The notes under the pieces were generated by a model that made no database searches, was not told the DNA's origin, and saw only the letters and a list, made by a program, of their open reading frames with translations. Positions 1 through 64,000 of a DNA stretch of 64,000 nt are shown piece by piece. This DNA comes from Marinitoga sp. 38H-ov (GTDB lineage Bacteria > Thermotogota > Thermotogae > Petrotogales > Petrotogaceae). Position 1 is the first letter of the stretch. The number at the start of each line of letters is the position of its first letter. The stretch is from the NCBI RefSeq assembly GCF_011057715.1, contig NZ_LNGH01000022.1, positions 1 to 64,000 on the forward strand. The letters run 5' to 3'. A program made the translations under genes and the position numbers.

Positions 1-65
1 CTCTTTATTTGAGAAGAGTATATCATTTTTTCTTCCTCAGTGGACCATTTTTCAATTTTATTCAT
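1..65 (-). CDS. Start of an unidentified protein (partial, runs off the window)
   Basis: Only 21 codons are visible, beginning MNKIEKWSTEEEK. The ATG lies 9 bases after the stop codon of the radical SAM gene on the same strand, so the two are probably co-transcribed. No Shine-Dalgarno sequence is visible before it, so translation may depend on coupling to the upstream gene. The visible part is hydrophilic, with no signal peptide. Nothing can be said about function. It could be chance, because the visible frame is short. Confidence 0.4.
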   Translation of the reverse strand, partial: MNKIEKWSTEEEKMIYSSQIK

Positions 66-74
66 GGGGTACTT

Positions 75-1265
75 TTAGTTTACACTATACAGTAGATCGT
101 TTTTTAAATGACAACCCCCACCACATAAATTTTTTGCCCAACATTTCTTACATTTTTCATTCTTAATACCTATCATTATTTTATTAAACAAATTATATGC
201 TGATTCTATTATTTCTTCATGTGTATTTTTAAAAATATTTCCTATATAATATTTTTCAATTCCTGTTGCGCGATGACACATATACAAATCTCCACTGGCA
301 GAAAGAGATACTTCTCTTGCTCCACCCAAACAATTTATTTTTAATGTTTTTTTATTTTTAATCCTATTTTTTCTAACTTTTATTGAAGATAATATTATTT
401 CTGAAATTGTTTTATCTTCTCCAGAAACATACGATTCTATTTTTTTATCGTATTTTTTCAAATCAGGTAATAATGTATAATCTTCTGGAGCTACAAATGC
501 GCGAACTACGTTTTTAAAATTATATTCGCTCCAAAAATCATCAAATTCTTGATTAAATTTTGTAACTGTTATTCTTGTGAAATATTCGATTTCATATTTT
601 TCCAACAACTTTATTCCATTTACTGTTTTTCTAAAAGAATTTTCGTTATTTTTCAAAGGTCTTAATAGGTTATTTTCCTTTTCATTTCCATCAATACTTA
701 TCATTACTTTAAAATTATGCTTTTTCATAAATTTTACTATTTCTTCGTTTAACAGCGTTCCATTTGTTGTTATATTGTAAGCAGGCTTTTGATTAAAATT
801 TTTTTCTATATATTCGACAACTTCTTTTATAAGTTTAAAATTTAATAATGGTTCTCCACCAAAAAAGGATATAGATAATTGATCAAATCTATTATTATAT
901 AATTTTTCTAATGCTAATTTTACAGTTTCAAATTTCATTATAGATGTATTCCCATATGTCCCATTATCAGCAAAACAATAAATACATTTCATATTACATT
1001 CTTGAGCTACATTTAATACTAAAGTATTAAAATTAATATTATCATAAAAAATTTTTTTCTTATCAATGGATTTCGCAGTGTTTATTATGTTATTTTCTAT
1101 AAATTCTTTTAATTCTGTTGGTAAGGTTATATCTTCTTCTCCTTTGTATTTCCTTAAAAGGTTATATGCATCTTCATCTAACTTATAACAGGATAAACTT
1201 TCTGGAAAAAAAATTATTTTTTCGTTTAATTTTTCAAAGATATGAAAATCATTATAATTTATAAT
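75..1265 (-). CDS. Radical SAM/SPASM domain protein, peptide-maturase-like; start codon unclear
   Basis: The protein has the radical SAM motif CxxxCxxC, read as ECNMKCIYCFAD (Cys 90, 94 and 97 if it begins at 1265). This is followed by the glycine-rich SFFGGEPLLNF strand, a TTNGTLLN segment and an SIDG segment. The C-terminus has a SPASM-like cysteine pattern: CLGGAREV, GDLYMC, then CKKCWAKNLCGGGC, which should bind extra Fe-S clusters. Such enzymes usually modify cysteine-rich or other short peptides, or another protein, using S-adenosylmethionine. The first in-frame ATG (992) would cut off the first cluster cysteine, so the real gene must begin upstream. The frame is open up to a stop at 1296-1298 but contains no ATG, GTG or TTG. 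The best start is an ATT at 1263-1265, eight bases after an AAAAGGGG ribosome binding site. Alternatives are a small 5' frameshift or loss of the start. The N-terminal ~85 residues (IINYNDFHIFEK onwards) resemble the substrate-binding leader of maturases. No precursor peptide gene was found next to it. Confidence 0.75.
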   Translation of the reverse strand: MINYNDFHIFEKLNEKIIFFPESLSCYKLDEDAYNLLRKYKGEEDITLPTELKEFIENNIINTAKSIDKKKIFYDNINFNTLVLNVAQECNMKCIYCFADNGTYGNTSIMKFETVKLALEKLYNNRFDQLSISFFGGEPLLNFKLIKEVVEYIEKNFNQKPAYNITTNGTLLNEEIVKFMKKHNFKVMISIDGNEKENNLLRPLKNNENSFRKTVNGIKLLEKYEIEYFTRITVTKFNQEFDDFWSEYNFKNVVRAFVAPEDYTLLPDLKKYDKKIESYVSGEDKTISEIILSSIKVRKNRIKNKKTLKINCLGGAREVSLSASGDLYMCHRATGIEKYYIGNIFKNTHEEIIESAYNLFNKIMIGIKNEKCKKCWAKNLCGGGCHLKNDLLYSVN

Positions 1266-1293
1266 ATTACCATCCCCTTTTAATAGTGTTAAG

Positions 1294-1345
1294 TATCAGC
1301 CGGCTGGATATTTGAAGTTCAGTATGATATCTACGTAGATATATC
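1294..1345. promoter_or_regulatory. Two palindromes upstream of the radical SAM gene, candidate operator
   Basis: Positions 1327-1342 form a perfect 16-base palindrome, atatctacgtagatat. Positions 1297-1306 form the perfect GC-rich palindrome cagccggctg, flanked by tatc and gata, in an otherwise very AT-rich gap. Both lie within 80 bases upstream of the probable start of the radical SAM gene, on its 5' side. They could be binding sites for a dimeric repressor or elements of an RNA leader. No regulator gene is adjacent, so the role is a guess. Confidence 0.4.
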
Positions 1346-1656
1346 AAATTTTATAGATTAAAAATTTTAATTCTATTATTATTAAGAATATATATTGTGA
1401 ATTTTATAACTTAATAATTTACAAATTTTTCAATGATTTATATTTTCTATTATATTAAACACAATTAAAAGATTTTTTTCACTTATTCAATTTACAATAA
1501 TTCTATCAAAAAAAAAAAAAAAAAAATCAACAACATTAACGTAAATTTATGGTAAATTTATCTTTTCGTAAATCTAATAAATTTACGCTTTTATTATATC
1601 AAGTGATATATTTTTATTGTTAATTTTTAGATTTATTTAAAGATTGTTTGTAAAAT
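1346..1656. other. Gene-free AT-rich gap with a 19-base A-tract and short repeats
   Basis: No credible gene was found on either strand. The stretch contains a run of 19 A at 1508-1526. The word gtaaatttat occurs at 1541 and again, without its last base change, at 1552. An inverted repeat cgtaaat/atttacg occupies 1567-1587, and a second one, tatatca/tgatata, lies near 1595-1610. The gap separates the end of the ATP synthase operon from the radical SAM gene and should hold the promoter of the latter; no convincing -35/-10 pair stands out. A 24-codon plus-strand frame at 1549 has no ribosome binding site and is not called. Confidence 0.5.
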
Positions 1657-1688
1657 AAAATAAGGAAGGCAAAAACCTTCCTTATTTT
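1657..1688 (-). terminator. Terminator of the ATP synthase operon
   Basis: A 13-bp perfect stem (1657-1669 with 1676-1688) and a 6-base loop, rich in GGAAGG/CCTTCC. On the minus strand it is followed by a T-rich tract. The atpC stop codon lies inside the stem. Confidence 0.85.
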
Positions 1689-2077
1689 TTTACTATTGAT
1701 ATTCTTACCATATTTTTTTCTATTTCCGCTTGAGCTTTTGCTTTTTCTGCTCTATTAGCTGCATGATTTAACTTTTCTTTTGCTGCTTCTATAGCTTTCA
1801 TTGCTGTTTCTACATCTATTTCTTCTGGTCTTTCTGCAGCAGTTGTTAAAACTATCATTTCCTGTCCATCCATTTCTAATATTCCACCATGTACTGCAAA
1901 AAGCTCTTCTTTATCATCTTCAGTTCTTATTTTTAAAGGAGCCACTTTTAATTTTGCAACGATGGGGAGTCTGTTTGTTAAAACTCCCATACCACCTTCA
2001 ATAGTAGTAAATTCTGCATATTTAGCTTTTATTTCAGCTTTTACTCCTTTGGGGGTTACTATTTTTAAATCAAACAT
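1682..2077 (-). CDS. atpC: F-type ATP synthase epsilon subunit
   Basis: 131 residues, the usual length for the epsilon subunit of the F1 central stalk, which couples rotation to catalysis and can inhibit ATP hydrolysis. The N-terminal beta-sandwich begins MFDLKIVTPKG and contains the typical GGMGVLTNRLPIVAKL and FAVHGGILEMDGQEMIVLTTAAERPEEID. It is followed by a C-terminal helical hairpin rich in Ala, Glu and Lys. Last gene of the operon, 14 bases after atpD, with a strong AAGGAGGGGG ribosome binding site before the ATG. The stop codon sits inside the operon terminator. Confidence 0.95.
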   Translation of the reverse strand: MFDLKIVTPKGVKAEIKAKYAEFTTIEGGMGVLTNRLPIVAKLKVAPLKIRTEDDKEELFAVHGGILEMDGQEMIVLTTAAERPEEIDVETAMKAIEAAKEKLNHAANRAEKAKAQAEIEKNMVRISIVKK

Positions 2078-2091
2078 TATATACCCCCTCC

Positions 2092-3504
<1,413 letters not shown>

Positions 3505-3518
3505 TTACACCCCCAATA

Positions 3519-4355
3519 TTATTCTTCCTGCAATGCTTGAGCACCATTAACTATTTCAATTAATTCTTGTGTAATAGAAGCTTGTCTAGCCTTATTATAT
3601 GCAAGTGTAAACTTTTCAATAAGGTTTTTAGCATTATCAGTGGCATTATGCATTGCATTTTTTCTAGCGTATAATTCACTAATTTTATTTTCATATATAA
3701 TTAAGTATATTTTTGATAATAAATAAAGATATGCAGCTTCTTCAAACAATTCTTTAGAGTCAGGTTCATATTCAAATCGAGGATCTAAAGAACCTTCAAA
3801 TTGTATAGGTAATAAATCTATTACTTCAGGCTTTTGAACAAGAGCATTTTTAAATGCGCCATACACTACTTTAACTTTACCAATATTTTTATTTTCAATA
3901 ATATCCAAAATATCATCTAAAATATATTCAGCATTTTCTTGGCTAGGTACATCATATAATTTTGTTCGAGATAATAGTAATTTGTTAGTTTGTTTAAGTT
4001 CTATTTCTCCTTTTGAACCTATATTATAAAATCCTACAAAATCTTCTGTTTTTTCAGCGAGTTTAATAGCTGTTTTTGATAATTCCATAGGAAAAGCACC
4101 ACATAATCCCATGTCTGGAGTAATAACTACTATTAATGTTCCTTTTTTATTTGAAATATATATACTATCTTCAACTGGCGTAATTTTTTTAATTATTTTT
4201 TCAGCGTATAAAGCATAGTCTTTTAAAGCCTTAACTTCTTTGACTACTTTGTTAGCTTTAGCGGCTGCAACCATTTCCATAGCTTTTGTAATTTTCATTG
4301 TAGACTGTGTGGAAGCTCTTCTTTGTTTAAGAATTCTAAGTTTTCCACGGCTCAT
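3519..4355 (-). CDS. atpG: F-type ATP synthase gamma subunit
   Basis: 278 residues. The rotating central shaft of F1. The N-terminal helix begins MSRGKLRILKQRRASTQSTMKITKAMEMVAAAK, characteristic of the family. The middle has the Rossmann-like fold with ITPDMGLCGAFP, and the C-terminal helix has NATDNAKNLIEKFTLAYNKARQASITQELIEIVNGAQAL. Preceded by a GGTGGTGA ribosome binding site and located 14 bases after atpA. Confidence 0.97.
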   Translation of the reverse strand: MSRGKLRILKQRRASTQSTMKITKAMEMVAAAKANKVVKEVKALKDYALYAEKIIKKITPVEDSIYISNKKGTLIVVITPDMGLCGAFPMELSKTAIKLAEKTEDFVGFYNIGSKGEIELKQTNKLLLSRTKLYDVPSQENAEYILDDILDIIENKNIGKVKVVYGAFKNALVQKPEVIDLLPIQFEGSLDPRFEYEPDSKELFEEAAYLYLLSKIYLIIYENKISELYARKNAMHNATDNAKNLIEKFTLAYNKARQASITQELIEIVNGAQALQEE

Positions 4356-4369
4356 AAGATGTCACCACC

Positions 4370-5887
4370 TTAAGCTTGAAAAGCTGTTTTAAAGTCTTCA
4401 ATAGCTTTTCTAAGCTCCTTATCTAATTCTTCATCAATTTTTTTCTTTGTTTTAATTGATTCTAATATAGATGGTTTATTTGATTTTAAATATTGTAAGA
4501 ATTCTTTTTCAAACTTGCTAATACTTAATGTTGGAATATCATCTAAATATCCATTTACACCTGCAAAAACTATAGCCACTTGATCTTCAACTTCCATTGG
4601 AACATATTGACCTTGTTTTAGTAGTTCAGATAATTTTTCACCTCTAATTAATTGTTTCCTAGTAGATTCATCTAATTCTGTGGCGAATTGAGCAAATGCT
4701 TCTAATTCCCTATATTGAGCTAAGTCAAGTCTTAAACTACCTGCAACTTGTTTCATAGCTTTTATTTGAGCAGCACCACCAACCCTTGAAACAGACAAAC
4801 CAACATTAACAGCAGGTCTTTGGCCTGCATAGAATAAAGATGGTTCAAGATAAATTTGTCCATCAGTAATAGAAATAACATTAGTTGGAATATAAGCAGA
4901 AACGTCATTAGCTTGAGTTTCGATTATTGGTAATGCTGTTAATGAACCACCGCCATAATTTTCATTTAATCTTGCAGCTCTTTCTAATAATCTTGAGTGT
5001 AAATAAAATACATCACCTGGATATGCTTCACGTCCTGGTGGTCTTCTTAATAAAAGAGAAAGTTCTCTATATGCTGCTGCATGTTTAGATAAATCATCAT
5101 ATATAACCAAAGCGTCTTTTCCATTAAACATGAAATATTCACCCATAGCAGCACCTGCATATGGGGCTAAGTATAATAATGATGCGGGATCACTAGCACT
5201 AGCAACAACAACAGTAGTATATTCCATTGCACCATATTCTTCTAATTTTGCAACAGTTCTTGCAACAGATGATGATTTTTGTCCTATAGCAACATAAATA
5301 CAATAAACACCTTTACCTTTTTGATTAATAATTGTATCAATTGCAATAGCTGTTTTACCAGTTTGTCTATCTCCAATTATTAATTCTCTTTGCCCTCTTC
5401 CGATTGGAATCATTGTATCAATAGCTTTTAAACCTGTTTGTAAAGGTGTATCAACAGGTTTTCTCATAACAACGCCAGGCGCTTTAAACTCAATAGGTCT
5501 AGTATGTTTTGAATTAATAGGTCCTTTTCCATCTAAAGGTTCCCCTAATGGGTTAACAACCCTACCTAATAATTCCTCACCGGCAGGAACTTCAGCAATT
5601 TTACCTGTTCTAACTACTTTATTTCCTTCTTTAATTACTTTATAATCACCTAAAATAATAATACCAACATTATCTTCTTCTAAATTTAATGCCATACCGT
5701 TTATTATTTCTCCATCATCGGTATATATTTCTACTAATTCACTTGCCATAACATCTTTTAATCCATAAGCTCTTGCAATACCGTCACCAACTTGTATAAT
5801 CCATCCAACTTCTTTTATTTCACCTGATTCATATGATTTTATACGTTCTTCTATAACTTTTTCTAGTTCATCAGGATTTATTCTCAA
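4370..5887 (-). CDS. atpA: F-type ATP synthase alpha subunit
   Basis: 505 residues. Non-catalytic nucleotide-binding subunit of the F1 hexamer. The P-loop [11 protein letters not shown] and the motifs [46 protein letters not shown] and [34 protein letters not shown] are intact. The start is a TTG at 5885-5887 placed after GGGGGTGATTTATT; the encoded [10 protein letters not shown] is the usual N-terminus. Just upstream, the end of atpH contains a small CGCTT/AAGCG hairpin before the ribosome binding site. Confidence 0.97.
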
Positions 5888-5893
5888 AATAAA

Positions 5894-6448
5894 TCACCCC
5901 CGCTTGGAAGCGTATTCGCGTCCGATTTTTTCCAGCATTCCTTTTACAGAGTAGTCAAATACTGTATCTTCAAGTTGTAATTGTAAACCACCAATTAAAC
6001 TTTCATCTATAACAGATTGGATAATGGCTCTTCTTCCTGTTTTTTTATGAATAATATTAGATAGCTCACTAACATTTTCTTCATCTAATTTATATGGTGT
6101 AATCATTTTAACTTTTATCAATTTTTTTAATTCCATATTTTTTTGTTCTAATAAAATAAATATCATAGGTAACATTAATTGTCTTTTTTTATATACTAAA
6201 GCTGTTATAAATTTATTGAAATGAATATCATCAATACCAGCAACTTTAATAATTTGTTGAACAACAAAATCTTTTGGCAATAAAGGATTGCCAATTAAAT
6301 CAAAAAAAAGCTTATCATCATTGATTTTATTAACAACATTTTTTATTGCATTTACATAATTATCTAGCTCATCTAATTTGTTTTCTTCAGAGAGATATTC
6401 AAAAAAAGCTTCAACATATCTTGAGGCTACAGAAATAGAGTTTTTCAT
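5894..6448 (-). CDS. atpH: F-type ATP synthase delta subunit
   Basis: 184 residues. Peripheral-stalk protein joining F1 to subunit b. The N-terminal helical domain begins NSISVASRYVEAFFEYLSEENKLDELD, and the C-terminal part has the diagnostic region IQSVIDESLIGGLQLQLEDTVFDYSVKGMLEKI. Its ATG overlaps the atpF stop codon by four bases (ATGA), which implies translational coupling with subunit b. Confidence 0.93.
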   Translation of the reverse strand: MKNSISVASRYVEAFFEYLSEENKLDELDNYVNAIKNVVNKINDDKLFFDLIGNPLLPKDFVVQQIIKVAGIDDIHFNKFITALVYKKRQLMLPMIFILLEQKNMELKKLIKVKMITPYKLDEENVSELSNIIHKKTGRRAIIQSVIDESLIGGLQLQLEDTVFDYSVKGMLEKIGREYASKRG

Positions 6449-6936
6449 AACTTTTCACCCTTATTCAACGCCTCGAAAGCTCTTTTAATAAACTCTTCAT
6501 TTACTTTTTCATCGACATTTTTCTTAAGAATCATTGAAGCTATTGTAATTGACAATGATACAACTTTATTTTGTATATCTTTATAAGCTTCTTCTTTTAT
6601 TTCAATAGCTTCCTTTTCAGCAGCCGCTATAATTCTTGCTTTTTCATTTAAAGCTTCTTCCTTGGCGTTAGATACAATATTTTTAGCTAATTCTTCAGCT
6701 TCTTTTATAATACTTTCTTTTTTAGATCTTATTTCTTCCATTTCCTTGTTTGCTTGTTTCAATTTTTCTTCAGCTTCTTTTCTTAATGTTTCAGCTTGAT
6801 TTAATTCACTTTCAACAATTTCTTTTCTTTTTTCAGACATTTCAAAAAATGGCTTATATAACATAATCCATAAGAAATAAGCTAAAAAAACAAATCCAAA
6901 TAAATTTACTATTGATGTAAAATTAAAATCTAGCAC
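6445..6936 (-). CDS. atpF: F-type ATP synthase subunit b
   Basis: 163 residues. One N-terminal membrane helix (about residues 5-27, IVNLFGFVFLAYFLWIMLY) is followed by a long, charged coiled coil rich in Lys, Glu and Ala, forming the peripheral stalk. Start is GTG at 6936 behind GGGGGTGTAGAA. The leader between atpE and atpF can fold into alternative hairpins, one of which hides this ribosome binding site (see the separate entry). Overlaps atpH by four bases. Confidence 0.93.
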   Translation of the reverse strand: MLDFNFTSIVNLFGFVFLAYFLWIMLYKPFFEMSEKRKEIVESELNQAETLRKEAEEKLKQANKEMEEIRSKKESIIKEAEELAKNIVSNAKEEALNEKARIIAAAEKEAIEIKEEAYKDIQNKVVSLSITIASMILKKNVDEKVNEEFIKRAFEALNKGEKL

Positions 6937-6981
6937 TTCTACACCCCCTTTTATGGGGATTTTTACCCCGAATTAAGACTA
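6937..6981 (-). promoter_or_regulatory. atpE-atpF intergenic leader with two competing hairpins
   Basis: Read on the minus strand, this 45-base gap contains GGGG (6969-6966), seven bases, CCCC (6958-6955), six bases, then GGGGG (6948-6944), which is the core of the atpF Shine-Dalgarno sequence. The central CCCC can pair either with the upstream GGGG, leaving the ribosome binding site free, or with the downstream one, masking it. Subunit c must be made in several-fold excess over b, and this gap is where that ratio could be set. The stems are only four G-C pairs, so the switch is a hypothesis. Confidence 0.45.
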
Positions 6982-7278
<297 letters not shown>

Positions 7279-7302
7279 TTAAATCTACCTCCTTATATAA
7301 TA

Positions 7303-8127
7303 TTATTCTTCTAATAATGAACCCATATATGCAATAGCTAAAAGAGAAAAAACAAAGGCTTGTATTAATCCTACAAATATTCCAAAAAATCCCCATAAAA
7401 ATACAGGTAAAACAAAATATTTTAACATATAACTAATAATTAATACTAAAATCCCTCCACCGAAAATATTACCGAATAACCTCAAAGAGTGAGAAACAGG
7501 TTTTGCTAATTCACCAATTAAATTTAATGGTAATAATAATGGTGTTGGTTCAATAAACATTTTTAACCAATTTAAAACGCCTTTTGCAGATGCTGCAAAA
7601 ATATGACTAATAATTAAAACCATTAAAGCAAATGTTGCATTTGTATTTAAATCTGATGTAGGCGTATACCAAGTATCAGTAAATAAACCTATTTTAATAC
7701 CATCTGATACAGGAGTAACGTTTATACCAGGCATTCCTGATAACAAATTTGCAATTAAAATGAAAAGGAATAATGTGGTAGAAATAACATATATTGGTTT
7801 TCTATACTTTGGATTTGGAACAGCATCTTCTACCAGTTCCCAAAAATAACCTAATAAAGATTCTACTAAAGCTTGTTTTTTATTAGGAATTAATTCAAAT
7901 TTTATATTAGATGCAAAAATAATTAAAAGAAAAATTATTAAAATAGACATAATAACAGTCATAGGGTTTATAGTATTCCAAAATGTTTGAGTTTCTCCAA
8001 AAGAATAGGTCCACCTTAAACCAACTCCCTCTAAGTCAGCCGAAGGAAAAAATATAAAGTTTATTAAACCCAAACCTAAATAGATTAAAAATAAAATTAT
8101 AAGGTTTCTTTTTTGTCCTTGAGTCAT
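7303..8127 (-). CDS. atpB: F-type ATP synthase subunit a
   Basis: 274 residues with about five or six membrane helices. It forms the ion channels next to the c-ring. The essential arginine lies in GELAKPVSHSLRLFGNIFGGG, and the C-terminal helix carries LIQAFVFSLLAIAYMGSLLE. Preceded by GGGGAGGAA. Follows the small atpI gene by 15 bases and precedes atpE by 24. Confidence 0.96.
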   Translation of the reverse strand: MTQGQKRNLIILFLIYLGLGLINFIFFPSADLEGVGLRWTYSFGETQTFWNTINPMTVIMSILIIFLLIIFASNIKFELIPNKKQALVESLLGYFWELVEDAVPNPKYRKPIYVISTTLFLFILIANLLSGMPGINVTPVSDGIKIGLFTDTWYTPTSDLNTNATFALMVLIISHIFAASAKGVLNWLKMFIEPTPLLLPLNLIGELAKPVSHSLRLFGNIFGGGILVLIISYMLKYFVLPVFLWGFFGIFVGLIQAFVFSLLAIAYMGSLLEE

Positions 8128-8142
8128 AGATATTCCTCCCCG

Positions 8143-8481
8143 TTATTTTGGTGAAATAAGTGCTGCAAATTTCATATTTAAAAGTCCTAAAAATGTAATA
8201 AATAAGCCGTTTTGCGAAAATAAACTTCCAATCAGTAAAATTATACCAAAAAAAACGTATCTAATAAAATAACCTTTAAAAAAATTCCGTTTTGGTTTGG
8301 TTAATAATGTATTAATTTGCTCACTTATCATTAATATTCCTAAAATTGCACCTAAAGCTCCTAAAAATATAAGAAAGGATTCTAGCTTAAAAAAGTAAAA
8401 TAATATAAAAAATTCAATCATTGAAAGTATTATTATTTTTATTATTATCTCTTTTATCTTCTTTTTCAATTCTAAATTCAT
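8143..8481 (-). CDS. atpI: AtpI-like small membrane protein of the ATP synthase operon
   Basis: 112 residues with four predicted membrane helices (about 12-28, 32-47, 70-83 and 90-105). The position directly before atpB and the topology match the ATP synthase subunit I family, thought to help assemble the c-ring. Sequence similarity is weak, so the call rests mostly on context. The start at 8481 overlaps the end of atpZ by 68 bases, which is unusually long. AGGAGG lies 15 bases upstream of the ATG, farther than usual; a closer weak AGGA also exists. A later ATG (MIEFFIL) is possible but would remove part of the first helix. Confidence 0.75.
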   Translation of the reverse strand: MNLELKKKIKEIIIKIIILSMIEFFILFYFFKLESFLIFLGALGAILGILMISEQINTLLTKPKRNFFKGYFIRYVFFGIILLIGSLFSQNGLFITFLGLLNMKFAALISPK

Positions 8482-8725
8482 TATCCTGCTTTTCGGCCTC
8501 CTTAATAAGATCTTTGATGCCGTTATATAATCCTGATATAACTCCTAAAAACAAAAATATAATTTTCCAAATATCTTTATTAGTTATATAAGAAAGGCCA
8601 TAACCTATTAAATATCCGATAAAGATATTTGCTAATACATCTAATGCAAAAAATAAAATTAGATTTAAATTTGCAAATACTTTTACATCAATATTTTGCT
8701 TTTTTTCGATGTTGTGTTTTTTCAT
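8414..8725 (-). CDS. atpZ: AtpZ/AtpI-type F0F1-ATPase accessory protein
   Basis: 103 residues. Two membrane helices (about 25-47 and 53-70) are separated by a short loop and followed by a highly charged tail (KEDKRDNNKNNN). The helix pattern with GYLIGYGLSY and IFLFLGVISGLYNGIKDL matches the AtpZ family, found next to atpI in many operons and proposed to aid Mg2+ or Ca2+ handling or assembly of the enzyme. It begins one base after the stop of cheX and overlaps atpI by 68 bases, so all three are probably co-translated. Confidence 0.75.
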   Translation of the reverse strand: MKKHNIEKKQNIDVKVFANLNLILFFALDVLANIFIGYLIGYGLSYITNKDIWKIIFLFLGVISGLYNGIKDLIKEAEKQDNEFRIEKEDKRDNNKNNNTFND

Positions 8726-8726
8726 A

Positions 8727-9191
8727 TTAACTTTTTAAAACAACAAAAAATTCTTCTGAATATTTATTATCAATATTCATAGGGAACCTTAAAGAAACAC
8801 CATCTTTAATAAAAATAATATTATTTCCATGCATTATAGATGGTGGGGTTATATTTATTTTATAATTTAATTTTTCTAAACTAATAGCAATTGATCCTGA
8901 GATCATATTACCTAATTCTCCTAAAGCACTTAAGCTCATTTCATCTAATTTTTCAATTGGCATTCCCATCATCATTTGAGACACAACTTTTTTTGCTGTT
9001 TCTACTGATAGACCTATATGTATGTTTCCGTTAATATCTCCAATAAAACCAATTGTTACAACAACATCGTATGTTCTATTCTCTCCCTTATCTAAAGTAG
9101 GTTTTTGAATTTCTATATCCATGTTGTTAGTAGCCATTTGAAATGTTTTAGAAAAAGCATCTAATATAGAATTTATAACTTGTACATTCAT
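8727..9191 (-). CDS. cheX: CheX-type chemotaxis protein phosphatase
   Basis: 154 residues, the size of Thermotoga CheX. CheX removes phosphate from CheY-P to reset the flagellar motor signal. The active-site pattern ExxN is present as ALGELGNMISG with Glu92 and Asn95. The rest follows the family: N-terminal helix NSILDAFSKTFQMAT, GDINGNIHIGLSVETAKKVVSQMMMG, and C-terminal IKDGVSLRFPM. It is the first gene of the ATP synthase transcription unit, one base before atpZ, behind a good promoter and an AAGGAGGAG ribosome binding site. As far as I recall, cheX also lies next to the atp genes in T. maritima, so the linkage seems conserved. Confidence 0.9.
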   Translation of the reverse strand: MNVQVINSILDAFSKTFQMATNNMDIEIQKPTLDKGENRTYDVVVTIGFIGDINGNIHIGLSVETAKKVVSQMMMGMPIEKLDEMSLSALGELGNMISGSIAISLEKLNYKINITPPSIMHGNNIIFIKDGVSLRFPMNIDNKYSEEFFVVLKS

Positions 9192-9220
9192 ATAACTCCT
9201 CCTTTTTAAATATCGAATTA

Positions 9221-9249
9221 ATTATACTATAAAAATTATTAAATTACAA
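9221..9249 (-). promoter_or_regulatory. Promoter of the cheX-atp operon
   Basis: On the minus strand TTGTAA (9249-9244) and TATAAT (9226-9221) are separated by 17 bases, close to the sigma-70 consensus. The ATG of cheX follows about 30 bases downstream. No other strong promoter was seen before atpZ or atpB, so this one probably drives the whole cluster. Confidence 0.75.
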
Positions 9250-9328
9250 TAAAATTACTAATTCTATAATAAGAAAAATAAAATATTACATTCATAAAAA
9301 ATATTATTTATTCTAATATATAAAAATC

Positions 9329-9337
9329 TGGTATAAT
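9329..9337 (+). promoter_or_regulatory. Extended -10 promoter of the PFK gene
   Basis: The sequence tggtataat is a TGnTATAAT extended -10 element, with no clear -35 box. The same tggtataat occurs before the transporter gene at 37914, suggesting a common promoter form in this genome. It lies 38 bases before the chosen start codon. Confidence 0.6.
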
Positions 9338-9374
9338 TAATATGATTATATTATTTTTTGAAAGGGGAGGGAGT

Positions 9375-10397
9375 ATGAGAATAGGTATATTAACAGGAGG
9401 TGGAGATTGTCCGGGATTAAATGCTGTTATTAGAGGCATTGTTCATGCAGCTGGTGAAGGATATGAAACATATGGTATATTAAATGGATGGAAAGGTATG
9501 CTTACAAAAGAAATGATGAAATTAGATAAAGATGATGTAGAAGGGATACATATATTAGGTGGAACAATCTTAGGTACAGCTAGAGTAAATCCCTTTAAAA
9601 CAGAAGAAGGAAAAGAATTAATTGAAAAAAATTTTAAAGAAATGGGACTAGATGCATTAATTGCAATTGGTGGAGATGATACATTATCAGTAGCAGCCAA
9701 ATTATCTAGTTTAGGCTATCCGGTTGTAGGTGTTCCAAAAACAATTGATAATGATGTATCTAATACTGATTATACGTTTGGGTTTCATACAGCTGTTAAT
9801 GTAGGAGCAGATGCTATAGATAGATTGCATTCTACTGCAAAATCACATCAAAGAGTTATGGTTGTTGAATTAATGGGAAGAGAGGCTGGTTGGATAACAA
9901 TTGAAGCTGGCATGGCTGCAGGAGCTCATTTGATTTTAATACCTGAATTTCCAATGACTATATCTGAAATAGTTAACTATGTAAACAAGAGAATGCAAGA
10001 AAAGAAATATATGATAATAGCTGTAGCGGAAGGATTTAAACCTACAGAATTAGAGCAAGTTATAGCAGATGTTTCTACAGTTGATGCTTTTGGACACATA
10101 AAATTAGGTGGAATAGCTCATTATTTAGCAGAAATAATTGAACAAAAAACAGGTTATGAAACAAGATCAGTTGTTCTTGGCCATTTGTTAAGAGGAGGGA
10201 CTCCTACAGCATTTGATAGAATTTTGGGTACAAGGTATGGAGTTGAAGCTATGAATTTAGTAAAAAATAAGGATTTTGGTAGGATGGTTGCATTAAAAGG
10301 TAATCAAATAATATCTATTCCATTAGAATATGGAGTGGCAACAAAAAAATTAGTTCCTTTTGAATATTATAAACTAGCACAATTGTTTTTTGATTAA
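9375..10397 (+). CDS. 6-phosphofructokinase, probably pyrophosphate-dependent
   Basis: 340 residues from the ATG at 9375, which follows GAAAGGGGAGGG; an earlier ATG at 9342 would make the ribosome binding site coding and is rejected. The enzyme phosphorylates fructose 6-phosphate. Motifs: GILTGGGDCPGLNAVIRG (phosphate donor site), IGGDDT at 98-103, PKTIDND at 121-127, and MGREAGWI (substrate binding). ATP enzymes usually have Gly where this protein has Asp102 and Gly where it has Lys122. Asp and Lys at these places are the hallmark of PPi-dependent PFK, because they block the ATP adenine and phosphate positions. Length fits the shorter group III enzymes. A membrane pyrophosphatase is encoded 8 kb away. 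An ATP-dependent or mixed activity cannot be excluded by sequence alone. Confidence 0.88.
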   Translation: MRIGILTGGGDCPGLNAVIRGIVHAAGEGYETYGILNGWKGMLTKEMMKLDKDDVEGIHILGGTILGTARVNPFKTEEGKELIEKNFKEMGLDALIAIGGDDTLSVAAKLSSLGYPVVGVPKTIDNDVSNTDYTFGFHTAVNVGADAIDRLHSTAKSHQRVMVVELMGREAGWITIEAGMAAGAHLILIPEFPMTISEIVNYVNKRMQEKKYMIIAVAEGFKPTELEQVIADVSTVDAFGHIKLGGIAHYLAEIIEQKTGYETRSVVLGHLLRGGTPTAFDRILGTRYGVEAMNLVKNKDFGRMVALKGNQIISIPLEYGVATKKLVPFEYYKLAQLFFD

Positions 10398-10432
10398 ATT
10401 AAATTTATTTTATATAGAGGTGAGATTTAGTA

Positions 10433-11326
10433 ATGAATTATGCAATAACTATAGGAACATTTGATGGTGTTCATAAAGGTCACCAAATAATATTAAAGAA
10501 AACACTAGATATTGCCAAAAAATATTCATTTATACCTAAAGCATATATAATGAAATATCCAGCTACTAAATATTTTGGAGATTTTAAAGGGGTTATTTTA
10601 CCTTCGTATAAGAGAGCGGAAATTCTTCAAAAAATGGGATTTGAAACAGAAATTTTTGATTTACCTGATGTAATACATATTACTCATAGTGAATATTTAG
10701 ATTATTTATTAGAAAATGGTATGAAAGCAATTATTTGTGGAAAGGATTTTACATTTGGTAAAGGCAAAAAAGGAGATGTTTCATATTTATTATCAGAAAA
10801 ACATAAAAAGAACTATATTGTTGAAGTATTAAGCGATATAAAAAATTCTGAAATAAGAATAAGCTCAACATTTATTAGAAGAGAACTATTAAATGGTAAT
10901 ATTGTCCAGGCAAATAAATTATTAGGTCGCAAATGGACATTAGAAGGACCTGTTTATGAAGATAGACATATTGGTTTTAAATTAGGATTTCCTACTGCTA
11001 ATATAGATATAAGATATAAAGAGGAGGTTTTATTTCCAAAGTATGGTGTTTATTTAGTTAAAGGTGGTGTGAAAGGAAGCAATTATAAATATTATGGATT
11101 GATGAGCGTTGGGATAAGGCCTACATTTAATGAAAACAAGAAAGAACCTAAAGTTGAAATATATTTCTTAGATTTTTTTGGGGATTTATATAACAAAATT
11201 ATAGAAATAGAGGTCTTAGATTTTCTTAGAGAAGAAATAAAATTTAATTCTGAAAGAGATCTTATTAAACAAATGGTTAAAGATGAGGATAATGCAAGAA
11301 AATTAATAAATAAAATGGGTGACTAA
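10433..11326 (+). CDS. ribF: Bifunctional riboflavin kinase/FAD synthetase
   Basis: 297 residues. Converts riboflavin to FMN and then FAD. The N-terminal nucleotidyltransferase domain has ITIGTFDGVHKGHQIIL (HxGH-like motif), FGKGKKGD and ISSTFIRRELLNG. The C-terminal flavokinase domain has RHIGFKLGFPTANIDI, which contains the PTAN nucleotide-binding motif, then PKYGVYLV and SVGIRPTF. Preceded by AGAGGTGAG, 35 bases after PFK and probably in the same transcript. Its stop codon lies in a hairpin shared with fliD. Confidence 0.95.
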   Translation: MNYAITIGTFDGVHKGHQIILKKTLDIAKKYSFIPKAYIMKYPATKYFGDFKGVILPSYKRAEILQKMGFETEIFDLPDVIHITHSEYLDYLLENGMKAIICGKDFTFGKGKKGDVSYLLSEKHKKNYIVEVLSDIKNSEIRISSTFIRRELLNGNIVQANKLLGRKWTLEGPVYEDRHIGFKLGFPTANIDIRYKEEVLFPKYGVYLVKGGVKGSNYKYYGLMSVGIRPTFNENKKEPKVEIYFLDFFGDLYNKIIEIEVLDFLREEIKFNSERDLIKQMVKDEDNARKLINKMGD

Positions 11327-11340
11327 AATCACCCATTTTA
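11311..11340. terminator. Bidirectional terminator between ribF and fliD
   Basis: A 12-bp perfect stem (11311-11322 with 11329-11340) with a 6-base loop and T-runs on both sides. The stop codon of ribF sits in it and the stop of fliD overlaps its other end, so one element serves both convergent genes. Confidence 0.85.
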
Positions 11341-13176
11341 TTTTGAGAAAGCACTTGCTATCCAAGAACCTTGTTGCTGAATATTAGATATAGATTGTTC
11401 CATAGCTGAAAATTTTTGCCAATAATATGCTTCTTTTCGTTGGAGTTGATCGATTAAAGATGTCATTCTTTTAGCTATATCTCTCATTTCAAGACCAATA
11501 GTACCAGTAGTGCTAGAAATTTGGTCAATAGTTCCTCCGAATTTTGTAGTTTCCCATATATAATCCTTGAATTTTATGGCAATACCTTTATTATTATCAT
11601 CTTCGTATGCAAATAATTTCCAGATTTCTTCTGCATTATTTTGTATAGCCTCTTTAAGTTTATCTTCGTTAATTGATAAGATACCTTTCATAGTATTTTG
11701 ATAAGTTCCGCCGGCATCACCAGAAGTAATACCTATTTGATATAAGGAATTATAATTTGCATCGATATCAGATGTCCAAGAAACTACCCCGTATGCAATA
11801 TCCCTTAATTTATAAAATATATCTTCTAAGTTGCTATCTCCTTTTAAAACACCTTTTAATTTATCTTCTTCTGATAGAGTTTCACCCGTATTTGCTTCAA
11901 CAGCTTCTTCATTAAGTTTGTCATATATATATCCAATTATTTCATTATATTTATCAACAAATTCGCTAATTTTTTCATAAGTAGCTTCAGTATCTTGAGT
12001 AACTTGAACATCAACCCAATTTGTTGAAATAGATTTTAAATTTAATGTAATTCCATTGTATTCAACGGTATTTCCCCATGTAGTTTTTGTTAAATCAGCA
12101 ACACCATCTCCATCAAAATCAAACTCGACATTAGCGGCAGTACCAGGAGTTATAGTGCCTAAATAATTACCTGTTGAATCTATCCAAGATAAATCATCAA
12201 GTACATTTGTTAAATTACCACCAGAAGAGTCTCCGTCCTCTATTGTAATAGATTGAGGACCGCCATCTTTATTTCTAATCATTAATTTATCTTCATTTTC
12301 ATCATACCAAACAACAACATTAGCATTAGAAGAATTTATTCTAGCAATTAAAGAACTTATAGAATCAGTAGAACTTACGGTAATTTCGGTTCCATTTATT
12401 CTTATAATTCCAGAAGAGATATCAGAACTAATATCAGATAATGTTGTTGATTTACTTACTGCTCCAGCATGAACCGTACTTTCTATATAAGTTCCATTAT
12501 AATTTGCACCATTTAGATTAAAAACATCAATAAAATTACTTGTATCTGAGGAATCTCCAAGCAATATATTATTAACATTTCCTGTTTTATCTTCTATTTT
12601 TAACTTCCCGTTATTTAAGGAAGCTGTAAAATTAGTTGAAGTATTTATTTTATCTATTATATCTTGTATTGTATCAGTTCCTGAAAAAGAAAAGTTAAAA
12701 TTTTCAATAACGTTTCCACTTGAATCTAAAGCTTTAATAGTAAAGGTTCCAGCTACAGGGTTAGTTCTTCCGTTTAAATTATAAAACTGTGTTGTTAAAT
12801 CCGGAATATTACCCAATGTATTATTAGGTGTTAATGATGTAGAAGAAGATAAAGAATTTATTTTTGCTTTAAAACTAACATTACTTGTTGAAGCAGAAGC
12901 GGTAGCTGTTAATACATTTTCATCACTTACTTCAACATTTTTAGGAATTAAGTTATTTTTTAATTTAAAAGTAGCTAAAAAATCCCAAAAATCGCTTAAT
13001 TTACTATCAACTTCTTCCCAAGCTTTTTGCTTTAATTGTAATGTTTCAAAATCACTTTGTAATCTTTCTAGGGGTTTTCTTTCTATAGACATCAATTGGT
13101 CAACTATTGCAGATGTATCCAAACCACTTGAGATCCCTCCAAATTGAAAGGATCCAAGATAACTATTTTCACTCAT
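11338..13176 (-). CDS. fliD: Flagellar hook-associated protein 2 (filament cap)
   Basis: 612 residues. FliD caps the growing flagellar filament and folds exported flagellin. The N-terminal FliD domain has FGGISSGLDTSAIVDQLMSIERKPLERLQ, the usual start of the family. The centre is Ser/Thr/Asn-rich. The C-terminal domain has VDKYNEIIGYIYDKLNEE, DIAYGVVSW, YQIGITSG and the end with KRMTSLIDQLQRKEAYYWQKFSAMEQSISNIQ, which should form the coiled terminal helix. Follows flaG by 15 bases. Confidence 0.95.
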   Translation of the reverse strand: MSENSYLGSFQFGGISSGLDTSAIVDQLMSIERKPLERLQSDFETLQLKQKAWEEVDSKLSDFWDFLATFKLKNNLIPKNVEVSDENVLTATASASTSNVSFKAKINSLSSSTSLTPNNTLGNIPDLTTQFYNLNGRTNPVAGTFTIKALDSSGNVIENFNFSFSGTDTIQDIIDKINTSTNFTASLNNGKLKIEDKTGNVNNILLGDSSDTSNFIDVFNLNGANYNGTYIESTVHAGAVSKSTTLSDISSDISSGIIRINGTEITVSSTDSISSLIARINSSNANVVVWYDENEDKLMIRNKDGGPQSITIEDGDSSGGNLTNVLDDLSWIDSTGNYLGTITPGTAANVEFDFDGDGVADLTKTTWGNTVEYNGITLNLKSISTNWVDVQVTQDTEATYEKISEFVDKYNEIIGYIYDKLNEEAVEANTGETLSEEDKLKGVLKGDSNLEDIFYKLRDIAYGVVSWTSDIDANYNSLYQIGITSGDAGGTYQNTMKGILSINEDKLKEAIQNNAEEIWKLFAYEDDNNKGIAIKFKDYIWETTKFGGTIDQISSTTGTIGLEMRDIAKRMTSLIDQLQRKEAYYWQKFSAMEQSISNIQQQGSWIASAFSK

Positions 13177-13191
13177 TTGACTTCACCTCCG

Positions 13192-13551
13192 CTATGCGCG
13201 AGTGTCAAGAAAAATACCTTCTAATTTATCTAACATTTCAGCCATTTTCACAGCTGTTTCTGAAGGGATTTGTCTAATAATTTTTTTTGAATCTTTATCA
13301 ACTATTTTTACTATGATCATATCAATATCATTATCTACTTCAAATTTTACTTCGCCTTTAAATATTTCTTTGAGATTATTCAATTTTTCTTCTATAACCT
13401 TAGATAATTTTTGTCCATCAATATCTTCTTTATTATTCTTTTCATAATAATTCGTTTCCTTAATATTTTTAGTAGTTTTAATTGAAATATCTTTACTTAA
13501 AGAATCTAAAAAATTTGTAAAATCATTATTTATTCTATTCAAGTCACCCAT
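13192..13551 (-). CDS. flaG: FlaG-family flagellar protein
   Basis: 119 residues. The C-terminal FlaG domain ends IVKIVDKDSKKIIRQIPSETAVKMAEML, the family signature; the first half is polar and variable. FlaG is linked to filament length or assembly and is normally encoded next to fliD, as here. Ribosome binding site GGGGGTGAA. Upstream, a TAAA and a GATAA lie at roughly sigma-28-like distance, but the match is too loose to call a promoter. Confidence 0.85.
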   Translation of the reverse strand: MGDLNRINNDFTNFLDSLSKDISIKTTKNIKETNYYEKNNKEDIDGQKLSKVIEEKLNNLKEIFKGEVKFEVDNDIDMIIVKIVDKDSKKIIRQIPSETAVKMAEMLDKLEGIFLDTRA

Positions 13552-13625
13552 AAATTCACCCCCAAAAAAACATTCTAAAAAACCATTCTAAATTATCCTA
13601 TATATAAATCGTCTAAATTTAAATA

Positions 13626-14459
13626 TTAATTAAAATAATTTGTTACAAAATAGTTAATAGTATCTTGGATTACAAAATCTTCAACATATACTCCCAAGGA
13701 AACAAAAGGTTTGTTTGATCCATGAAAATCACTTCCGGCGGTTATTAACAAACCATTTTTTCTTGCTAATTCTATTAAATAATTAGTATAATGAGGGTCA
13801 CTGGAATAATGGAAACATTCTATTCCATCTAAACCATAATCTTTTAATTCTTTAATTAAAGATTCTAATTGATTGTTTGAAATTCTAAGTTTTTTTGGAT
13901 GCGCAAGCACGGCTAATCCACCAGCTTTTTTAATAGCTTTAATTGTTTTTTTAGGGGAAAATTTAAATCTTTCTATATAACATCTTTTTCCTCTAGTTAA
14001 ATAATCTTCTATAATTTGACTTATAGATGTTCCATAACCCTTTTTTAATAGAATTCTAGCAATATGTGGTCTTCCTATTGTATATAATGAAACTCCTTCT
14101 AAATCCTCAATATCAATTTTAAATCCTTCTTTTTTTAACAATTCAATCATTAATTTATTTCTTTCAATTCTTTTGTTATATATGTTTTCTAAAAAAAAGT
14201 TTAAATAATCGTTATTAATATCTATATTATATCCTAATATATCCATTAATGTAGGAAATTCCGCATTTATTTCTACAGCAGGAATATAATTCAAATTTAT
14301 TTTTTTAGCAAATTCTAAAGCTTCAAATTGTCCTTTTATTGTATCGTGATCAGCAATTGAAAATAATTTTACTCCTAAATTTTTTGCTTTTTTTATTAAT
14401 TGTTTAGGAGATAATGTACCATCAGAATAAGAGCTATGGGTGTGTAAATCTAATAACAT
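13626..14459 (-). CDS. PHP-domain metal-dependent phosphoesterase
   Basis: 277 residues from the ATG at 14459, chosen because AGGAG lies seven bases before it; an in-frame ATG at 14486 would overlap the upstream gene without a good site. Motifs of the TrpH/YciV group: LDLHTHSSYSDGTLSP (metal ligands HxH), FSIADHDTIKG, PAVEINAEF, GRPHIA, LAVLAHPKK, and the C-terminal GSDFHG. These bind three metals. Known relatives hydrolyse AMP, 3'-phosphorylated nucleotides (pAp) or short RNA ends. Last gene of the long minus-strand run, 13 bases after the GGDEF protein. Substrate cannot be fixed from sequence. Confidence 0.85.
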   Translation of the reverse strand: MLLDLHTHSSYSDGTLSPKQLIKKAKNLGVKLFSIADHDTIKGQFEALEFAKKINLNYIPAVEINAEFPTLMDILGYNIDINNDYLNFFLENIYNKRIERNKLMIELLKKEGFKIDIEDLEGVSLYTIGRPHIARILLKKGYGTSISQIIEDYLTRGKRCYIERFKFSPKKTIKAIKKAGGLAVLAHPKKLRISNNQLESLIKELKDYGLDGIECFHYSSDPHYTNYLIELARKNGLLITAGSDFHGSNKPFVSLGVYVEDFVIQDTINYFVTNYFN

Positions 14460-14472
14460 AAATAAACTCCTC

Positions 14473-17400
14473 TCAAATAAACTCAAATCTATTTTTACCT
14501 GATTTTTTTGCTTTATATAATGCTATGTCAGCTTCTTTTATTAAATTATCAATTTTAGGTTCGTTTTTAATTTTTGATATTGAAGACAATCCCATGCTAC
14601 AGGTTATATTGAGATCAGTTGAAATATATAAATCTTTATTAATTTTGTTTAACAATCTAGACGCTATAACTTTTGCTTCATCAATTTTTGTATTTGGAAG
14701 AATAATTAAAAATTCCTCTCCGCCATATCGACATATTAAATCAAAATCCCTTAGATTTTCCTTTAAAGATTTTACTAATTCTACCAAAACTAAATCCCCT
14801 TTTTGATGACCATATTTATCATTTATTTTTTTAAAGTCATCTAAATCTATTAAGATAATGGAAAAATCAAAGTTATATCTTTCATATAATCCATATAATT
14901 CATTTAACTTATTTTCCATATATCTTCTTGTATAAGCGTTAGTTAAAGGATCAGAAATACTATGTTCGTAATGAGTAATTTTATCTAAAACTGAGTATAA
15001 AACATCTTCTAGAACTATTATATTATCTAATATATTAGATATTTCTAAAATATCTAATTCAATATTATCATTAGATATATAAATAGAATACTTATAATCA
15101 TTATTATTAGAAATATAAGATATTATAAACGGGTTTAAAATAAACAAATCTTTTTCAACATAATTTTCATTTAAATAGTTAAAATTATATTCGACTTCAA
15201 AATTATTTGTTATAACTTTAATTAATATTTTATCTAATGGGAATGATTGTCTTAGAAATTCTCCTATTTTTTCTACTATATGTTTAGGAGAGTCAATTTT
15301 AAGTAACTCAATAATTAAATCATTTATTTTTTCATAAAAAATTAATCTAGAAATTAAATTTTCATTCGATATTATATTATCATTTTTTAATGAAGGTAAA
15401 CCAAAATTAATTGATAAAAAATCTCCTATTTCATTAAATTTATTTTTCATTAAAAGGTCATCATATATTTTTTGAGCTTTTCTAAGGAATTTTAAAGATT
15501 TAAAACTTTCCTTTTTTTCATAATAAAATAATCCTAAACCTTCATATAATAAAGCTAATGATAGCTTTTTATCTTTGAATTCATTAATTAAATTATATAT
15601 CCATGTTTCAAATTCTTTATTAAATGAATATTTTGCAATCTTCGAAGAAATAATGTTAATCATTTCTTCTTTAAGGTAAATGAGAGGATTATTTTTGAAA
15701 AATAAGAATGACTCATACAAAATTTTTTCATCATCATATACAACTAAATTATATAAATGTTTTAAAAAATCATCGCTTTCAATAATTTTCATATATTTAT
15801 TATTGAACTTTTTTTTATTTTCAAATAAAGACTTTAAAACTAAAATATTATCTTTGATATGATTAAATGGTTCTTTAATATATTTTTTATTCTTAATATA
15901 TGATTCTATTCTCTTTAAATTGCTTAATAGATTTTGATAATCTTTAGAGTATAAAAAATAATAGTTTTTTATATCATTTGCCAAAAGGAAACTATTATAA
16001 TCATTGTTTAACTTAGAAGATTTTTCTGCTAAGTTAATTACATTGAAAAATTCATTTATATTGCCATTATATAATTTGTTTTCTGCAATATTTATTAAAG
16101 TTCTATTATATGTATAATAATCCCCAATATCTTTTGCAATATCAAGAACTTTATTATTATAATAATCAGAAAGATTAGAGTTTAAGGCTTTATATAGTAT
16201 AGCTAAATTAGCATAGACTATTTGAGTTAATCTTTTATAATTAGTTTCTAACGAAATCTTTAAGGAATTATTATAATACACAATAGACTTTTCTGGATGA
16301 TCATTTTCAAATTTAATACCTAATATATTTAATAACATTCCATTTAGTGTTTTAAATTTTTTAAGATTTGAATATTTTAAAAATATTTTTTCAAATAGCG
16401 AATAAAATTCTAAAATTTTTTCTTTAGTAAGCTCTGTAAAGTTAATACTTAAATAGTAATAAATATATAAAGCTTTTTTATAATCAGTTGTTTTTTTATC
16501 ATTAATTTGTTCGATTAAAATTTTGTTTAACTTATTTTTATCAGAAAATTTTAAAAATAAGTAATAAATATAATTATAAACTTTGTGTGTTTTAAGTTTT
16601 TCTAAATATATTTTTAATTCGTCACTATATTCGTTTAAAAAATATTTTTTTGATAGGTAAATAGCAATAGCTGAATACGGTACATTTTCAGTCATGTTTT
16701 TAATCTCATTAAATCCATAATCAATAAAGTTTAAATTCTTCCATTCAAATAATGATCTTTTCATTTCATTAATTATTAGTGCAATGGCAGACTTATAGTT
16801 ATTAGTGCTTTTTAGATGATATATTTTTTTATTTAAGGATGAGAATTTGCATAAGTAATTATGTATTTTATTTAATTCATCGATAGTTAATAAATCATGG
16901 AGTATTTTTTGATATAATAAATTAAAAAATCTATAGTTTTCTCTTTCTTTTAATATTATGTTGTTATCCAAAGCATATAATATAGAATAATCAAAATCTA
17001 TTTTTAAAAGGTCTTCTAATATTTTAATTTCTGAAATGCTAAATTTATACCCTAAAGCTGATAAATATTTTAAATCATTTTTTATATTTTCAGGAATAGT
17101 TTTAATCTTTTCAAATACAAAATCTTTAAACTTTTTATTTTTAATTTTTTCTGGATAAAAGAAGAATTTCTCTTTATTAAACTCAATAATATTTAAATCA
17201 AAGAAATCTTTAATTAATTGTATTATATTCCCTGGAAGACCATCAGATAAATTATATACAATGTCAACTATTTCAGGATATTCTTTTAAAAAGGATGATG
17301 ATAGAATAACATTTAATAGAATTTTTACATCTTTTAGATTAAATTTTTTAAGTTCTACATATTCAATATTGTTATATCTAATATCTGGTTGTGTATGTGA

Positions 17401-18405
17401 TAATAAAATAATTGAAAAAGGGAAATCAAAATCTTTAAGTAATAAATCCTCTATGAAATTTTTAAAATGAATATCAATATCTTGAAAATCATCAACTATT
17501 AATAATAGTTTTAAATTTTCATTTTCGCTTTTTAATTTATCAATGTAATTCAAAAAATCAAATATATTTATATTATTTTTATCAAATTCTGAAATTAAGT
17601 GATCACTATAAATTATAAAATATCCTAATTCTTTCATTTTATATTTCATAAAATCTATTAACTTAGTTTTACCTGAGCGTTGTGGCCCATATATAAATAA
17701 GTGTTTTTTCCCAAGATTATTTAAAATAATATTACGTTCAATATCACGATTAATAAAATGAGGATATCTAAAATGTTTATTAATGTTTTTATTTTTAATT
17801 TTTTTTAATATAATTTCATATAAATCGTGAACACAAAGAATTTTTTTTGATTTTAATAGGAGTAAAAATTCTTCAATATTTTTACTTTTATTTGGTAATA
17901 ATGAATATAATTTTTCAGACAGTTCTTTTAATGCTTCTATTAAACCTAATTCATTATTTCCATTATTTATTACAATATTATTATCATTTTTTGGTATAAA
18001 AATAGGAGCAAGCATACTTATATTCCCATTTTTATCAATGAAAATATCTTCAAGAGATATGTATTTAAAATTAAAGTTTGAAGAATGAACAATTCTATCA
18101 GAAATATCAAAAATAAAAAATAAAATATTATAATATTTTTCATCATTTAATGATGAATCTAATATTGGAACATCATCCCAATATTCACTATAAATATAAT
18201 ATTTTCCATTTTTATACTTAACCATTTCAGGGATAATTAAACCAATTTCTTTTAATGCTTCTAATTTATATATAATATTTTTATAATTATTATAATTAAA
18301 TACAGTACTTTCCGTGATTCTAACACGGAAAGTACTGTTATTTATTGTTTCAATATATTCTTTTCCAAAAGCTGTATTTCTAATAAACATTTCAAAATTT
18401 TCCAT
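14473..18405 (-). CDS. Giant signalling protein: pseudokinase, AAA/STAND ATPase, TPR-like region, GAF-like domain, diguanylate cyclase
   Basis: 1310 residues, apparently cytoplasmic (no membrane helix). Residues 1-140 look like a decayed protein kinase: hinge YYIYSEY and a catalytic-loop-like ISLEDIFIDKNGNISMLAP in which the catalytic Asp and DFG are missing. Residues 210-400 form a P-loop ATPase with Walker A GPQRSGKT (240-247) and Walker B LLLIVDDFQD (about 300-309). Residues 440-1000 are helical and TPR-like, typical of STAND regulators. Residues 1030-1140 resemble a GAF sensor. The C-terminal GGDEF domain has LIDLDDFKKINDKYGH, GGEEF (1228-1232) and an RxxD inhibitory site (RDFD, 1219-1222), so it should make c-di-GMP and be feedback inhibited. 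It lies between hppA and the PHP gene. A 15-bp perfect inverted repeat lies near the start of the gene. Confidence 0.85.
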   Translation of the reverse strand: MENFEMFIRNTAFGKEYIETINNSTFRVRITESTVFNYNNYKNIIYKLEALKEIGLIIPEMVKYKNGKYYIYSEYWDDVPILDSSLNDEKYYNILFFIFDISDRIVHSSNFNFKYISLEDIFIDKNGNISMLAPIFIPKNDNNIVINNGNNELGLIEALKELSEKLYSLLPNKSKNIEEFLLLLKSKKILCVHDLYEIILKKIKNKNINKHFRYPHFINRDIERNIILNNLGKKHLFIYGPQRSGKTKLIDFMKYKMKELGYFIIYSDHLISEFDKNNINIFDFLNYIDKLKSENENLKLLLIVDDFQDIDIHFKNFIEDLLLKDFDFPFSIILLSHTQPDIRYNNIEYVELKKFNLKDVKILLNVILSSSFLKEYPEIVDIVYNLSDGLPGNIIQLIKDFFDLNIIEFNKEKFFFYPEKIKNKKFKDFVFEKIKTIPENIKNDLKYLSALGYKFSISEIKILEDLLKIDFDYSILYALDNNIILKERENYRFFNLLYQKILHDLLTIDELNKIHNYLCKFSSLNKKIYHLKSTNNYKSAIALIINEMKRSLFEWKNLNFIDYGFNEIKNMTENVPYSAIAIYLSKKYFLNEYSDELKIYLEKLKTHKVYNYIYYLFLKFSDKNKLNKILIEQINDKKTTDYKKALYIYYYLSINFTELTKEKILEFYSLFEKIFLKYSNLKKFKTLNGMLLNILGIKFENDHPEKSIVYYNNSLKISLETNYKRLTQIVYANLAILYKALNSNLSDYYNNKVLDIAKDIGDYYTYNRTLINIAENKLYNGNINEFFNVINLAEKSSKLNNDYNSFLLANDIKNYYFLYSKDYQNLLSNLKRIESYIKNKKYIKEPFNHIKDNILVLKSLFENKKKFNNKYMKIIESDDFLKHLYNLVVYDDEKILYESFLFFKNNPLIYLKEEMINIISSKIAKYSFNKEFETWIYNLINEFKDKKLSLALLYEGLGLFYYEKKESFKSLKFLRKAQKIYDDLLMKNKFNEIGDFLSINFGLPSLKNDNIISNENLISRLIFYEKINDLIIELLKIDSPKHIVEKIGEFLRQSFPLDKILIKVITNNFEVEYNFNYLNENYVEKDLFILNPFIISYISNNNDYKYSIYISNDNIELDILEISNILDNIIVLEDVLYSVLDKITHYEHSISDPLTNAYTRRYMENKLNELYGLYERYNFDFSIILIDLDDFKKINDKYGHQKGDLVLVELVKSLKENLRDFDLICRYGGEEFLIILPNTKIDEAKVIASRLLNKINKDLYISTDLNITCSMGLSSISKIKNEPKIDNLIKEADIALYKAKKSGKNRFEFI
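18302..18338. repeat. Perfect 15-bp inverted repeat inside the GGDEF-protein gene
   Basis: Arms acagtactttccgtg (18302-18316) and its exact complement (18324-18338), loop of 7 bases. It encodes residues about 23-35 of the protein, 68-104 bases after the start codon. The mRNA would form a stable hairpin there. Confidence 0.85.
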
Positions 18406-18419
18406 TGTAAAAACTCCGG

Positions 18420-20588
18420 TTAAAAAATATGATATATTTTAAATACAGAAACAGTTATTAAAGATGTCACAGCCATAATTTTTATCAATATATCTAATGA
18501 AGGTCCTACAGTATCTTTTAGTGGATCTCCAACAGTATCACCAACTACAGAAGCTTTATGAGCATCTGTGCCTTTACCTTCACCTTCTAGATTTCCATTT
18601 TCAATGTATTTTTTTGCGTTATCCCAGGCACCTCCAGAATTTGCTGTATAAATAGCTAACATAACACCGCTAAATGTTGTCCCAGCTAAAAGACCGCCAA
18701 CAAAATCTGTTCCAAAAATAAATCCTGATATTAGAGGTGTTAAAACAGCAATTAATGCAGGTGTTTTCATTTCTTTTAATGCACCGTCACTACTAATTTT
18801 AATACATCTATTATAATCTGGTTTTGCAGTTCCTTCCATCAAGCCAGGGATTTCCTTAAATTGTCGTCTAACTTCTTGTACCATCTTTTCAGCAGCATTT
18901 ACAACGGCATCAATTAAATATGCACTAAAGAAATATGGTAAAGCCGCTCCAAAAAGAGCACCAGCAATTGTCCTTGGATTAATTAAATTAATATTTAAAA
19001 AGCTATTTAAATCTAATTTCATTGATGGGTTAATTTGAGAATAAACATATGATGCAAATAATGATAATGCGGCAAATGCAGCAGAACCTATAGCAAATCC
19101 TTTTCCAATTGCTGCAGTAGTATTTCCTACAGAATCAAGGCTATCAGTTATTTTTCTAACTTCTTCTTCCAAATTAGACATTTCACTAATACCGCCTGCA
19201 TTATCAGCAATTGGACCATATGAATCAACAGATACTGTAGCAGCTACAAAGGATAACATTCCCATTGCAGCCATAGCAACTCCATATAATCCAGCAAAAT
19301 AATTTGATAATAATATTCCAAACATTAACATAAAAACTGGATATAAGACGCTTTTCATTCCTAAAGCCATTCCTTTTGATATAACAATAGCTGGTCCACC
19401 TTTTGCAAAATTAGCTAGTTCTTTAGTAGGGGTAAATTTATCGCTGGTATAATATTCAGCTAAAATACCTATTATTATACCAGAAAAAATTCCAACTATT
19501 GCAGAAAGCCATGGTGAGTATATACCATATCTAAAATTCATTAAATTTAAATCATTTTTAGGTAAATCGCCTAGATAATATATACTTAAGAAAAAGGTCA
19601 AAATAATAGTAATTGTAGCTGACGAAAATAATGAAATATTTAATTCTTTATGAGGGTTATTAGAACTTTTTTTAATTATTACATATAATATTCCTATCAT
19701 AGCTCCTATAAGTCCTAAACTTGCAAATAAAACTGGATAAATAGATAATTTAAATGTTGTTATATATGAAACTTCCATTGTTTCTCTAGAAATTAAAAAA
19801 CTAGCATACAATACTAAAATTACAGAAGAAATTATCGCTCCTATATAACTTTCTAACAAATCAGCTCCCAAACCAGCGACGTCTCCAACATTATCTCCAA
19901 CATTATCTGCTATAGTAGCAGGATTTCTTGCGTCATCTTCAGGTAAAGCTAATTCTGTTTTTCCAACAAGATCAGCCCCCATATCTGCAGCTTTTGTATA
20001 TATTCCACCACCAACCCTATCAAACATAGCTATTATAGAACAACCTAACGCATATCCTGAAATGGTCATAGCAAATGGAATATAACTTATTCCTAACCAA
20101 TTTTTTATAACAATAATATTCTCTTTGTCGAGTTGCCCTTTCCAAATACCAAAAACAATATATACAATTATCAGACCAAATAAAGCAAAACCAGCAACAG
20201 AAAGTCCCATTACACTGCCGCCCTTAAATGCAACTTTTAAAGTTTTACCAATGTCTTTGGTATTTCTAGCAGTGTTAGAAACTCTTACATTAGCATGAGT
20301 AGCCATTTTCATGCCGATGTATCCGGCACTACCACTCATTAATGCTCCTAAAATAAATGCAATTCCTACATTAATATCGGTTATAATTATTAGTATAATC
20401 GAGATAAAAACAATATATAATCCTACTGTTTTATACTCATGGTTTATAAAAGTGTTAGCGCCTTCTCTAATAGCTTTAGCAACTTCCTTCATTTTAACTG
20501 TACCTTCGTCGAGTTTTAAAACAGAAAAATAATTTAACATCGCAAAAAATAGTGCTAATAATGGGATTAGCATAACATAATATAACAT
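18420..20588 (-). CDS. hppA: Membrane-bound ion-pumping pyrophosphatase, K+-dependent type
   Basis: 722 residues and about 16 membrane helices. Hydrolyses PPi and pumps Na+ and/or H+ across the membrane. The substrate loop reads DMGADLVGKTELALPEDD and is followed by NPATIADNVGDNVGDVAG; the C-terminal acidic motif is KASVVGDTVGDPLKDTVGPSLDIL. Around residue 485 it has GNTTAAIGKGF. Ala after GNTTA marks the K+-dependent subfamily, while K+-independent proton pumps have Lys; the K+-dependent group includes the Na+ pump of Thermotoga. Ribosome binding site CAGGAGGGGAG. Lies 55 bases after the tandem HD gene, with no terminator between. Confidence 0.96.
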   Translation of the reverse strand: MLYYVMLIPLLALFFAMLNYFSVLKLDEGTVKMKEVAKAIREGANTFINHEYKTVGLYIVFISIILIIITDINVGIAFILGALMSGSAGYIGMKMATHANVRVSNTARNTKDIGKTLKVAFKGGSVMGLSVAGFALFGLIIVYIVFGIWKGQLDKENIIVIKNWLGISYIPFAMTISGYALGCSIIAMFDRVGGGIYTKAADMGADLVGKTELALPEDDARNPATIADNVGDNVGDVAGLGADLLESYIGAIISSVILVLYASFLISRETMEVSYITTFKLSIYPVLFASLGLIGAMIGILYVIIKKSSNNPHKELNISLFSSATITIILTFFLSIYYLGDLPKNDLNLMNFRYGIYSPWLSAIVGIFSGIIIGILAEYYTSDKFTPTKELANFAKGGPAIVISKGMALGMKSVLYPVFMLMFGILLSNYFAGLYGVAMAAMGMLSFVAATVSVDSYGPIADNAGGISEMSNLEEEVRKITDSLDSVGNTTAAIGKGFAIGSAAFAALSLFASYVYSQINPSMKLDLNSFLNINLINPRTIAGALFGAALPYFFSAYLIDAVVNAAEKMVQEVRRQFKEIPGLMEGTAKPDYNRCIKISSDGALKEMKTPALIAVLTPLISGFIFGTDFVGGLLAGTTFSGVMLAIYTANSGGAWDNAKKYIENGNLEGEGKGTDAHKASVVGDTVGDPLKDTVGPSLDILIKIMAVTSLITVSVFKIYHIF

Positions 20589-20643
20589 AATCTCCCCTCC
20601 TGTATATGAAAAATATATTTATTATGGGGAGTAACTAAGTAAC

Positions 20644-21735
20644 TTAATTAAAAAATGTAATTTTTTCTATTTCATCAATTAAATCATATAAGAAATCAAA
20701 GTCATATTTTTTTAATTCTTTTTTCATATTAAAAAATGCTTCTCTAAAAATAGTTTGTGAATTTCCAGAACTTATTTCAATAGCGCATTCAAGCATTGCA
20801 TTAAATATATCAGATGATCTAACATATTTTCCATATTCATCATCAAAAGGATTAATCATATGATTTTTAAAAGTGTTAAATATTATAGCAGTATCATTAT
20901 CATTTTTAAACCATTCTTCAATCATTTCTTCTTCAATTGAAGAGATTATATTTTCTAATCCTTTAACTTTTTTCTTAGTAGGAGTTATAACATCTCCAGT
21001 AAAGGATTCAGGAAAATCATGTAAAATACTTGCAATTATTATATCTTCTAATAATTTTTCATCAGAATTATTGTTTAAATGATAAAAAATAATGGATGAT
21101 GATACAACCATAAAAGTATGAGAAGAAACTGAGCTTTTTATATTCCTATGATTTTTGTTCCATCTATACATAGTAGTCATTCTTGTAGAAGCTTTTAAAA
21201 CATAACTTAAAATACTTTCTAATTCATTAATATAAGGTAATTCAAGCCTTATTAATCTTAATTTTTTTTCAGTTTCTTCTTTAGGTATATTAAAATATTC
21301 AGGATATATTCTGCTATTTATTTCAATTTCTTTTAAAGAAACCATTAAATCAATAAAATTAGCATATTTTTCAAATTCCTTGTCATATTCAGATTTAAAG
21401 AAATCAATAATTTTTTGTTCTTTAAGTTCGTTATAACTTTTTTCAATAACTTCATCCCAAATTTTATTATCTTTTTGAACAATCCTATTTTTTGTATCCA
21501 AAGATACGTCGGATAGAATAATCTTTGGAAGTTCTTTATAAATCTTAGCTTTAATGTTTTTAGTAATAGAAAATTTTTGTCCTTTTCTATTTAAATATTC
21601 AATAGAAACTAACGTTAAAAGTAAACTATGATATACATTATCGGCTTCTGTAAATCTTAATAAAGCCGGTCTGTTATTCCACCTAAAAATAGTAAATAAA
21701 TTTGTTAAGTTGTAGATACTTTTACCTAAACCCAT
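20644..21735 (-). CDS. Tandem HD-domain (YfbR-like) protein with a degenerate first copy
   Basis: 363 residues from the ATG at 21735, which has GGGTGAT just upstream; a GTG at 21747 is also possible. The second half carries a recognisable YfbR-like HD set: MYRWNKN, SVSSHTFMV, ASILHDFPESFTGDVITPTKKK, and SDIFNAMLE. YfbR relatives are metal-dependent 5'-deoxynucleotidases. The first half has a faint copy (FRWNNRPALLRF, EADNVYHSLLL) that has lost the HD pair and is probably structural, like half of an internally duplicated dimer. Its start overlaps or abuts the end of holA, suggesting coupling. Substrate is inferred only from the family. Confidence 0.75.
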   Translation of the reverse strand: MGLGKSIYNLTNLFTIFRWNNRPALLRFTEADNVYHSLLLTLVSIEYLNRKGQKFSITKNIKAKIYKELPKIILSDVSLDTKNRIVQKDNKIWDEVIEKSYNELKEQKIIDFFKSEYDKEFEKYANFIDLMVSLKEIEINSRIYPEYFNIPKEETEKKLRLIRLELPYINELESILSYVLKASTRMTTMYRWNKNHRNIKSSVSSHTFMVVSSSIIFYHLNNNSDEKLLEDIIIASILHDFPESFTGDVITPTKKKVKGLENIISSIEEEMIEEWFKNDNDTAIIFNTFKNHMINPFDDEYGKYVRSSDIFNAMLECAIEISSGNSQTIFREAFFNMKKELKKYDFDFLYDLIDEIEKITFFN

Positions 21736-21739
21736 ATTA

Positions 21740-22708
21740 TCACCCACATATATCTAAAATTATATTCATAAAAATTAAATCTTTATTTTCTCCAATTTTA
21801 GCCAATCTATCATATTCCTCAAGTTTAATAATTATATCCATAAGATCTTTTTTGGTATAAAATAAAGTGTGGTTAGCATAAAATTCCTTTTCGTTTTTAA
21901 AACGAATACCTAGAAATTTTTTTACTCTCATTTTAGAAACCTTAGTATCTTGAGATAATTTTTGTGCCTCAGGCCAGCTAAACTTTTTTTTAGGTTCTAT
22001 ATTAATTATAACACGATATAGATCTAAAAAATAATTAAATAAAAACCAAATAAAAGGAGTTAAGTTAAAATCTGGATTTGATAGATATTTTTTTGCTAAT
22101 TCTAAGACTTCTTCTTTTCTTTTTGAAGATAGTAAATAAGCAAAATTCTCAAAATCAATATTTGAATATAAATAACCTATTTCCTTTATATCTTCTATAT
22201 TAATATTATTATCAGAATATATAGATAATTTTTTAATTTCTTCAAATAAATAAATATCATTATAACCATATAAGTTTAATAAATACTCTGCTGCATTATC
22301 GTTTATATCTGTGTTAAAAAATAAAGCAATTTCTTTAATAAACTTTATCCATTTATCTTCTTCCCAATGTTTTGGTAATGAACAATCTAAAATATCATCG
22401 AATTTTATTTTTAATTTAGAAGAATCATTTGTAATGATTAAAACATCTATATTTTCAGATGAAAAGTCTTTTATTTGATCTAAAATTGTATTTTTTATTT
22501 TTTCGGAAAATTTATTAATATCTTCAATTAAAATATTTTTTTTATCTCCAAATAATGAGTTTGACATTAAATTATTGTTTAATTCTTCGATTGGGTTTTT
22601 TAATGATTTTGAAATTTTTATCAAAGATCCATCAGAGTTTTTTATCAAATTTTTTATTGTAATATTTTTTTTTATTTGAGAATCACCGTATATTAGTATT
22701 TTTTTCAT
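21740..22708 (-). CDS. holA: DNA polymerase III delta subunit (clamp loader)
   Basis: 322 residues from the ATG at 22708 (MKKILIYGDSQ). AGGAG lies nine bases before this ATG, while an earlier in-frame ATG at 22717 abuts it. Delta opens the sliding clamp. The N-terminal domain has the weak P-loop-like IYGDSQIKKN and the segment NPIEELNNNLMSNSLFGDKKNILIED, where the clamp-binding hydrophobic residues LF are typical of the family. The C-terminal helical domain reads NPDFNLTPFIWFLFNYFLDLYRV. Similarity is moderate, as usual for this fast-evolving subunit. Overlaps the PBP gene by 26 bases. Confidence 0.8.
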   Translation of the reverse strand: MKKILIYGDSQIKKNITIKNLIKNSDGSLIKISKSLKNPIEELNNNLMSNSLFGDKKNILIEDINKFSEKIKNTILDQIKDFSSENIDVLIITNDSSKLKIKFDDILDCSLPKHWEEDKWIKFIKEIALFFNTDINDNAAEYLLNLYGYNDIYLFEEIKKLSIYSDNNINIEDIKEIGYLYSNIDFENFAYLLSSKRKEEVLELAKKYLSNPDFNLTPFIWFLFNYFLDLYRVIINIEPKKKFSWPEAQKLSQDTKVSKMRVKKFLGIRFKNEKEFYANHTLFYTKKDLMDIIIKLEEYDRLAKIGENKDLIFMNIILDICG

Positions 22709-24386
22709 CAAATTCATCTCCTAATATTAGTATAACATAATCAATTTTATTTAAATCATAAGATTTATCTGGCTTTTGATCAATGATATAATTTCCATTC
22801 CCAGATAAAACTATTTTATTTTCATTTATACCCAATGATTTTAATATGAATAATGCTTCGGAAATAGATTTTCCTTTTAAATTTGGAAGATAACCATTAA
22901 TTATGTTAACTTTATTTGATTCAGAATAATTCTCTAATCTATAAAAAATATTTGTTGCAACTGGAGCAGCAACTTCTCCTCCATAATATTCTTTTTTTGG
23001 ATCATCGATAATTGAAACAATTGTATATTTTGGTTTTGAGGCTGGAAAAAAACCAACAAATAATGAATAATATTTGTCTGAATAACCTTCTCCGGAAATT
23101 GCTTTTTGTGCAGTTCCTGTTTTACCAGCAATTAAAACACCAGGTTTATATGCAGTTCTGGCAGTCCCTTTTAACATAGTATACCTCAACCAATCTTTCA
23201 TTAGATTAGAGGTTTCTGGTGAAAAAACTTGAATATCTTTTATAGCATTATTTTCTAAAAATGTAGGTTTTACATATTTTCCATCATTAGCAAAAACATT
23301 AAAAATTGAAACAAGTTGTATAGGAGTAACTCCAATACCTTGACCTATAGCTATTTGGTAAGGGGTAATTTTATACCAATTTTCTGGTTCTGGTAGTATT
23401 CCAGAAATTTCCTTATTAAACTCAACACCGGTTTTTTTCCCGAAACCCATTAATTCTAATTTGTTATATAACCATTCATTTGAAAAATTATTCATTATTT
23501 TTTTCATAACTTGTACCGCAGCAACATTAGATGAATAAGCAATTGCGTCTTTTGCATCCAATGTGTCAAAATGATGTCCTTCTGCTTCGCCAATAGTGAA
23601 ATTAATATTAGGAACAGGAGAAATATAAGGAGTTAAATCAAATTTTTGATAAGGCGAAATAATGCCTTCTTCTAAAGCAATGGCAAAGATTAGAGGTTTT
23701 ATTGTAGAACCTGGCTCAATATAACCCATAAAAGCCATATTCCAAGGATAATTAGAAACAGCAGCTCTTATCTTTCCTGTTTTAGTTTCTAAAATAATAA
23801 CAGTACCACCTTCAGCATCTTGTTCTTTAATCATTTTAGATAATTCTTCATAAGCAATTTTTTGCATTTTTAAATCTAATGATAAATTTATCTTATCATA
23901 ATCATTTAAAATACCTATATTATATAAATATGGTTCTATTCCATATTCTGTTTTATTTAATTCTCCTATATTTTTTCTTAGGCCAAAAGATGTATTATAA
24001 TTTCTTTCATATGTTAAATATGTTTTAGAATATTTTAAAATATTTTTAGGTAAATAAGTATTGATTTCAAGATTATCATCATATTTTCCTAATAAAATAT
24101 AATTTTTATTAAAATCATCATCATTTAATAATTTTTCCAAATCAGATTTTAATGAATCTAATTTGTTTCTATTTTTTATAGTTTTTAAATCTAACCAAAC
24201 TTCATATATAGTTTTATCTATAGCAATAATACGACCTTCTTTATCAACTAAGGTCGCTAATTTATTTCCGCTAATATTTATTTTATTATTTTCTTTAATT
24301 GAATATGGTCTTAAAATTAAAATATAGGAAATTAAAGATATATAAAGAATAATAATAATGAAGAATATTAAACTAATTCTTTGCAC
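22683..24386 (-). CDS. ftsI: Class B penicillin-binding protein (FtsI/SpoVD-like) with a PASTA domain
   Basis: 567 residues. Peptidoglycan transpeptidase anchored by one N-terminal membrane helix (about 5-26). All three active-site motifs are intact: STIK (Ser227, Lys230), SSN (285-287) and KTGT (422-425). The C-terminal ~65 residues (LPNLKGKSISEALFILKSLG... ) form a PASTA domain that binds muropeptides or beta-lactams. Start is GTG; the GGAGG site lies within the end of the ftsL-like gene. Position after rsmH and the FtsL-like gene marks it as the septal enzyme. Overlaps holA. Confidence 0.92.
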   Translation of the reverse strand: MQRISLIFFIIIILYISLISYILILRPYSIKENNKINISGNKLATLVDKEGRIIAIDKTIYEVWLDLKTIKNRNKLDSLKSDLEKLLNDDDFNKNYILLGKYDDNLEINTYLPKNILKYSKTYLTYERNYNTSFGLRKNIGELNKTEYGIEPYLYNIGILNDYDKINLSLDLKMQKIAYEELSKMIKEQDAEGGTVIILETKTGKIRAAVSNYPWNMAFMGYIEPGSTIKPLIFAIALEEGIISPYQKFDLTPYISPVPNINFTIGEAEGHHFDTLDAKDAIAYSSNVAAVQVMKKIMNNFSNEWLYNKLELMGFGKKTGVEFNKEISGILPEPENWYKITPYQIAIGQGIGVTPIQLVSIFNVFANDGKYVKPTFLENNAIKDIQVFSPETSNLMKDWLRYTMLKGTARTAYKPGVLIAGKTGTAQKAISGEGYSDKYYSLFVGFFPASKPKYTIVSIIDDPKKEYYGGEVAAPVATNIFYRLENYSESNKVNIINGYLPNLKGKSISEALFILKSLGINENKIVLSGNGNYIIDQKPDKSYDLNKIDYVILILGDEFDEKNTNIR

Positions 24387-24390
24387 AAGG

Positions 24391-24663
24391 TTAATTTTCC
24401 TCCATTAAAATAAGCGATTCTTTATAAAATTCAAGTTCTGTATTTACAGCATTTATTCTGGTGTTATAATCTGATATTCGTAAATTCATAGAGGATAAAT
24501 TGCTTTTAAGCGTTTGAACTTTTGAACCAAGATTAATAGTGGTAGTAATAAAAAATGCCATAATTACAATTAAAGAAATTAAAATAACAAATGACATTGA
24601 TATCCCTTCAACTTGATGTAAAGCCTTTTGATTAATAGTTGGAATTAAAATTCTTTTTTCCAT
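24391..24663 (-). CDS. ftsL: FtsL-like small division protein
   Basis: 90 residues: a short cytoplasmic N-terminus, one membrane helix (about 22-45, MSFVILISLIVIMAFFITTTI) and a 40-residue extracytoplasmic coiled coil (LKSNLSSMNLRISDYNTRINAVNTELEFYKE). This topology, the size and the position between rsmH and ftsI are those of FtsL, which links the divisome to the septal synthase. Primary-sequence similarity cannot be judged, so the call rests on topology and position. Confidence 0.7.
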   Translation of the reverse strand: MEKRILIPTINQKALHQVEGISMSFVILISLIVIMAFFITTTINLGSKVQTLKSNLSSMNLRISDYNTRINAVNTELEFYKESLILMEEN

Positions 24664-24677
24664 AAATTAACCCCCCT

Positions 24678-25625
<948 letters not shown>

Positions 25626-25642
25626 TTAAAAATATTTTAAAT

Positions 25643-25678
25643 AAAATAATATCCGACATCAACGTCGGATATTATTTT
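25643..25678. terminator. Strong hairpin terminator before the rsmH promoter
   Basis: A 15-bp perfect stem (25643-25657 with 25664-25678), loop atcaac, T-rich on both strands. It ends transcripts of the small membrane protein gene on the minus strand. Confidence 0.8.
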
Positions 25679-25729
25679 TTATCAGATTCTAAAACATATA
25701 TAATTTTCATAAAGTTTTTTATATTTATT

Positions 25730-25891
25730 TCACTTGTTTGTTAAAGTATCTTTTATTTTTTGGGTTTCATCACTTTTATCCTTTAATGGTAGTTTCATAA
25801 TAATATAAGATATTTTTATTACTACAATTAAAATGACAATAGAAAAAATCAAATTTAAAATATTCAAAAACTCTGTTAAGAAAAAATCCAT
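25730..25891 (-). CDS. Small single-span membrane protein (53 residues)
   Basis: The ATG at 25889-25891 has an excellent ribosome binding site, AGGGTGGTGATAAG. The protein has an acidic N-terminus (MDFFLTEF), one membrane helix (about residues 9-32, LNILNLIFSIVILIVVIKISY) and a charged tail (KLPLKDKSDETQKIKDTLTNK). A terminator follows 50 bases later. The size and topology would suit a small accessory or phage-type protein, but no family is recognised. The intact site and topology in an otherwise decayed region argue that it is expressed. Confidence 0.65.
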   Translation of the reverse strand: MDFFLTEFLNILNLIFSIVILIVVIKISYIIMKLPLKDKSDETQKIKDTLTNK

Positions 25892-25971
25892 CTTATCACC
25901 ACCCTAATAGTTTATTTTATAAGTTCCAAAAACGTTTACATCATAAGAATATATTCTAATTAATCCCTTAA

Positions 25972-26515
25972 TTATAAATATAAACCCACTGTTCCACTTC
26001 CTCTTAAAGTTGCAGATTGCCTATCAGAACTTATTTCTACAGAAGCTGTTGAATTTTCTAATCTTGCCGCTAAAGTCCAACCAGTTAAAGAACATTTGTT
26101 AGAATAAAATAAAATTTCCCCAAACGAACCATCCTTAAATATTTTTAAATCCGCCATAACATTGAAATATATATTTCCAATATTTATACTTGTTATCTTT
26201 TTTGAAAATTTAGCTTGCAGTATAACCTTTTATTTTTGAGTTATTTAATAAATTAAAAGTGATTTCGTTTGTATTAATAGATGAAAGATTCTTTAATAAT
26301 TTCTCTAATTCTTCAGAATTTTTAATTTCAATAGGTGTTATATTTTTCGGAATTTCATTTTTATTTATGCTTTTCAAATTATATTTTTTTGAAAGATATT
26401 CAATTTTTTTAACTCATCAATTGAGCTATTAGTTGCGCAAGAAGTTAATATTATTAGTGTTGATAATAAAATCATTACAATAGTTATTTTTTTAACAATA
26501 TTACAACCTTTTCAT
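25972..26515 (-). pseudogene. Decayed lipoprotein gene with at least two frameshifts
   Basis: Three reading frames must be joined to recover one protein. Frame 1 encodes a clear lipoprotein signal, KKITIVMILLSTLIILTSC, with lipobox LTSC (Cys codon at 26437-26439). It runs into a 7-A tract after SSIDELKK and then stops. A shift of -1 there continues as IEYLSKKYNLKSINKN and on to NLLNNSKIKGYTAS. A second shift leads into VILQAKFSKKITSINIGN and the 61-codon end (MADLKIFKDGSFGEILFYS... GTVGLYL). The start is also unclear: only ATT fits the frame, or a TTG if one A was lost from another 7-A tract. Losses at A-tracts suggest decay, homopolymer sequencing error, or slippage. Function unknown. Confidence 0.65.
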
Positions 26516-26692
26516 AATAATATAAGTTGTTAATAAGGTCGGCCTTATATTCTTTCCTAAAAGTTATATCTTAATATTATTATAACAAAAAAATCATAAA
26601 TAAATATATATATTTACTTAATATATAAAATAATTTAATAAAAAATTTATCTATCGAATGATAGATAAATTATATTTAACAAAAAATAAATA
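26516..26692. other. AT-rich gap with two hairpins
   Basis: No gene was seen. It contains a short ATAAGG/CCTTAT hairpin near 26533-26548 and the terminator-like hairpin at 26644-26671. The promoter of the decayed lipoprotein gene would lie here, but none is convincing. Confidence 0.4.
26644..26671 (-). terminator. Hairpin terminator after the degenerate frame
   Basis: A 12-bp perfect stem aatttatctatc/gatagataaatt with loop gaat. On the minus strand it is followed by a T-run, so it would end the transcript of the frame at 26693-26983. Confidence 0.65.
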
Positions 26693-26983
26693 TTATTTCA
26701 AATTATCAATAAAATATTTTTTGTGAATATTATTTTTGAAAATATTTTGTATAATATAAAGTTTGTCAAGATCCAGTTGTTTGATTAATATTTTACATTT
26801 AGAATATTTTTTTATTTCATATAATAAGTCATCGGATTTTTTTAAACATTGATATATTTCAGATAAATCTTTGCGTTCATCAGATAAATATATATCTGTT
26901 TTTCAAACTTTATCTGCAGTGAATATCAAAAAATGACCATGAAAGAAAGTAAAAGTCAAGAGAAAAATTTTTCCAATGTTGTA
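26693..26983 (-). pseudogene. Degenerate reading frame with one in-frame TGA
   Basis: An open frame of about 97 codons, interrupted once by TGA at 26903-26905. After the TGA it reads KTDIYLSDERKDLSEIYQ and continues for about 69 residues in a charged, amphipathic pattern typical of real protein, ending just before a terminator. Before the TGA it reads IGKIFLLTFTFFHGHFLIF, a possible membrane segment. There is no ATG start with a ribosome binding site. It is most likely the remains of a gene, but chance openness in AT-rich DNA cannot be excluded. Confidence 0.35.
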
Positions 26984-26999
26984 TTACTTTATGAAAAAT

Positions 27000-27029
27000 A
27001 CCCCATCCTTGGCCATTCTAGGATGGGGT
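27000..27029 (-). terminator. Terminator of the ABC exporter operon
   Basis: A 10-bp perfect stem accccatcct/aggatggggt with a 10-base loop that itself contains tggcca. It lies 28 bases after the stop of the last ABC gene and is followed by TATTTTTC on the minus strand. Confidence 0.8.
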
Positions 27030-27056
27030 TTAACTACAATATAATGCTAAAACACA

Positions 27057-28904
27057 TCACATTTCCTCTGCTAATTCAAATTGAGAATTATATAATTCTG
27101 CATAGAAACCATTTTTGCTTAATAATTCCTCATGTGTTCCTTGTTCTATAACATCTCCTTCGTTCATTACAATGATTAAATCAGCATTTTTAATAGTAGA
27201 TAATCTATGCGCTATAACAAAACTAGTTCTGCCTTTCATTAATCTTTCCATTGCTTGTTGAACCTTTAATTCTGTTCTTGTATCAACAGAACTAGTAGCT
27301 TCATCTAAAATCAAAATTTTAGGATTTGCTAGAAATGCACGAGCAATAGTAATTAATTGTTTTTCACCTTGAGATAAATTATTCATTTCTTCGTTTATTT
27401 CCATATGATATCCATTTGGAAGCGCGTGAACAAAACTATCCACATGAGCCATTTTAGCAGCTTCTATAATTTCTTCTTCTGTAGCATCTAATCTACCATA
27501 TCTAATATTATCCATTATTGTTCCGCTAAATAACCAAGTATCTTGTAAAACCATTCCAAAAATTGATCTTAATTCTTCTCTTGAATAATCTTTTATATTT
27601 ATATCGTCAATTAAAATAGCTCCATCATTTACATCGTAAAATCTCATTAATAATTTAACTAGCGTTGTTTTTCCAGCTCCGGTTGGGCCAACAATAGCTA
27701 CTGTTTGACCAGGTTTAACAACTTCAGAGAAGTTTTTAATAACAATTTTTTCTGGATTATATCCAAACTTGACATTTTTAAATTCAACTTTTCCTTTAAC
27801 ATTATTTATATCTATTTTAACTTTTGTAGTTTCAATTTCTTCTTCGTTATCTAAAAATTCAAATACTCTTTCTGCAGCAGCTGCAGTTTGTTGGAAAATA
27901 TTAGAAATGTTAGCAAGCTGAGCTATTGGTTGAGTAAAAGATCTAACGTATTGAATAAAAGCTTGAATATCTCCAACTTCAATAACTTTTATTGCAGCAA
28001 ACCATCCACCCATTACAGCTACTACAACATATCCCAAATTACCTACAAAATTCATTAAAGGCATCATAATACTAGATAAAAACTGTGATTTCCACTCTGA
28101 ATCATATAATTCAGTATTCATTTTTTTAAATTTATTTATGCTTTTTTCCTCGCCATTAAATGCTTTCATAATAACATGACCACCATACATTTCTTCAACA
28201 TGTCCATTAACGTGACCTAAAAATTCTTGTCTCTTTTTAAAGTGTTTTTGAGATCTTTTAATAATGAACATCATTAAAAAACCAGATAATGGAAGAATTA
28301 TTAAACTAACTAGAGTCATTTGCCAACTAATAGTTAACATCATTACTAAAACGCCTAATACAGTTGTTAAAGAAGTTATCATTTGAGATAAACTTTGGTT
28401 TAATGTATTACTAATAGTATCAACATCATTTGTTATTCTTGATAAAATTTCACCATGATTAGTACCATCAAAATATTTCAAAGGCATTTTATGAATCTTT
28501 TCCATAATTTGTTTTCTTAAATTATACGTTACCTTAGCTGATACACCTGTCATTAACCAGCCTTGTATATACCCGAAAATAGCACTAAGTGTATATATAC
28601 CTAATAGAATAAGCATAATTCTTCCTATATAAACAAAATCTATACCTTGAGTGCTTCCCATTATTTTTCCTATTATACCTTCAAATATTTTTGTTGTAAC
28701 TTTACCTAATATTTTAGGCCCTATTATTGAAAAAGCTGCACTTGCCATTGCAAAAATAATAGCAATAATTAAAGCGACTTTATATGGAGAAAGATAATTA
28801 ACTAACCTTTTCATTGTTCCTTTAAAATCATTTGCCTTTTCAACAGGCCCAGTCATCATAGGGCCTCCACCGCCTCTGTGTGGTCTTCTTTTATTTTCGC
28901 TCAT
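27057..28904 (-). CDS. ABC exporter half-transporter B (membrane domain plus ATPase)
   Basis: 615 residues. Six membrane helices (about 40-330) are followed by a nucleotide-binding domain: Walker A GPTGAGKTT, Q-loop QDTWLF, signature LSQGEKQL in place of LSGGQ, Walker B ILILDEATSSVD, and the switch His in IAHRLST. It overlaps the preceding ABC gene by four bases, so the two form a heterodimer. The Asp-Glu pair in this Walker B is intact, so this half carries the consensus catalytic Glu. The family exports drugs, lipids or peptides. Confidence 0.93.
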   Translation of the reverse strand: MSENKRRPHRGGGGPMMTGPVEKANDFKGTMKRLVNYLSPYKVALIIAIIFAMASAAFSIIGPKILGKVTTKIFEGIIGKIMGSTQGIDFVYIGRIMLILLGIYTLSAIFGYIQGWLMTGVSAKVTYNLRKQIMEKIHKMPLKYFDGTNHGEILSRITNDVDTISNTLNQSLSQMITSLTTVLGVLVMMLTISWQMTLVSLIILPLSGFLMMFIIKRSQKHFKKRQEFLGHVNGHVEEMYGGHVIMKAFNGEEKSINKFKKMNTELYDSEWKSQFLSSIMMPLMNFVGNLGYVVVAVMGGWFAAIKVIEVGDIQAFIQYVRSFTQPIAQLANISNIFQQTAAAAERVFEFLDNEEEIETTKVKIDINNVKGKVEFKNVKFGYNPEKIVIKNFSEVVKPGQTVAIVGPTGAGKTTLVKLLMRFYDVNDGAILIDDINIKDYSREELRSIFGMVLQDTWLFSGTIMDNIRYGRLDATEEEIIEAAKMAHVDSFVHALPNGYHMEINEEMNNLSQGEKQLITIARAFLANPKILILDEATSSVDTRTELKVQQAMERLMKGRTSFVIAHRLSTIKNADLIIVMNEGDVIEQGTHEELLSKNGFYAELYNSQFELAEEM

Positions 28905-31099
28905 GCTAATTCCTCCTCTGACAATTGAGAATAAGCTATTTCTCTATATACAGGACAGTTTTCTAATAATTCTTTATGTTTTCCAATTCCAACAATTTCT
29001 CCTTCATCTAAGACTATAATTTGATCCGCATTCATAATAGTAGCTATTCTTTGTGCGACAATAATAAATGTTCCTGTTTTAGTATATTCTCTCAATTTTC
29101 TTCTAACCTTTAAATCTGTTTTAAAATCTAATGCTGAAAAACTATCATCAAATATATAAATTTTTGGTTTTTTAGCTAAAGCTCTAGCGATAGACAATCT
29201 TTGTTTTTGACCACCTGAGAAATTAGCACCGCCTTGAGAAACTTCATGTTTAAATTTATCTGGAAATTTATTAATAAACTCTAAAGCTTCAGCAATATCA
29301 GCTACCTTTTCCATTTCTTCGTCTGATAAATTTTCATTACCATATTTAATATTTGATTCAATGGTACCACTGAACAATGTAGTTTTTTGGGGTACATATC
29401 CTATATATTTTCTTAATTCGTTTTGAGTTAATTCGCGTACATCTATACCATCAATTAATACCTGACCTTCCGTAACATCATAGAATCTAGGTATTAAATT
29501 AATTAAAGTTGATTTACCAGAACCTGTAGATCCAATTATAGCAGTAGTTTTTCCAGGTAAAGCTTTAAAATTAATATTTTTTAATGCATAATCTTCGGCT
29601 CCAGGATATTTGAAATATACGTTCTTAAATTCTATAATTCCAGTTACATTTTCATTTAAAGATTTTGGCTCTTTTGGATCAACTATAGAAGGTTCTGTTT
29701 CTAAAACCTCAACAATACGGTTTGCAGAAACACTTGCTCTAGGTAAAAATATAAATATCATTGACATCATTAAAAATGAGAAAATAACTTGCATAGAATA
29801 TTGCATAAATGCCATCATATCCCCAACTTGAAGATTGAAATTATTTACTTGTTTTGCTCCAAACCATATTATCAATAACATTACGCCATTCAATACAAAC
29901 ATCATAATAGGCATTAATAATGACATTAATCTACCAATAAATAGTTGAGTTTTGGTTATATCATTATTTACATTATCAAATCTTTCTTTTTCTTTGTTTT
30001 TTGTATTAAAAGCTCTAATTACCATCATACCTGTTAAATTTTCTCTGGAAACTAAATTTAGTTTATCTACTAATTTTTGAAATAGCTTAAACTTAGGTAA
30101 TGCAAAATAGAATATTATACCTATTAAAGTTAATAGTAAAGCTACAGCCAATCCTATTATCCAAGATAACGAAGGACTTTTTTCCAATGCTTTAAATATA
30201 GCTCCGATACTTAAAATAGGAGCATAGAACATTATTCTAATTAATATAACCATTACATTTTGTATTTGTGTAATATCATTTGTTGTTCTGGTTATTAGTG
30301 ATGCTGTTGAAAATTTATCAAATTCTTCACCAGCAAAAAACTCTACTTTTGTAAAAATTTTTTTCCTCAAATCTTTTGCTAACCCAGCAGCAGTTTTAGA
30401 TGCAAAAAATCCTACTGTTATTGCCATTACTGCACCTAATAATGTTATTAAAAGCATTATGCTACCAGATTTTAAGATATAATTTCTTTGTATTTTATTT
30501 AAATCAATTCCTAATTGTTCATATTCATTCTTAACAGACATAATTAAAGATTGTTTTATCATTTCTTCGCCGGTTATTTGCATTTTTTCATAAATATTAT
30601 TTGCAAAATCTACTCTTTGTTGAAGAGGTAAAAAATTAATAAGTTTAAATATATTTAATTTGCTATTTTTATTAATATTTAAACCCTCGGTTTCCCCTCT
30701 TTCTAATGCTGTTACCGCTAAGAAAGCTTTTGCGAAAATTTTTTCTAATTCTGAATCATTTATTTTTTCTTTTAATATATATACAGACTCACTATTTAAA
30801 TTTGGATATTTTTGTAAATATTCTTTATATGATTCATTATCAGGTTTTATATATTCATATAAATTTAGGATTTTTGTTTTTTCTTCATTTGACATAAACA
30901 AAAATAGATTTTTCATTTGACTACTTCTTATTGCAACGGGTATAGTATCTTCTATACCATTTTGTTGAATACCAATATTCACAATATTTGACATATAATC
31001 AGGTAAAGATAAATCCACTTTTGCTTGTACAAATAAAAAAAGCACTGCTAAAATTAAATATAATGTATACGGCTTTAGATATTTTATTAATTTGAGCAC
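28901..31099 (-). CDS. ABC exporter half-transporter A with a large insertion and a degenerate ATPase
   Basis: 732 residues, longer than usual. Between membrane helices 1 and 2 there is an extracytoplasmic insertion of about 140 residues (roughly 45-200, charged). The ATPase has Walker A GSTGSGKST and a canonical signature FSGGQKQRLSIARAL, but its Walker B is IYIFDDSFSALD with Asp in place of the catalytic Glu, and the switch His is Gln in VAQRIAT. This is the degenerate-site half of a heterodimeric exporter of the TM287/288 kind. Start is GTG behind GAGGAGGAATG. It follows marR by four bases. Confidence 0.93.
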   Translation of the reverse strand: MLKLIKYLKPYTLYLILAVLFLFVQAKVDLSLPDYMSNIVNIGIQQNGIEDTIPVAIRSSQMKNLFLFMSNEEKTKILNLYEYIKPDNESYKEYLQKYPNLNSESVYILKEKINDSELEKIFAKAFLAVTALERGETEGLNINKNSKLNIFKLINFLPLQQRVDFANNIYEKMQITGEEMIKQSLIMSVKNEYEQLGIDLNKIQRNYILKSGSIMLLITLLGAVMAITVGFFASKTAAGLAKDLRKKIFTKVEFFAGEEFDKFSTASLITRTTNDITQIQNVMVILIRIMFYAPILSIGAIFKALEKSPSLSWIIGLAVALLLTLIGIIFYFALPKFKLFQKLVDKLNLVSRENLTGMMVIRAFNTKNKEKERFDNVNNDITKTQLFIGRLMSLLMPIMMFVLNGVMLLIIWFGAKQVNNFNLQVGDMMAFMQYSMQVIFSFLMMSMIFIFLPRASVSANRIVEVLETEPSIVDPKEPKSLNENVTGIIEFKNVYFKYPGAEDYALKNINFKALPGKTTAIIGSTGSGKSTLINLIPRFYDVTEGQVLIDGIDVRELTQNELRKYIGYVPQKTTLFSGTIESNIKYGNENLSDEEMEKVADIAEALEFINKFPDKFKHEVSQGGANFSGGQKQRLSIARALAKKPKIYIFDDSFSALDFKTDLKVRRKLREYTKTGTFIIVAQRIATIMNADQIIVLDEGEIVGIGKHKELLENCPVYREIAYSQLSEEELA

Positions 31100-31103
31100 A
31101 ATA

Positions 31104-31508
31104 TCATTCCTCCTCGAAAATCTTTTTCAATATTTTTAAACCATCAATTACAATATCTAATTCATTTTCAGATACTTTATGTAATCTTTCTTCAAATTTT
31201 TTTTCTATAGATTCATGTCTTTTTTTGGCAATATCATTAAATTTTTCTGTAATTTCAACAAAAACCTTTCTTCTGTCATTATCATCTCTAATTCTTTTTA
31301 TATATCCTTGCTTTTCTAATCTATCAACTATACCAGAAACTGTACTGTTTGATAATCCAATATAATTACTTAATTCACTCATAGTCATTCTTCCATTTTT
31401 TAGTAATGCTCCTAATAACATCCACTGAGAAGATGTTATTTCACAATCTTCAAAACTAGTAACCATAGTTTTTTTTACTAATTCCCTAATTTCTTTAAAC
31501 AAAATCAT
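31104..31508 (-). CDS. MarR-family transcriptional regulator
   Basis: About 134 residues from the ATG at 31508; a GTG at 31541 with an AAGGTGG site would add 11 residues and overlap the previous gene by 29 bases, so the start is open. The winged helix has SQWMLLGALLKNGRMTMSELSNYIGLSNSTVSGIVDRLEKQGYIKRIRDDNDRRKVFVEIT, the classic MarR DNA-binding region with the RxxxxDRR wing. MarR proteins sense small molecules or redox state and usually repress their own operon, here the flavoprotein and exporter. A candidate operator lies at 32366-32381. Confidence 0.92.
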   Translation of the reverse strand: MILFKEIRELVKKTMVTSFEDCEITSSQWMLLGALLKNGRMTMSELSNYIGLSNSTVSGIVDRLEKQGYIKRIRDDNDRRKVFVEITEKFNDIAKKRHESIEKKFEERLHKVSENELDIVIDGLKILKKIFEEE

Positions 31509-31512
31509 TACC

Positions 31513-32283
31513 TCATATGTTTTCTTCAATTTTGTCACCACCTTGAATTTTTACCTTTTGTGCATTTTCTTTTATTTTTTTTGATAAGAAATTACCAAAT
31601 TGATTTGAAATAAATTTAGAGATAGGATTTATTTTTGTATTTTCTTCATAGAAATAATTTTTGTTAATTAGTCCAGTTTTATTCCAAAAAATTCTATCAA
31701 TATCTAATAAGTTTGTTGACATAGCTTTTTGCACCTGAAATCTTATAAGTCTAGATAATTTTATTTTTTCTTTTTTTGATTTTCTTTCAATAGAATCAAT
31801 AAAAAGTTTCAATTCATCTAATGATACATCTTTTTTTTCTTGAATTTTTCTGCCGATTTTCCCGCAAGGTTTCATTCCCCATGAAATCATTACACTTTCC
31901 AAATAATCTAAAACATCATTTAACCCACTACCTGCAGTAGTAGAGACTAATAATACAGGCTTTCCAATTAAATCAGATCTATGGACCCATTTGCAATTTC
32001 TATCAAAGAAAGTTTTTAAAACACCGGATATATTTTCTAAATAAACAGGAGAACTTATTATTATACCATCAGCATTAATTAACTTTTCTTTTAATTTTTC
32101 CACATCATCATTAATTACACAATAGTCTTTTTTAATACACACCTCACAACCTAAACAATAATTAATGTTATAATCTTTTAAATTAATAATTTCAAAATCA
32201 TAATCCAGTTTATTACCAATATTTTTTAATAACTCATATGTTCTACCTTTTCGCATGCTAGAATTAATAGCTACAATTTTCAT
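31513..32283 (-). CDS. NADPH-dependent FMN reductase/iron-sulfur flavoprotein-like protein
   Basis: 256 residues. The flavodoxin-like fold begins MKIVAINSSMRKGRTYELL, a phosphate-binding loop for FMN. It continues with NYCLGCEVCIKKDYCVINDDVEKLKEKLINADGIIISSPVYLENISGVLKTFFDR. The cysteines CxxCxxxxxC resemble those of iron-sulfur flavoproteins that bind a 4Fe-4S cluster. The C-terminal 80 residues are basic and without a known motif. First gene of the marR-exporter operon, so it may act in detoxification or redox sensing. Ribosome binding site TTGGAGGT. Confidence 0.85.
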   Translation of the reverse strand: MKIVAINSSMRKGRTYELLKNIGNKLDYDFEIINLKDYNINYCLGCEVCIKKDYCVINDDVEKLKEKLINADGIIISSPVYLENISGVLKTFFDRNCKWVHRSDLIGKPVLLVSTTAGSGLNDVLDYLESVMISWGMKPCGKIGRKIQEKKDVSLDELKLFIDSIERKSKKEKIKLSRLIRFQVQKAMSTNLLDIDRIFWNKTGLINKNYFYEENTKINPISKFISNQFGNFLSKKIKENAQKVKIQGGDKIEENI

Positions 32284-32333
32284 ATTATAACCTCCAATAT
32301 ATTAACATTAAATTTTATATCAATTAATAAAAA

Positions 32334-32388
32334 ATATTTTGCACACAAATATTTTGCACACAAATATTTCGAATACGAAATAATTATA
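32334..32388 (-). promoter_or_regulatory. Candidate MarR operator, -10 box and 15-base tandem repeat
   Basis: An inverted repeat atttcg-aata-cgaaat (32366-32381) directly follows a TATAAT -10 box on the minus strand (plus 32383-32388). Downstream on the transcript, a 15-base unit atattttgcacacaa is repeated exactly twice (32334-32348 and 32349-32363), with the first bases of a third copy running into the inverted repeat. Placing a repressor site over the transcription start fits autoregulation by the MarR protein of this operon. The -35 region is weak. Confidence 0.55.
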
Positions 32389-32468
32389 AATTTTTTTTAT
32401 TTCTAAAAAATTACAAATATATAAAAGAATTTATTATTTTATACTTTATATATACTGTAAATAAAAAA

Positions 32469-32489
32469 TCCCATCCAAAAAGGATGGGA
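32469..32489 (-). terminator. Terminator after ddl
   Basis: An 8-bp stem tcccatcc/ggatggga with a loop of five A. It is followed on the minus strand by ATTTTTTAT, just after the ddl stop codon. Confidence 0.8.
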
Positions 32490-32490
32490 A

Positions 32491-33390
32491 TTATAAGTTA
32501 TTTTTAATTAGAATATCTATTAAATTATTAAAAGTTAAACCATAAGCGTAAGCTGATTGCGGTAAATCACTTAATTTAGTTAATCCTGGTACTGTATTAG
32601 CCTCAAGTATATAATACTCATTTTCTCTTATTATTGCATCAATTCTTGCAAAGTCCTTTAATCCAATTTTTTTAAAAATTTTTTCAAAATCAGTAATTAT
32701 CTTTTTCTCTAATCTTTTATCTAATTTTGCAGGTACCTCAAAATCAGTTAATCCATCAGTATATTTAGCTTCATAATCATAAAATTCTTTTTTAGGTTTT
32801 ATTTCAAGAATAGGAAGAACAATTGTTTCACTATTTTTTTCTATTATACTAACAGAAATTTCTCTGCCTTTAATATATTCTTGTATAATCATTTCATTAT
32901 AAATTTCCAATTCTTTTTTTAGAAAAAATTCATATTCTTTTAAATTATGACAAATATGAATACCTAAACTAGATCCACTTTTTCTGGGTTTGATTATTAA
33001 AGGAAATTGAAAAGGCGGTTCGATATATTTTTCAACATTAATATATTTTGGAACAGAAAAATTGTTTTCTATTGTTTTTGAAAATAGTAATTTATCAAAG
33101 GTTAATTTTGAAACTATAGAATTTGAACCTATATATTTAATATTTAAATCCTCTAATTTTTTTTGCAATTGCCCATCTTCACCTTCATATCCGTGAACAA
33201 CATTAAAAACTAAATCTATCTTATTATATTCCTTTAAAAAAATATTAAATTCAGTTTTCAAATCATATTTAAATATATTATATCCTAAATCTTTTAATGC
33301 AACTTCAACATTTTGAGCACTTAAAATAGAAATTTCTCTTTCATTTGAATTTCCGCCATAAATTAATCCAATATTTTTTTTAAGATTCAT
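32491..33390 (-). CDS. ddl: D-alanine--D-alanine ligase
   Basis: 299 residues. Makes D-Ala-D-Ala for the peptidoglycan stem peptide using ATP (ATP-grasp fold). Motifs: GLIYGGNSNEREISILSAQ, VFNVVHGYEGEDGQLQ, PLIIKPRKSGSSLGI, MIIQEYIKGREISVSI, and YYILEANTVPGLTKLSDLPQ. Its start overlaps the end of topA by 11 bases. Alr, three genes upstream in the same run, supplies its substrate. Confidence 0.95.
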   Translation of the reverse strand: MNLKKNIGLIYGGNSNEREISILSAQNVEVALKDLGYNIFKYDLKTEFNIFLKEYNKIDLVFNVVHGYEGEDGQLQKKLEDLNIKYIGSNSIVSKLTFDKLLFSKTIENNFSVPKYINVEKYIEPPFQFPLIIKPRKSGSSLGIHICHNLKEYEFFLKKELEIYNEMIIQEYIKGREISVSIIEKNSETIVLPILEIKPKKEFYDYEAKYTDGLTDFEVPAKLDKRLEKKIITDFEKIFKKIGLKDFARIDAIIRENEYYILEANTVPGLTKLSDLPQSAYAYGLTFNNLIDILIKNNL

Positions 33391-35626
33391 TCAACTCACT
33401 CTCTTTATAATATATTTTTTCTTCAGGACAATACAGCATTTCTTCTTTATTTTTATATTTATAATATAATGCTCCATTGCATGAAGGACATCTATAATTT
33501 GAAGGTTCATCCCAAAACATTTCTTCACATTCTGAACATTTATAATATATTTTTCCTTTTTTACTTTTAAGTTTATGAACAATTCCTCCACAATTAGGAC
33601 ATTTTCCCCTAGCGGGCAATGGGGCTGTATATTTGCATTCTGGATAATTTGAGCAAGCTATAAATTTTCCAAATCTACCTCTTTTTATTATTAAGTCTCC
33701 ACCACAATTAGGACATTTTTCTCCAGTTTTTTCCTCATTTCCTTTTTCAGAGCTAGAAATAATATCCTTATCAATATACACAATGTTGTCTAAAGTAATA
33801 CCAAGAGCATCTTTAGGTAAGCTTTTATTATCATCGCAATTAGGGCATTTTAGAAATAAACCAAATCTTCCAAATTGCAGCTCCATTTCAGCATTGCATT
33901 TTGAACATTTAATATTAGATTTATAATAAAAATCTAAAGCTTTTTCTTTCATTTTTTGTTCCGTATTAGATAGGAACTTTTCAAAATCGTTATAAAATTC
34001 GTTTAAAACTTTTTTCCATTCTATTTCACCAGACTCAACTTTGTCAAGTTTTTCTTCCATATTTGCTGTAAATTGTATATCAACTATTTCAGGGAAATTT
34101 TTTTCTAAAAGATCAGAAACTATAAATCCAACAAGCGTGGGAATTAAATTATTCTTTTCTTTAATTACATATTTTCTATTTAATAACGTTGTTATTATTG
34201 TTGAATAAGTCGAAGGTCTCCCAATCCCTTTAGCTTCCATTTCTTTTACTAATGAAGCTTCTGTATACCTTGCGGGTGGTTTTGTTTTATCTTTTTCAGA
34301 TAATATTTTTATTGGTTCTAAAATACCAGATTCTGGTATTTCATATTCTTTTTCAGTTGTAGAAGATTGCCAAAATTTTTCAAATCCATCAAAAATTCTT
34401 TTTCTCCCTACAGCTTCAAAAGTATATTTTTTAGATGAATCAGAAATAGAATATGTTTTTTCTAAATAAATAGAAGATGAAGATTGTGATGCAATAAACC
34501 TATTCCAAATAAGTGTATATAATTTTAAATTATCTCCTGATAATAATTTTTTTGCTTTTTGTGGATCTATAAATACATCAGTGGGTCTAATAGCTTCATG
34601 AGCATCTTGTATTTTTTTTGATGATTTTTTTGTTTTAAAATTACCAGTATATTCTTTTCCAAAATTATTATTCAAATATTCGTATGCTTTATTTTTTGCT
34701 TCTTCTGATACTCTAGTTGAGTCTGTTCTCATATAGGTTATAAAAGCAATTGGGCCTTCTGAAGTTTCCACACCTTCATATAATTTTTGAGCAATTTGCA
34801 TAGTTTTTTTTGATGTCCAACCAAATTTTGAAATGGCACTTTGTTGTAAAGTACTAGTTATAAAAGGTTGTGGAGGGTTTCTTTTTGCTTTTTTTTCATT
34901 TACAGATTCTACAGTAAATGATGTGTTTTCTAAGTCTTTTATTATTTCATTTTTCTTTTTTTCGTTTATTGATTCATTCTTAAATTTTTTATTATTTATT
35001 TTTATTAAAGGTATATTTTGGTCCAAATATTTTAAATATATTTTATAAAATTCCTTAGGTTTAAATTGAAAAATACTTCTTTCTCTATCAATTAGCAATT
35101 TTAAAGCAGCAGATTGTACTCTACCAGCGCTAGTATTATAATCTTTTAATATTCTCCATAATATAGGACTTATTTTATAACCGACTATTCTATCAAGAAT
35201 TCTCCTTGCTAATTGAGCACCAACTTTATTATTATCTATTTTTTTAGGATTCTTAATAGCTTCTTGTATAGTATTTTTAGTAATTTCTGAGAAGATAATT
35301 CTATTTGCATCATTTTCATCAAGTCCTAATAAATAATTTAAATGCCATGCAATAGCTTCTCCTTCTCTATCCATATCAGGAGCTAAAAAAACTTTTTTTC
35401 CTTTTGCAATTTTTTTTAGTTCTGAAACAACCTTTTCTTTTCCAGGCATTAATTCAAATTCTGGTTCAAAACCATTTTCAATATCAACACCAAATTTTTT
35501 TTGTGGTAAATCTCTTATATGTCCCTTCGAAGCTACCACTTTATAATCTGAACCAAGATATTTTTCAATTGTTTTAGCTTTTGCTGGAGATTCAACAATA
35601 ACGACATTTTTTGGTGATTTTGGCAT
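33380..35626 (-). CDS. topA: DNA topoisomerase I
   Basis: 748 residues. Relaxes negative supercoils. The Toprim domain begins VVIVESPAKAKTIEKYLG and includes LAPDMDREGEAIAWHL. The active-site tyrosine lies in FITYMRTDSTRVS. The C-terminal 180 residues hold four zinc-finger-like modules (CSKC...CPNC, CPNC...CSNYPEC, CPNC...CSEC, CPSC...C), all with their cysteines. The start overlaps the stop of the yhaM-like gene (TAATG). The gene contains a 10-bp perfect inverted repeat at 34321-34341. Confidence 0.96.
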   Translation of the reverse strand: MPKSPKNVVIVESPAKAKTIEKYLGSDYKVVASKGHIRDLPQKKFGVDIENGFEPEFELMPGKEKVVSELKKIAKGKKVFLAPDMDREGEAIAWHLNYLLGLDENDANRIIFSEITKNTIQEAIKNPKKIDNNKVGAQLARRILDRIVGYKISPILWRILKDYNTSAGRVQSAALKLLIDRERSIFQFKPKEFYKIYLKYLDQNIPLIKINNKKFKNESINEKKKNEIIKDLENTSFTVESVNEKKAKRNPPQPFITSTLQQSAISKFGWTSKKTMQIAQKLYEGVETSEGPIAFITYMRTDSTRVSEEAKNKAYEYLNNNFGKEYTGNFKTKKSSKKIQDAHEAIRPTDVFIDPQKAKKLLSGDNLKLYTLIWNRFIASQSSSSIYLEKTYSISDSSKKYTFEAVGRKRIFDGFEKFWQSSTTEKEYEIPESGILEPIKILSEKDKTKPPARYTEASLVKEMEAKGIGRPSTYSTIITTLLNRKYVIKEKNNLIPTLVGFIVSDLLEKNFPEIVDIQFTANMEEKLDKVESGEIEWKKVLNEFYNDFEKFLSNTEQKMKEKALDFYYKSNIKCSKCNAEMELQFGRFGLFLKCPNCDDNKSLPKDALGITLDNIVYIDKDIISSSEKGNEEKTGEKCPNCGGDLIIKRGRFGKFIACSNYPECKYTAPLPARGKCPNCGGIVHKLKSKKGKIYYKCSECEEMFWDEPSNYRCPSCNGALYYKYKNKEEMLYCPEEKIYYKESELNES
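34321..34341. repeat. Perfect 10-bp inverted repeat inside topA
   Basis: aaataccaga, one base, tctggtattt. It lies in the middle of topA and encodes part of EIPESGILEP. Noted because several genes here contain long perfect inverted repeats. Confidence 0.8.
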
Positions 35627-36660
35627 TATTTTTCCTCCAATTTAGTAATTTTAATCTTTCTTCCAAGATTTTTATTATAATCTGTCCATTCGTCATTATT
35701 AGATTCAGATATATGATTTATAATTTGATTAACTTTGGAACTTAAATTATCAGCAAAATGCAAAATAAAAGCTTCTATTGTTTTTGGTAAAATTGGACTT
35801 CCCCATTCTAATTCGCCGTGATGTGAAGCTATCATATGAAGTATTTCATTTAATAAATCTTTAGGAAATTTATCAATTTTTTTAGAATATTCAGAAACTA
35901 TATGTATTCCAATTGCAATATGCCCAACTAATTCTCCCTCATTAGTTTTTTCTATACCAGAAGGAGTAATCTTATATTCTTTAGTTTTTCCAATATCATG
36001 AAGTAAAGCACCAGCTATTAATAAGTCTTTATTAACAATATTACCATAATTTTCTGCTATGGAATTGCATAAATTAGCAACATCTATAGTATGTTCTATT
36101 AATCCATGTTTATATGCATGATGAACATTAATAGCGGCAGGGGCGTAAAGGAATTCATTTGAAAATTTTTTATCTTTTATAAATATATATTCTAATAATT
36201 CTTTTATATAACTATTTTCTATATTATCTATAATTTTTTTTAATTCTTCATTTAATTGAGATATATTTTTATTGGATGTTCTAATAAATTTTTCAGGATT
36301 AATCTCATTATCCTTCAAAATATGTATATTATAATCTTTTTCAACATTTAATTGTAATCTATTTTCAAAAACAACAATTTTACCTTTTACTCTTATGATA
36401 TCCCCTATATTTATCTTTTCCGAATTTTCCTTAGCTTTAAACCAATCAATAGCTCGTAATGTGCCGCTTTTGTCTGAAATTGTAAAAAGCAAAAAATCTT
36501 TACCATCTTTCGTTGTTTGTAATCTTTTACTAATTACTTTACCTTCAATTTCTTTAAAATCATTAGGCTTTAAATCATTGATATAAAAGTCATCTATTAA
36601 ATCATCCGTTAATTGTCCTTTTTCTCTTAATAAATCACCTAAATTTACTCCATTATTCAT
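35626..36660 (-). CDS. yhaM: YhaM-like OB-fold/HD-domain 3'-5' exoribonuclease
   Basis: 344 residues from the ATG at 36660, six bases after GAGGAGG; an in-frame ATG at 36675 lies before that site. An N-terminal OB-fold (about 25-110, IEGKVISKRLQTTKDGKDFLLFTISDKSG) should bind nucleic acid. The HD domain has HHAYKHGLIEHTIDVANLC and LLIAGALLHDIGKTKEY, then ASHHGELEWGSP. This architecture is that of YhaM, a metal-dependent 3'-5' exonuclease for RNA and single-stranded DNA. Begins one base after the alr stop. Confidence 0.85.
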   Translation of the reverse strand: MNNGVNLGDLLREKGQLTDDLIDDFYINDLKPNDFKEIEGKVISKRLQTTKDGKDFLLFTISDKSGTLRAIDWFKAKENSEKINIGDIIRVKGKIVVFENRLQLNVEKDYNIHILKDNEINPEKFIRTSNKNISQLNEELKKIIDNIENSYIKELLEYIFIKDKKFSNEFLYAPAAINVHHAYKHGLIEHTIDVANLCNSIAENYGNIVNKDLLIAGALLHDIGKTKEYKITPSGIEKTNEGELVGHIAIGIHIVSEYSKKIDKFPKDLLNEILHMIASHHGELEWGSPILPKTIEAFILHFADNLSSKVNQIINHISESNNDEWTDYNKNLGRKIKITKLEEK

Positions 36661-36661
36661 G

Positions 36662-37768
36662 TTATTCCTCCTCAATATATATGCGCGGTACTCTTTTTGT
36701 TATTTTTGACGTTATGTCATAATTAATAGTTCCAGCTAAACTTGCAAGGTTTTCTGCTGAAATAATATTATCTTTTTGTTTTCCTATTAATATTACTTCT
36801 TCACCTAATTTTACATTATTTAATTGTGTGGTTTCAACTACAAATTGATCCATACAAACCCTTCCAATTATATTACATCTTTTACCTTGAATTAAAACAT
36901 ATCCTTTATTAGATAATTGTCTAAAATATCCATCTGCATATCCAACTGGTATTGTAGCAGTTGGGATAGTTTCTTTTGCAAAATAAGTTCTTCCGTAACT
37001 TACACTTTCGCCTTTTTTTAATAAACCAACTCTTGCAACGGTACTTTTCCAAGTTAAAACAGGTTTCAATTCTTTTTCTATTTTAATATCAGAAGGTTGC
37101 ATTCCGTATGTAGCTATTCCAGGTCTTACATAATCTAATGAATATTCTGGGAAAAATAATGAAGCAGCAGAATTACAAATATGTTTTACGGGTATATTTA
37201 TATTTGAATCTTCAATATATTTAATAGCTGATATAAAATTATTGTATTGCTCTTTAATAAAATCATCTAAGTTATCAGCTGTTGCAAAATGAGAATATGC
37301 ACCATGAATATTAATATTATACTCTTTTATTAAAGATATAATTTTATCTAAATTGTAAATATCTATTCCCATTCTATTCATACCGGTATTAATATTAAGA
37401 TGGAATTTTATTTTTTTAATATTTTTTCCAAAAAAATTTATTAATTCTGTTAATTGCTCTAAAGAGCCTATAGTATATATGTATCCATCAATATTTTCTT
37501 TAATCGATTTAGGAGTAGCATAGTTAAACACTAATGTTTCTATATTAACTCCATTTTTTTTAATATTTATACCTTCTCCTAAAAAAGCAACGGCAATTAA
37601 TTTAATACCAATATTCTCTACTACTTTTGCAAGCTGAGTTGCACCATGGCCATATGCGTCAGCTTTTAAAACAGGAATAACTTCAGTTTTAGTTTTATTT
37701 TTTATAAAATTAATATTATGAATATAGTTATTTATATTAATTTCTGCAAAAGTTTTTCTATCAAGCAT
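36662..37768 (-). CDS. alr: Alanine racemase
   Basis: 368 residues. PLP enzyme making D-alanine. The cofactor lysine is Lys35 in VLKADAYGHGA. Other motifs: HLNINTGMNRMGID, HICNSAASLFFPEYSLDYVRPGIATYG, and SYGRTYFA with the catalytic Tyr, followed by TIPVGYADGYFRQLSNKGYVLIQGKRCNIIGRVCMDQ. Ribosome binding site CAGGGGGTG. First gene of a run with yhaM, topA and ddl. A TTGTTA/TATATA promoter about 18 bases apart is visible upstream on the minus strand. Confidence 0.95.
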   Translation of the reverse strand: MLDRKTFAEININNYIHNINFIKNKTKTEVIPVLKADAYGHGATQLAKVVENIGIKLIAVAFLGEGINIKKNGVNIETLVFNYATPKSIKENIDGYIYTIGSLEQLTELINFFGKNIKKIKFHLNINTGMNRMGIDIYNLDKIISLIKEYNINIHGAYSHFATADNLDDFIKEQYNNFISAIKYIEDSNINIPVKHICNSAASLFFPEYSLDYVRPGIATYGMQPSDIKIEKELKPVLTWKSTVARVGLLKKGESVSYGRTYFAKETIPTATIPVGYADGYFRQLSNKGYVLIQGKRCNIIGRVCMDQFVVETTQLNNVKLGEEVILIGKQKDNIISAENLASLAGTINYDITSKITKRVPRIYIEEE

Positions 37769-37860
37769 TTTGCACCCCCTGTTTAAAATTAGGCTATATA
37801 ATAATAAATGAAAAAAGTTAACAAAATATTACAAAGCAATATAATATAGATTTTAAAAAA

Positions 37861-37869
37861 TGGTATAAT
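37861..37869 (+). promoter_or_regulatory. Extended -10 promoter of the UMF1-type transporter gene
   Basis: tggtataat, a TGnTATAAT extended -10 box with no clear -35, 44 bases before the start codon. It is identical in form to the PFK promoter. Confidence 0.55.
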
Positions 37870-37913
37870 ATATTTAAAATTATAGAAATTAAATTTTATT
37901 ATGGGGGGATATT

Positions 37914-39149
37914 ATGACAAAAGAAGAAAAAAGTTGGATTATGTATGATTGGGCTAATTCTGCATATACTTTAGTTATAATTACTGCAGTTTTGCCCATA
38001 TTTTTTAAAGATGTTGCTGCTAAAGGAGTAGAAAATTATTTATCTACTGCTTATTGGGGATATGGTAATACAATAGCTACATTGTTAGTTGCAATTTTAG
38101 CTCCTATTTTAGGAACAATAGCAGATTATAAAAATTACAAAAAAAGATTTTTAACTTTTTTTTGGATAATGGGGATTATATCGACATTTTTATTAACAAG
38201 TGTTGGTGAAGGTGACTGGCTTAAGTGTATAATAATTTATGTTTTCTCAGCAATAGGTTTTTCTGGTGCTAATATATTTTATGATTCTTTATTAGTTGAC
38301 GTTACAAATAATGAAAGAATGGATTGGGTTTCATCTAGTGGTTTTGCTTGGGGATATATTGGTAGTGCAATACCATTTATAATAAGTATGGCTATAATAA
38401 TGAAGCCTGAGTTAATTGGATTAGAAAGCGTATTGGCAGCGACAAAAATATCTTTTGTTATTACAGGTTTCTGGTGGTTAATATTTTCTATTCCAATATT
38501 GAAAAATGTTGAACAAAAATATTATATAGAATCATCCACTACACCAATAAAAGATAGTTTTTTTAGAATTGTTGATACATTTAAAGAAATTAGAAAATAT
38601 AAAAATATATTTCTATTTTTACTAGCTTACTTTTTTTATATTGATGGTGTTGGGACAATAATAAAAATGGCAACAGTATATGGTAAAGATGTTGGAGTAG
38701 GAACTACACAACTATTATTAGCCTTATTAGCAACTCAAATAATTGCTTTTCCATTTGCATTGATATATGGTAAATTAGCTCAAAGATGGAATGTAAAAAC
38801 AATGCTTTTTATAGGAATTATAATATATTTTTTGATAACAATATATGGTTATTTTTTAGATTCGACATTTGATTTTTGGGTGTTAGCAATACTTGTTGCA
38901 ACATCTCAAGGAGGTATTCAAGCGTTAAGTAGATCTATGTATGGTAAATTAATTCCAAAATCAAAATCTGCTGAATTCTTCGGCTTTTATAATATATTTG
39001 GGAAGTTTGCAGCTATTTTAGGGCCGTTTTTAGTAGGATTTTTTTCACAAATTGCAAAAAGTTCTAGATTTGGAGTCTTGAGTATAAGCATATTATTTTT
39101 AATAGGAAGTGTTTTATTAATTAGAGTAAAAGAAGAGGTTAGTGAATAA
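37914..39149 (+). CDS. UMF1-family major facilitator superfamily transporter
   Basis: 411 residues with about 11-12 membrane helices. The N-terminus [30 protein letters not shown] and the segment [12 protein letters not shown]-like [19 protein letters not shown] are typical of the UMF1 (Atg22-like) family. [39 protein letters not shown] near the C-terminus is its best-conserved stretch. Distant relatives export amino acids from fungal vacuoles; bacterial substrates are unknown. Stands alone between divergent alr and convergent tex. Ribosome binding site GGGGGGAT. Confidence 0.88.
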
Positions 39150-39173
39150 AAATAGCCCGCAAGGGCTATTTTT
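39148..39173. terminator. Bidirectional terminator between the transporter and tex
   Basis: An 11-bp perfect stem aaaaatagccc/gggctattttt with a GCAA tetraloop. Both convergent genes end at its edges; their stop codons overlap the stem. Confidence 0.9.
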
Positions 39174-41322
39174 ATCTGAGTTTTAAATTAATTCTTTTTA
39201 AATCTTTATCAATATCTAAAATTTCAACATTAACAATTTGATTAATACTTAGTATTTCTGAAGGATGTTTAATGAATTTATCTGAAACATTAGATTTATG
39301 AATTAATCCATTTTCTTTAATTCCTAAATCCACAAAAGCTCCAAAATCTGTTATATTAGTTACTCTTCCTTGAAGAATCATTCCAACTTTTAGGTCCTCA
39401 AAAGTCAATATATCATCATATAATAATGGTTGAGGTAATTCATCTCTTAAATCTCTTCCAGGTTTCTGTAATTCAGAAATAATATCTTTTAATGTATATT
39501 CACCAATACCAATTTTTTTTGATAATTCTTTTATTTTTTCATTAGTCATATATTTATTTAATTCATTTCTAATTAATTGTAATTTTTCACTATTCAATAT
39601 ATCTTCTTTTTTAAACCCTAAAAAAGTGAGTAATTCTTCAGTTTTTTCATAACTTTCTGGGTGTATTCCTGTTATTTCTAGAGGATTACTGCCATCAAAT
39701 ATTCTCAAAAATCCTGCAGATTGTTCAAATGCTTTTGGGCCAAATCCTTTTACCTTTAACAGTTCATCTCTTGAATTAAAAGGACCATTTTCTTCTCTGT
39801 ATTTTACGATATTTTCTGCTAATTTAGGGGTTATTCCAGAAATATATTGAAGTAATGCAGCAGAAGCGGTGTTTAAATTTACACCAACTAAATTAACAAC
39901 ATGTTCTACAGTATTTTCTAATTTTTCTTTTAATAATTTTTGATTCATATCATGTTGGTATTGACCAACACCTAATGATTTTGGATCAATTTTAACAAAT
40001 TCAGCTAATGGGTCCTGAACTCTTCTTCCAATGCTTATTGCTCCTCTTACTGTAACGTCTAAATCTGGAAATTCTTTTACTGCTAATTTTGAAGCTGAAT
40101 AAACAGAAGCTCCAGATTCATCTGAAAAAATATATTTTAAATTTAAGTTATGTTTTTTGATTGTATCAACAATAAATTTTTGAGTTTCTCTCGAAGCTGT
40201 ACCATTACCAATAACTATTAGATTTAAATTGTATTTTTTAATTAAATCTAAAACAATTTTTTCAGCATTTTCAAAATCATTTTGAGGTGGGACTGGATAA
40301 ATAGTAGCATTTTCTAAAAATTTACCTGATTCATCTAAAGCTACAACTTTGCATCCGGTTCTATATCCAGGATCTATTGCTAAAATTCTTTTGTTTTTTA
40401 GCGGAGGGGTTAATAACAATTCTTTCAAATTTTTTGAAAATAATTCAATAGAACTCTCTTCGGCTTTTTGGGTTAATAAATTCCTTACTTCATTAGAAAT
40501 TGAAGGGAATAACATATTTTTAAAACCATAATCCAGACCTTCTTTAATTATTTCATTATTTGTATCATATTTAGTTAAATAATTTCTATATAATTTTTCA
40601 ATATACTTATCTTCAATAATAAGTTTTACAGACAATACGCCATCTTTTTCTCCACGATTTATTGAAAGAACTCTATAATTTGGGATCTTAGAAATTTCCT
40701 GAGAAAATTCATGATATGTATCATATTTAGTTTTTTCTTCTAAAAATTTTTTCTTTTTATTACTTTCAATTTTTCCGTATTTTAAAAGATCATTTCTTAA
40801 AGTTTGTCTTATATTCTCATTGTGGGCAAAATATTGACCTATAATATTTTTAACGCCTTCTAAAACCTCTTCTATCGTTTTAAAATTTTCATTTATATAT
40901 TTTTCTGCTTCTGCCTTAATATTTGTTATCTCTTGTAATAACAATTTTTGAGCAAAAGGTTCTAAACCATTTTCTATAGCAATATCTGCTTTAGTCTTTT
41001 TTCTTTTTTTATACGGTAAATATAAATCTTCAACTTCACTCATTTTCATTGCATTTAAAATCTTATTTTTTAAATCTTCTGTTAATTTTCCTTGTTCTTC
41101 AATAGATTTAATAACGCTTTCTTTTCTTTTTTCTAATTCTGAATAATATTGAAGTAATTCAGATATTTTCCTAACTTCTTCCTCTTTTAAATTTCCTGTA
41201 GCTTCTTTTCTATACCTACTAATGAAAGGGATAGTGTTTCCATTGTTCAATAGTTCAACAGTGTTTTTAACCTGCCATTCTTTTACTTTTAAATCTTTAG
41301 AAATAACATCAATTATATTCAT
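39172..41322 (-). CDS. tex: Tex-family RNA-binding transcription accessory protein
   Basis: 716 residues. Contains the N-terminal Tex/Spt6 helical region (NTIPFISRYRKEATGNLKEEEVR), the YqgF/RNase-H-like domain (RILAIDPGYRTGCKVVALDESG), the helix-hairpin-helix region (LNTASAALLQYISGITPKLAENIVKYREENG, FKVKGFGPKAFEQ-like) and a C-terminal S1 RNA-binding domain (VGMILQGRVTNITDFGAFVDLGIKENGLIHKSNVS). A conserved bacterial relative of Spt6 that influences transcription and stress tolerance. Separated from trigger factor by a terminator, so it may have its own promoter or depend on read-through. Confidence 0.93.
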   Translation of the reverse strand: MNIIDVISKDLKVKEWQVKNTVELLNNGNTIPFISRYRKEATGNLKEEEVRKISELLQYYSELEKRKESVIKSIEEQGKLTEDLKNKILNAMKMSEVEDLYLPYKKRKKTKADIAIENGLEPFAQKLLLQEITNIKAEAEKYINENFKTIEEVLEGVKNIIGQYFAHNENIRQTLRNDLLKYGKIESNKKKKFLEEKTKYDTYHEFSQEISKIPNYRVLSINRGEKDGVLSVKLIIEDKYIEKLYRNYLTKYDTNNEIIKEGLDYGFKNMLFPSISNEVRNLLTQKAEESSIELFSKNLKELLLTPPLKNKRILAIDPGYRTGCKVVALDESGKFLENATIYPVPPQNDFENAEKIVLDLIKKYNLNLIVIGNGTASRETQKFIVDTIKKHNLNLKYIFSDESGASVYSASKLAVKEFPDLDVTVRGAISIGRRVQDPLAEFVKIDPKSLGVGQYQHDMNQKLLKEKLENTVEHVVNLVGVNLNTASAALLQYISGITPKLAENIVKYREENGPFNSRDELLKVKGFGPKAFEQSAGFLRIFDGSNPLEITGIHPESYEKTEELLTFLGFKKEDILNSEKLQLIRNELNKYMTNEKIKELSKKIGIGEYTLKDIISELQKPGRDLRDELPQPLLYDDILTFEDLKVGMILQGRVTNITDFGAFVDLGIKENGLIHKSNVSDKFIKHPSEILSINQIVNVEILDIDKDLKRINLKLR

Positions 41323-41338
41323 TAAATCACCTCTTCTA

Positions 41339-41371
41339 AATTAAAACAGGGAACTAGTCCCTGTTTTAATT
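41339..41371 (-). terminator. Terminator of the trigger factor gene
   Basis: A 14-bp perfect stem (41339-41352 with 41358-41371), loop actag. The stop codon of tig lies in the stem and the tex ribosome binding site follows downstream. Confidence 0.85.
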
Positions 41372-42647
41372 AATTTTCTTCATTTTGTTTTTCTTCAAAA
41401 TTTTCAACTTCAACTATTTCAACGCTTTTTGATATATGGTCAGCAACTTTTCTGCTTAAAATATCCCACATTAAATTACCTAAAATTTCTGCATTTGAGT
41501 ATATAATTTCTCTAGCTTTATCATGAGGTATTCTATACATATGAGCAAAAGAATGTATAGCTTCACTTAATTCTTTCTCTTCAACTTTTATATTGTTTTC
41601 TTCAGCGATTTTATTTATAATTGTCATTTCTTTTATTGCTTTAATAGCTTGTTCTTTTAATTCTTCGATATATTTATCTTCTCCACCATGTTTTTCAATT
41701 TCTTCTTCATATTTTTCTGATTGTTTTGCTCTTTCTAATGATTTTTCAACAAAATCATCAATTGTTTCTTCGGCTACATCAATTTCAACATATTTATGTA
41801 ATTGAGAAATTATATAATTTTTAATATAATCGTCTTTCCAAGCTTTGAATGATTCTGAACCTTCATTAGATAATTTTTCTTTTAATTCTAAAACTGAATT
41901 TATTTCAGTATCTAATGTTTTTGCTATGTCATCATTTAATTCTGGGATAATTCTTTTGTATACGCCTTCTACATTAATTTGATATATATATTTTTTATCT
42001 TCGAATTCTCTATTGATTTCAACATAATCGCCTTTTTTCTTTCCTATTAAATCTGTAACCATAGGTCTTTTATCTTCTTCGTATAATACATATTCGCTTT
42101 CTTTATCTTTAAATAATTCTTTACCTTCTTCATTTAAAACATTATATTTAACTTTTACTAAGTCGCCAATTTCTGCTGGTGAATCTTTTTCTTCTAAAAT
42201 TGGATTTTCTTCTAATAATTCTTTTATTCTATCTTCTACAAATTTTTCAACGATTTCTTTTTCTGTTGGAACTTCAACCTTTATTTCTTCGAATTTTGTT
42301 GATATAACTTCAGGGTGTTCATGTACTAATATTTCCACTTCAGCAAAACCATTATCTAAAGCAAATGATTCAACATATGGTCCAAATAATAATTTTTCAT
42401 CTTTAAATTCTGCTTCAACTTTTTCCAATAATACTTCTCTAACCATTTCTATAAAATCTTCGCCAAATTTAACTTTCATAACATTCTTTGGAACTTTACC
42501 TTTTCTAAAACCATGAAAGGTATATCTTTGGTTTAATTCTCTAACGATTTGATCTTCAGCTTTTTCTATATCTTTTTTATCAAATTTAACTAAAAATCTT
42601 TTTACGTTTTTTTCTTCTGATAAAATTTCTTTTTGCATATTCAACAC
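41370..42647 (-). CDS. tig: Trigger factor chaperone
   Basis: 425 residues. Ribosome-associated folding chaperone. The N-terminal ribosome-binding domain has the signature FHGFRKGKVPKNVMKVKFG. The middle PPIase-like domain contains AEIGDLVKVKYNVLNEEGKELF and is somewhat divergent, so prolyl-isomerase activity is uncertain. The long C-terminal helical domain is highly acidic. An extended -10 (TGTATAAT) lies on the minus strand upstream. Ribosome binding site AAAAGGAGTG. Confidence 0.93.
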   Translation of the reverse strand: MLNMQKEILSEEKNVKRFLVKFDKKDIEKAEDQIVRELNQRYTFHGFRKGKVPKNVMKVKFGEDFIEMVREVLLEKVEAEFKDEKLLFGPYVESFALDNGFAEVEILVHEHPEVISTKFEEIKVEVPTEKEIVEKFVEDRIKELLEENPILEEKDSPAEIGDLVKVKYNVLNEEGKELFKDKESEYVLYEEDKRPMVTDLIGKKKGDYVEINREFEDKKYIYQINVEGVYKRIIPELNDDIAKTLDTEINSVLELKEKLSNEGSESFKAWKDDYIKNYIISQLHKYVEIDVAEETIDDFVEKSLERAKQSEKYEEEIEKHGGEDKYIEELKEQAIKAIKEMTIINKIAEENNIKVEEKELSEAIHSFAHMYRIPHDKAREIIYSNAEILGNLMWDILSRKVADHISKSVEIVEVENFEEKQNEEN

Positions 42648-42838
42648 TCCTTTTTAATAATATTTCATACTATATTATACATGTAATTTATCTTAATACT
42701 GTTAAAATTAGGTCAAAAAAGGATTTCGTACAAGTAATAAAATTAAAACAATTTTGAGGTTAATTAATTGTAAACAAATTATTTTAAATAGAAAAAAATA
42801 AATTTTTATTGTATAATAAATTTGATGGGGGTGTTATA

Positions 42839-44515
42839 GTGAATAAAAAATATTTGAGAAATATATTATATACAAATTCTATTGTAATAATATTTTTTAT
42901 GGGAATATTTATGATTATATCAATATTTATATCTACAAATATTTTATTTAAAAAAATATATAACTCTACTATACAAAATTCTGTTAAATCTATATCTGAT
43001 CTATATAATAAAAACATGAAATATTTTGAATATTTTAGTACAAAATACCAAAATATTATATCAGAATTATTAGATGAATCATATAGTAATTATATAAATA
43101 ATGAACAGTTTTATTCAAATGAAATAATAGAAATTTTAAATAAAGTAGGAATCTTTAAAAGAATTGATTACTATATAATAAATAAAAATGGAATAATTAT
43201 TGAAACAAGTTATGAAAAAGATTTGGGACTTAATTTGGCTAATAGAGTACCAAATTATTGGAATAACTTAATAGAGGAATTAAATAAAACTAATAAATAT
43301 ATTGAAGGAATTTCTTTTGAAATAAAAACAAATAATCCAAGGATTTATGGATATTTAAAAATGGATGATGGTAATATATTTGAAATAGGTGTATTAATTG
43401 ATGAAAGAGCAATACCGAATTTTCCTAAAACAGTCTCTGAAATTAATTTAAATTTTATTAAATCTATTTATACTTACAATATTTCTTTTATACCTTTTTC
43501 TTTAGATTTTCCGTTTTTAGGTGATGAAGATAAAGATATTTTTAATAATTTGGAATATTCTAAAGGTGAAATAAAAACATATTACTTAAAAGAAAGCTCT
43601 GATGGTAAATATTCTTATGTATATATTAAATGGATTCCAGATATTATTGAAGGTAAAGAATTTAATTTTTCTGTATTAACAAAAATAAGTATTGATTTAT
43701 CAAATTTAGTTAGATTGAAAAATATTATAATTTTTATTCTTCTAATAATAATATTTTTTATAATATTCTTATTAACATTATATCTTAGTAATATAACCAA
43801 AAAGATAGAGAGACCATTATTAAAATTAATAAAGAATATTGAAGATGGAAAAATAGATGAAAAGTTTGAAACAAATATATTAGAAATAGATACTTTAATA
43901 AAATATTATACTCATTTAGTGAATAGTTTAATAGAAAAATTGAAAATTGAAGAAAAGGAATATAATATTTTAAAGGAAAAATTATTAAATATAGAAAAAG
44001 AAAAAGATTTGCTATATGATATGGCATTAAAAGATGATTTAACAAAATTATTTAATAAGAAGGGGTCTATTCAAATAATACAGAAGTTAATATTGAATAA
44101 AGAGAATTTTAGTGTAATATATTTAGAACTAGATAATTACAATAGCATATTAGAAAAATTTGGGGTTAATGAGGCTAATGATGCTATAATTTCATTGGTT
44201 GAAGTTATGAAAAAAATATTTAGAGAGAGAGATTTTATATTTAAGATTGATGAAAATGAATTTTTAATTTTATTGAGATTAGTAAATATTGAAATTGCAC
44301 AAAAAATATTAAAAAGATTTGTAGATGCTTTAAAAAAATTTAATATAACTAGTGATAAGCAGTATAAAATTTCAATAAGTTATGGTATTATTGAATATAA
44401 AGATCAAAGTGTTGAGGGTATTTTTGAAGATGCAAGAAAAAAGATGGAAATAATGAAAAAGAAAAAAATTGAGTTATTAAAAAGAATAACAGATAATAAT
44501 CAGGAGGATGATTAA
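42839..44515 (+). CDS. Membrane sensor with a degenerate GGDEF domain
   Basis: 558 residues from the GTG at 42839, which follows GGGGGTGTTATA; an ATG at 42809 lacks a site. One membrane helix near the N-terminus (IIFFMGIFMIISIFIS), a ~240-residue extracytoplasmic sensor region with Cache-like features, a second helix (IIIFILLIIIFFIIFLLTLYL), a HAMP-like linker and coiled coil. The GGDEF domain begins LKDDLTKLFNKKGS but its active-site loop is DENEF in place of GGDEF and the metal-binding segment is LELDNYNSILEKFG, so it should be inactive as a cyclase. An RxxD motif (RERD) lies exactly five residues before the loop, the normal I-site position, so it may bind c-di-GMP as a receptor. The stop overlaps the next start. 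Confidence 0.82.
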   Translation: MNKKYLRNILYTNSIVIIFFMGIFMIISIFISTNILFKKIYNSTIQNSVKSISDLYNKNMKYFEYFSTKYQNIISELLDESYSNYINNEQFYSNEIIEILNKVGIFKRIDYYIINKNGIIIETSYEKDLGLNLANRVPNYWNNLIEELNKTNKYIEGISFEIKTNNPRIYGYLKMDDGNIFEIGVLIDERAIPNFPKTVSEINLNFIKSIYTYNISFIPFSLDFPFLGDEDKDIFNNLEYSKGEIKTYYLKESSDGKYSYVYIKWIPDIIEGKEFNFSVLTKISIDLSNLVRLKNIIIFILLIIIFFIIFLLTLYLSNITKKIERPLLKLIKNIEDGKIDEKFETNILEIDTLIKYYTHLVNSLIEKLKIEEKEYNILKEKLLNIEKEKDLLYDMALKDDLTKLFNKKGSIQIIQKLILNKENFSVIYLELDNYNSILEKFGVNEANDAIISLVEVMKKIFRERDFIFKIDENEFLILLRLVNIEIAQKILKRFVDALKKFNITSDKQYKISISYGIIEYKDQSVEGIFEDARKKMEIMKKKKIELLKRITDNNQEDD

Positions 44516-45168
44516 TGAAGTTAATCCCTTTTTATTCTAAAGATGATATTAAAGTTTATATGCTTATACTACCACCTTTTGGTACTAATTCCTATATTAT
44601 ACAAAAAAATAGAACAATAATTGTAATTGATCCAGGTAAAGGAATTAATATTATTAATAATTATTTAGATATAGAAGGTTATAAAAATAAGGGGATATTA
44701 ATTACACATACACACTTTGATCATATATATGGATTGAATGAATTAAAAGATTTTAATATTTTTATTCCAGAAAAAGAAGAGGAAGGATTAAAAAATCCTG
44801 CAAAAAATTTGATTTATCTTATTAATGAGGAAATTGAATTTAAAGTTAATCATAACATAATATATGAAGGGTATCATAATATTGGAGATTTAAAATTCAT
44901 TGCTACATATTTTCCGGGGCATACACCTGGATCTATGGTATATGACTTTGGAGATTTTATATTTACAGGAGATTTTATTTTCTCAAATAGTATTGGGAGA
45001 ACTGATTTGCCATATGGAGATGAGAAATTAATGTTTAAATCAATAGACAAATTTAAAAAATACATAAAAAGTAAGGAAGGAAAAACTATTATTTTTCCAG
45101 GGCACATGGATATTTGTAATATAAATTATTTAATTGAAAATAATTTATTTTTAGGAGGTTGCGCATGA
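44515..45168 (+). CDS. Metallo-beta-lactamase-fold hydrolase (glyoxalase II-like)
   Basis: 217 residues. The metal-binding motif is ITHTHFDHIYG (HxHxDH), followed by PGHTPGSMVYDFGDFIFTGDFIFSNSIGRTDLPYGD and the late His in IIFPGHMDI. This matches the hydroxyacylglutathione hydrolase-like group, which cleaves thioesters. No glutathione system is apparent here, so the true substrate may be another thioester. It overlaps the GGDEF-like gene by one base and shares the ATGA overlap with purB. Confidence 0.88.
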   Translation: MKLIPFYSKDDIKVYMLILPPFGTNSYIIQKNRTIIVIDPGKGINIINNYLDIEGYKNKGILITHTHFDHIYGLNELKDFNIFIPEKEEEGLKNPAKNLIYLINEEIEFKVNHNIIYEGYHNIGDLKFIATYFPGHTPGSMVYDFGDFIFTGDFIFSNSIGRTDLPYGDEKLMFKSIDKFKKYIKSKEGKTIIFPGHMDICNINYLIENNLFLGGCA

Positions 45169-46457
45169 TTGAAAGATATTCATTGTCTCCTATGAAGGAT
45201 ATATGGAGTGAAGAAGAAAAATTTCGAAGATGGTTAGAGGTGGAATTATCAGTAATAGAAGCTTTTGAAGAAATGGGAATTGCTCCAAAAGGCACAGCTG
45301 AGAAAATTAGAATGAATTCTAAAATTGATGTTGAAAAAATATTAGAAATTGAAAGTGTTGTTGATCATGATGTTATAGCGTTTATAAAATCAATAACAGA
45401 TAATATGGGGGATGAAGCTAGATATTTTCATAAAGGGTTAACATCATCTGATATAGTTGATACAGCATTATCTTTGGGATTAAAAAGAGCTGGTGAATTA
45501 ATATTAGAAGAATTAATCGTATTATCAAATATATTAAAAGAAAAGGCGATTAAATATAAATATTTATATACAGTTGGTAGAACACATGGTGTGCATGCTG
45601 AACCAACATCATTTGGATTAAAATTATTATCCTATTTAGCTGAATTAGAAAGAAATATATCTAGATTGAAAATATCAATTGAAAATATTTCATATGGTAA
45701 ATTGAGTGGCGCGGTAGGGAATTATGCTAATATTGATCCTGAAATAGAATATATAGCATTAAATAAACTGGGATTAAAACCAGAAATTGTTGCAACTCAA
45801 GTTGTTCCAAGAGATAGACATGCCGAATTTTTATCTGTGTTAGCTTTAATTGGTGCGGGGATTGAAAGGATTGCAGTTGAAATAAGACATTTGCAAAAAA
45901 CGGAGGTTTTAGAAGCTCAAGAACCTTTCAAAAAAGGTCAAAGAGGATCTTCGGCTATGCCTCATAAAAAAAATCCTATATTATGTGAAAGATTGACAGG
46001 TATGGCAAGAATGCTCAGAAGTTATACTGTAGCTGGATATGAAAATATATCTTTATGGCATGAAAGAGATATTTCTCATTCTTCAGTTGAGAGAGTATTT
46101 TTACCTGATGCAACATTAATAACCTTTTATATGGTTAAAAAAACCCAATATCTCATAGATAATCTTATTGTTAATGAGGATAGGATTAAAGAAACATTTG
46201 AAAAATCATATAATTTAGTTTATTCACAAAGAGTCTTATTATCCTTAATTGACAAGGGAATAAGTAGAGAAAATGGATATAAATTTGTTCAAAAATATGC
46301 ATTGGAAGCTTGGGAAACAAGGAGAGATTTCAAGGAATTATTATGGAATGATAAAGAAATAAAAAATTTATTTACTAAAGAAGAATTTGATGAAATCTTT
46401 ACTCCAAATTATTATTTAAGAAATATAGATAAAATTTATTCTAAATTAGGATTATAA
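45165..46457 (+). CDS. purB: Adenylosuccinate lyase
   Basis: 430 residues from the ATG at 45165, five bases after AGGAGGT. Cleaves SAICAR and adenylosuccinate in purine synthesis. Signature GSSAMPHKKNP is intact. Also YSLSPMKDIWSEEEKFRRWLEVELSVIEA, FHKGLTSSDIVDTALSL, VGRTHGVHAEPTSFGLK and SLWHERDISHSSVERV, where the catalytic Ser and His regions are present. Closes the three-gene set with the sensor and the hydrolase, followed by a strong terminator. Confidence 0.96.
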   Translation: MIERYSLSPMKDIWSEEEKFRRWLEVELSVIEAFEEMGIAPKGTAEKIRMNSKIDVEKILEIESVVDHDVIAFIKSITDNMGDEARYFHKGLTSSDIVDTALSLGLKRAGELILEELIVLSNILKEKAIKYKYLYTVGRTHGVHAEPTSFGLKLLSYLAELERNISRLKISIENISYGKLSGAVGNYANIDPEIEYIALNKLGLKPEIVATQVVPRDRHAEFLSVLALIGAGIERIAVEIRHLQKTEVLEAQEPFKKGQRGSSAMPHKKNPILCERLTGMARMLRSYTVAGYENISLWHERDISHSSVERVFLPDATLITFYMVKKTQYLIDNLIVNEDRIKETFEKSYNLVYSQRVLLSLIDKGISRENGYKFVQKYALEAWETRRDFKELLWNDKEIKNLFTKEEFDEIFTPNYYLRNIDKIYSKLGL

Positions 46458-46460
46458 TAA

Positions 46461-46490
46461 TTAATATCCCATCTAAGGATGGGATATTAA
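46461..46490. terminator. Terminator between purB and ispE
   Basis: A 13-bp perfect stem ttaatatcccatc/gatgggatattaa with loop taag, followed by T-rich DNA. It lies between convergent genes and may act in both directions. Confidence 0.85.
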
Positions 46491-46521
46491 TTTAAATGAT
46501 ATCAATAGAATTAAACATTCA

Positions 46522-47277
46522 TTATTTTATTGCGAATATAGTGCTTCCAGAACCGCTCATTAAAGATATTATAGAATCATTTTCCATATTTTCTTTTATT
46601 TTTTTTAATTTTGGATATTTTTTAAAAACAACTTGTTCAAATATATTAAAAGAATTTTCTCTTATTTTTTCTTTGTTTTTTTCTTTAAAAGCATTATATA
46701 AAATGTACGGATCTCCAAATTTTATTAAATTATCCCAATTATTATCAATTTCATTATACATTTTTGGAGTAGATATATTAATACCTGGGAAATTGAATTC
46801 AAAATTTAAATTTAAAGGATCTAAAAAAGTTAATTTTTCACCAATACCTTCTGCTATAGCAGCTCCGCCAAATATTAAAAATGGGACATCTCCTCCTACT
46901 TTTGATCCGATCTCTATAATATCCGAGTTACTTATTTTAAAATGTTTTTTTAAAAACGATAATATAGCAGCGGCATCGGCGCTTCCTCCTCCAATTCCTC
47001 CGCCTTGAGGTAACTTTTTTCTAAGATGTATTTTTAAATCAAAATTATAACCTGTCATTTTTTTAAAAGTATCAATAGCTTTTTTTATTATATTATTTTC
47101 CCAAGAAAAATTTAGTATAGGACTAGATGTGAACATTTCCCTTTCTGAAAATTCAATATCTATTTCATCATATAGTGGTATGCTATGAAATAATGTTAAA
47201 ATATTATGATAGCCATCATTCCTTTTTGATATTACATCAAGAAAAAGATTAACTTTTGCATATGCTTTTAAAAGCAT
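46522..47277 (-). CDS. ispE: 4-diphosphocytidyl-2-C-methyl-D-erythritol kinase
   Basis: 251 residues. GHMP kinase of the MEP isoprenoid pathway. N-terminus AYAKVNLFLDVISKRNDGYHNILTLFHSIPLYDEI and the ATP loop LPQGGGIGGGSADAAAIL are diagnostic; C-terminal SLMSGSGSTIFAI completes the family pattern. Slightly shorter than the usual 280 residues. Its start touches the stop of the NUDIX gene (TAATG). Confidence 0.94.
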   Translation of the reverse strand: MLLKAYAKVNLFLDVISKRNDGYHNILTLFHSIPLYDEIDIEFSEREMFTSSPILNFSWENNIIKKAIDTFKKMTGYNFDLKIHLRKKLPQGGGIGGGSADAAAILSFLKKHFKISNSDIIEIGSKVGGDVPFLIFGGAAIAEGIGEKLTFLDPLNLNFEFNFPGINISTPKMYNEIDNNWDNLIKFGDPYILYNAFKEKNKEKIRENSFNIFEQVVFKKYPKLKKIKENMENDSIISLMSGSGSTIFAIK

Positions 47278-47861
47278 TAAATCACCTCAAGAGCTCTTAA
47301 AGCTATTTTAGACCATCCTTCAAAATTTCCATTGAAGTTTTCAAATTCTGAATCATTTAACCATAATTCGTTGAAATTTTCTTTTTCTTTTATATCTGCA
47401 CTAGTTACATATGCAATAAATAAAATACCTAGATGAACTCTAGATACTTCTGTTGTATCATCTAAAATAAGTCCAACATATTCAAGAGATTTAAGATTAT
47501 TTATATATAATTCTTCATTTAATTCCCTATTTAAACCATTGTAAAAAGTTATTTCAGGAATATTATTTTTGTCAATAGGATTAATATGACCTCCAATTCC
47601 AACACTATATAAATTATGCAGCCTTTTTTCTGTTTGTTTTTTTGTTCTTTGAACTACTAAAATTTGATTTTTTTCATTTTTAATAATTACATATGGTATT
47701 ATTTGTTTTTTAGATTCGTCTATTTCTGCAATATCTCTATCTATAAAATAAGCATTGTTAAATATTTTTTCAAGAGAATTTTGTTCGACAATTGTAAAAC
47801 CATTATAAAAGCTAATATCTTTTAATATTTCATTATCTACAACCCAAACCTTTTCCTTCAT
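47277..47861 (-). CDS. NUDIX-family hydrolase
   Basis: 194 residues. The N-terminal ~55 residues are an extra domain seen in a group of predicted phosphoesterases. The Nudix core has [21 protein letters not shown] and [15 protein letters not shown]. The box continues through [13 protein letters not shown], matching the RExxEE metal-binding core. Substrate is a nucleoside diphosphate derivative of unknown kind. The ATG overlaps the hslV stop (ATGA). Confidence 0.85.
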
Positions 47862-48391
47862 TCAATAACCTCCACAGTAATATTTTGATTTGTATAAATA
47901 CAAATTTCCCCGGCTATTTTTAAAGCTTTTTCAGCTATTTCTTTTGCATCTAAGTCAGTATTTTGCATTAATGCTTTTGCTGCAGCTAAAGCATAAGGCC
48001 CTCCTGAACCAATTGCCATAACATTTTCTTCTGGTTCAATAACTTCACCGTTTCCAGAAATTAATAATAAATAATCCTTATCGCCTACTAATAACATTGC
48101 TTCTAATTTTCTTAAAACCTTATCAGTTCTCCAATCTTTTGAAAGTTCAACTGCGGCTTTTAAAAGATTTCCAGCGTTAGCTCTATATTTTGTTTCAAAT
48201 CTTTCAAATAACGCAAGTGCATCTGCGACAGATCCAGCAAAACCAGCAATAACTTTACCTTCGCCTAGTCTTCTAACTTTTCTTGCTGTACCTTTAAAAA
48301 TAGTGTTTCCTAAAGTTATTTGACCGTCACCAGCAATTACTGTTTTTCCATTTTTTCTAATACCTACAATTGTAGTTCCTCTTAATTCCAT
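47858..48391 (-). CDS. hslV: ATP-dependent protease HslVU, peptidase subunit
   Basis: 177 residues. Proteasome-like peptidase. The mature enzyme starts at the Thr in [21 protein letters not shown] after removal of the first residues, and the Lys of RKVRRL belongs to the active-site area. Also [40 protein letters not shown] and [16 protein letters not shown]. The unfoldase HslU, its usual neighbour, is not in this window, so it must be encoded elsewhere. First gene of a run with the NUDIX gene and ispE. Confidence 0.95.
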
Positions 48392-48466
48392 ATTATCACC
48401 TCTTAAGTATTTTTTAAGTTTTGTTTATTATAATATAAATAATGTATATATGATTGGAATAATTAA

Positions 48467-48494
48467 TTGATTTGTAAAATATATAAACTATAAT
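48467..48494 (+). promoter_or_regulatory. Promoter before the exported protein and two-component genes
   Basis: TTGATT (48467-48472) and TATAAT (48489-48494) with 16-base spacing, 38 bases before the start codon. It should transcribe the exported protein and probably the response regulator and kinase behind it. Confidence 0.65.
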
Positions 48495-48531
48495 TATTAT
48501 ATCAAAACAATTATAACATAAGGGGGTTAAA

Positions 48532-48984
48532 ATGATGAAAAAAGTATTTTTAATTTTGATGGTATTGATTATTATGACGATTTCATCGTTTTCGGCTAAA
48601 TCAGTTTTTTCGCTTGATATTGTTATACCAACATTGGAAGATGTAAGTGGTAGGTTTGATGGTATTTTATCATTTAAAGAGGTAAATAACATTAAATATG
48701 GATTTGATTCTGGATTTTATTTTCCATTTATAAGATATTATTTATACGACTTAAAAGGTACATTTGATTTTAGTACATTAATTGATACATTAGAAAATGA
48801 AACTAAATTCTCAGTTATGGCAACTTTTGGTAAAAGAGAAGCTTCGATAATTATAGAACAACCAATTTCTTCGCAATTAGATTTTTCAACAAAATATGGT
48901 ATTAAATTTTTCTTTGAAAGTTTTGGAGGATATTTAATGATTCAAACAACATTAAAAGAGTTATATGTTGGTTTTTCATATTAA
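48532..48984 (+). CDS. Exported protein of unknown function
   Basis: 150 residues; ATGs at 48532 and 48535 are both possible after AAGGGGGT. The first 22 residues (MMKKVFLILMVLIIMTISSFSA) are a signal peptide. The rest alternates polar and apolar residues in strands with aromatic ends (FDSGFYFPFIRYYLYDL, TFDFSTLI, FSVMATFG), suggesting a small beta-barrel or beta-sandwich in the envelope. It ends in an aromatic residue (FSY), as outer-membrane proteins often do. It lies 14 bases before the response regulator, so it may be the envelope partner or target of that system. No family recognised. Confidence 0.7.
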   Translation: MMKKVFLILMVLIIMTISSFSAKSVFSLDIVIPTLEDVSGRFDGILSFKEVNNIKYGFDSGFYFPFIRYYLYDLKGTFDFSTLIDTLENETKFSVMATFGKREASIIIEQPISSQLDFSTKYGIKFFFESFGGYLMIQTTLKELYVGFSY

Positions 48985-48997
48985 TGAAGGTGGTTGA

Positions 48998-49660
48998 ATG
49001 TTTAAAATATTGGTTATAGAAGATGATAAAAGTATATCAAGATTATTAGAATTAGAATTAAAACATGAAGGATTTAATGTTGAAGTTGCTAATGATGGAA
49101 AAGAAGGAATAGAAAAGTATGAAAAATTTAAACCTGATATAATACTTTTGGATTTAATGCTTCCAGAGATAGATGGGATGGAAGTGGCGGATTCTATACG
49201 AAATTATGATCATAATGTTGGGATTATAATGCTTACTGCTAAGGGAGATTTAGAAAGCAAAGTTCAAGGTTTAAAAACAGGAGCAGATGATTATATAGTA
49301 AAACCATTTGAAATTGAGGAATTATTAGCTAGGATTGATTCATTACTTAGAAGATTGGGAAAACATGATGTTTTGACAGCTGGTAGTATTGAAATAGATC
49401 CAGAAAAAATGGAAGTTAAAGTTAAAGGAAAAGAAATAAATTTGACACTTACTGAGTTTAATTTGTTAAAATATTTAGTATTAAATAAAAATTCTGTAGT
49501 TTCAAAAGAAAAATTATTGGAAGAAATATGGGGTTATGATGATCCAGAAAATATAAACTTAGTTGAGGTATATATTAATTATTTAAGGAAAAAATTAAAC
49601 GAAGAAGGGAAAAAAATAAAAACTGTGAGAGGTGTTGGATACGTTTTTAAAGAAGAGTAA
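48998..49660 (+). CDS. OmpR-family response regulator
   Basis: 220 residues. The receiver domain has the acidic pair Asp9-Asp10, phosphorylation site Asp52 in ILLDLMLPEIDG, and Lys in VKPFEIEELLARI. The C-terminal winged helix includes LTLTEFNLLKYLVLNKNSVVSKEKLLEEIWGYDDPENINLVEVYINYLRKKL and TVRGVGYVF, typical of OmpR/PhoB DNA-binding domains. Overlaps or adjoins the kinase gene, so they form a pair. Confidence 0.95.
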   Translation: MFKILVIEDDKSISRLLELELKHEGFNVEVANDGKEGIEKYEKFKPDIILLDLMLPEIDGMEVADSIRNYDHNVGIIMLTAKGDLESKVQGLKTGADDYIVKPFEIEELLARIDSLLRRLGKHDVLTAGSIEIDPEKMEVKVKGKEINLTLTEFNLLKYLVLNKNSVVSKEKLLEEIWGYDDPENINLVEVYINYLRKKLNEEGKKIKTVRGVGYVFKEE

Positions 49661-50966
49661 AACAAGTGTGGTTTGGAACTTAACATTTATATATACTATA
49701 GTTATAGCTATAATCTTACTAACAATTATACTTTCAATGAGATATTTTGTTGAGGTTATGTCGGTAAGATCATATTCTTTAATATTAAGGCAGGAGATTG
49801 AAAAAATTTCACAACCACTTCCATCTGATAGAATGGGAGCTATGATGAGAAGTATGAATATGTTAAGAGATACTGAGAGATTAAAAAATAGTATAATATC
49901 AAATAAAATAGTAATTTTAGATGGAATAGTGATTAACGACCCATATGGAATAATAAACGATGAAATTTATAACATAAAAAAACCATTTGCAGTTTTTAAA
50001 AGAGATAAATTATATTATATATTTATTAAAACTAAAATTTTTGATAATTCAGATTTGATTATAGGAGGTCCATCTTTAGAATATACTGCATTATTAAATA
50101 CTTTTAATATATTAGCTATAAGATTGGGTTTTTTAAGTATTATAATAGCATTCTTAATTTCGTATTATTTTGCAAAGAAATCTTTGAAACCATTATTGGA
50201 GATTTCGAAAGAAATATCAGAAATAAATGTAGAAAGTTTAAATAAAAGAATTCCAGAACAAAAGTTTTCTGAGTTTCACAATTTAACTCAAAATATAAAT
50301 TCTATGCTTGAAAAAATTAATAGAGGATATGAGTTGCAAAAACAATTTGTATCAGATGTATCGCATGAATTAAGAACGCCTTTGACTTCTATAATTGGTT
50401 ATATAAAATTAGTAGAAAGATGGGGAAAAGAGGATGAAAAAGTTTTTTATGAATCACTTGAGAATATGAAAGAATCATCAAATTATTTAAAAGAAATGAT
50501 AGAAAATTTATTGTTATTAACAAAAATAGAAGAAGATATAGAATTTAAAAAAGTTAACTTAAAAGATGTTGTTGAAAAAGTTATTGTTATGTATAAAAAT
50601 GAAGATATAAAAATAAACACAAATTTAAAAGATGTATATGTTGAAACAAATGATGACTATTTATCAATAATGTTAAAAGTAATAATTGAAAATGCAGTAA
50701 AATTTACAAAATTAAATGAAGAAGATGAGATATTTATTAATATTAATGATAAAGAAATAGAAATAATAGATAAGGGGCCCGGAATTCCTAAACATGAAAT
50801 ATCTAAAATATTTGAGAGGTTTTATAAATCTAATAAGTCAAGATCAGATAAAGGTTTTGGATTAGGACTTTCTATTGCTAAAAGAATCAGTGAAAAAATT
50901 TACACCAAAATAGAAGTTATTAGTGATGAGGGAAAAGGAAGTACATTTAAGATTAAATTTTCTTAA
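49632..50966 (+). CDS. Sensor histidine kinase
   Basis: 444 residues if it begins at the GTG at 49632; a GTG at 49668 just after the regulator stop is an alternative that shortens it by 12. Two membrane helices (about 18-40 and 156-180) enclose a ~115-residue extracytoplasmic sensor. A HAMP linker follows, then the H-box FVSDVSHELRTPLTSIIGY (His245), N-box ENAVKFTK, G1 DKGPGIP, F-box IFERFYKS and G2 GFGLGLSIAKR. All catalytic motifs are intact. Cognate of the preceding response regulator. Confidence 0.93.
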   Translation: MLDTFLKKSKTSVVWNLTFIYTIVIAIILLTIILSMRYFVEVMSVRSYSLILRQEIEKISQPLPSDRMGAMMRSMNMLRDTERLKNSIISNKIVILDGIVINDPYGIINDEIYNIKKPFAVFKRDKLYYIFIKTKIFDNSDLIIGGPSLEYTALLNTFNILAIRLGFLSIIIAFLISYYFAKKSLKPLLEISKEISEINVESLNKRIPEQKFSEFHNLTQNINSMLEKINRGYELQKQFVSDVSHELRTPLTSIIGYIKLVERWGKEDEKVFYESLENMKESSNYLKEMIENLLLLTKIEEDIEFKKVNLKDVVEKVIVMYKNEDIKINTNLKDVYVETNDDYLSIMLKVIIENAVKFTKLNEEDEIFININDKEIEIIDKGPGIPKHEISKIFERFYKSNKSRSDKGFGLGLSIAKRISEKIYTKIEVISDEGKGSTFKIKFS

Positions 50967-50971
50967 AAATT

Positions 50972-51000
50972 TTGATTTTTTAAAAATTTTGGTGTATAAT
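50972..51000 (+). promoter_or_regulatory. Promoter of the yicC-remA-gmk-rpoZ run
   Basis: TTGATT (50972-50977), 17 bases, TATAAT (50995-51000), a near-consensus sigma-70 promoter right after the kinase stop codon and 21 bases before the yicC start. Confidence 0.75.
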
Positions 51001-51021
51001 GTTATAAAAAGAGGTGAAATT

Positions 51022-51897
51022 ATGAGAAGTATGACTGGTTATGGGAGAATAGAAGAAAATATAGGAAATTATAGCTTTACAGTTGAAATAAAATCATTAA
51101 ATGGTAAACACTTAAATATAAAAACAAATTTACCATGGATATATTCGTCATTAGAACTAAAAATAAATGATGTTTTAAAAAAATATTTCAAAAGAGGTTC
51201 TTTGAATGTTTATATAGATATAAGATTAATTCAACCAAAAGACATAATAAAAATTGATAAAGCATTAGCTAAATCGTATTATGATGCATTAAATGAACTT
51301 GCTAGTTATCTTCACTTAAGTGACTTACCTGATTTAGAATTACTAGTTAAATTTAAAGAAATTATGAGATATTCCATAGATGAAAAAGATTTAGAAGATA
51401 TATGGAATAGTTTAGAAAAAGTTGTTATTAAAGCAATAGATAAAGTTATTGAAACCCAAGAATCTGAAGGTGAAAAAATATACAAAGTTATTATTGAATA
51501 TGTAGATAAGATAGAAAACATAACTAATGAAATAGAAAAATATTCTAAGGATATGAAACTGTATTATATGGAGAAACTAAAAGAATCTTTAAAGGATTTA
51601 GATTTGGATATAGAATATAACAAGGAAAGACTAGAATATGAAATTGCATTAATTCTTGAAAGAGGAGATATTACTGAAGAAATAGATAGATTAAAAATGC
51701 ATGTAAAAAAATTCAGAGATGTATCTTCGTCTAATATAGAAGCAATTGGACAGAATTTAGACTTTTTATCTCAAGAAATGCATAGAGAATTTAATACTAT
51801 AGCTTCAAAATCTAAATTGAAAGAAGTTACGGCATTATCTATAGAAGGAAGATTATTTGTAAATAAGATTAAAGAACAAGTTCAAAATATTCATTAA
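51022..51897 (+). CDS. yicC: YicC-family endoribonuclease
   Basis: 291 residues from the ATG at 51022 after AGAGGTGAAA; upstream in-frame ATGs lie inside the promoter and the kinase gene. N-terminus MRSMTGYGR is the family hallmark. The C-terminal DUF1732 part has RGDITEEIDRLKMHVKKFRDVS, GQNLDFLSQEMHREFNTIASKSK and EGRLFVNKIKEQVQNI. YicC proteins cleave RNA and affect stationary-phase growth. Neighbouring remA, gmk and rpoZ are its classic partners. Confidence 0.92.
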   Translation: MRSMTGYGRIEENIGNYSFTVEIKSLNGKHLNIKTNLPWIYSSLELKINDVLKKYFKRGSLNVYIDIRLIQPKDIIKIDKALAKSYYDALNELASYLHLSDLPDLELLVKFKEIMRYSIDEKDLEDIWNSLEKVVIKAIDKVIETQESEGEKIYKVIIEYVDKIENITNEIEKYSKDMKLYYMEKLKESLKDLDLDIEYNKERLEYEIALILERGDITEEIDRLKMHVKKFRDVSSSNIEAIGQNLDFLSQEMHREFNTIASKSKLKEVTALSIEGRLFVNKIKEQVQNIH

Positions 51898-51928
51898 TAT
51901 ATTAATTATTACATCGGAGGTGTAAACT

Positions 51929-52222
51929 GTGTACGGGTTAATTAATATTGGTTTTGGTAATGTGGTTATAGGAGATAGAGTAATAGCAATTGTTAATCCA
52001 GAGTCTTCACCATTAAAAAGATTAAAGGACATAGCTAAAGAAGAAGGAAAATTAATAGATGCAACATATGGAAGAAAAACAAGAGCTATAGTAATAACTG
52101 ATAGTAATCATATTATTTTAAGTGCTATTCAACCTGAAACTATTAGTGGAAGGTTTATGCAAAATTTCTATGATGTAGAATCTGCTTTAGAAAAGATTAG
52201 GAAAGAGGTTTATAATAGATGA
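51929..52222 (+). CDS. remA: RemA-like regulator (DUF370)
   Basis: 97 residues starting at GTG after CGGAGGTG. Sequence [72 protein letters not shown] is the complete RemA domain. In Bacillus RemA is a DNA-binding activator of matrix genes; in other phyla it is found between yicC and gmk, as here, with unknown targets. Overlaps gmk by four bases. Confidence 0.92.
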
Positions 52223-52842
52223 CAAAAGGAATACTGTATGTAGTTAGTGGTCCTAGTGGTGTAGGAAAATCATCTATCATAAAAAATGCAATGTCAAAAT
52301 TGAATGGTTTTATTTTTTCTGTGTCTTATACAACAAGACCACCTAGACCAGGAGAAATAAATGGGAAAGATTATTTTTTTGTTGATGAGAATACATTTAA
52401 TAAGATGGTGGAAAATAATGAATTTTTAGAATATGCCAATGTTCATGGTTATAAATATGGAACATCAAAAAAATATATTAAAGAAAAAATAAATGAAGGT
52501 TTAAATATAGTACTTGATATTGATGTTCAAGGTGCTCTCAATATTATTAAAGTTATGCCGGAAGATACTGTATTGATATTTGTTGCGCCTCCTTCATATT
52601 CTGAATTAAAAAAACGTTTAATGAATAGAGGTACAGAAAAGGAAAATGATTTAAAAGTTAGATTAGAAGATGCAAAATGGGAACTTTCAAAAATAAATGA
52701 TTTTGATTATCTAATTGTAAACGAAGATTTAAATGAAGCAATAAATCAATTAATATCTATTTTTATTGCTGAGCAAATTAAAACAAAGAGAGTTACTGAA
52801 CATTTAGGTAGATATTCATTTTTCAAGTTGGAGGAGGAATAA
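52219..52842 (+). CDS. gmk: Guanylate kinase
   Basis: 207 residues. Converts GMP to GDP with ATP. P-loop [12 protein letters not shown], the GMP-binding segment [21 protein letters not shown], and [12 protein letters not shown] and [19 protein letters not shown] are all present. The ATG overlaps the remA stop (ATGA). Followed by rpoZ, the usual arrangement. Confidence 0.96.
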
Positions 52843-52843
52843 T

Positions 52844-53086
52844 ATGTCAATGGATTTTAATTATGATGAGATTATAAAAAAAATAGGATTTAAATATGCA
52901 ATTCCTGTTATGGTTGCAAAGAGAGTTCAAATATTAAAAGAAGATGGTTTTGATTCTACATCAAAACCTTTAGTAAAGACTTCAGATAATAATTTAGTAA
53001 CGATAGCTTTTAAAGAAATAGAAAAAGGATATGTTAGATTGAAAAATAAAGATAAATTAGAGGATATTAAACCTGAGGTGAAATAG
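52844..53086 (+). CDS. rpoZ: RNA polymerase omega subunit
   Basis: 80 residues. Omega helps assemble RNA polymerase and stabilises beta-prime. The N-terminus DFNYDEIIKKIGFKYAIPVMVAKRVQIL carries the family pattern of a helix with an ArgAla-like segment; then KPLVKTSDNNLVTIAFKEIEKGYVRL. Directly after gmk. The stop overlaps the next start by one base. Confidence 0.88.
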   Translation: MSMDFNYDEIIKKIGFKYAIPVMVAKRVQILKEDGFDSTSKPLVKTSDNNLVTIAFKEIEKGYVRLKNKDKLEDIKPEVK

Positions 53087-53628
53087 TGAAAAAAATTCTT
53101 TTTATTTTTTTTATTGTTTTTTCAATAATATCTTTTTCTATAAATTTTGATATAGGTATGTCTATTTTAACTGGTGAAAATAACTGGAATATGGGATTAA
53201 GATTAGGGCTGGAAGAGAATAACTTTGAATTTTCCAGCGATATTACGTATGTTAGTACGCCTAGTTTTTCTTTTATTACAGTTTTAGATGTTAGTACTTC
53301 GATTTTGAAAATAAATGAATATAGTAATGTGGATTTTGGAATATCGTGGTTTAATGATAGAATAACAGAAGAAGCTACTGAAAATAGAAGTGTATTTTTA
53401 ATGTATTCTGGTTTAAAAATTAAATTGGAAAATATTGCTTTAAAAGCAGGATTTGGTTATCCATTATCTCAAGAAACATATTCAACAAATTTATCAGATT
53501 ATATATTTTTTAAAATTAGTTATATAGTTCCACCGCCAGATGATTTTATAGATGATTTGAAATTAGAATTTAGGTTTATTAATGGAAGAAAAGATTTTTC
53601 ATTATATTTTTCGGAGCCTATTAGATGA
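53086..53628 (+). CDS. Exported beta-rich protein of unknown function
   Basis: 180 residues; start GTG overlaps the rpoZ stop. A signal peptide (MKKILFIFFIVFSIISFS) is followed by alternating beta segments (FDIGMSILTG, MGLRLGLEENNFEFSSDITYV, FITVLDVSTSILKI, NVDFGISWF, VFLMYSGLKIKLENIALKAGFGYPLS, LKLEFRFINGRKDFSLYFS). This looks like a small outer-membrane barrel, in keeping with the toga envelope. A second signal-peptide protein of similar character lies at 48532. Its coupling to rpoZ may be positional only. Confidence 0.7.
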   Translation: MKKILFIFFIVFSIISFSINFDIGMSILTGENNWNMGLRLGLEENNFEFSSDITYVSTPSFSFITVLDVSTSILKINEYSNVDFGISWFNDRITEEATENRSVFLMYSGLKIKLENIALKAGFGYPLSQETYSTNLSDYIFFKISYIVPPPDDFIDDLKLEFRFINGRKDFSLYFSEPIR

Positions 53629-54062
53629 AAAAAGGGTATTTAATGTTAGAAGCAGCTTTTTCGATTATATTAATATCTATAATATCCATAATTGTCCTTG
53701 CATTTTTTGCAAGGACAATTATTATGTTTGATGAAATTTTAAATATGGAATTTAAAAGAATTAATGTTGAAAATTCTTTAGTAAATTTATTTAGATTTTT
53801 AAGAGATGATATTAAGGTTGATACAGTAAAATTTAAAGATATTGGGTACAAAAAATATTTTGAATTTTATAGAAAAAATAATGAAAAGCTGCAATTAGAA
53901 AAAAGTTCTAATTATTTAAAAATGATTTTTATAGATGAATATAATAGAAAAACAATAGAATATTTATATACAGGTAAAATAATTGATATAAATAAAAGAG
54001 ATAATATGTTAGAATTTCAATTTGAAGATTATTTTTTAAATATTTATTCCAAGGAGTGGTAA
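53625..54062 (+). CDS. Type IV pilin-like (pseudopilin) protein
   Basis: 145 residues. N-terminus MKKGYLMLEAAFSIILISIISIIVLAFF has the class III signal: a short basic leader, Gly as cleavage site, then YLMLE with Glu at mature position 5 and a hydrophobic helix. The rest is polar and mostly helical with beta segments at the end. Likely a minor pilin or pseudopilin of a pilus, secretion or DNA-uptake system, which fits comF two genes downstream. The ATG overlaps the previous stop. A perfect 15-bp hairpin lies in the part encoding the helix. Confidence 0.72.
   Translation: MKKGYLMLEAAFSIILISIISIIVLAFFARTIIMFDEILNMEFKRINVENSLVNLFRFLRDDIKVDTVKFKDIGYKKYFEFYRKNNEKLQLEKSSNYLKMIFIDEYNRKTIEYLYTGKIIDINKRDNMLEFQFEDYFLNIYSKEW
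53688..53722. repeat. Perfect 15-bp inverted repeat inside the pilin-like gene
   Basis: Arms ataattgtccttgca (53688-53702) and its exact complement (53708-53722), loop of five T. It lies 64-98 bases after the start codon. A stem of this length should be stable in the mRNA even at high temperature. Confidence 0.85.
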
Positions 54063-54063
54063 A

Positions 54064-55338
54064 ATGGCTAATCCAATTATTGAAGCATATAAAATATTGC
54101 AAGAAAGAATAAGACAAGAAAATATGAAATTATATTTAGAATTATTAGACTCAAAAGTATCTACTGTAAAAGCAAAGTCTATTCAAGAACTGCAAAAACA
54201 AAGGGTAGAAATTACTCATATGCATGAGATGTTAAAAGATAATAGTCCAAATGTTAGATTATCAGCATTAAAATATTTAGAAAAAATGGGAAGGTTAGAT
54301 TGTGATATTTTAAAAGAGTTATTTAATGATATATCTCCTGTTGTTAGAAAAGAAACGATAAGATTATATCTTTCATTAGGATGCGAAGATATTGAAGCAA
54401 TATATCCTTTGACAAAGGATCCTGACTTTAAAGTGAGATTTCAATTAGTAAATTCTTTTATAGAGTTTTATCCTGAAGATTTAGATAAAATAAAAGATAA
54501 ATTTAAAGATGATCCAAATCAGCAAATAAAAATATTATTAAATGCATCTGATAATATAAGTGAAATAATTTTATCAGAAGATGTACCCATATCACTAAAA
54601 AAATTAATATTAAAAAGATTTTTTGAGTCAAATGATTCAGTTACTGTATTTAATACTTTTAGTACAATATATAATGATTCTGATAAAAACATAAAATTAT
54701 TATTAATTAAGTTTATATCAGGCCTTCCCTGTGAAATATCTAAAACATTTTTTACAAAAAAAATGGATGAAGAAGAAGATATTGAAATATTATTTGAATT
54801 AGTTAATAAAGGGAAAAAAATATGTGGAAACGATATAATTCAAGATTGGGTTATAGATAAATTTATTGATTCTGATATCTCAAAAATAAAAAATTTTGGA
54901 TTTAAATTAGCAATGGAAAAAGATGATATGAATTACGTAGATTATGCTAGGAGTTTATTAGATATAGTTGAAGATGAATTTTTAAGTGGTGCGGTATCTT
55001 ACTTATTGCATTTTCTAGATTATACATTATTAGAAAAAGTTCCGGATTTTTTAAATTCTCTTTCAATAAAAAGAAAGAATTTTGCATTACAAATAATAAA
55101 AAAGTTAAAAGCAGATCAGTTTTTAATGGAGGTTTCTCATATTGCAGAAAATAAAATGTATCCATTGAATTTAAGGAAAAATGCATTAAATATTTTAAAA
55201 ATATTAAAAGCAAATAATTATTGGGAAATTCCATATAATATTTTAAAAGAAGAAAATGAAAATGGAACGTTAAAATTGACAGCTTTAACTGTATTATTAA
55301 AATTGAATCCTGAGGTAGTTCCAAGTGTTCTTGAATGA
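54064..55338 (+). CDS. HEAT-repeat protein of unknown function
   Basis: 424 residues, all helical. Recognisable HEAT-like repeats: VSTVKAKSIQELQK, NSPNVRLSALKYLEKMG, ISPVVRKETIRLYLSLG, DPDFKVRFQLVNSFIEF, then more divergent ones to the end. No signal peptide, catalytic motif or metal site seen. Such repeats form a curved scaffold for protein binding. One base after the pilin-like gene and overlapping comF by 14 bases, so probably functionally linked to them. Possibly an assembly factor, but this is a guess. Confidence 0.75.
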   Translation: MANPIIEAYKILQERIRQENMKLYLELLDSKVSTVKAKSIQELQKQRVEITHMHEMLKDNSPNVRLSALKYLEKMGRLDCDILKELFNDISPVVRKETIRLYLSLGCEDIEAIYPLTKDPDFKVRFQLVNSFIEFYPEDLDKIKDKFKDDPNQQIKILLNASDNISEIILSEDVPISLKKLILKRFFESNDSVTVFNTFSTIYNDSDKNIKLLLIKFISGLPCEISKTFFTKKMDEEEDIEILFELVNKGKKICGNDIIQDWVIDKFIDSDISKIKNFGFKLAMEKDDMNYVDYARSLLDIVEDEFLSGAVSYLLHFLDYTLLEKVPDFLNSLSIKRKNFALQIIKKLKADQFLMEVSHIAENKMYPLNLRKNALNILKILKANNYWEIPYNILKEENENGTLKLTALTVLLKLNPEVVPSVLE

Positions 55339-55939
55339 AATATTCCCTAATAAATGCAAAATTTGCGGAAAAGATATATTATTAAACAAATTAATATGCG
55401 AGTCTTGTGAAGACTCGCTTTTTATGCCATCGTATATAATTAAAAGAAATATAAAAATTTACTTTTCTACTGTATACGAAGAGCCTATATCAAAACTAAT
55501 TAAAGAATTTAAATTTAAAAATAATGTACATTTTGCGAAAATTTTCGCAAAATTAATATATAAAACATATAAATATTATAAAATAGAATTTGAAAATATA
55601 CCAGAATTATTATATATACCGTCAACAATTAACCATCTAAAAAAGAGAGGTTATAATCCTGTAAGGTTAATTACAAAACAATTCTCTAATATGACAGGTT
55701 TTGATATAAGTAATAATTTAAAAGTAAATCCGGCTTATTATAAATCTCAAGTAAATGCAAAAAATCTTTTAGAAAGGAAAATTCAAATAAGAAATAAATT
55801 TGAGTTTATTAAGTCAAATAAAAAAACATATATTTTAATTGATGATGTTTATACAAGTGGTGCAACTATAGAAGAAGCGATTAATAAAATAGAAGGGAAC
55901 GTTATCCCCATAATTCTTTGCAAAAATGTTAAAAAATGA
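55325..55939 (+). CDS. comF: ComF-family phosphoribosyltransferase-like protein
   Basis: 204 residues; the GTG start overlaps the HEAT gene by 14 bases. An N-terminal four-cysteine zinc site (Cys11, 14, 25, 28: KCKICG, ICESCE) is followed by the PRTase fold with KRGYNPVRLITKQ and the PRPP loop YILIDDVYTSGATIEEA. ComF proteins are needed for DNA uptake in competent bacteria, probably helping single-stranded DNA entry or processing. The gene contains a hairpin with a T-run (55398-55423) and a 24-base perfect palindrome (55530-55553). Confidence 0.9.
   Translation: MFLNEIFPNKCKICGKDILLNKLICESCEDSLFMPSYIIKRNIKIYFSTVYEEPISKLIKEFKFKNNVHFAKIFAKLIYKTYKYYKIEFENIPELLYIPSTINHLKKRGYNPVRLITKQFSNMTGFDISNNLKVNPAYYKSQVNAKNLLERKIQIRNKFEFIKSNKKTYILIDDVYTSGATIEEAINKIEGNVIPIILCKNVKK
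55398..55423 (+). terminator. Terminator-like hairpin inside comF
   Basis: A 9-bp stem gcgagtctt/aagactcgc with loop gtg (55398-55418), followed by five T. It has the form of an intrinsic terminator but lies within the coding sequence, about 74 bases after the start codon, so it could attenuate comF expression. Activity is unproven. Confidence 0.5.
55530..55553. repeat. 24-base perfect palindrome in comF
   Basis: attttgcgaaaa followed directly by its complement ttttcgcaaaat, no spacer. It encodes HFAKIFAK. Could be a protein-binding site or a product of palindrome-forming replication errors. Confidence 0.8.
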
Positions 55940-56039
55940 CAATCTTTATTAATCTTGATTTTCTGTTATTATATATTATTATTTATAATTATCTTAAGAA
56001 TGCTTGGTAATTCTGTTGTTTGCTAAAAAAAAATATATG

Positions 56040-56062
56040 ATACAATTTATTTGGCAAAAAAA
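56040..56062 (+). promoter_or_regulatory. Possible promoter of the DUF4912-GH57 operon
   Basis: A TGATACAAT extended -10-like sequence follows a poor -35 in the 140-base gap after comF. The start codon and a GGGGGTCT site follow at 56080. No terminator was seen after comF, so read-through is possible. Confidence 0.35.
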
Positions 56063-56079
56063 ATTATGGGGGTCTAATA

Positions 56080-56853
56080 ATGATTATAGATAAAAAGCTT
56101 TCTAATTTACTGGATAGTGAAGAGCCAAGTATTCAAGAGTTGAGAAATATTGCGAAAAATATGGGTATAAAATTAAAAAGGTCTATGAGGAAAAAAGATA
56201 TAATAAAAGTTATTAAAAGTAAATTAATTCAATTAAAAGAAGAAGGACTAATAACGGAAACCTCAAACTCTTATTCTAAAATATCAATAGAAAACATTAA
56301 TCTTGTTGAAGACAAACCCTTAAATAAAAATATACTTATTATTACAAGTGTTAATTCTCATTGGATATATGCCCAATGGTTTTTTTCTAAGGAATTATAT
56401 AAAAAGATAAATAAGTTACCTGAAAATATTAAGATTGTAATGAGATTTTATGAAATAAAGGAAAATACATTTGATGATATAAATAGAATATATGAATCAA
56501 ATAATGATTTGAGAAATTACAAAAGCTATTATTTTTTTGTTCCTGAATCAAATGTTGAATATATAGCAGAAATAGGCTATTTAGACTTTGAAAAAAATTT
56601 TATATCATTAATAAAAAGTAATAAAATAAAAATGCCTTCTGAAAAAATACAGTTGTCTGAGAATTTAGTAATATTTAATTTAAAGACCAATAAAAAGAAA
56701 AAAATAAGAAAAAAAATTGATATTAATATTGTTGAAAAAATTCCGAGTTTAGCAACAGGAAATATGGCATTGCATCAATTGGGAGATAAACCTCCTATAT
56801 CTGGTGGAGGTTCATTTGTTTGGAATTTATATTCTAGGGGGACAAAAAAATGA
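56080..56853 (+). CDS. DUF4912-domain protein with a Rho/SAP-like N-terminus
   Basis: 257 residues. Residues 15-50 (PSIQELRNIAKNMGIKLKRSMRKKDIIKVIKSKL) form a SAP/Rho-N-type helical module with basic patches. Residues 80-190 are the DUF4912 fold (LIITSVNSHWIYAQWFFSKELYKKI, VMRFYEIKE, YYFFVPESNVEYIAEIGYLD), which resembles carbohydrate- or protein-binding modules. The tail has the Gly-rich GGGSFVWN. It overlaps the GH57 branching enzyme gene by four bases, so it probably works with alpha-glucan synthesis. Function is not known from sequence. Confidence 0.8.
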   Translation: MIIDKKLSNLLDSEEPSIQELRNIAKNMGIKLKRSMRKKDIIKVIKSKLIQLKEEGLITETSNSYSKISIENINLVEDKPLNKNILIITSVNSHWIYAQWFFSKELYKKINKLPENIKIVMRFYEIKENTFDDINRIYESNNDLRNYKSYYFFVPESNVEYIAEIGYLDFEKNFISLIKSNKIKMPSEKIQLSENLVIFNLKTNKKKKIRKKIDINIVEKIPSLATGNMALHQLGDKPPISGGGSFVWNLYSRGTKK

Positions 56854-58433
56854 ATCAAAGAAGTTCTAAAATTATTTTTGTATTGCATTCTCATTTGCCA
56901 TATGTTAGACATCCCGATTATGAAGAATTTATGGAAGAAAGATGGTTATTTGAAGCGATAACAGAAACATATATTCCTATTATAAAAGTGTTAAAAAATT
57001 TGGAAAATAAAGAGATAAATTTTAAATTAGTTATGAGTTTTTCTCCTACTTTAATAGAAATGTTAAATAGTATAGATTTGCAAGAAAAATATATTAGATA
57101 TTTAAGAAAAATAATTGAATTAGCGGAAAAAGAATATGAAAGAACCAAGGATGAAGAAATAATTAAGCATAAAATGGCTGATTATTATGCTAGTAAATTT
57201 AAAGAAATTTTATATATTTTTGAAAAAGAATATAATAAAAATATATTATTGGCTTTTAAAGAATATGAGGAAAAGGGTTATTTGGAATTAATAACAACAT
57301 CAGCAACACATGCAGTTTTGCCAATATATGCTGAATATCCTGAAATAATAAAATATCAAATTAAATATGGGTTAGAAACATTCAAAAACGCTTTTGGTCA
57401 TTATCCAAAGGGATTTTGGTTGCCGGAAATGGGCTATTATGAAGGATTAGATGAGAAATTAAAGGAATTTGGTATTGAATATTTTTTTGTAGAGAAGCAT
57501 GGACTAATATATGGAAATCCTTATCCAATATACGATGTATATTATCCTGTTATAACAAATTCTAATGTTTTTGTTTTTGGAAGAGATAAAGAGAATAATA
57601 TAGATATATTTGATCCAGAAACAGGGTATTTAAATGACCCTAGATATAGGGAGTTCTATAGAGATATTGGATTTGATAGAGAATATGAATATATAAAAGA
57701 TTATATAGATAAAAGTGGAGTTAGATGCAATACTGGAATAAAATATTATAAGATTACAGGAAAAGAAAAAGGTTTATATGATAAATTATTATACGATATA
57801 GATGAAGCATATATTGCAGTAAAAGAAGATGCTAAAGATTTTGTCCAAAAAAGATTAAATCAAGTTAATAAGTTAAAAAATAAATTTGAAAGTATAACTC
57901 CAATCTTAACTTATGCTTTTGATACAGAATTTTTTGGTCATTGGTGGTATGAAGGAATAATATTTTTAGAAAAAGTAATTGAATATTTATATAATACAGA
58001 TGAGATTTCTTTGACCACACCTAAAGAAGTTATAAAAGATTTAGAAGAGGTTCAAGTTTTACAACCTTCAAAATCTTCTTGGGGGATAAATGGATATTTT
58101 GAAGAGTGGATAAATGGAAATAATGATTGGATTTATCCGGCAATACATGAAATGATAGAAATATTTGAAATGAAAAAAAATAATGAAAATAAAGAAATTT
58201 TAAATATGATGTTAAAAGAGATAATGCTTACACAATCAAGTGATTGGGCTTTTATTATTAGTTCTGGGACAACAGTTGAATATGCCGTTAACAGAATAAA
58301 AACACATGTGAAACGTTTTTTTGAACTAAATGCAATGCTTGATAGTGGAAAAAGTGATAAAAATAAGTTAAAATATTATATGTGGATGGATAAAATTTTT
58401 GAGAATATAGATTTTTCATCATTTTGCGATTAA
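56850..58433 (+). CDS. GH57-family 1,4-alpha-glucan branching enzyme
   Basis: 527 residues, like the Thermotoga enzyme. Forms alpha-1,6 branches in glycogen-like glucans. N-terminal IFVLHSHLPYVRHPDYEEFMEERWLFEAITETYIP is typical. The nucleophile Glu193 lies in GFWLPEMGYYEG and the acid/base Asp358 in TYAFDTEFFGHWWYEG. The C-terminal helical domain includes SSWGINGYFEEWING and LTQSSDWAFIISSGTTVEYA. Coupled to the DUF4912 gene. A gap of 22 bases precedes porG, so some POR transcripts may begin here. Confidence 0.92.
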   Translation: MNQRSSKIIFVLHSHLPYVRHPDYEEFMEERWLFEAITETYIPIIKVLKNLENKEINFKLVMSFSPTLIEMLNSIDLQEKYIRYLRKIIELAEKEYERTKDEEIIKHKMADYYASKFKEILYIFEKEYNKNILLAFKEYEEKGYLELITTSATHAVLPIYAEYPEIIKYQIKYGLETFKNAFGHYPKGFWLPEMGYYEGLDEKLKEFGIEYFFVEKHGLIYGNPYPIYDVYYPVITNSNVFVFGRDKENNIDIFDPETGYLNDPRYREFYRDIGFDREYEYIKDYIDKSGVRCNTGIKYYKITGKEKGLYDKLLYDIDEAYIAVKEDAKDFVQKRLNQVNKLKNKFESITPILTYAFDTEFFGHWWYEGIIFLEKVIEYLYNTDEISLTTPKEVIKDLEEVQVLQPSKSSWGINGYFEEWINGNNDWIYPAIHEMIEIFEMKKNNENKEILNMMLKEIMLTQSSDWAFIISSGTTVEYAVNRIKTHVKRFFELNAMLDSGKSDKNKLKYYMWMDKIFENIDFSSFCD

Positions 58434-58455
58434 CTTTTGAAAGGAGGGCATAAGA

Positions 58456-59031
58456 GTGCCAGAAAAATACTTTGAAATTAGATGGCATGGAAGAGCTGGT
58501 CAAGGAGCAAAAAGTGCTTCACAATTCTTGACAGAGGCTGCTGTAGAGGCAGGATTATATTCTACAGCTTTCCCAGAATATGGTGCAGAAAGATCAGGTG
58601 CACCTATGAAAGCTTTTAACAGAATAGCAGAAGTTCCAATAAGGATAAGAAGTGGTATTGAAACACCTGATGTAGTAGTAGTTTTTGATGACACAATGTT
58701 AGGTTTACCAGATATTACTTTAGGTTTATCAGAAGATAAAATATTATTGGTAAATACAGTTATAACTCCAGCAGAAGTTAGAGAAAAAACAGGATTTAAA
58801 GGAAAAATCTATACAATTCCTGCAACAGATATTGCATTAGAAGAAATAAAAAGAGGTATTCCAAATACAGTTATGATAGGTGCTTTGGTAAAATTAACAA
58901 ATGTTGTTCCATTAGATGTTATAAAAAATAAGGTTAAGAAAACATTTGAGAAAAAATTCTCAACTGAAGTTGTAGAAGCTAATATAAGAGCTGTTGAAAG
59001 AGGTTATCAGGAGGTGAAAGGCGATGCCTAA
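58456..59031 (+). CDS. porG: Pyruvate:ferredoxin oxidoreductase gamma subunit
   Basis: 191 residues; GTG start after GAAAGGAGGGC. Member of the four-subunit (gamma-delta-alpha-beta) POR that oxidises pyruvate to acetyl-CoA and reduces ferredoxin. N-terminus YFEIRWHGRAGQGAKSASQFLTEAAVEAGLYSTAFPEYGAERSGAPMKAFNRI is the family hallmark. Overlaps porD by eight bases. Confidence 0.95.
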   Translation: MPEKYFEIRWHGRAGQGAKSASQFLTEAAVEAGLYSTAFPEYGAERSGAPMKAFNRIAEVPIRIRSGIETPDVVVVFDDTMLGLPDITLGLSEDKILLVNTVITPAEVREKTGFKGKIYTIPATDIALEEIKRGIPNTVMIGALVKLTNVVPLDVIKNKVKKTFEKKFSTEVVEANIRAVERGYQEVKGDA

Positions 59032-59332
59032 ATATGATAGCTGGAAAGATATGCCTATCGCTGGAGTTATTGACAAACCAGCTACAGCAAGAGAATACAA
59101 TACAGGTACATGGAGAATAATGAGACCTATTATAAATAAAGACGCATGTATTAATTGTATGCAATGCTGGTTATATTGTCCAGATATGGCAATTAATGGT
59201 AGAGTAAAAGAAGATGGGAAAACAGAAATGTTAGGCTTTGATTATAATTATTGTAAAGGTTGCGGAACATGTGCAGAAATTTGTCCTGTAAACGCAATTG
59301 AAATGAAACCTGAAACGGAATTTTTGAAATAA
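59024..59332 (+). CDS. porD: Pyruvate:ferredoxin oxidoreductase delta subunit (2 x 4Fe-4S ferredoxin)
   Basis: 102 residues. Two ferredoxin-type clusters: CINCMQCWLYCP and CKGCGTCAEICP. It relays electrons from the alpha/beta core to external ferredoxin. Ribosome binding site AGGAGGTGAAAGG inside the end of porG. N-terminal part PATAREYNTGTWRIMRPII is conserved in the family. Confidence 0.95.
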   Translation: MPKYDSWKDMPIAGVIDKPATAREYNTGTWRIMRPIINKDACINCMQCWLYCPDMAINGRVKEDGKTEMLGFDYNYCKGCGTCAEICPVNAIEMKPETEFLK

Positions 59333-59347
59333 GGAGGTTGAGTATAA

Positions 59348-60517
59348 ATGCCTACAAGATTAGCGGTAACTGGTGCAGCTGCAGTAGCTCATGCTATGAG
59401 ACAAATTAATCCAGATGTAGTAGCTGCATATCCAATAACACCACAAACACCAATAGTTGAATATTTTGCTGGCTTTGTAGCAGATGGAATTGTAGATACA
59501 GTTATGGTACCTGTTGAATCTGAACACTCAGCAATGAGTGCTGTTGTAGGTTCTGCAGCAGCAGGGGCAAGAACAATGACTGCAACAGCTGCTAATGGTT
59601 TAGCTTTAATGTTTGAAGTTGTATATATAGCAGCATCAATGAGATTACCTATAGTTATGCCTATTGTTAATAGGGCATTATCAGGACCTATTAATATTCA
59701 TGGTGATCATTCAGATGCTTACTCAGTAAGAGACGCAGGTTGGATTCAATTATTCTGTGAAAATTCACAAGAAGCATATGATATGACAATAATAGCTACA
59801 AAATTAGCTGAAAGAGAAGAAGTTTTAACACCAGCAATGGTTAACCTAGATGGTTTTATTACATCACATGGTGTTGAAGGTGTAGACTTATTAGATGATG
59901 AGGTAGTAAGAGATTTTGTTGGTATTTGGGAACCAAAATACCCATTATTAGATGTTGATAATCCAATTACACATGGTCCATTAGATTTATTTGACTATTA
60001 TTTTGAACATCATAGACAACAACAAGAAGGTTTAAAAAATGCATATAAAGCATTACCTGAAGTATTTGCAGAATACGAAAAAATTTCAGGAAGAAAATAT
60101 GATTTCTTAGATTTATATAGAATGGAAGATGCAGAATATGTAATGATTGTTATGAACTCAGCAGCATCAACAGCTAAATATGTTGTTGATGAATTAAGAG
60201 AACAAGGTATAAAAGCAGGTTTAGTAAAACCATGGGTATTTACACCATTCCCTAAAAAAGAATTATTAGAAGCATTAGAAGGAAGAAAAGCTATAATGGT
60301 TCTTGATAGGGCAATGTCATTTGGTAAAGAAGCTCCATTATATTCATTAATAAAATCTGCATTGTATGAAGCTAAAGATAGACCTATGATTGGTTCATAT
60401 GTATATGGTTTAGGTGGAAGAGATGTAACACCTACAATGTTAAAAGTTCCATTTGAAGATGCATTAAAAGGTGACTTAGATCCAAACGAAGAAAGATATC
60501 TTGGTTTAAAAGAATAA
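59348..60517 (+). CDS. porA: Pyruvate:ferredoxin oxidoreductase alpha subunit
   Basis: 389 residues. Contains VTGAAAVAHAMRQINPDVVAAYPITPQTPIVEYFAGFVADG, where the PITP segment and VESEHSAMSAVVGSAAAGARTMTATAANGLALMFEVVYIAASMRLPIVM form the substrate and cofactor area. C-terminal domain has VKPWVFTPFPKKELLEAL and LDRAMSFGKEAPLY. 16 bases after porD with AAGGAGGTT. Confidence 0.96.
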   Translation: MPTRLAVTGAAAVAHAMRQINPDVVAAYPITPQTPIVEYFAGFVADGIVDTVMVPVESEHSAMSAVVGSAAAGARTMTATAANGLALMFEVVYIAASMRLPIVMPIVNRALSGPINIHGDHSDAYSVRDAGWIQLFCENSQEAYDMTIIATKLAEREEVLTPAMVNLDGFITSHGVEGVDLLDDEVVRDFVGIWEPKYPLLDVDNPITHGPLDLFDYYFEHHRQQQEGLKNAYKALPEVFAEYEKISGRKYDFLDLYRMEDAEYVMIVMNSAASTAKYVVDELREQGIKAGLVKPWVFTPFPKKELLEALEGRKAIMVLDRAMSFGKEAPLYSLIKSALYEAKDRPMIGSYVYGLGGRDVTPTMLKVPFEDALKGDLDPNEERYLGLKE

Positions 60518-60532
60518 TGGAGGTGAACAATA

Positions 60533-61507
60533 GTGCCTGTAAATATGAAACAATTAATTAATTTGGTAGAAAAAGAAGATTGGCCATTTACACAAGGTCA
60601 TAGATTATGTCCTGGATGTAATGCGCCAATGGTAGCAAAATGGGCTACAATGACAGCAAAGGCTTTAGGATATGAACCAGTTGTTGGTGCAGCAACAGGT
60701 TGTTTGGAAGTTTCTACAACAATTTATCCATTTACATCTTGGAATATTCCATATATTCATAATGCATTTGAAAATGTTGCAGCAACTATTTCTGGTGCAG
60801 AAGCAGCATATAGATCATTGTTAAATAGAGGAAGAGTAAAAACAGATAAACCAATTAAGTTTATAGCATTTGGTGGAGACGGTGGAACATATGATATAGG
60901 TCTTCAAGCATTATCTGGAGCTGTTGAAAGAGGACATGACTTCTTATACATCTTATACGATAATGAAGGGTATATGAACACAGGTAACCAAAGATCAGGT
61001 TCTACACCTCCAGGTGCAGATGCAACTACAGAACCAATAGGAAGCGAAAAAGCTGGTAAAGTTCAATTTAAGAAAAATATTGTAGAAATTATTGGTGCCC
61101 ATGAAAATGTATATGCAGCAACAGCTGTTACATCAGATCCATTTGACTTTATGGCTAAAGTAGAAAAAGGTTTGAATCATAAAGGGCCAGCATTTATTGC
61201 TGTTTTAGCACCATGTGTAAGATTCTGGAGAATTCCAGAAAGTACTGGACCACAAATTACAAAATTAGCTATGGAAACTAAATACTGGCCAGTATATGAA
61301 ATAGATAGAGGGGTTTATAAAATAACAAGAAAACCAAGAAACTTTAAACCTATAGAAGAATATATTAGATCAGTAGGAAGATTTAGAAAGGCATTACAAC
61401 ATCCTGAATATAAAGAAATTATCGCTGAAATGCAAAGATATGTAGATACAAGATGGGAAAGATTATTAAAATTAGAAGAAGTAACAAAAGATCTATATTT
61501 AAGATAA
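60533..61507 (+). CDS. porB: Pyruvate:ferredoxin oxidoreductase beta subunit (TPP-binding)
   Basis: 324 residues; GTG start after TGGAGGTGAA. Binds thiamine pyrophosphate and a 4Fe-4S cluster: CPGCNAPM early cysteines, GAATGCLEVSTTIYPFTSW, FGGDGGTYDIGLQALSGAVERGHDFLYILYDNEGYMNTGNQRSG (TPP motif GDG...N), and a late Cys in LAPCVRFWRIPE. Last gene of porGDAB, followed by a strong terminator. Confidence 0.96.
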   Translation: MPVNMKQLINLVEKEDWPFTQGHRLCPGCNAPMVAKWATMTAKALGYEPVVGAATGCLEVSTTIYPFTSWNIPYIHNAFENVAATISGAEAAYRSLLNRGRVKTDKPIKFIAFGGDGGTYDIGLQALSGAVERGHDFLYILYDNEGYMNTGNQRSGSTPPGADATTEPIGSEKAGKVQFKKNIVEIIGAHENVYAATAVTSDPFDFMAKVEKGLNHKGPAFIAVLAPCVRFWRIPESTGPQITKLAMETKYWPVYEIDRGVYKITRKPRNFKPIEEYIRSVGRFRKALQHPEYKEIIAEMQRYVDTRWERLLKLEEVTKDLYLR

Positions 61508-61515
61508 TATAAAAA

Positions 61516-61542
61516 CAAAAACCGGGGCTTGCCCCCGGTTTT
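61516..61542 (+). terminator. Terminator of porGDAB
   Basis: An 11-bp perfect stem aaaaaccgggg/ccccggttttt with loop cttgc. The right arm ends in the T-run. It overlaps the probable promoter of the next gene. Confidence 0.9.
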
Positions 61543-61554
61543 TAGGCTATATAA
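61528..61554 (+). promoter_or_regulatory. Promoter overlapping the por terminator
   Basis: TTGCCC (61528-61533) and TATAAT (61549-61554), 15 bases apart, 31 bases before the foldase start. The -35 lies in the loop and right arm of the por terminator hairpin, a compact arrangement. Confidence 0.5.
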
Positions 61555-61584
61555 TAAATTGTAAAGGTTAGAGGGGGTTTATAG

Positions 61585-63552
61585 ATGAGAGATTGGTTCG
61601 TAAAATGGGAAAAAATAATAGTTTGGACAATAGTTATACTATTTACTGCAGGTATTATTTGGTGGTCAATAGCAACATATATGGGGGCATCAAGAAACAA
61701 TGTTTCTAATAATGTAAAACCATCAAAAGATGATGCAATTGCTATAATTACAAAAGATGGAACGGATCTAGATTATCCATATTGGATAATGAGTTATGAA
61801 GTAAATGACGAAGTATCACAACTAAGACAACAATATATTGCATATGGTCAAACATTAGATCCAGTTTTTGATGAAATAACTTTAACATATAATTCTGTAA
61901 ATCAATTATTTGATATTAAAGTAATAGAATATTATGCGGAGAAAAATGGATTATTACCAACAGATAAAGAAGTTGAAAATGAATTTAATAAATTTATTGA
62001 TGATCAAATTGCAAAATTGAAAGAAAATGAAGAAAATTGGAAAAAATATTTAGATTATTATCAATCAGAAGATAATTTGAGAAATGTAATTAAATCTAAT
62101 TATAAAAATGCATATAGAACTCAAATGATTTTTGACAGAGTAAAAAATAATATTTCAAATATTTCAAAGGAAGAAGGATTAAAATATTTAGAAGATAATT
62201 TTAATGATTTAAAAACTCAATACGAAGAAGTAAAAGCACAACATATATTAGTTTCAGATGAGGCAACAGCAAATAAAATAAAAGGAATGTTAGAAAATAA
62301 TGAAATATCTTTTGAAGATGCTGCTGCGAAATATTCTAAAGACACTTCAAATGCAACAAGTGGTGGAGAATTAGGATGGTTTAAACATAATACTATGGTT
62401 AAGGAATTTGAAGATGCATCATTTGGAGCTACTGTAGGTGAATTAGTTGGTCCGGTAAAAACAGACTATGGTTATCATTTGATTAGAGTTCAAGATAAGA
62501 AAATATTTGAAAAACCAGAAGATATAATGGATAAATTTCCAGAAATATATTCTGAAATTGAAAATAAATTAAAAGATGAAAAATTTATATCTTGGATTAA
62601 AGATTATAAAGAAAGTGAAAAATTAGGATTGAATTATGTTGATGAAAAATTAGAATATTATAATAAATATGCAGAATTACAAAAATCAAATGATGAAGAA
62701 AAGATAAGAGAATTTATTAAAGATTTAGAAGATTTTATATTTGATGAAAACGGGGAAATATCTGTAGATACTTCCACAGATGAAATGGCAATATATATTA
62801 ATACAACACAATTATTAAAAACTATATTAGAAGACAGATTAGATAAATTCACTAAATATATAACATTAAGTGAAGATGTTGATCAAGAAATTTTAAATCT
62901 TGGATTAGATGAAATAAATAAAAAATATGAAGAAATTAGCAATAAAATGAAAGAAGTAGAAGGTGAAGAATATACAAAATTATTAAAAGAAAGATTTAAA
63001 TATGAAGATGCTAGAGATTTCTTATCGTTAAAAGAAGAATTAAAAAATTACACAGAAGAACAAATAAAAAACGGAAAAGTTGAAACAGAAAAAGAATTAG
63101 AAACATTAAAAGCAAAAAGGATAAAGGTATTAGATGAATTATTTGTTGAATATCCAAGTTCTTCAAAAACAATCGAATATTATTATCAAGAAGCTCCAGA
63201 AAATCCAGAAGTAGCTCTAAAATACTCACAAAATAGATTTAATACATATAAACAATATTTATCATATATAGATGCAAATGCTATGTTCCAATATTTTGGG
63301 CAACAATTAAGAGAAATTAGTTTTAATCTAAGTAGAGTAGCATATTCTAAAGCTTCTACAGAAACAAGAATTGAAGCATTAGAAACACTAATTGATTTTA
63401 ACGATATTTTCTCACAAGATAAATTTTCAAAAATAGGATATTTAGAAGAAATTAAAAAATTAGATCCTAAATATCCTGGAATAGATAAAATGATCGAAGA
63501 AGCAGAGAAAGAATATCAAGAATCACAAAATGCAACAACAACAACAAATTAA
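61585..63552 (+). CDS. Membrane-anchored parvulin-type foldase (SurA/PrsA-like)
   Basis: 655 residues. One N-terminal membrane helix (about 12-33, IIVWTIVILFTAGIIWWSIA) places it in the periplasm. A SurA-like N-terminal helical domain follows, then a single parvulin PPIase domain (about 210-310, AQHILVSDEATANKIKGML, FEDAAAKYSKDTSNATSGGELGWF, VGPVKTDYGYHLIRVQDKK). The C-terminal 340 residues are highly charged and helical (EEKIREFIKDLEDFIFDE, YEEISNKMKEVEGEE) and have no recognised domain; this long extension is unusual. Likely aids folding of exported proteins of the toga. Ribosome binding site AGAGGGGG. Confidence 0.85.
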   Translation: MRDWFVKWEKIIVWTIVILFTAGIIWWSIATYMGASRNNVSNNVKPSKDDAIAIITKDGTDLDYPYWIMSYEVNDEVSQLRQQYIAYGQTLDPVFDEITLTYNSVNQLFDIKVIEYYAEKNGLLPTDKEVENEFNKFIDDQIAKLKENEENWKKYLDYYQSEDNLRNVIKSNYKNAYRTQMIFDRVKNNISNISKEEGLKYLEDNFNDLKTQYEEVKAQHILVSDEATANKIKGMLENNEISFEDAAAKYSKDTSNATSGGELGWFKHNTMVKEFEDASFGATVGELVGPVKTDYGYHLIRVQDKKIFEKPEDIMDKFPEIYSEIENKLKDEKFISWIKDYKESEKLGLNYVDEKLEYYNKYAELQKSNDEEKIREFIKDLEDFIFDENGEISVDTSTDEMAIYINTTQLLKTILEDRLDKFTKYITLSEDVDQEILNLGLDEINKKYEEISNKMKEVEGEEYTKLLKERFKYEDARDFLSLKEELKNYTEEQIKNGKVETEKELETLKAKRIKVLDELFVEYPSSSKTIEYYYQEAPENPEVALKYSQNRFNTYKQYLSYIDANAMFQYFGQQLREISFNLSRVAYSKASTETRIEALETLIDFNDIFSQDKFSKIGYLEEIKKLDPKYPGIDKMIEEAEKEYQESQNATTTTN

Positions 63553-63556
63553 ATAC

Positions 63557-63592
63557 AAAAAAAACGAAGAGCGATTGCTCTTCGTTTTTTTT
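63557..63592 (+). terminator. Terminator after the foldase gene
   Basis: A stem of about 16 bp (cgaagagc/gctcttcg extended by A/T pairs), loop gatt, then a long T-run. Confidence 0.9.
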
Positions 63593-63691
63593 TGATTTAT
63601 ATTAATAAATTGTGAAATATTACATAAATAATATTTTAATAAATATAATCATAAATAATTAACTGTCATTAAATATAAAACAATTTGTTAT

Positions 63692-63720
63692 TTATTTGAT
63701 TTAATAGTAATATAAAATTA
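63692..63720 (+). promoter_or_regulatory. Possible promoter of the NuoE-like gene
   Basis: TTGTTA and TAATAT, 17 bases apart, upstream of the AAGGAGGTGAA site. The match is fair, and the start codon follows at 63735. Confidence 0.4.
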
Positions 63721-63734
63721 AGGAGGTGAATGAA

Positions 63735-64000
63735 ATGGAAAGATATTATGAAAAAACATTATTAGAAGAACTACACGATATTCAAGATACGTATGGTTAT
63801 ATTCCAGAAGAACAAATTATAAGAATTGCTAAAAAAAAGAATATGCCAAAATCTGAATTATATGGTGTAATATCCTTTTATTCAATGTTTCATGTTAAAC
63901 CAAGGGGAAGATATGTGATAAGAGTTTGTAATAGTTTATCTTGTTATTTGAATAATTCAGAAAATGTTGTAGAAACGATTAAGGAATATTTAGGTATTGA
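63735..64000 (+). CDS. NuoE/HydC-like 2Fe-2S thioredoxin-fold subunit (partial)
   Basis: 88 codons are visible before the window ends; the ATG follows a perfect AAGGAGGTGAA site. The N-terminus ERYYEKTLLEELHDIQDTYGYIPEEQIIRIAKKKNMPKSELYGVISFYSMFHVKPRGRYVIRVC is the standard start of the 24-kDa NADH dehydrogenase subunit. The first pair of cluster ligands is visible as CNSLSC (CxxxxC); the second pair lies beyond the edge. In Thermotogota such a subunit is usually the gamma subunit of the trimeric, electron-bifurcating FeFe hydrogenase or of an NADH-dependent reductase, so more genes of that complex should follow. Confidence 0.88.
   Translation, partial: MERYYEKTLLEELHDIQDTYGYIPEEQIIRIAKKKNMPKSELYGVISFYSMFHVKPRGRYVIRVCNSLSCYLNNSENVVETIKEYLGI

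Follow-up and report, generated by a model that had tools for sequence, protein, structure and literature searches.

The locus examined here raises the question of what is done by a very long bacterial protein in which a diguanylate cyclase follows regions resembling a protein kinase and a STAND-type ATPase. The protein, P0001, is encoded on the minus strand of the window, the 64,000-nucleotide stretch of Marinitoga sp. 38H-ov DNA that was analysed (contig NZ_LNGH01000022.1). Its reading frame (14473..18405) runs uninterrupted from an ATG at 18405 to a stop at 14473 and encodes 1310 aa. The original prediction, made from the window alone, of a 1310-residue protein was borne out: this is a single open frame, and the existence of full-length homologues outside its own genus and family shows that it did not arise by chance.

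Full-length homologues were found within the same genus, family and class when the proteins of 61 related genomes were searched, and a phylum-wide profile search gave strong matches in 56 of 103 genomes. (A tally of 100/103 was inflated by generic P-loop matches; the figure of 56 counts strong matches only.) In this 103-genome search, the family was absent from several genera, for example g3, g4 and g7, and only weaker, partial or P-loop matches were found in families f2, f5, f6, f7 and f9; f2 and f5 have shorter GGDEF proteins that have their C-terminal half in common with P0001. Scans of named genomes yielded nothing or GGDEF-domain matches only, with no full-length homologue. In a tree of 50 members, each of six families formed one branch with 100% SH-aLRT support, indicating vertical inheritance. 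Genomes that have the family usually carry a single full-length copy, to which some f10 genomes add a tandem partner, and within the genus dN is well below dS for every domain, including the kinase-like one. Judged by this distribution and phylogeny, the P0001 family is old and phylum-wide rather than a one-off fusion, and P0001 is a genuine, conserved and unusual signalling protein.

Only the GGDEF domain of P0001 passes the Pfam cut-off, and the regions N-terminal to it were therefore tested through relatives. (A single-sequence AlphaFold2 model of residues 1–640 had a pLDDT of 36 and was uninformative on the fold.) For the N-terminal domain (residues 1–205; 17791..18405), the decisive test of kinase homology was a profile–profile alignment of sequences by hhalign, in which 41 homologues were compared with 28 kinases drawn from seven genomes of other lineages. 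The alignment was colinear, matching residues 2–200 to 21–269, with E = 5.7e-7 and 92% probability, while a control with reversed sequences gave 0.35. The match had been weak against a set of only seven close kinases, which the broader kinase set resolved. A PDB profile search with A6, a set of 11 divergent homologues, returned 70 entries at E < 1, with a best E of 5.5e-5; among the 60 listed of these 70, 58 were protein kinases and one was the kinase-homology region of a guanylyl cyclase, in matching register. The broader 41-homologue profile gave weaker matches to the PDB, again mostly to kinases. The profile homology covers both lobes of the protein kinase (PF00069-like) fold. No family member passes the curated kinase cut-off, and by these profiles the homology is remote.

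The catalytic residues have been lost. The position of the VAIK Lys is occupied by R29 in P0001 (K in 27/41 homologues, R in 13/41), that of the HRD catalytic Asp by Y115 (Asp in 0/41), and that of the catalytic-loop Asn by D120 (D in 39/41), while the profile alignment has a gap where the DFG motif would lie. The APE motif and the αI Arg are kept in many relatives, as is the αF position, and APE is lost in this genus. The VAIK Lys, HRD Asp and DFG Asp expected of an active protein kinase are thus all missing from P0001, and the domain is classified as a pseudokinase. A kinase-like N-terminus devoid of catalytic residues had been predicted for residues 1–140; such a domain is indeed there, but it extends over residues ≈1–205 and is visible only to profiles. 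The P0001 genome itself has no PF00069 match, so that no canonical kinase of that family is co-encoded as a partner.

The pseudokinase is followed by a STAND nucleotide-binding domain (NBD; residues 218–420; 17146..17754), recognized by PDB profile matches and by Pfam matches of homologues to AAA_16, nSTAND and NB-ARC. The NBD profile matched the plant NLRs Roq1 and Sr35 at E values of 1.6e-5 to 3e-5, over the NBD and beyond. Its Walker A motif, GPQRSGKT (residues 240–247; 17665..17688), has G240, G245 and K246 in 50/50 homologues; the Walker B region (17488..17508) ends in D305 (50/50) and D306 (46/50); and the GxP motif, SDGLPG (residues 387–392; 17230..17247), has G389 and G392 in 50/50 and P391 in 46/50. 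Altogether, Walker A, the DD pair (305–306) and GxPG (389–392) are retained in 45–50 of the 50 homologues. Beyond the NBD lies a winged-helix-like region (residues 421–560; 16726..17145) that matches STAND proteins of another phylum with E values down to 2e-13. All elements of a STAND NTPase that were looked for (Walker A, Walker B, GxP and a winged-helix-like region after the NBD) are therefore present, and the P-loop ATPase that had been proposed is intact and conserved family-wide.

The next region, a putative helical arm or sensor (residues 561–1014; 15364..16725), had been described as TPR-like. TPR_12 was matched in 10/20 homologues, at best with E = 1.3e-12, which agrees with this description, but the match is below threshold in P0001 itself. 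The GAF-like sensor predicted to follow was not substantiated: the PDB search returned no GAF match, and GAF_3 was found in only 2/35 homologues at E ≈ 0.09. Residues 1015–1148 (14962..15363) are best described as a poorly defined linker or sensor domain, GAF-like at best and with no firm match.

The C-terminal GGDEF domain (residues 1149–1306; 14488..14961) matches Pfam at 1.4e-42 and PleD in the PDB at 1.6e-26. The GGEEF active-site loop (residues 1228–1232; 14710..14724) is present in 49/50 homologues, the remaining one having a gap, and the inhibitory I-site RxxD (R1219–D1222; 14740..14751) has its R in 50/50 and its D in 49/50, so that both motifs are intact as originally predicted. The diguanylate cyclase residues D1187, D1196 and D1204 and the GGEEF loop are conserved in 49–50 of 50 homologues, and N1195, of the guanine-binding type, is invariant in 20. 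As read from its residues, the domain is fully equipped both to make c-di-GMP specifically from GTP and to be inhibited by its product. In GGDEF enzymes, an Asp at the position equivalent to D1204 goes with GTP-only substrates; the predicted product is therefore c-di-GMP and not cGAMP. The genome has 16 GGDEF, 20 HD_5 (HD-GYP type) and 1 PilZ match, indicating that a c-di-GMP network is present and that P0001 is one of many cyclases. A tandem paralogue (open frame of 1244–1298 aa) lies directly upstream in ten f10 genomes; it has lost the P-loop and the I-site and kept GGEEF, and its sequence suggests a partner that is regulatory or escapes inhibition.

P0001 lies in a same-strand run in the order rsmH/mraW, a small ORF, a division-type penicillin-binding protein with PASTA (22683..24386; PF00905 1.8e-57, PF03793), a HolA-like gene, an HD-domain (YfbR-like) gene (20644..21747; PF12917 1.1e-22), a membrane pyrophosphatase (18420..20588; PF03030 5e-249, NF001954 above cut-off), P0001, a PHP phosphoesterase (13626..14486), flaG (13192..13551; PF03646 1e-20) and fliD, encoding the flagellar cap (11338..13176; PF07195 2e-45). 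The pyrophosphatase, 14 nt upstream, and the PHP gene, which shares 14 nt with the cyclase ORF, flank P0001 as had been stated; P0001 had also been placed at the end of the division run, but the same-strand run continues with flaG and fliD. The PHP protein resembles RNase AM and nucleoside-bisphosphatases: its best PDB match was the 5′-3′ exoribonuclease 7ug9 (RNase AM; 1.7e-32), and it scored below the curated cut-offs for both RNase RNM and nucleoside-bisphosphatase.

The gene order is conserved within the genus, except that G002 has no pyrophosphatase at the locus while retaining the cyclase. Outside the genus the neighbours differ, a DHH/DHHA1 phosphodiesterase being the neighbour in most families, so the suggested link to cell division or PPi is unsupported; PPi sensing in particular found no support, as adjacency to the pyrophosphatase is kept neither outside the genus nor in G002. 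The flaG gene is found near the cyclase gene in 11 loci of f1; beyond the genus, it is the first or second neighbour in four genomes of the family (G007, G010, G011 and G016), and it is nearby in G045 of f4. In families f3, f10 and f11, 36/36 loci have a DHH/DHHA1 phosphodiesterase gene upstream, which precedes the tandem pair in the f10 genera g24 and g31; in one genome of the same class, this neighbour matched Thermotoga maritima TmPDE (TM1595 family) with 638 bits. DHH/DHHA1 enzymes of the NrnA kind act on very short RNAs, and some work cited in the same paper deals with a subset of exoribonucleases and their degradation of pGpG (PMC9757072). A stand-alone DHHA1 protein of ≈330 aa, which most congeners have, was not found in this genome, possibly because of an assembly gap. 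In both settings a gene for a dinucleotide cyclase adjoins one for a small-nucleotide phosphodiesterase, of unrelated fold, a parallel that is suggestive only. Taken as correlations, the neighbours indicate turnover of nucleotide signals and, within this genus, a connection with flagella.

Within the P0001 coding sequence, 67–103 nt after the ATG, there is a perfect 15-bp RNA hairpin with a 7-nt loop (18302..18338, minus strand). It is found at the same codons in 6/7 genomes of the genus, and elsewhere in those genomes its core pattern recurs only once, in G001, with a single mismatch. Fold z-scores were −3.4 to −7.7 where the hairpin is present and −0.4 in the sole genome without it. In the stem, 8/15 pairs are invariant, seven further standard pair types are seen, and two pairs have changed on both sides. 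When the partner strand was slid, pairing fell from 90% to no more than 54%; a shuffle control (46/500) was only suggestive, which is to be expected from six sequences this close. Among the five members aligned, TTC, CGT and ACG, codons that are used less often, do not vary, and ACG is used once in the whole P0001 gene. The coding reading at the hairpin is safe, since conserved N-lobe residues flank it on either side. The hairpin had no match in Rfam. It occurs in 6/6 genomes with the pyrophosphatase directly upstream, and G002 lacks both. Our best guess is that it acts as a transcription attenuator or as a 3′-end protector of the pyrophosphatase message, opened by translation of the next ORF.

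With a dead kinase, a STAND core and an intact cyclase conserved across the phylum, the best reading of P0001 is a soluble, ATP-dependent c-di-GMP switch. We consider it probable, though far from assured, that the protein is a cytosolic diguanylate cyclase controlled by an NLR/MalT-like STAND ATPase through signal-gated oligomerization. A soluble, ligand-triggered switch had been predicted, and its anatomy is conserved; the ligand, the oligomerization and the cyclase activity are parts that we infer, and the GAF sensor was not established. At rest, the ADP-bound STAND core would be closed and the GGDEF domains kept apart. A signal, either a protein or a small ligand, would be received by the pseudokinase, the TPR-like arm or both, the pseudokinase acting as a binding or scaffold module rather than an enzyme. 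ADP would then be exchanged for ATP and the protein would oligomerize. By analogy with MalT and the NLRs, opening of the STAND core and oligomerization are inferred to pair the GGDEF domains, following the model for STAND activation (PMC4381067); c-di-GMP would be made until the I-site stops synthesis. The output probably sets motile versus sessile behaviour. In f3, f10 and f11, small-nucleotide breakdown would be genetically tied to the cyclase through the DHH/DHHA1 phosphodiesterase, a part that the RNase AM-like PHP enzyme may take in this genus. A broader picture is tentative, and we hold it to be rather doubtful: an NLR-like oligomerizing second-messenger synthase with the dead kinase as receptor, doubled into a tandem pair in one family, and with expression in this genus set by the embedded hairpin.

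Other arrangements of the same parts were considered. The P-loop ATPase could be a slow sensor of ATP or energy charge that sets the cyclase directly, the kinase and TPR regions only holding the dimer. The P-loop, intact in 50/50 homologues, and the adjoining pyrophosphatase in this genus would suit such a sensor, but the GxP motif, winged-helix-like region and long TPR-like arm are the usual layout for STAND ligand sensing, and the pyrophosphatase adjacency is lost outside the genus and in G002; we regard this arrangement as unlikely. Less likely still, the direction of signalling might be reversed, with the GGDEF domain serving mainly as an I-site receptor for c-di-GMP and the STAND core as the output, for example by scaffolding flagellar or envelope proteins. 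In its favour, STAND cores usually act as hubs of signal transduction, and the I-site is retained in 49/50 homologues. However, the catalytic and metal residues, which receptor GGDEF domains usually lose, are likewise retained in full, and the f10 tandem paralogue still has GGEEF despite lacking both I-site and P-loop.

That residues 1–205 are an unrelated sensor fold, resembling kinases by chance in profile searches, would agree with the failure of any member to reach the curated kinase cut-off. A colinear full-length alignment at E = 5.7e-7, compared with 0.35 for reversed sequences, speaks against chance, as do the APE, αF and αI Arg positions kept in many homologues, the nearly exclusive recovery of kinases in matching register by A6 among the 60 PDB matches listed, and the occurrence, in another phylum, of kinase-like domains ahead of a related STAND core. 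We therefore consider an unrelated fold very unlikely. Finally, STAND NTPases are common in defence, and P0001 could be an anti-phage protein with c-di-GMP as the alarm. Vertical inheritance in all six families and the housekeeping neighbours argue against a role in defence, which seems barely credible; it was rejected because P0001 has no match to a known defence family in PADLOC, where two homologues have weak P-loop matches only.

The kind of parts found in P0001 and their order were already known, although we found no paper on the P0001 family in the literature. An 1826-aa Clostridium thermocellum protein with a kinase domain, six TPRs and GGDEF was reported in 2005 (PMC1262709). Compared by description, it resembles P0001 in joining an N-terminal kinase or kinase-like domain, TPR or TPR-like repeats and a C-terminal GGDEF domain in one protein, but it was described as a kinase, and neither a pseudokinase nor a STAND core was reported there (PMC1262709). 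New here are the loss of kinase catalysis across the phylum, the coupling of a STAND core to a cyclase, the association with phosphodiesterase genes and the hairpin inside the coding sequence. In another phylum, large STAND-type proteins of the group of genome G107 match the P0001 NBD and winged-helix-like region; a kinase-like domain stands at the N-terminus of two, L267 and L273. In L267, as in P0001, this domain directly precedes the related NBD and winged-helix-like region, and its catalytic loop, HGGVKPHN, is also atypical in lacking the HRD Asp; unlike P0001, L267 has a histidine-kinase-like C-terminal region and no GGDEF domain.

P0001 shares with MalT, the plant NLRs and the PknK-type kinase + MalT-like protein (PMC1262709) the P-loop, Walker B, GxP, a winged helix or winged-helix-like region and a helical arm, but those proteins have DNA binding, phosphorylation or cell death as their output rather than a cyclase. 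If our reading is correct, c-di-GMP synthesis joins transcription and immunity among the processes governed by the STAND/NLR switch, and a bacterial pseudokinase forms part of the sensor of a c-di-GMP cyclase. The family very probably has members in thermophiles, the stability of whose proteins is an advantage for structural work, and its Thermotoga-type members adjoin an enzyme of solved structure (TM1595). The diguanylate cyclase of T. maritima is a different protein, which we take to be much smaller and to have no pseudokinase or STAND part. It is reported to be a GGDEF cyclase subject to feedback inhibition (PMC4215984) and probably belongs to the same phylum. With PleD and other GGDEF cyclases, P0001 has all catalytic and I-site residues in common. 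PleD is driven by phosphorylation through its REC domains; in P0001, the STAND core takes their place.

The cyclase ORF, which encodes the 1310-residue pseudokinase-STAND-TPR-GGDEF protein, contains an internal 15-bp hairpin at window positions 18302–18338 that is conserved in six of the seven genomes of the genus compared. The genus genome that lacks the upstream pyrophosphatase gene also lacks this hairpin. Another perfect 15-bp stem, with a loop of 5, is located at 53688–53722, starting about 63 nt into the ORF at 53625–54062, a placement that resembles that of the cyclase hairpin. This may represent the same arrangement, or the ORF may have been mis-called.

In genome G003, the cyclase copy (L210) is split by stop codons, and matches to the pyrophosphatase are spread over several frames, reflecting either sequencing error or decay. 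Most genus members carry a stand-alone DHHA1 protein of about 330 residues; in contrast, a search for such a protein in G000, the source genome of the window, did not find one.

At ten loci of family f10 (L171, L182, L188, L193–L195, L197, L200, L202 and L203), a second copy of the cyclase gene lies in tandem upstream of the main gene. This paralogue has lost both the P-loop and the I-site, and retains the GGEEF motif. The window itself encodes a second GGDEF protein, a 568-residue ORF on the plus strand at 42809–44515 (GGDEF match, E = 2e-20).

Shorter GGDEF proteins from other families (L022, L025, L027 and L035–L040) have the C-terminal half in common with the cyclase, and their N-terminus is different or missing. 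In two proteins of another phylum (L267 and L273), a related STAND core is joined to a kinase-like domain whose loop reads HGGVKPHN, L267 ending in a histidine-kinase-like region.
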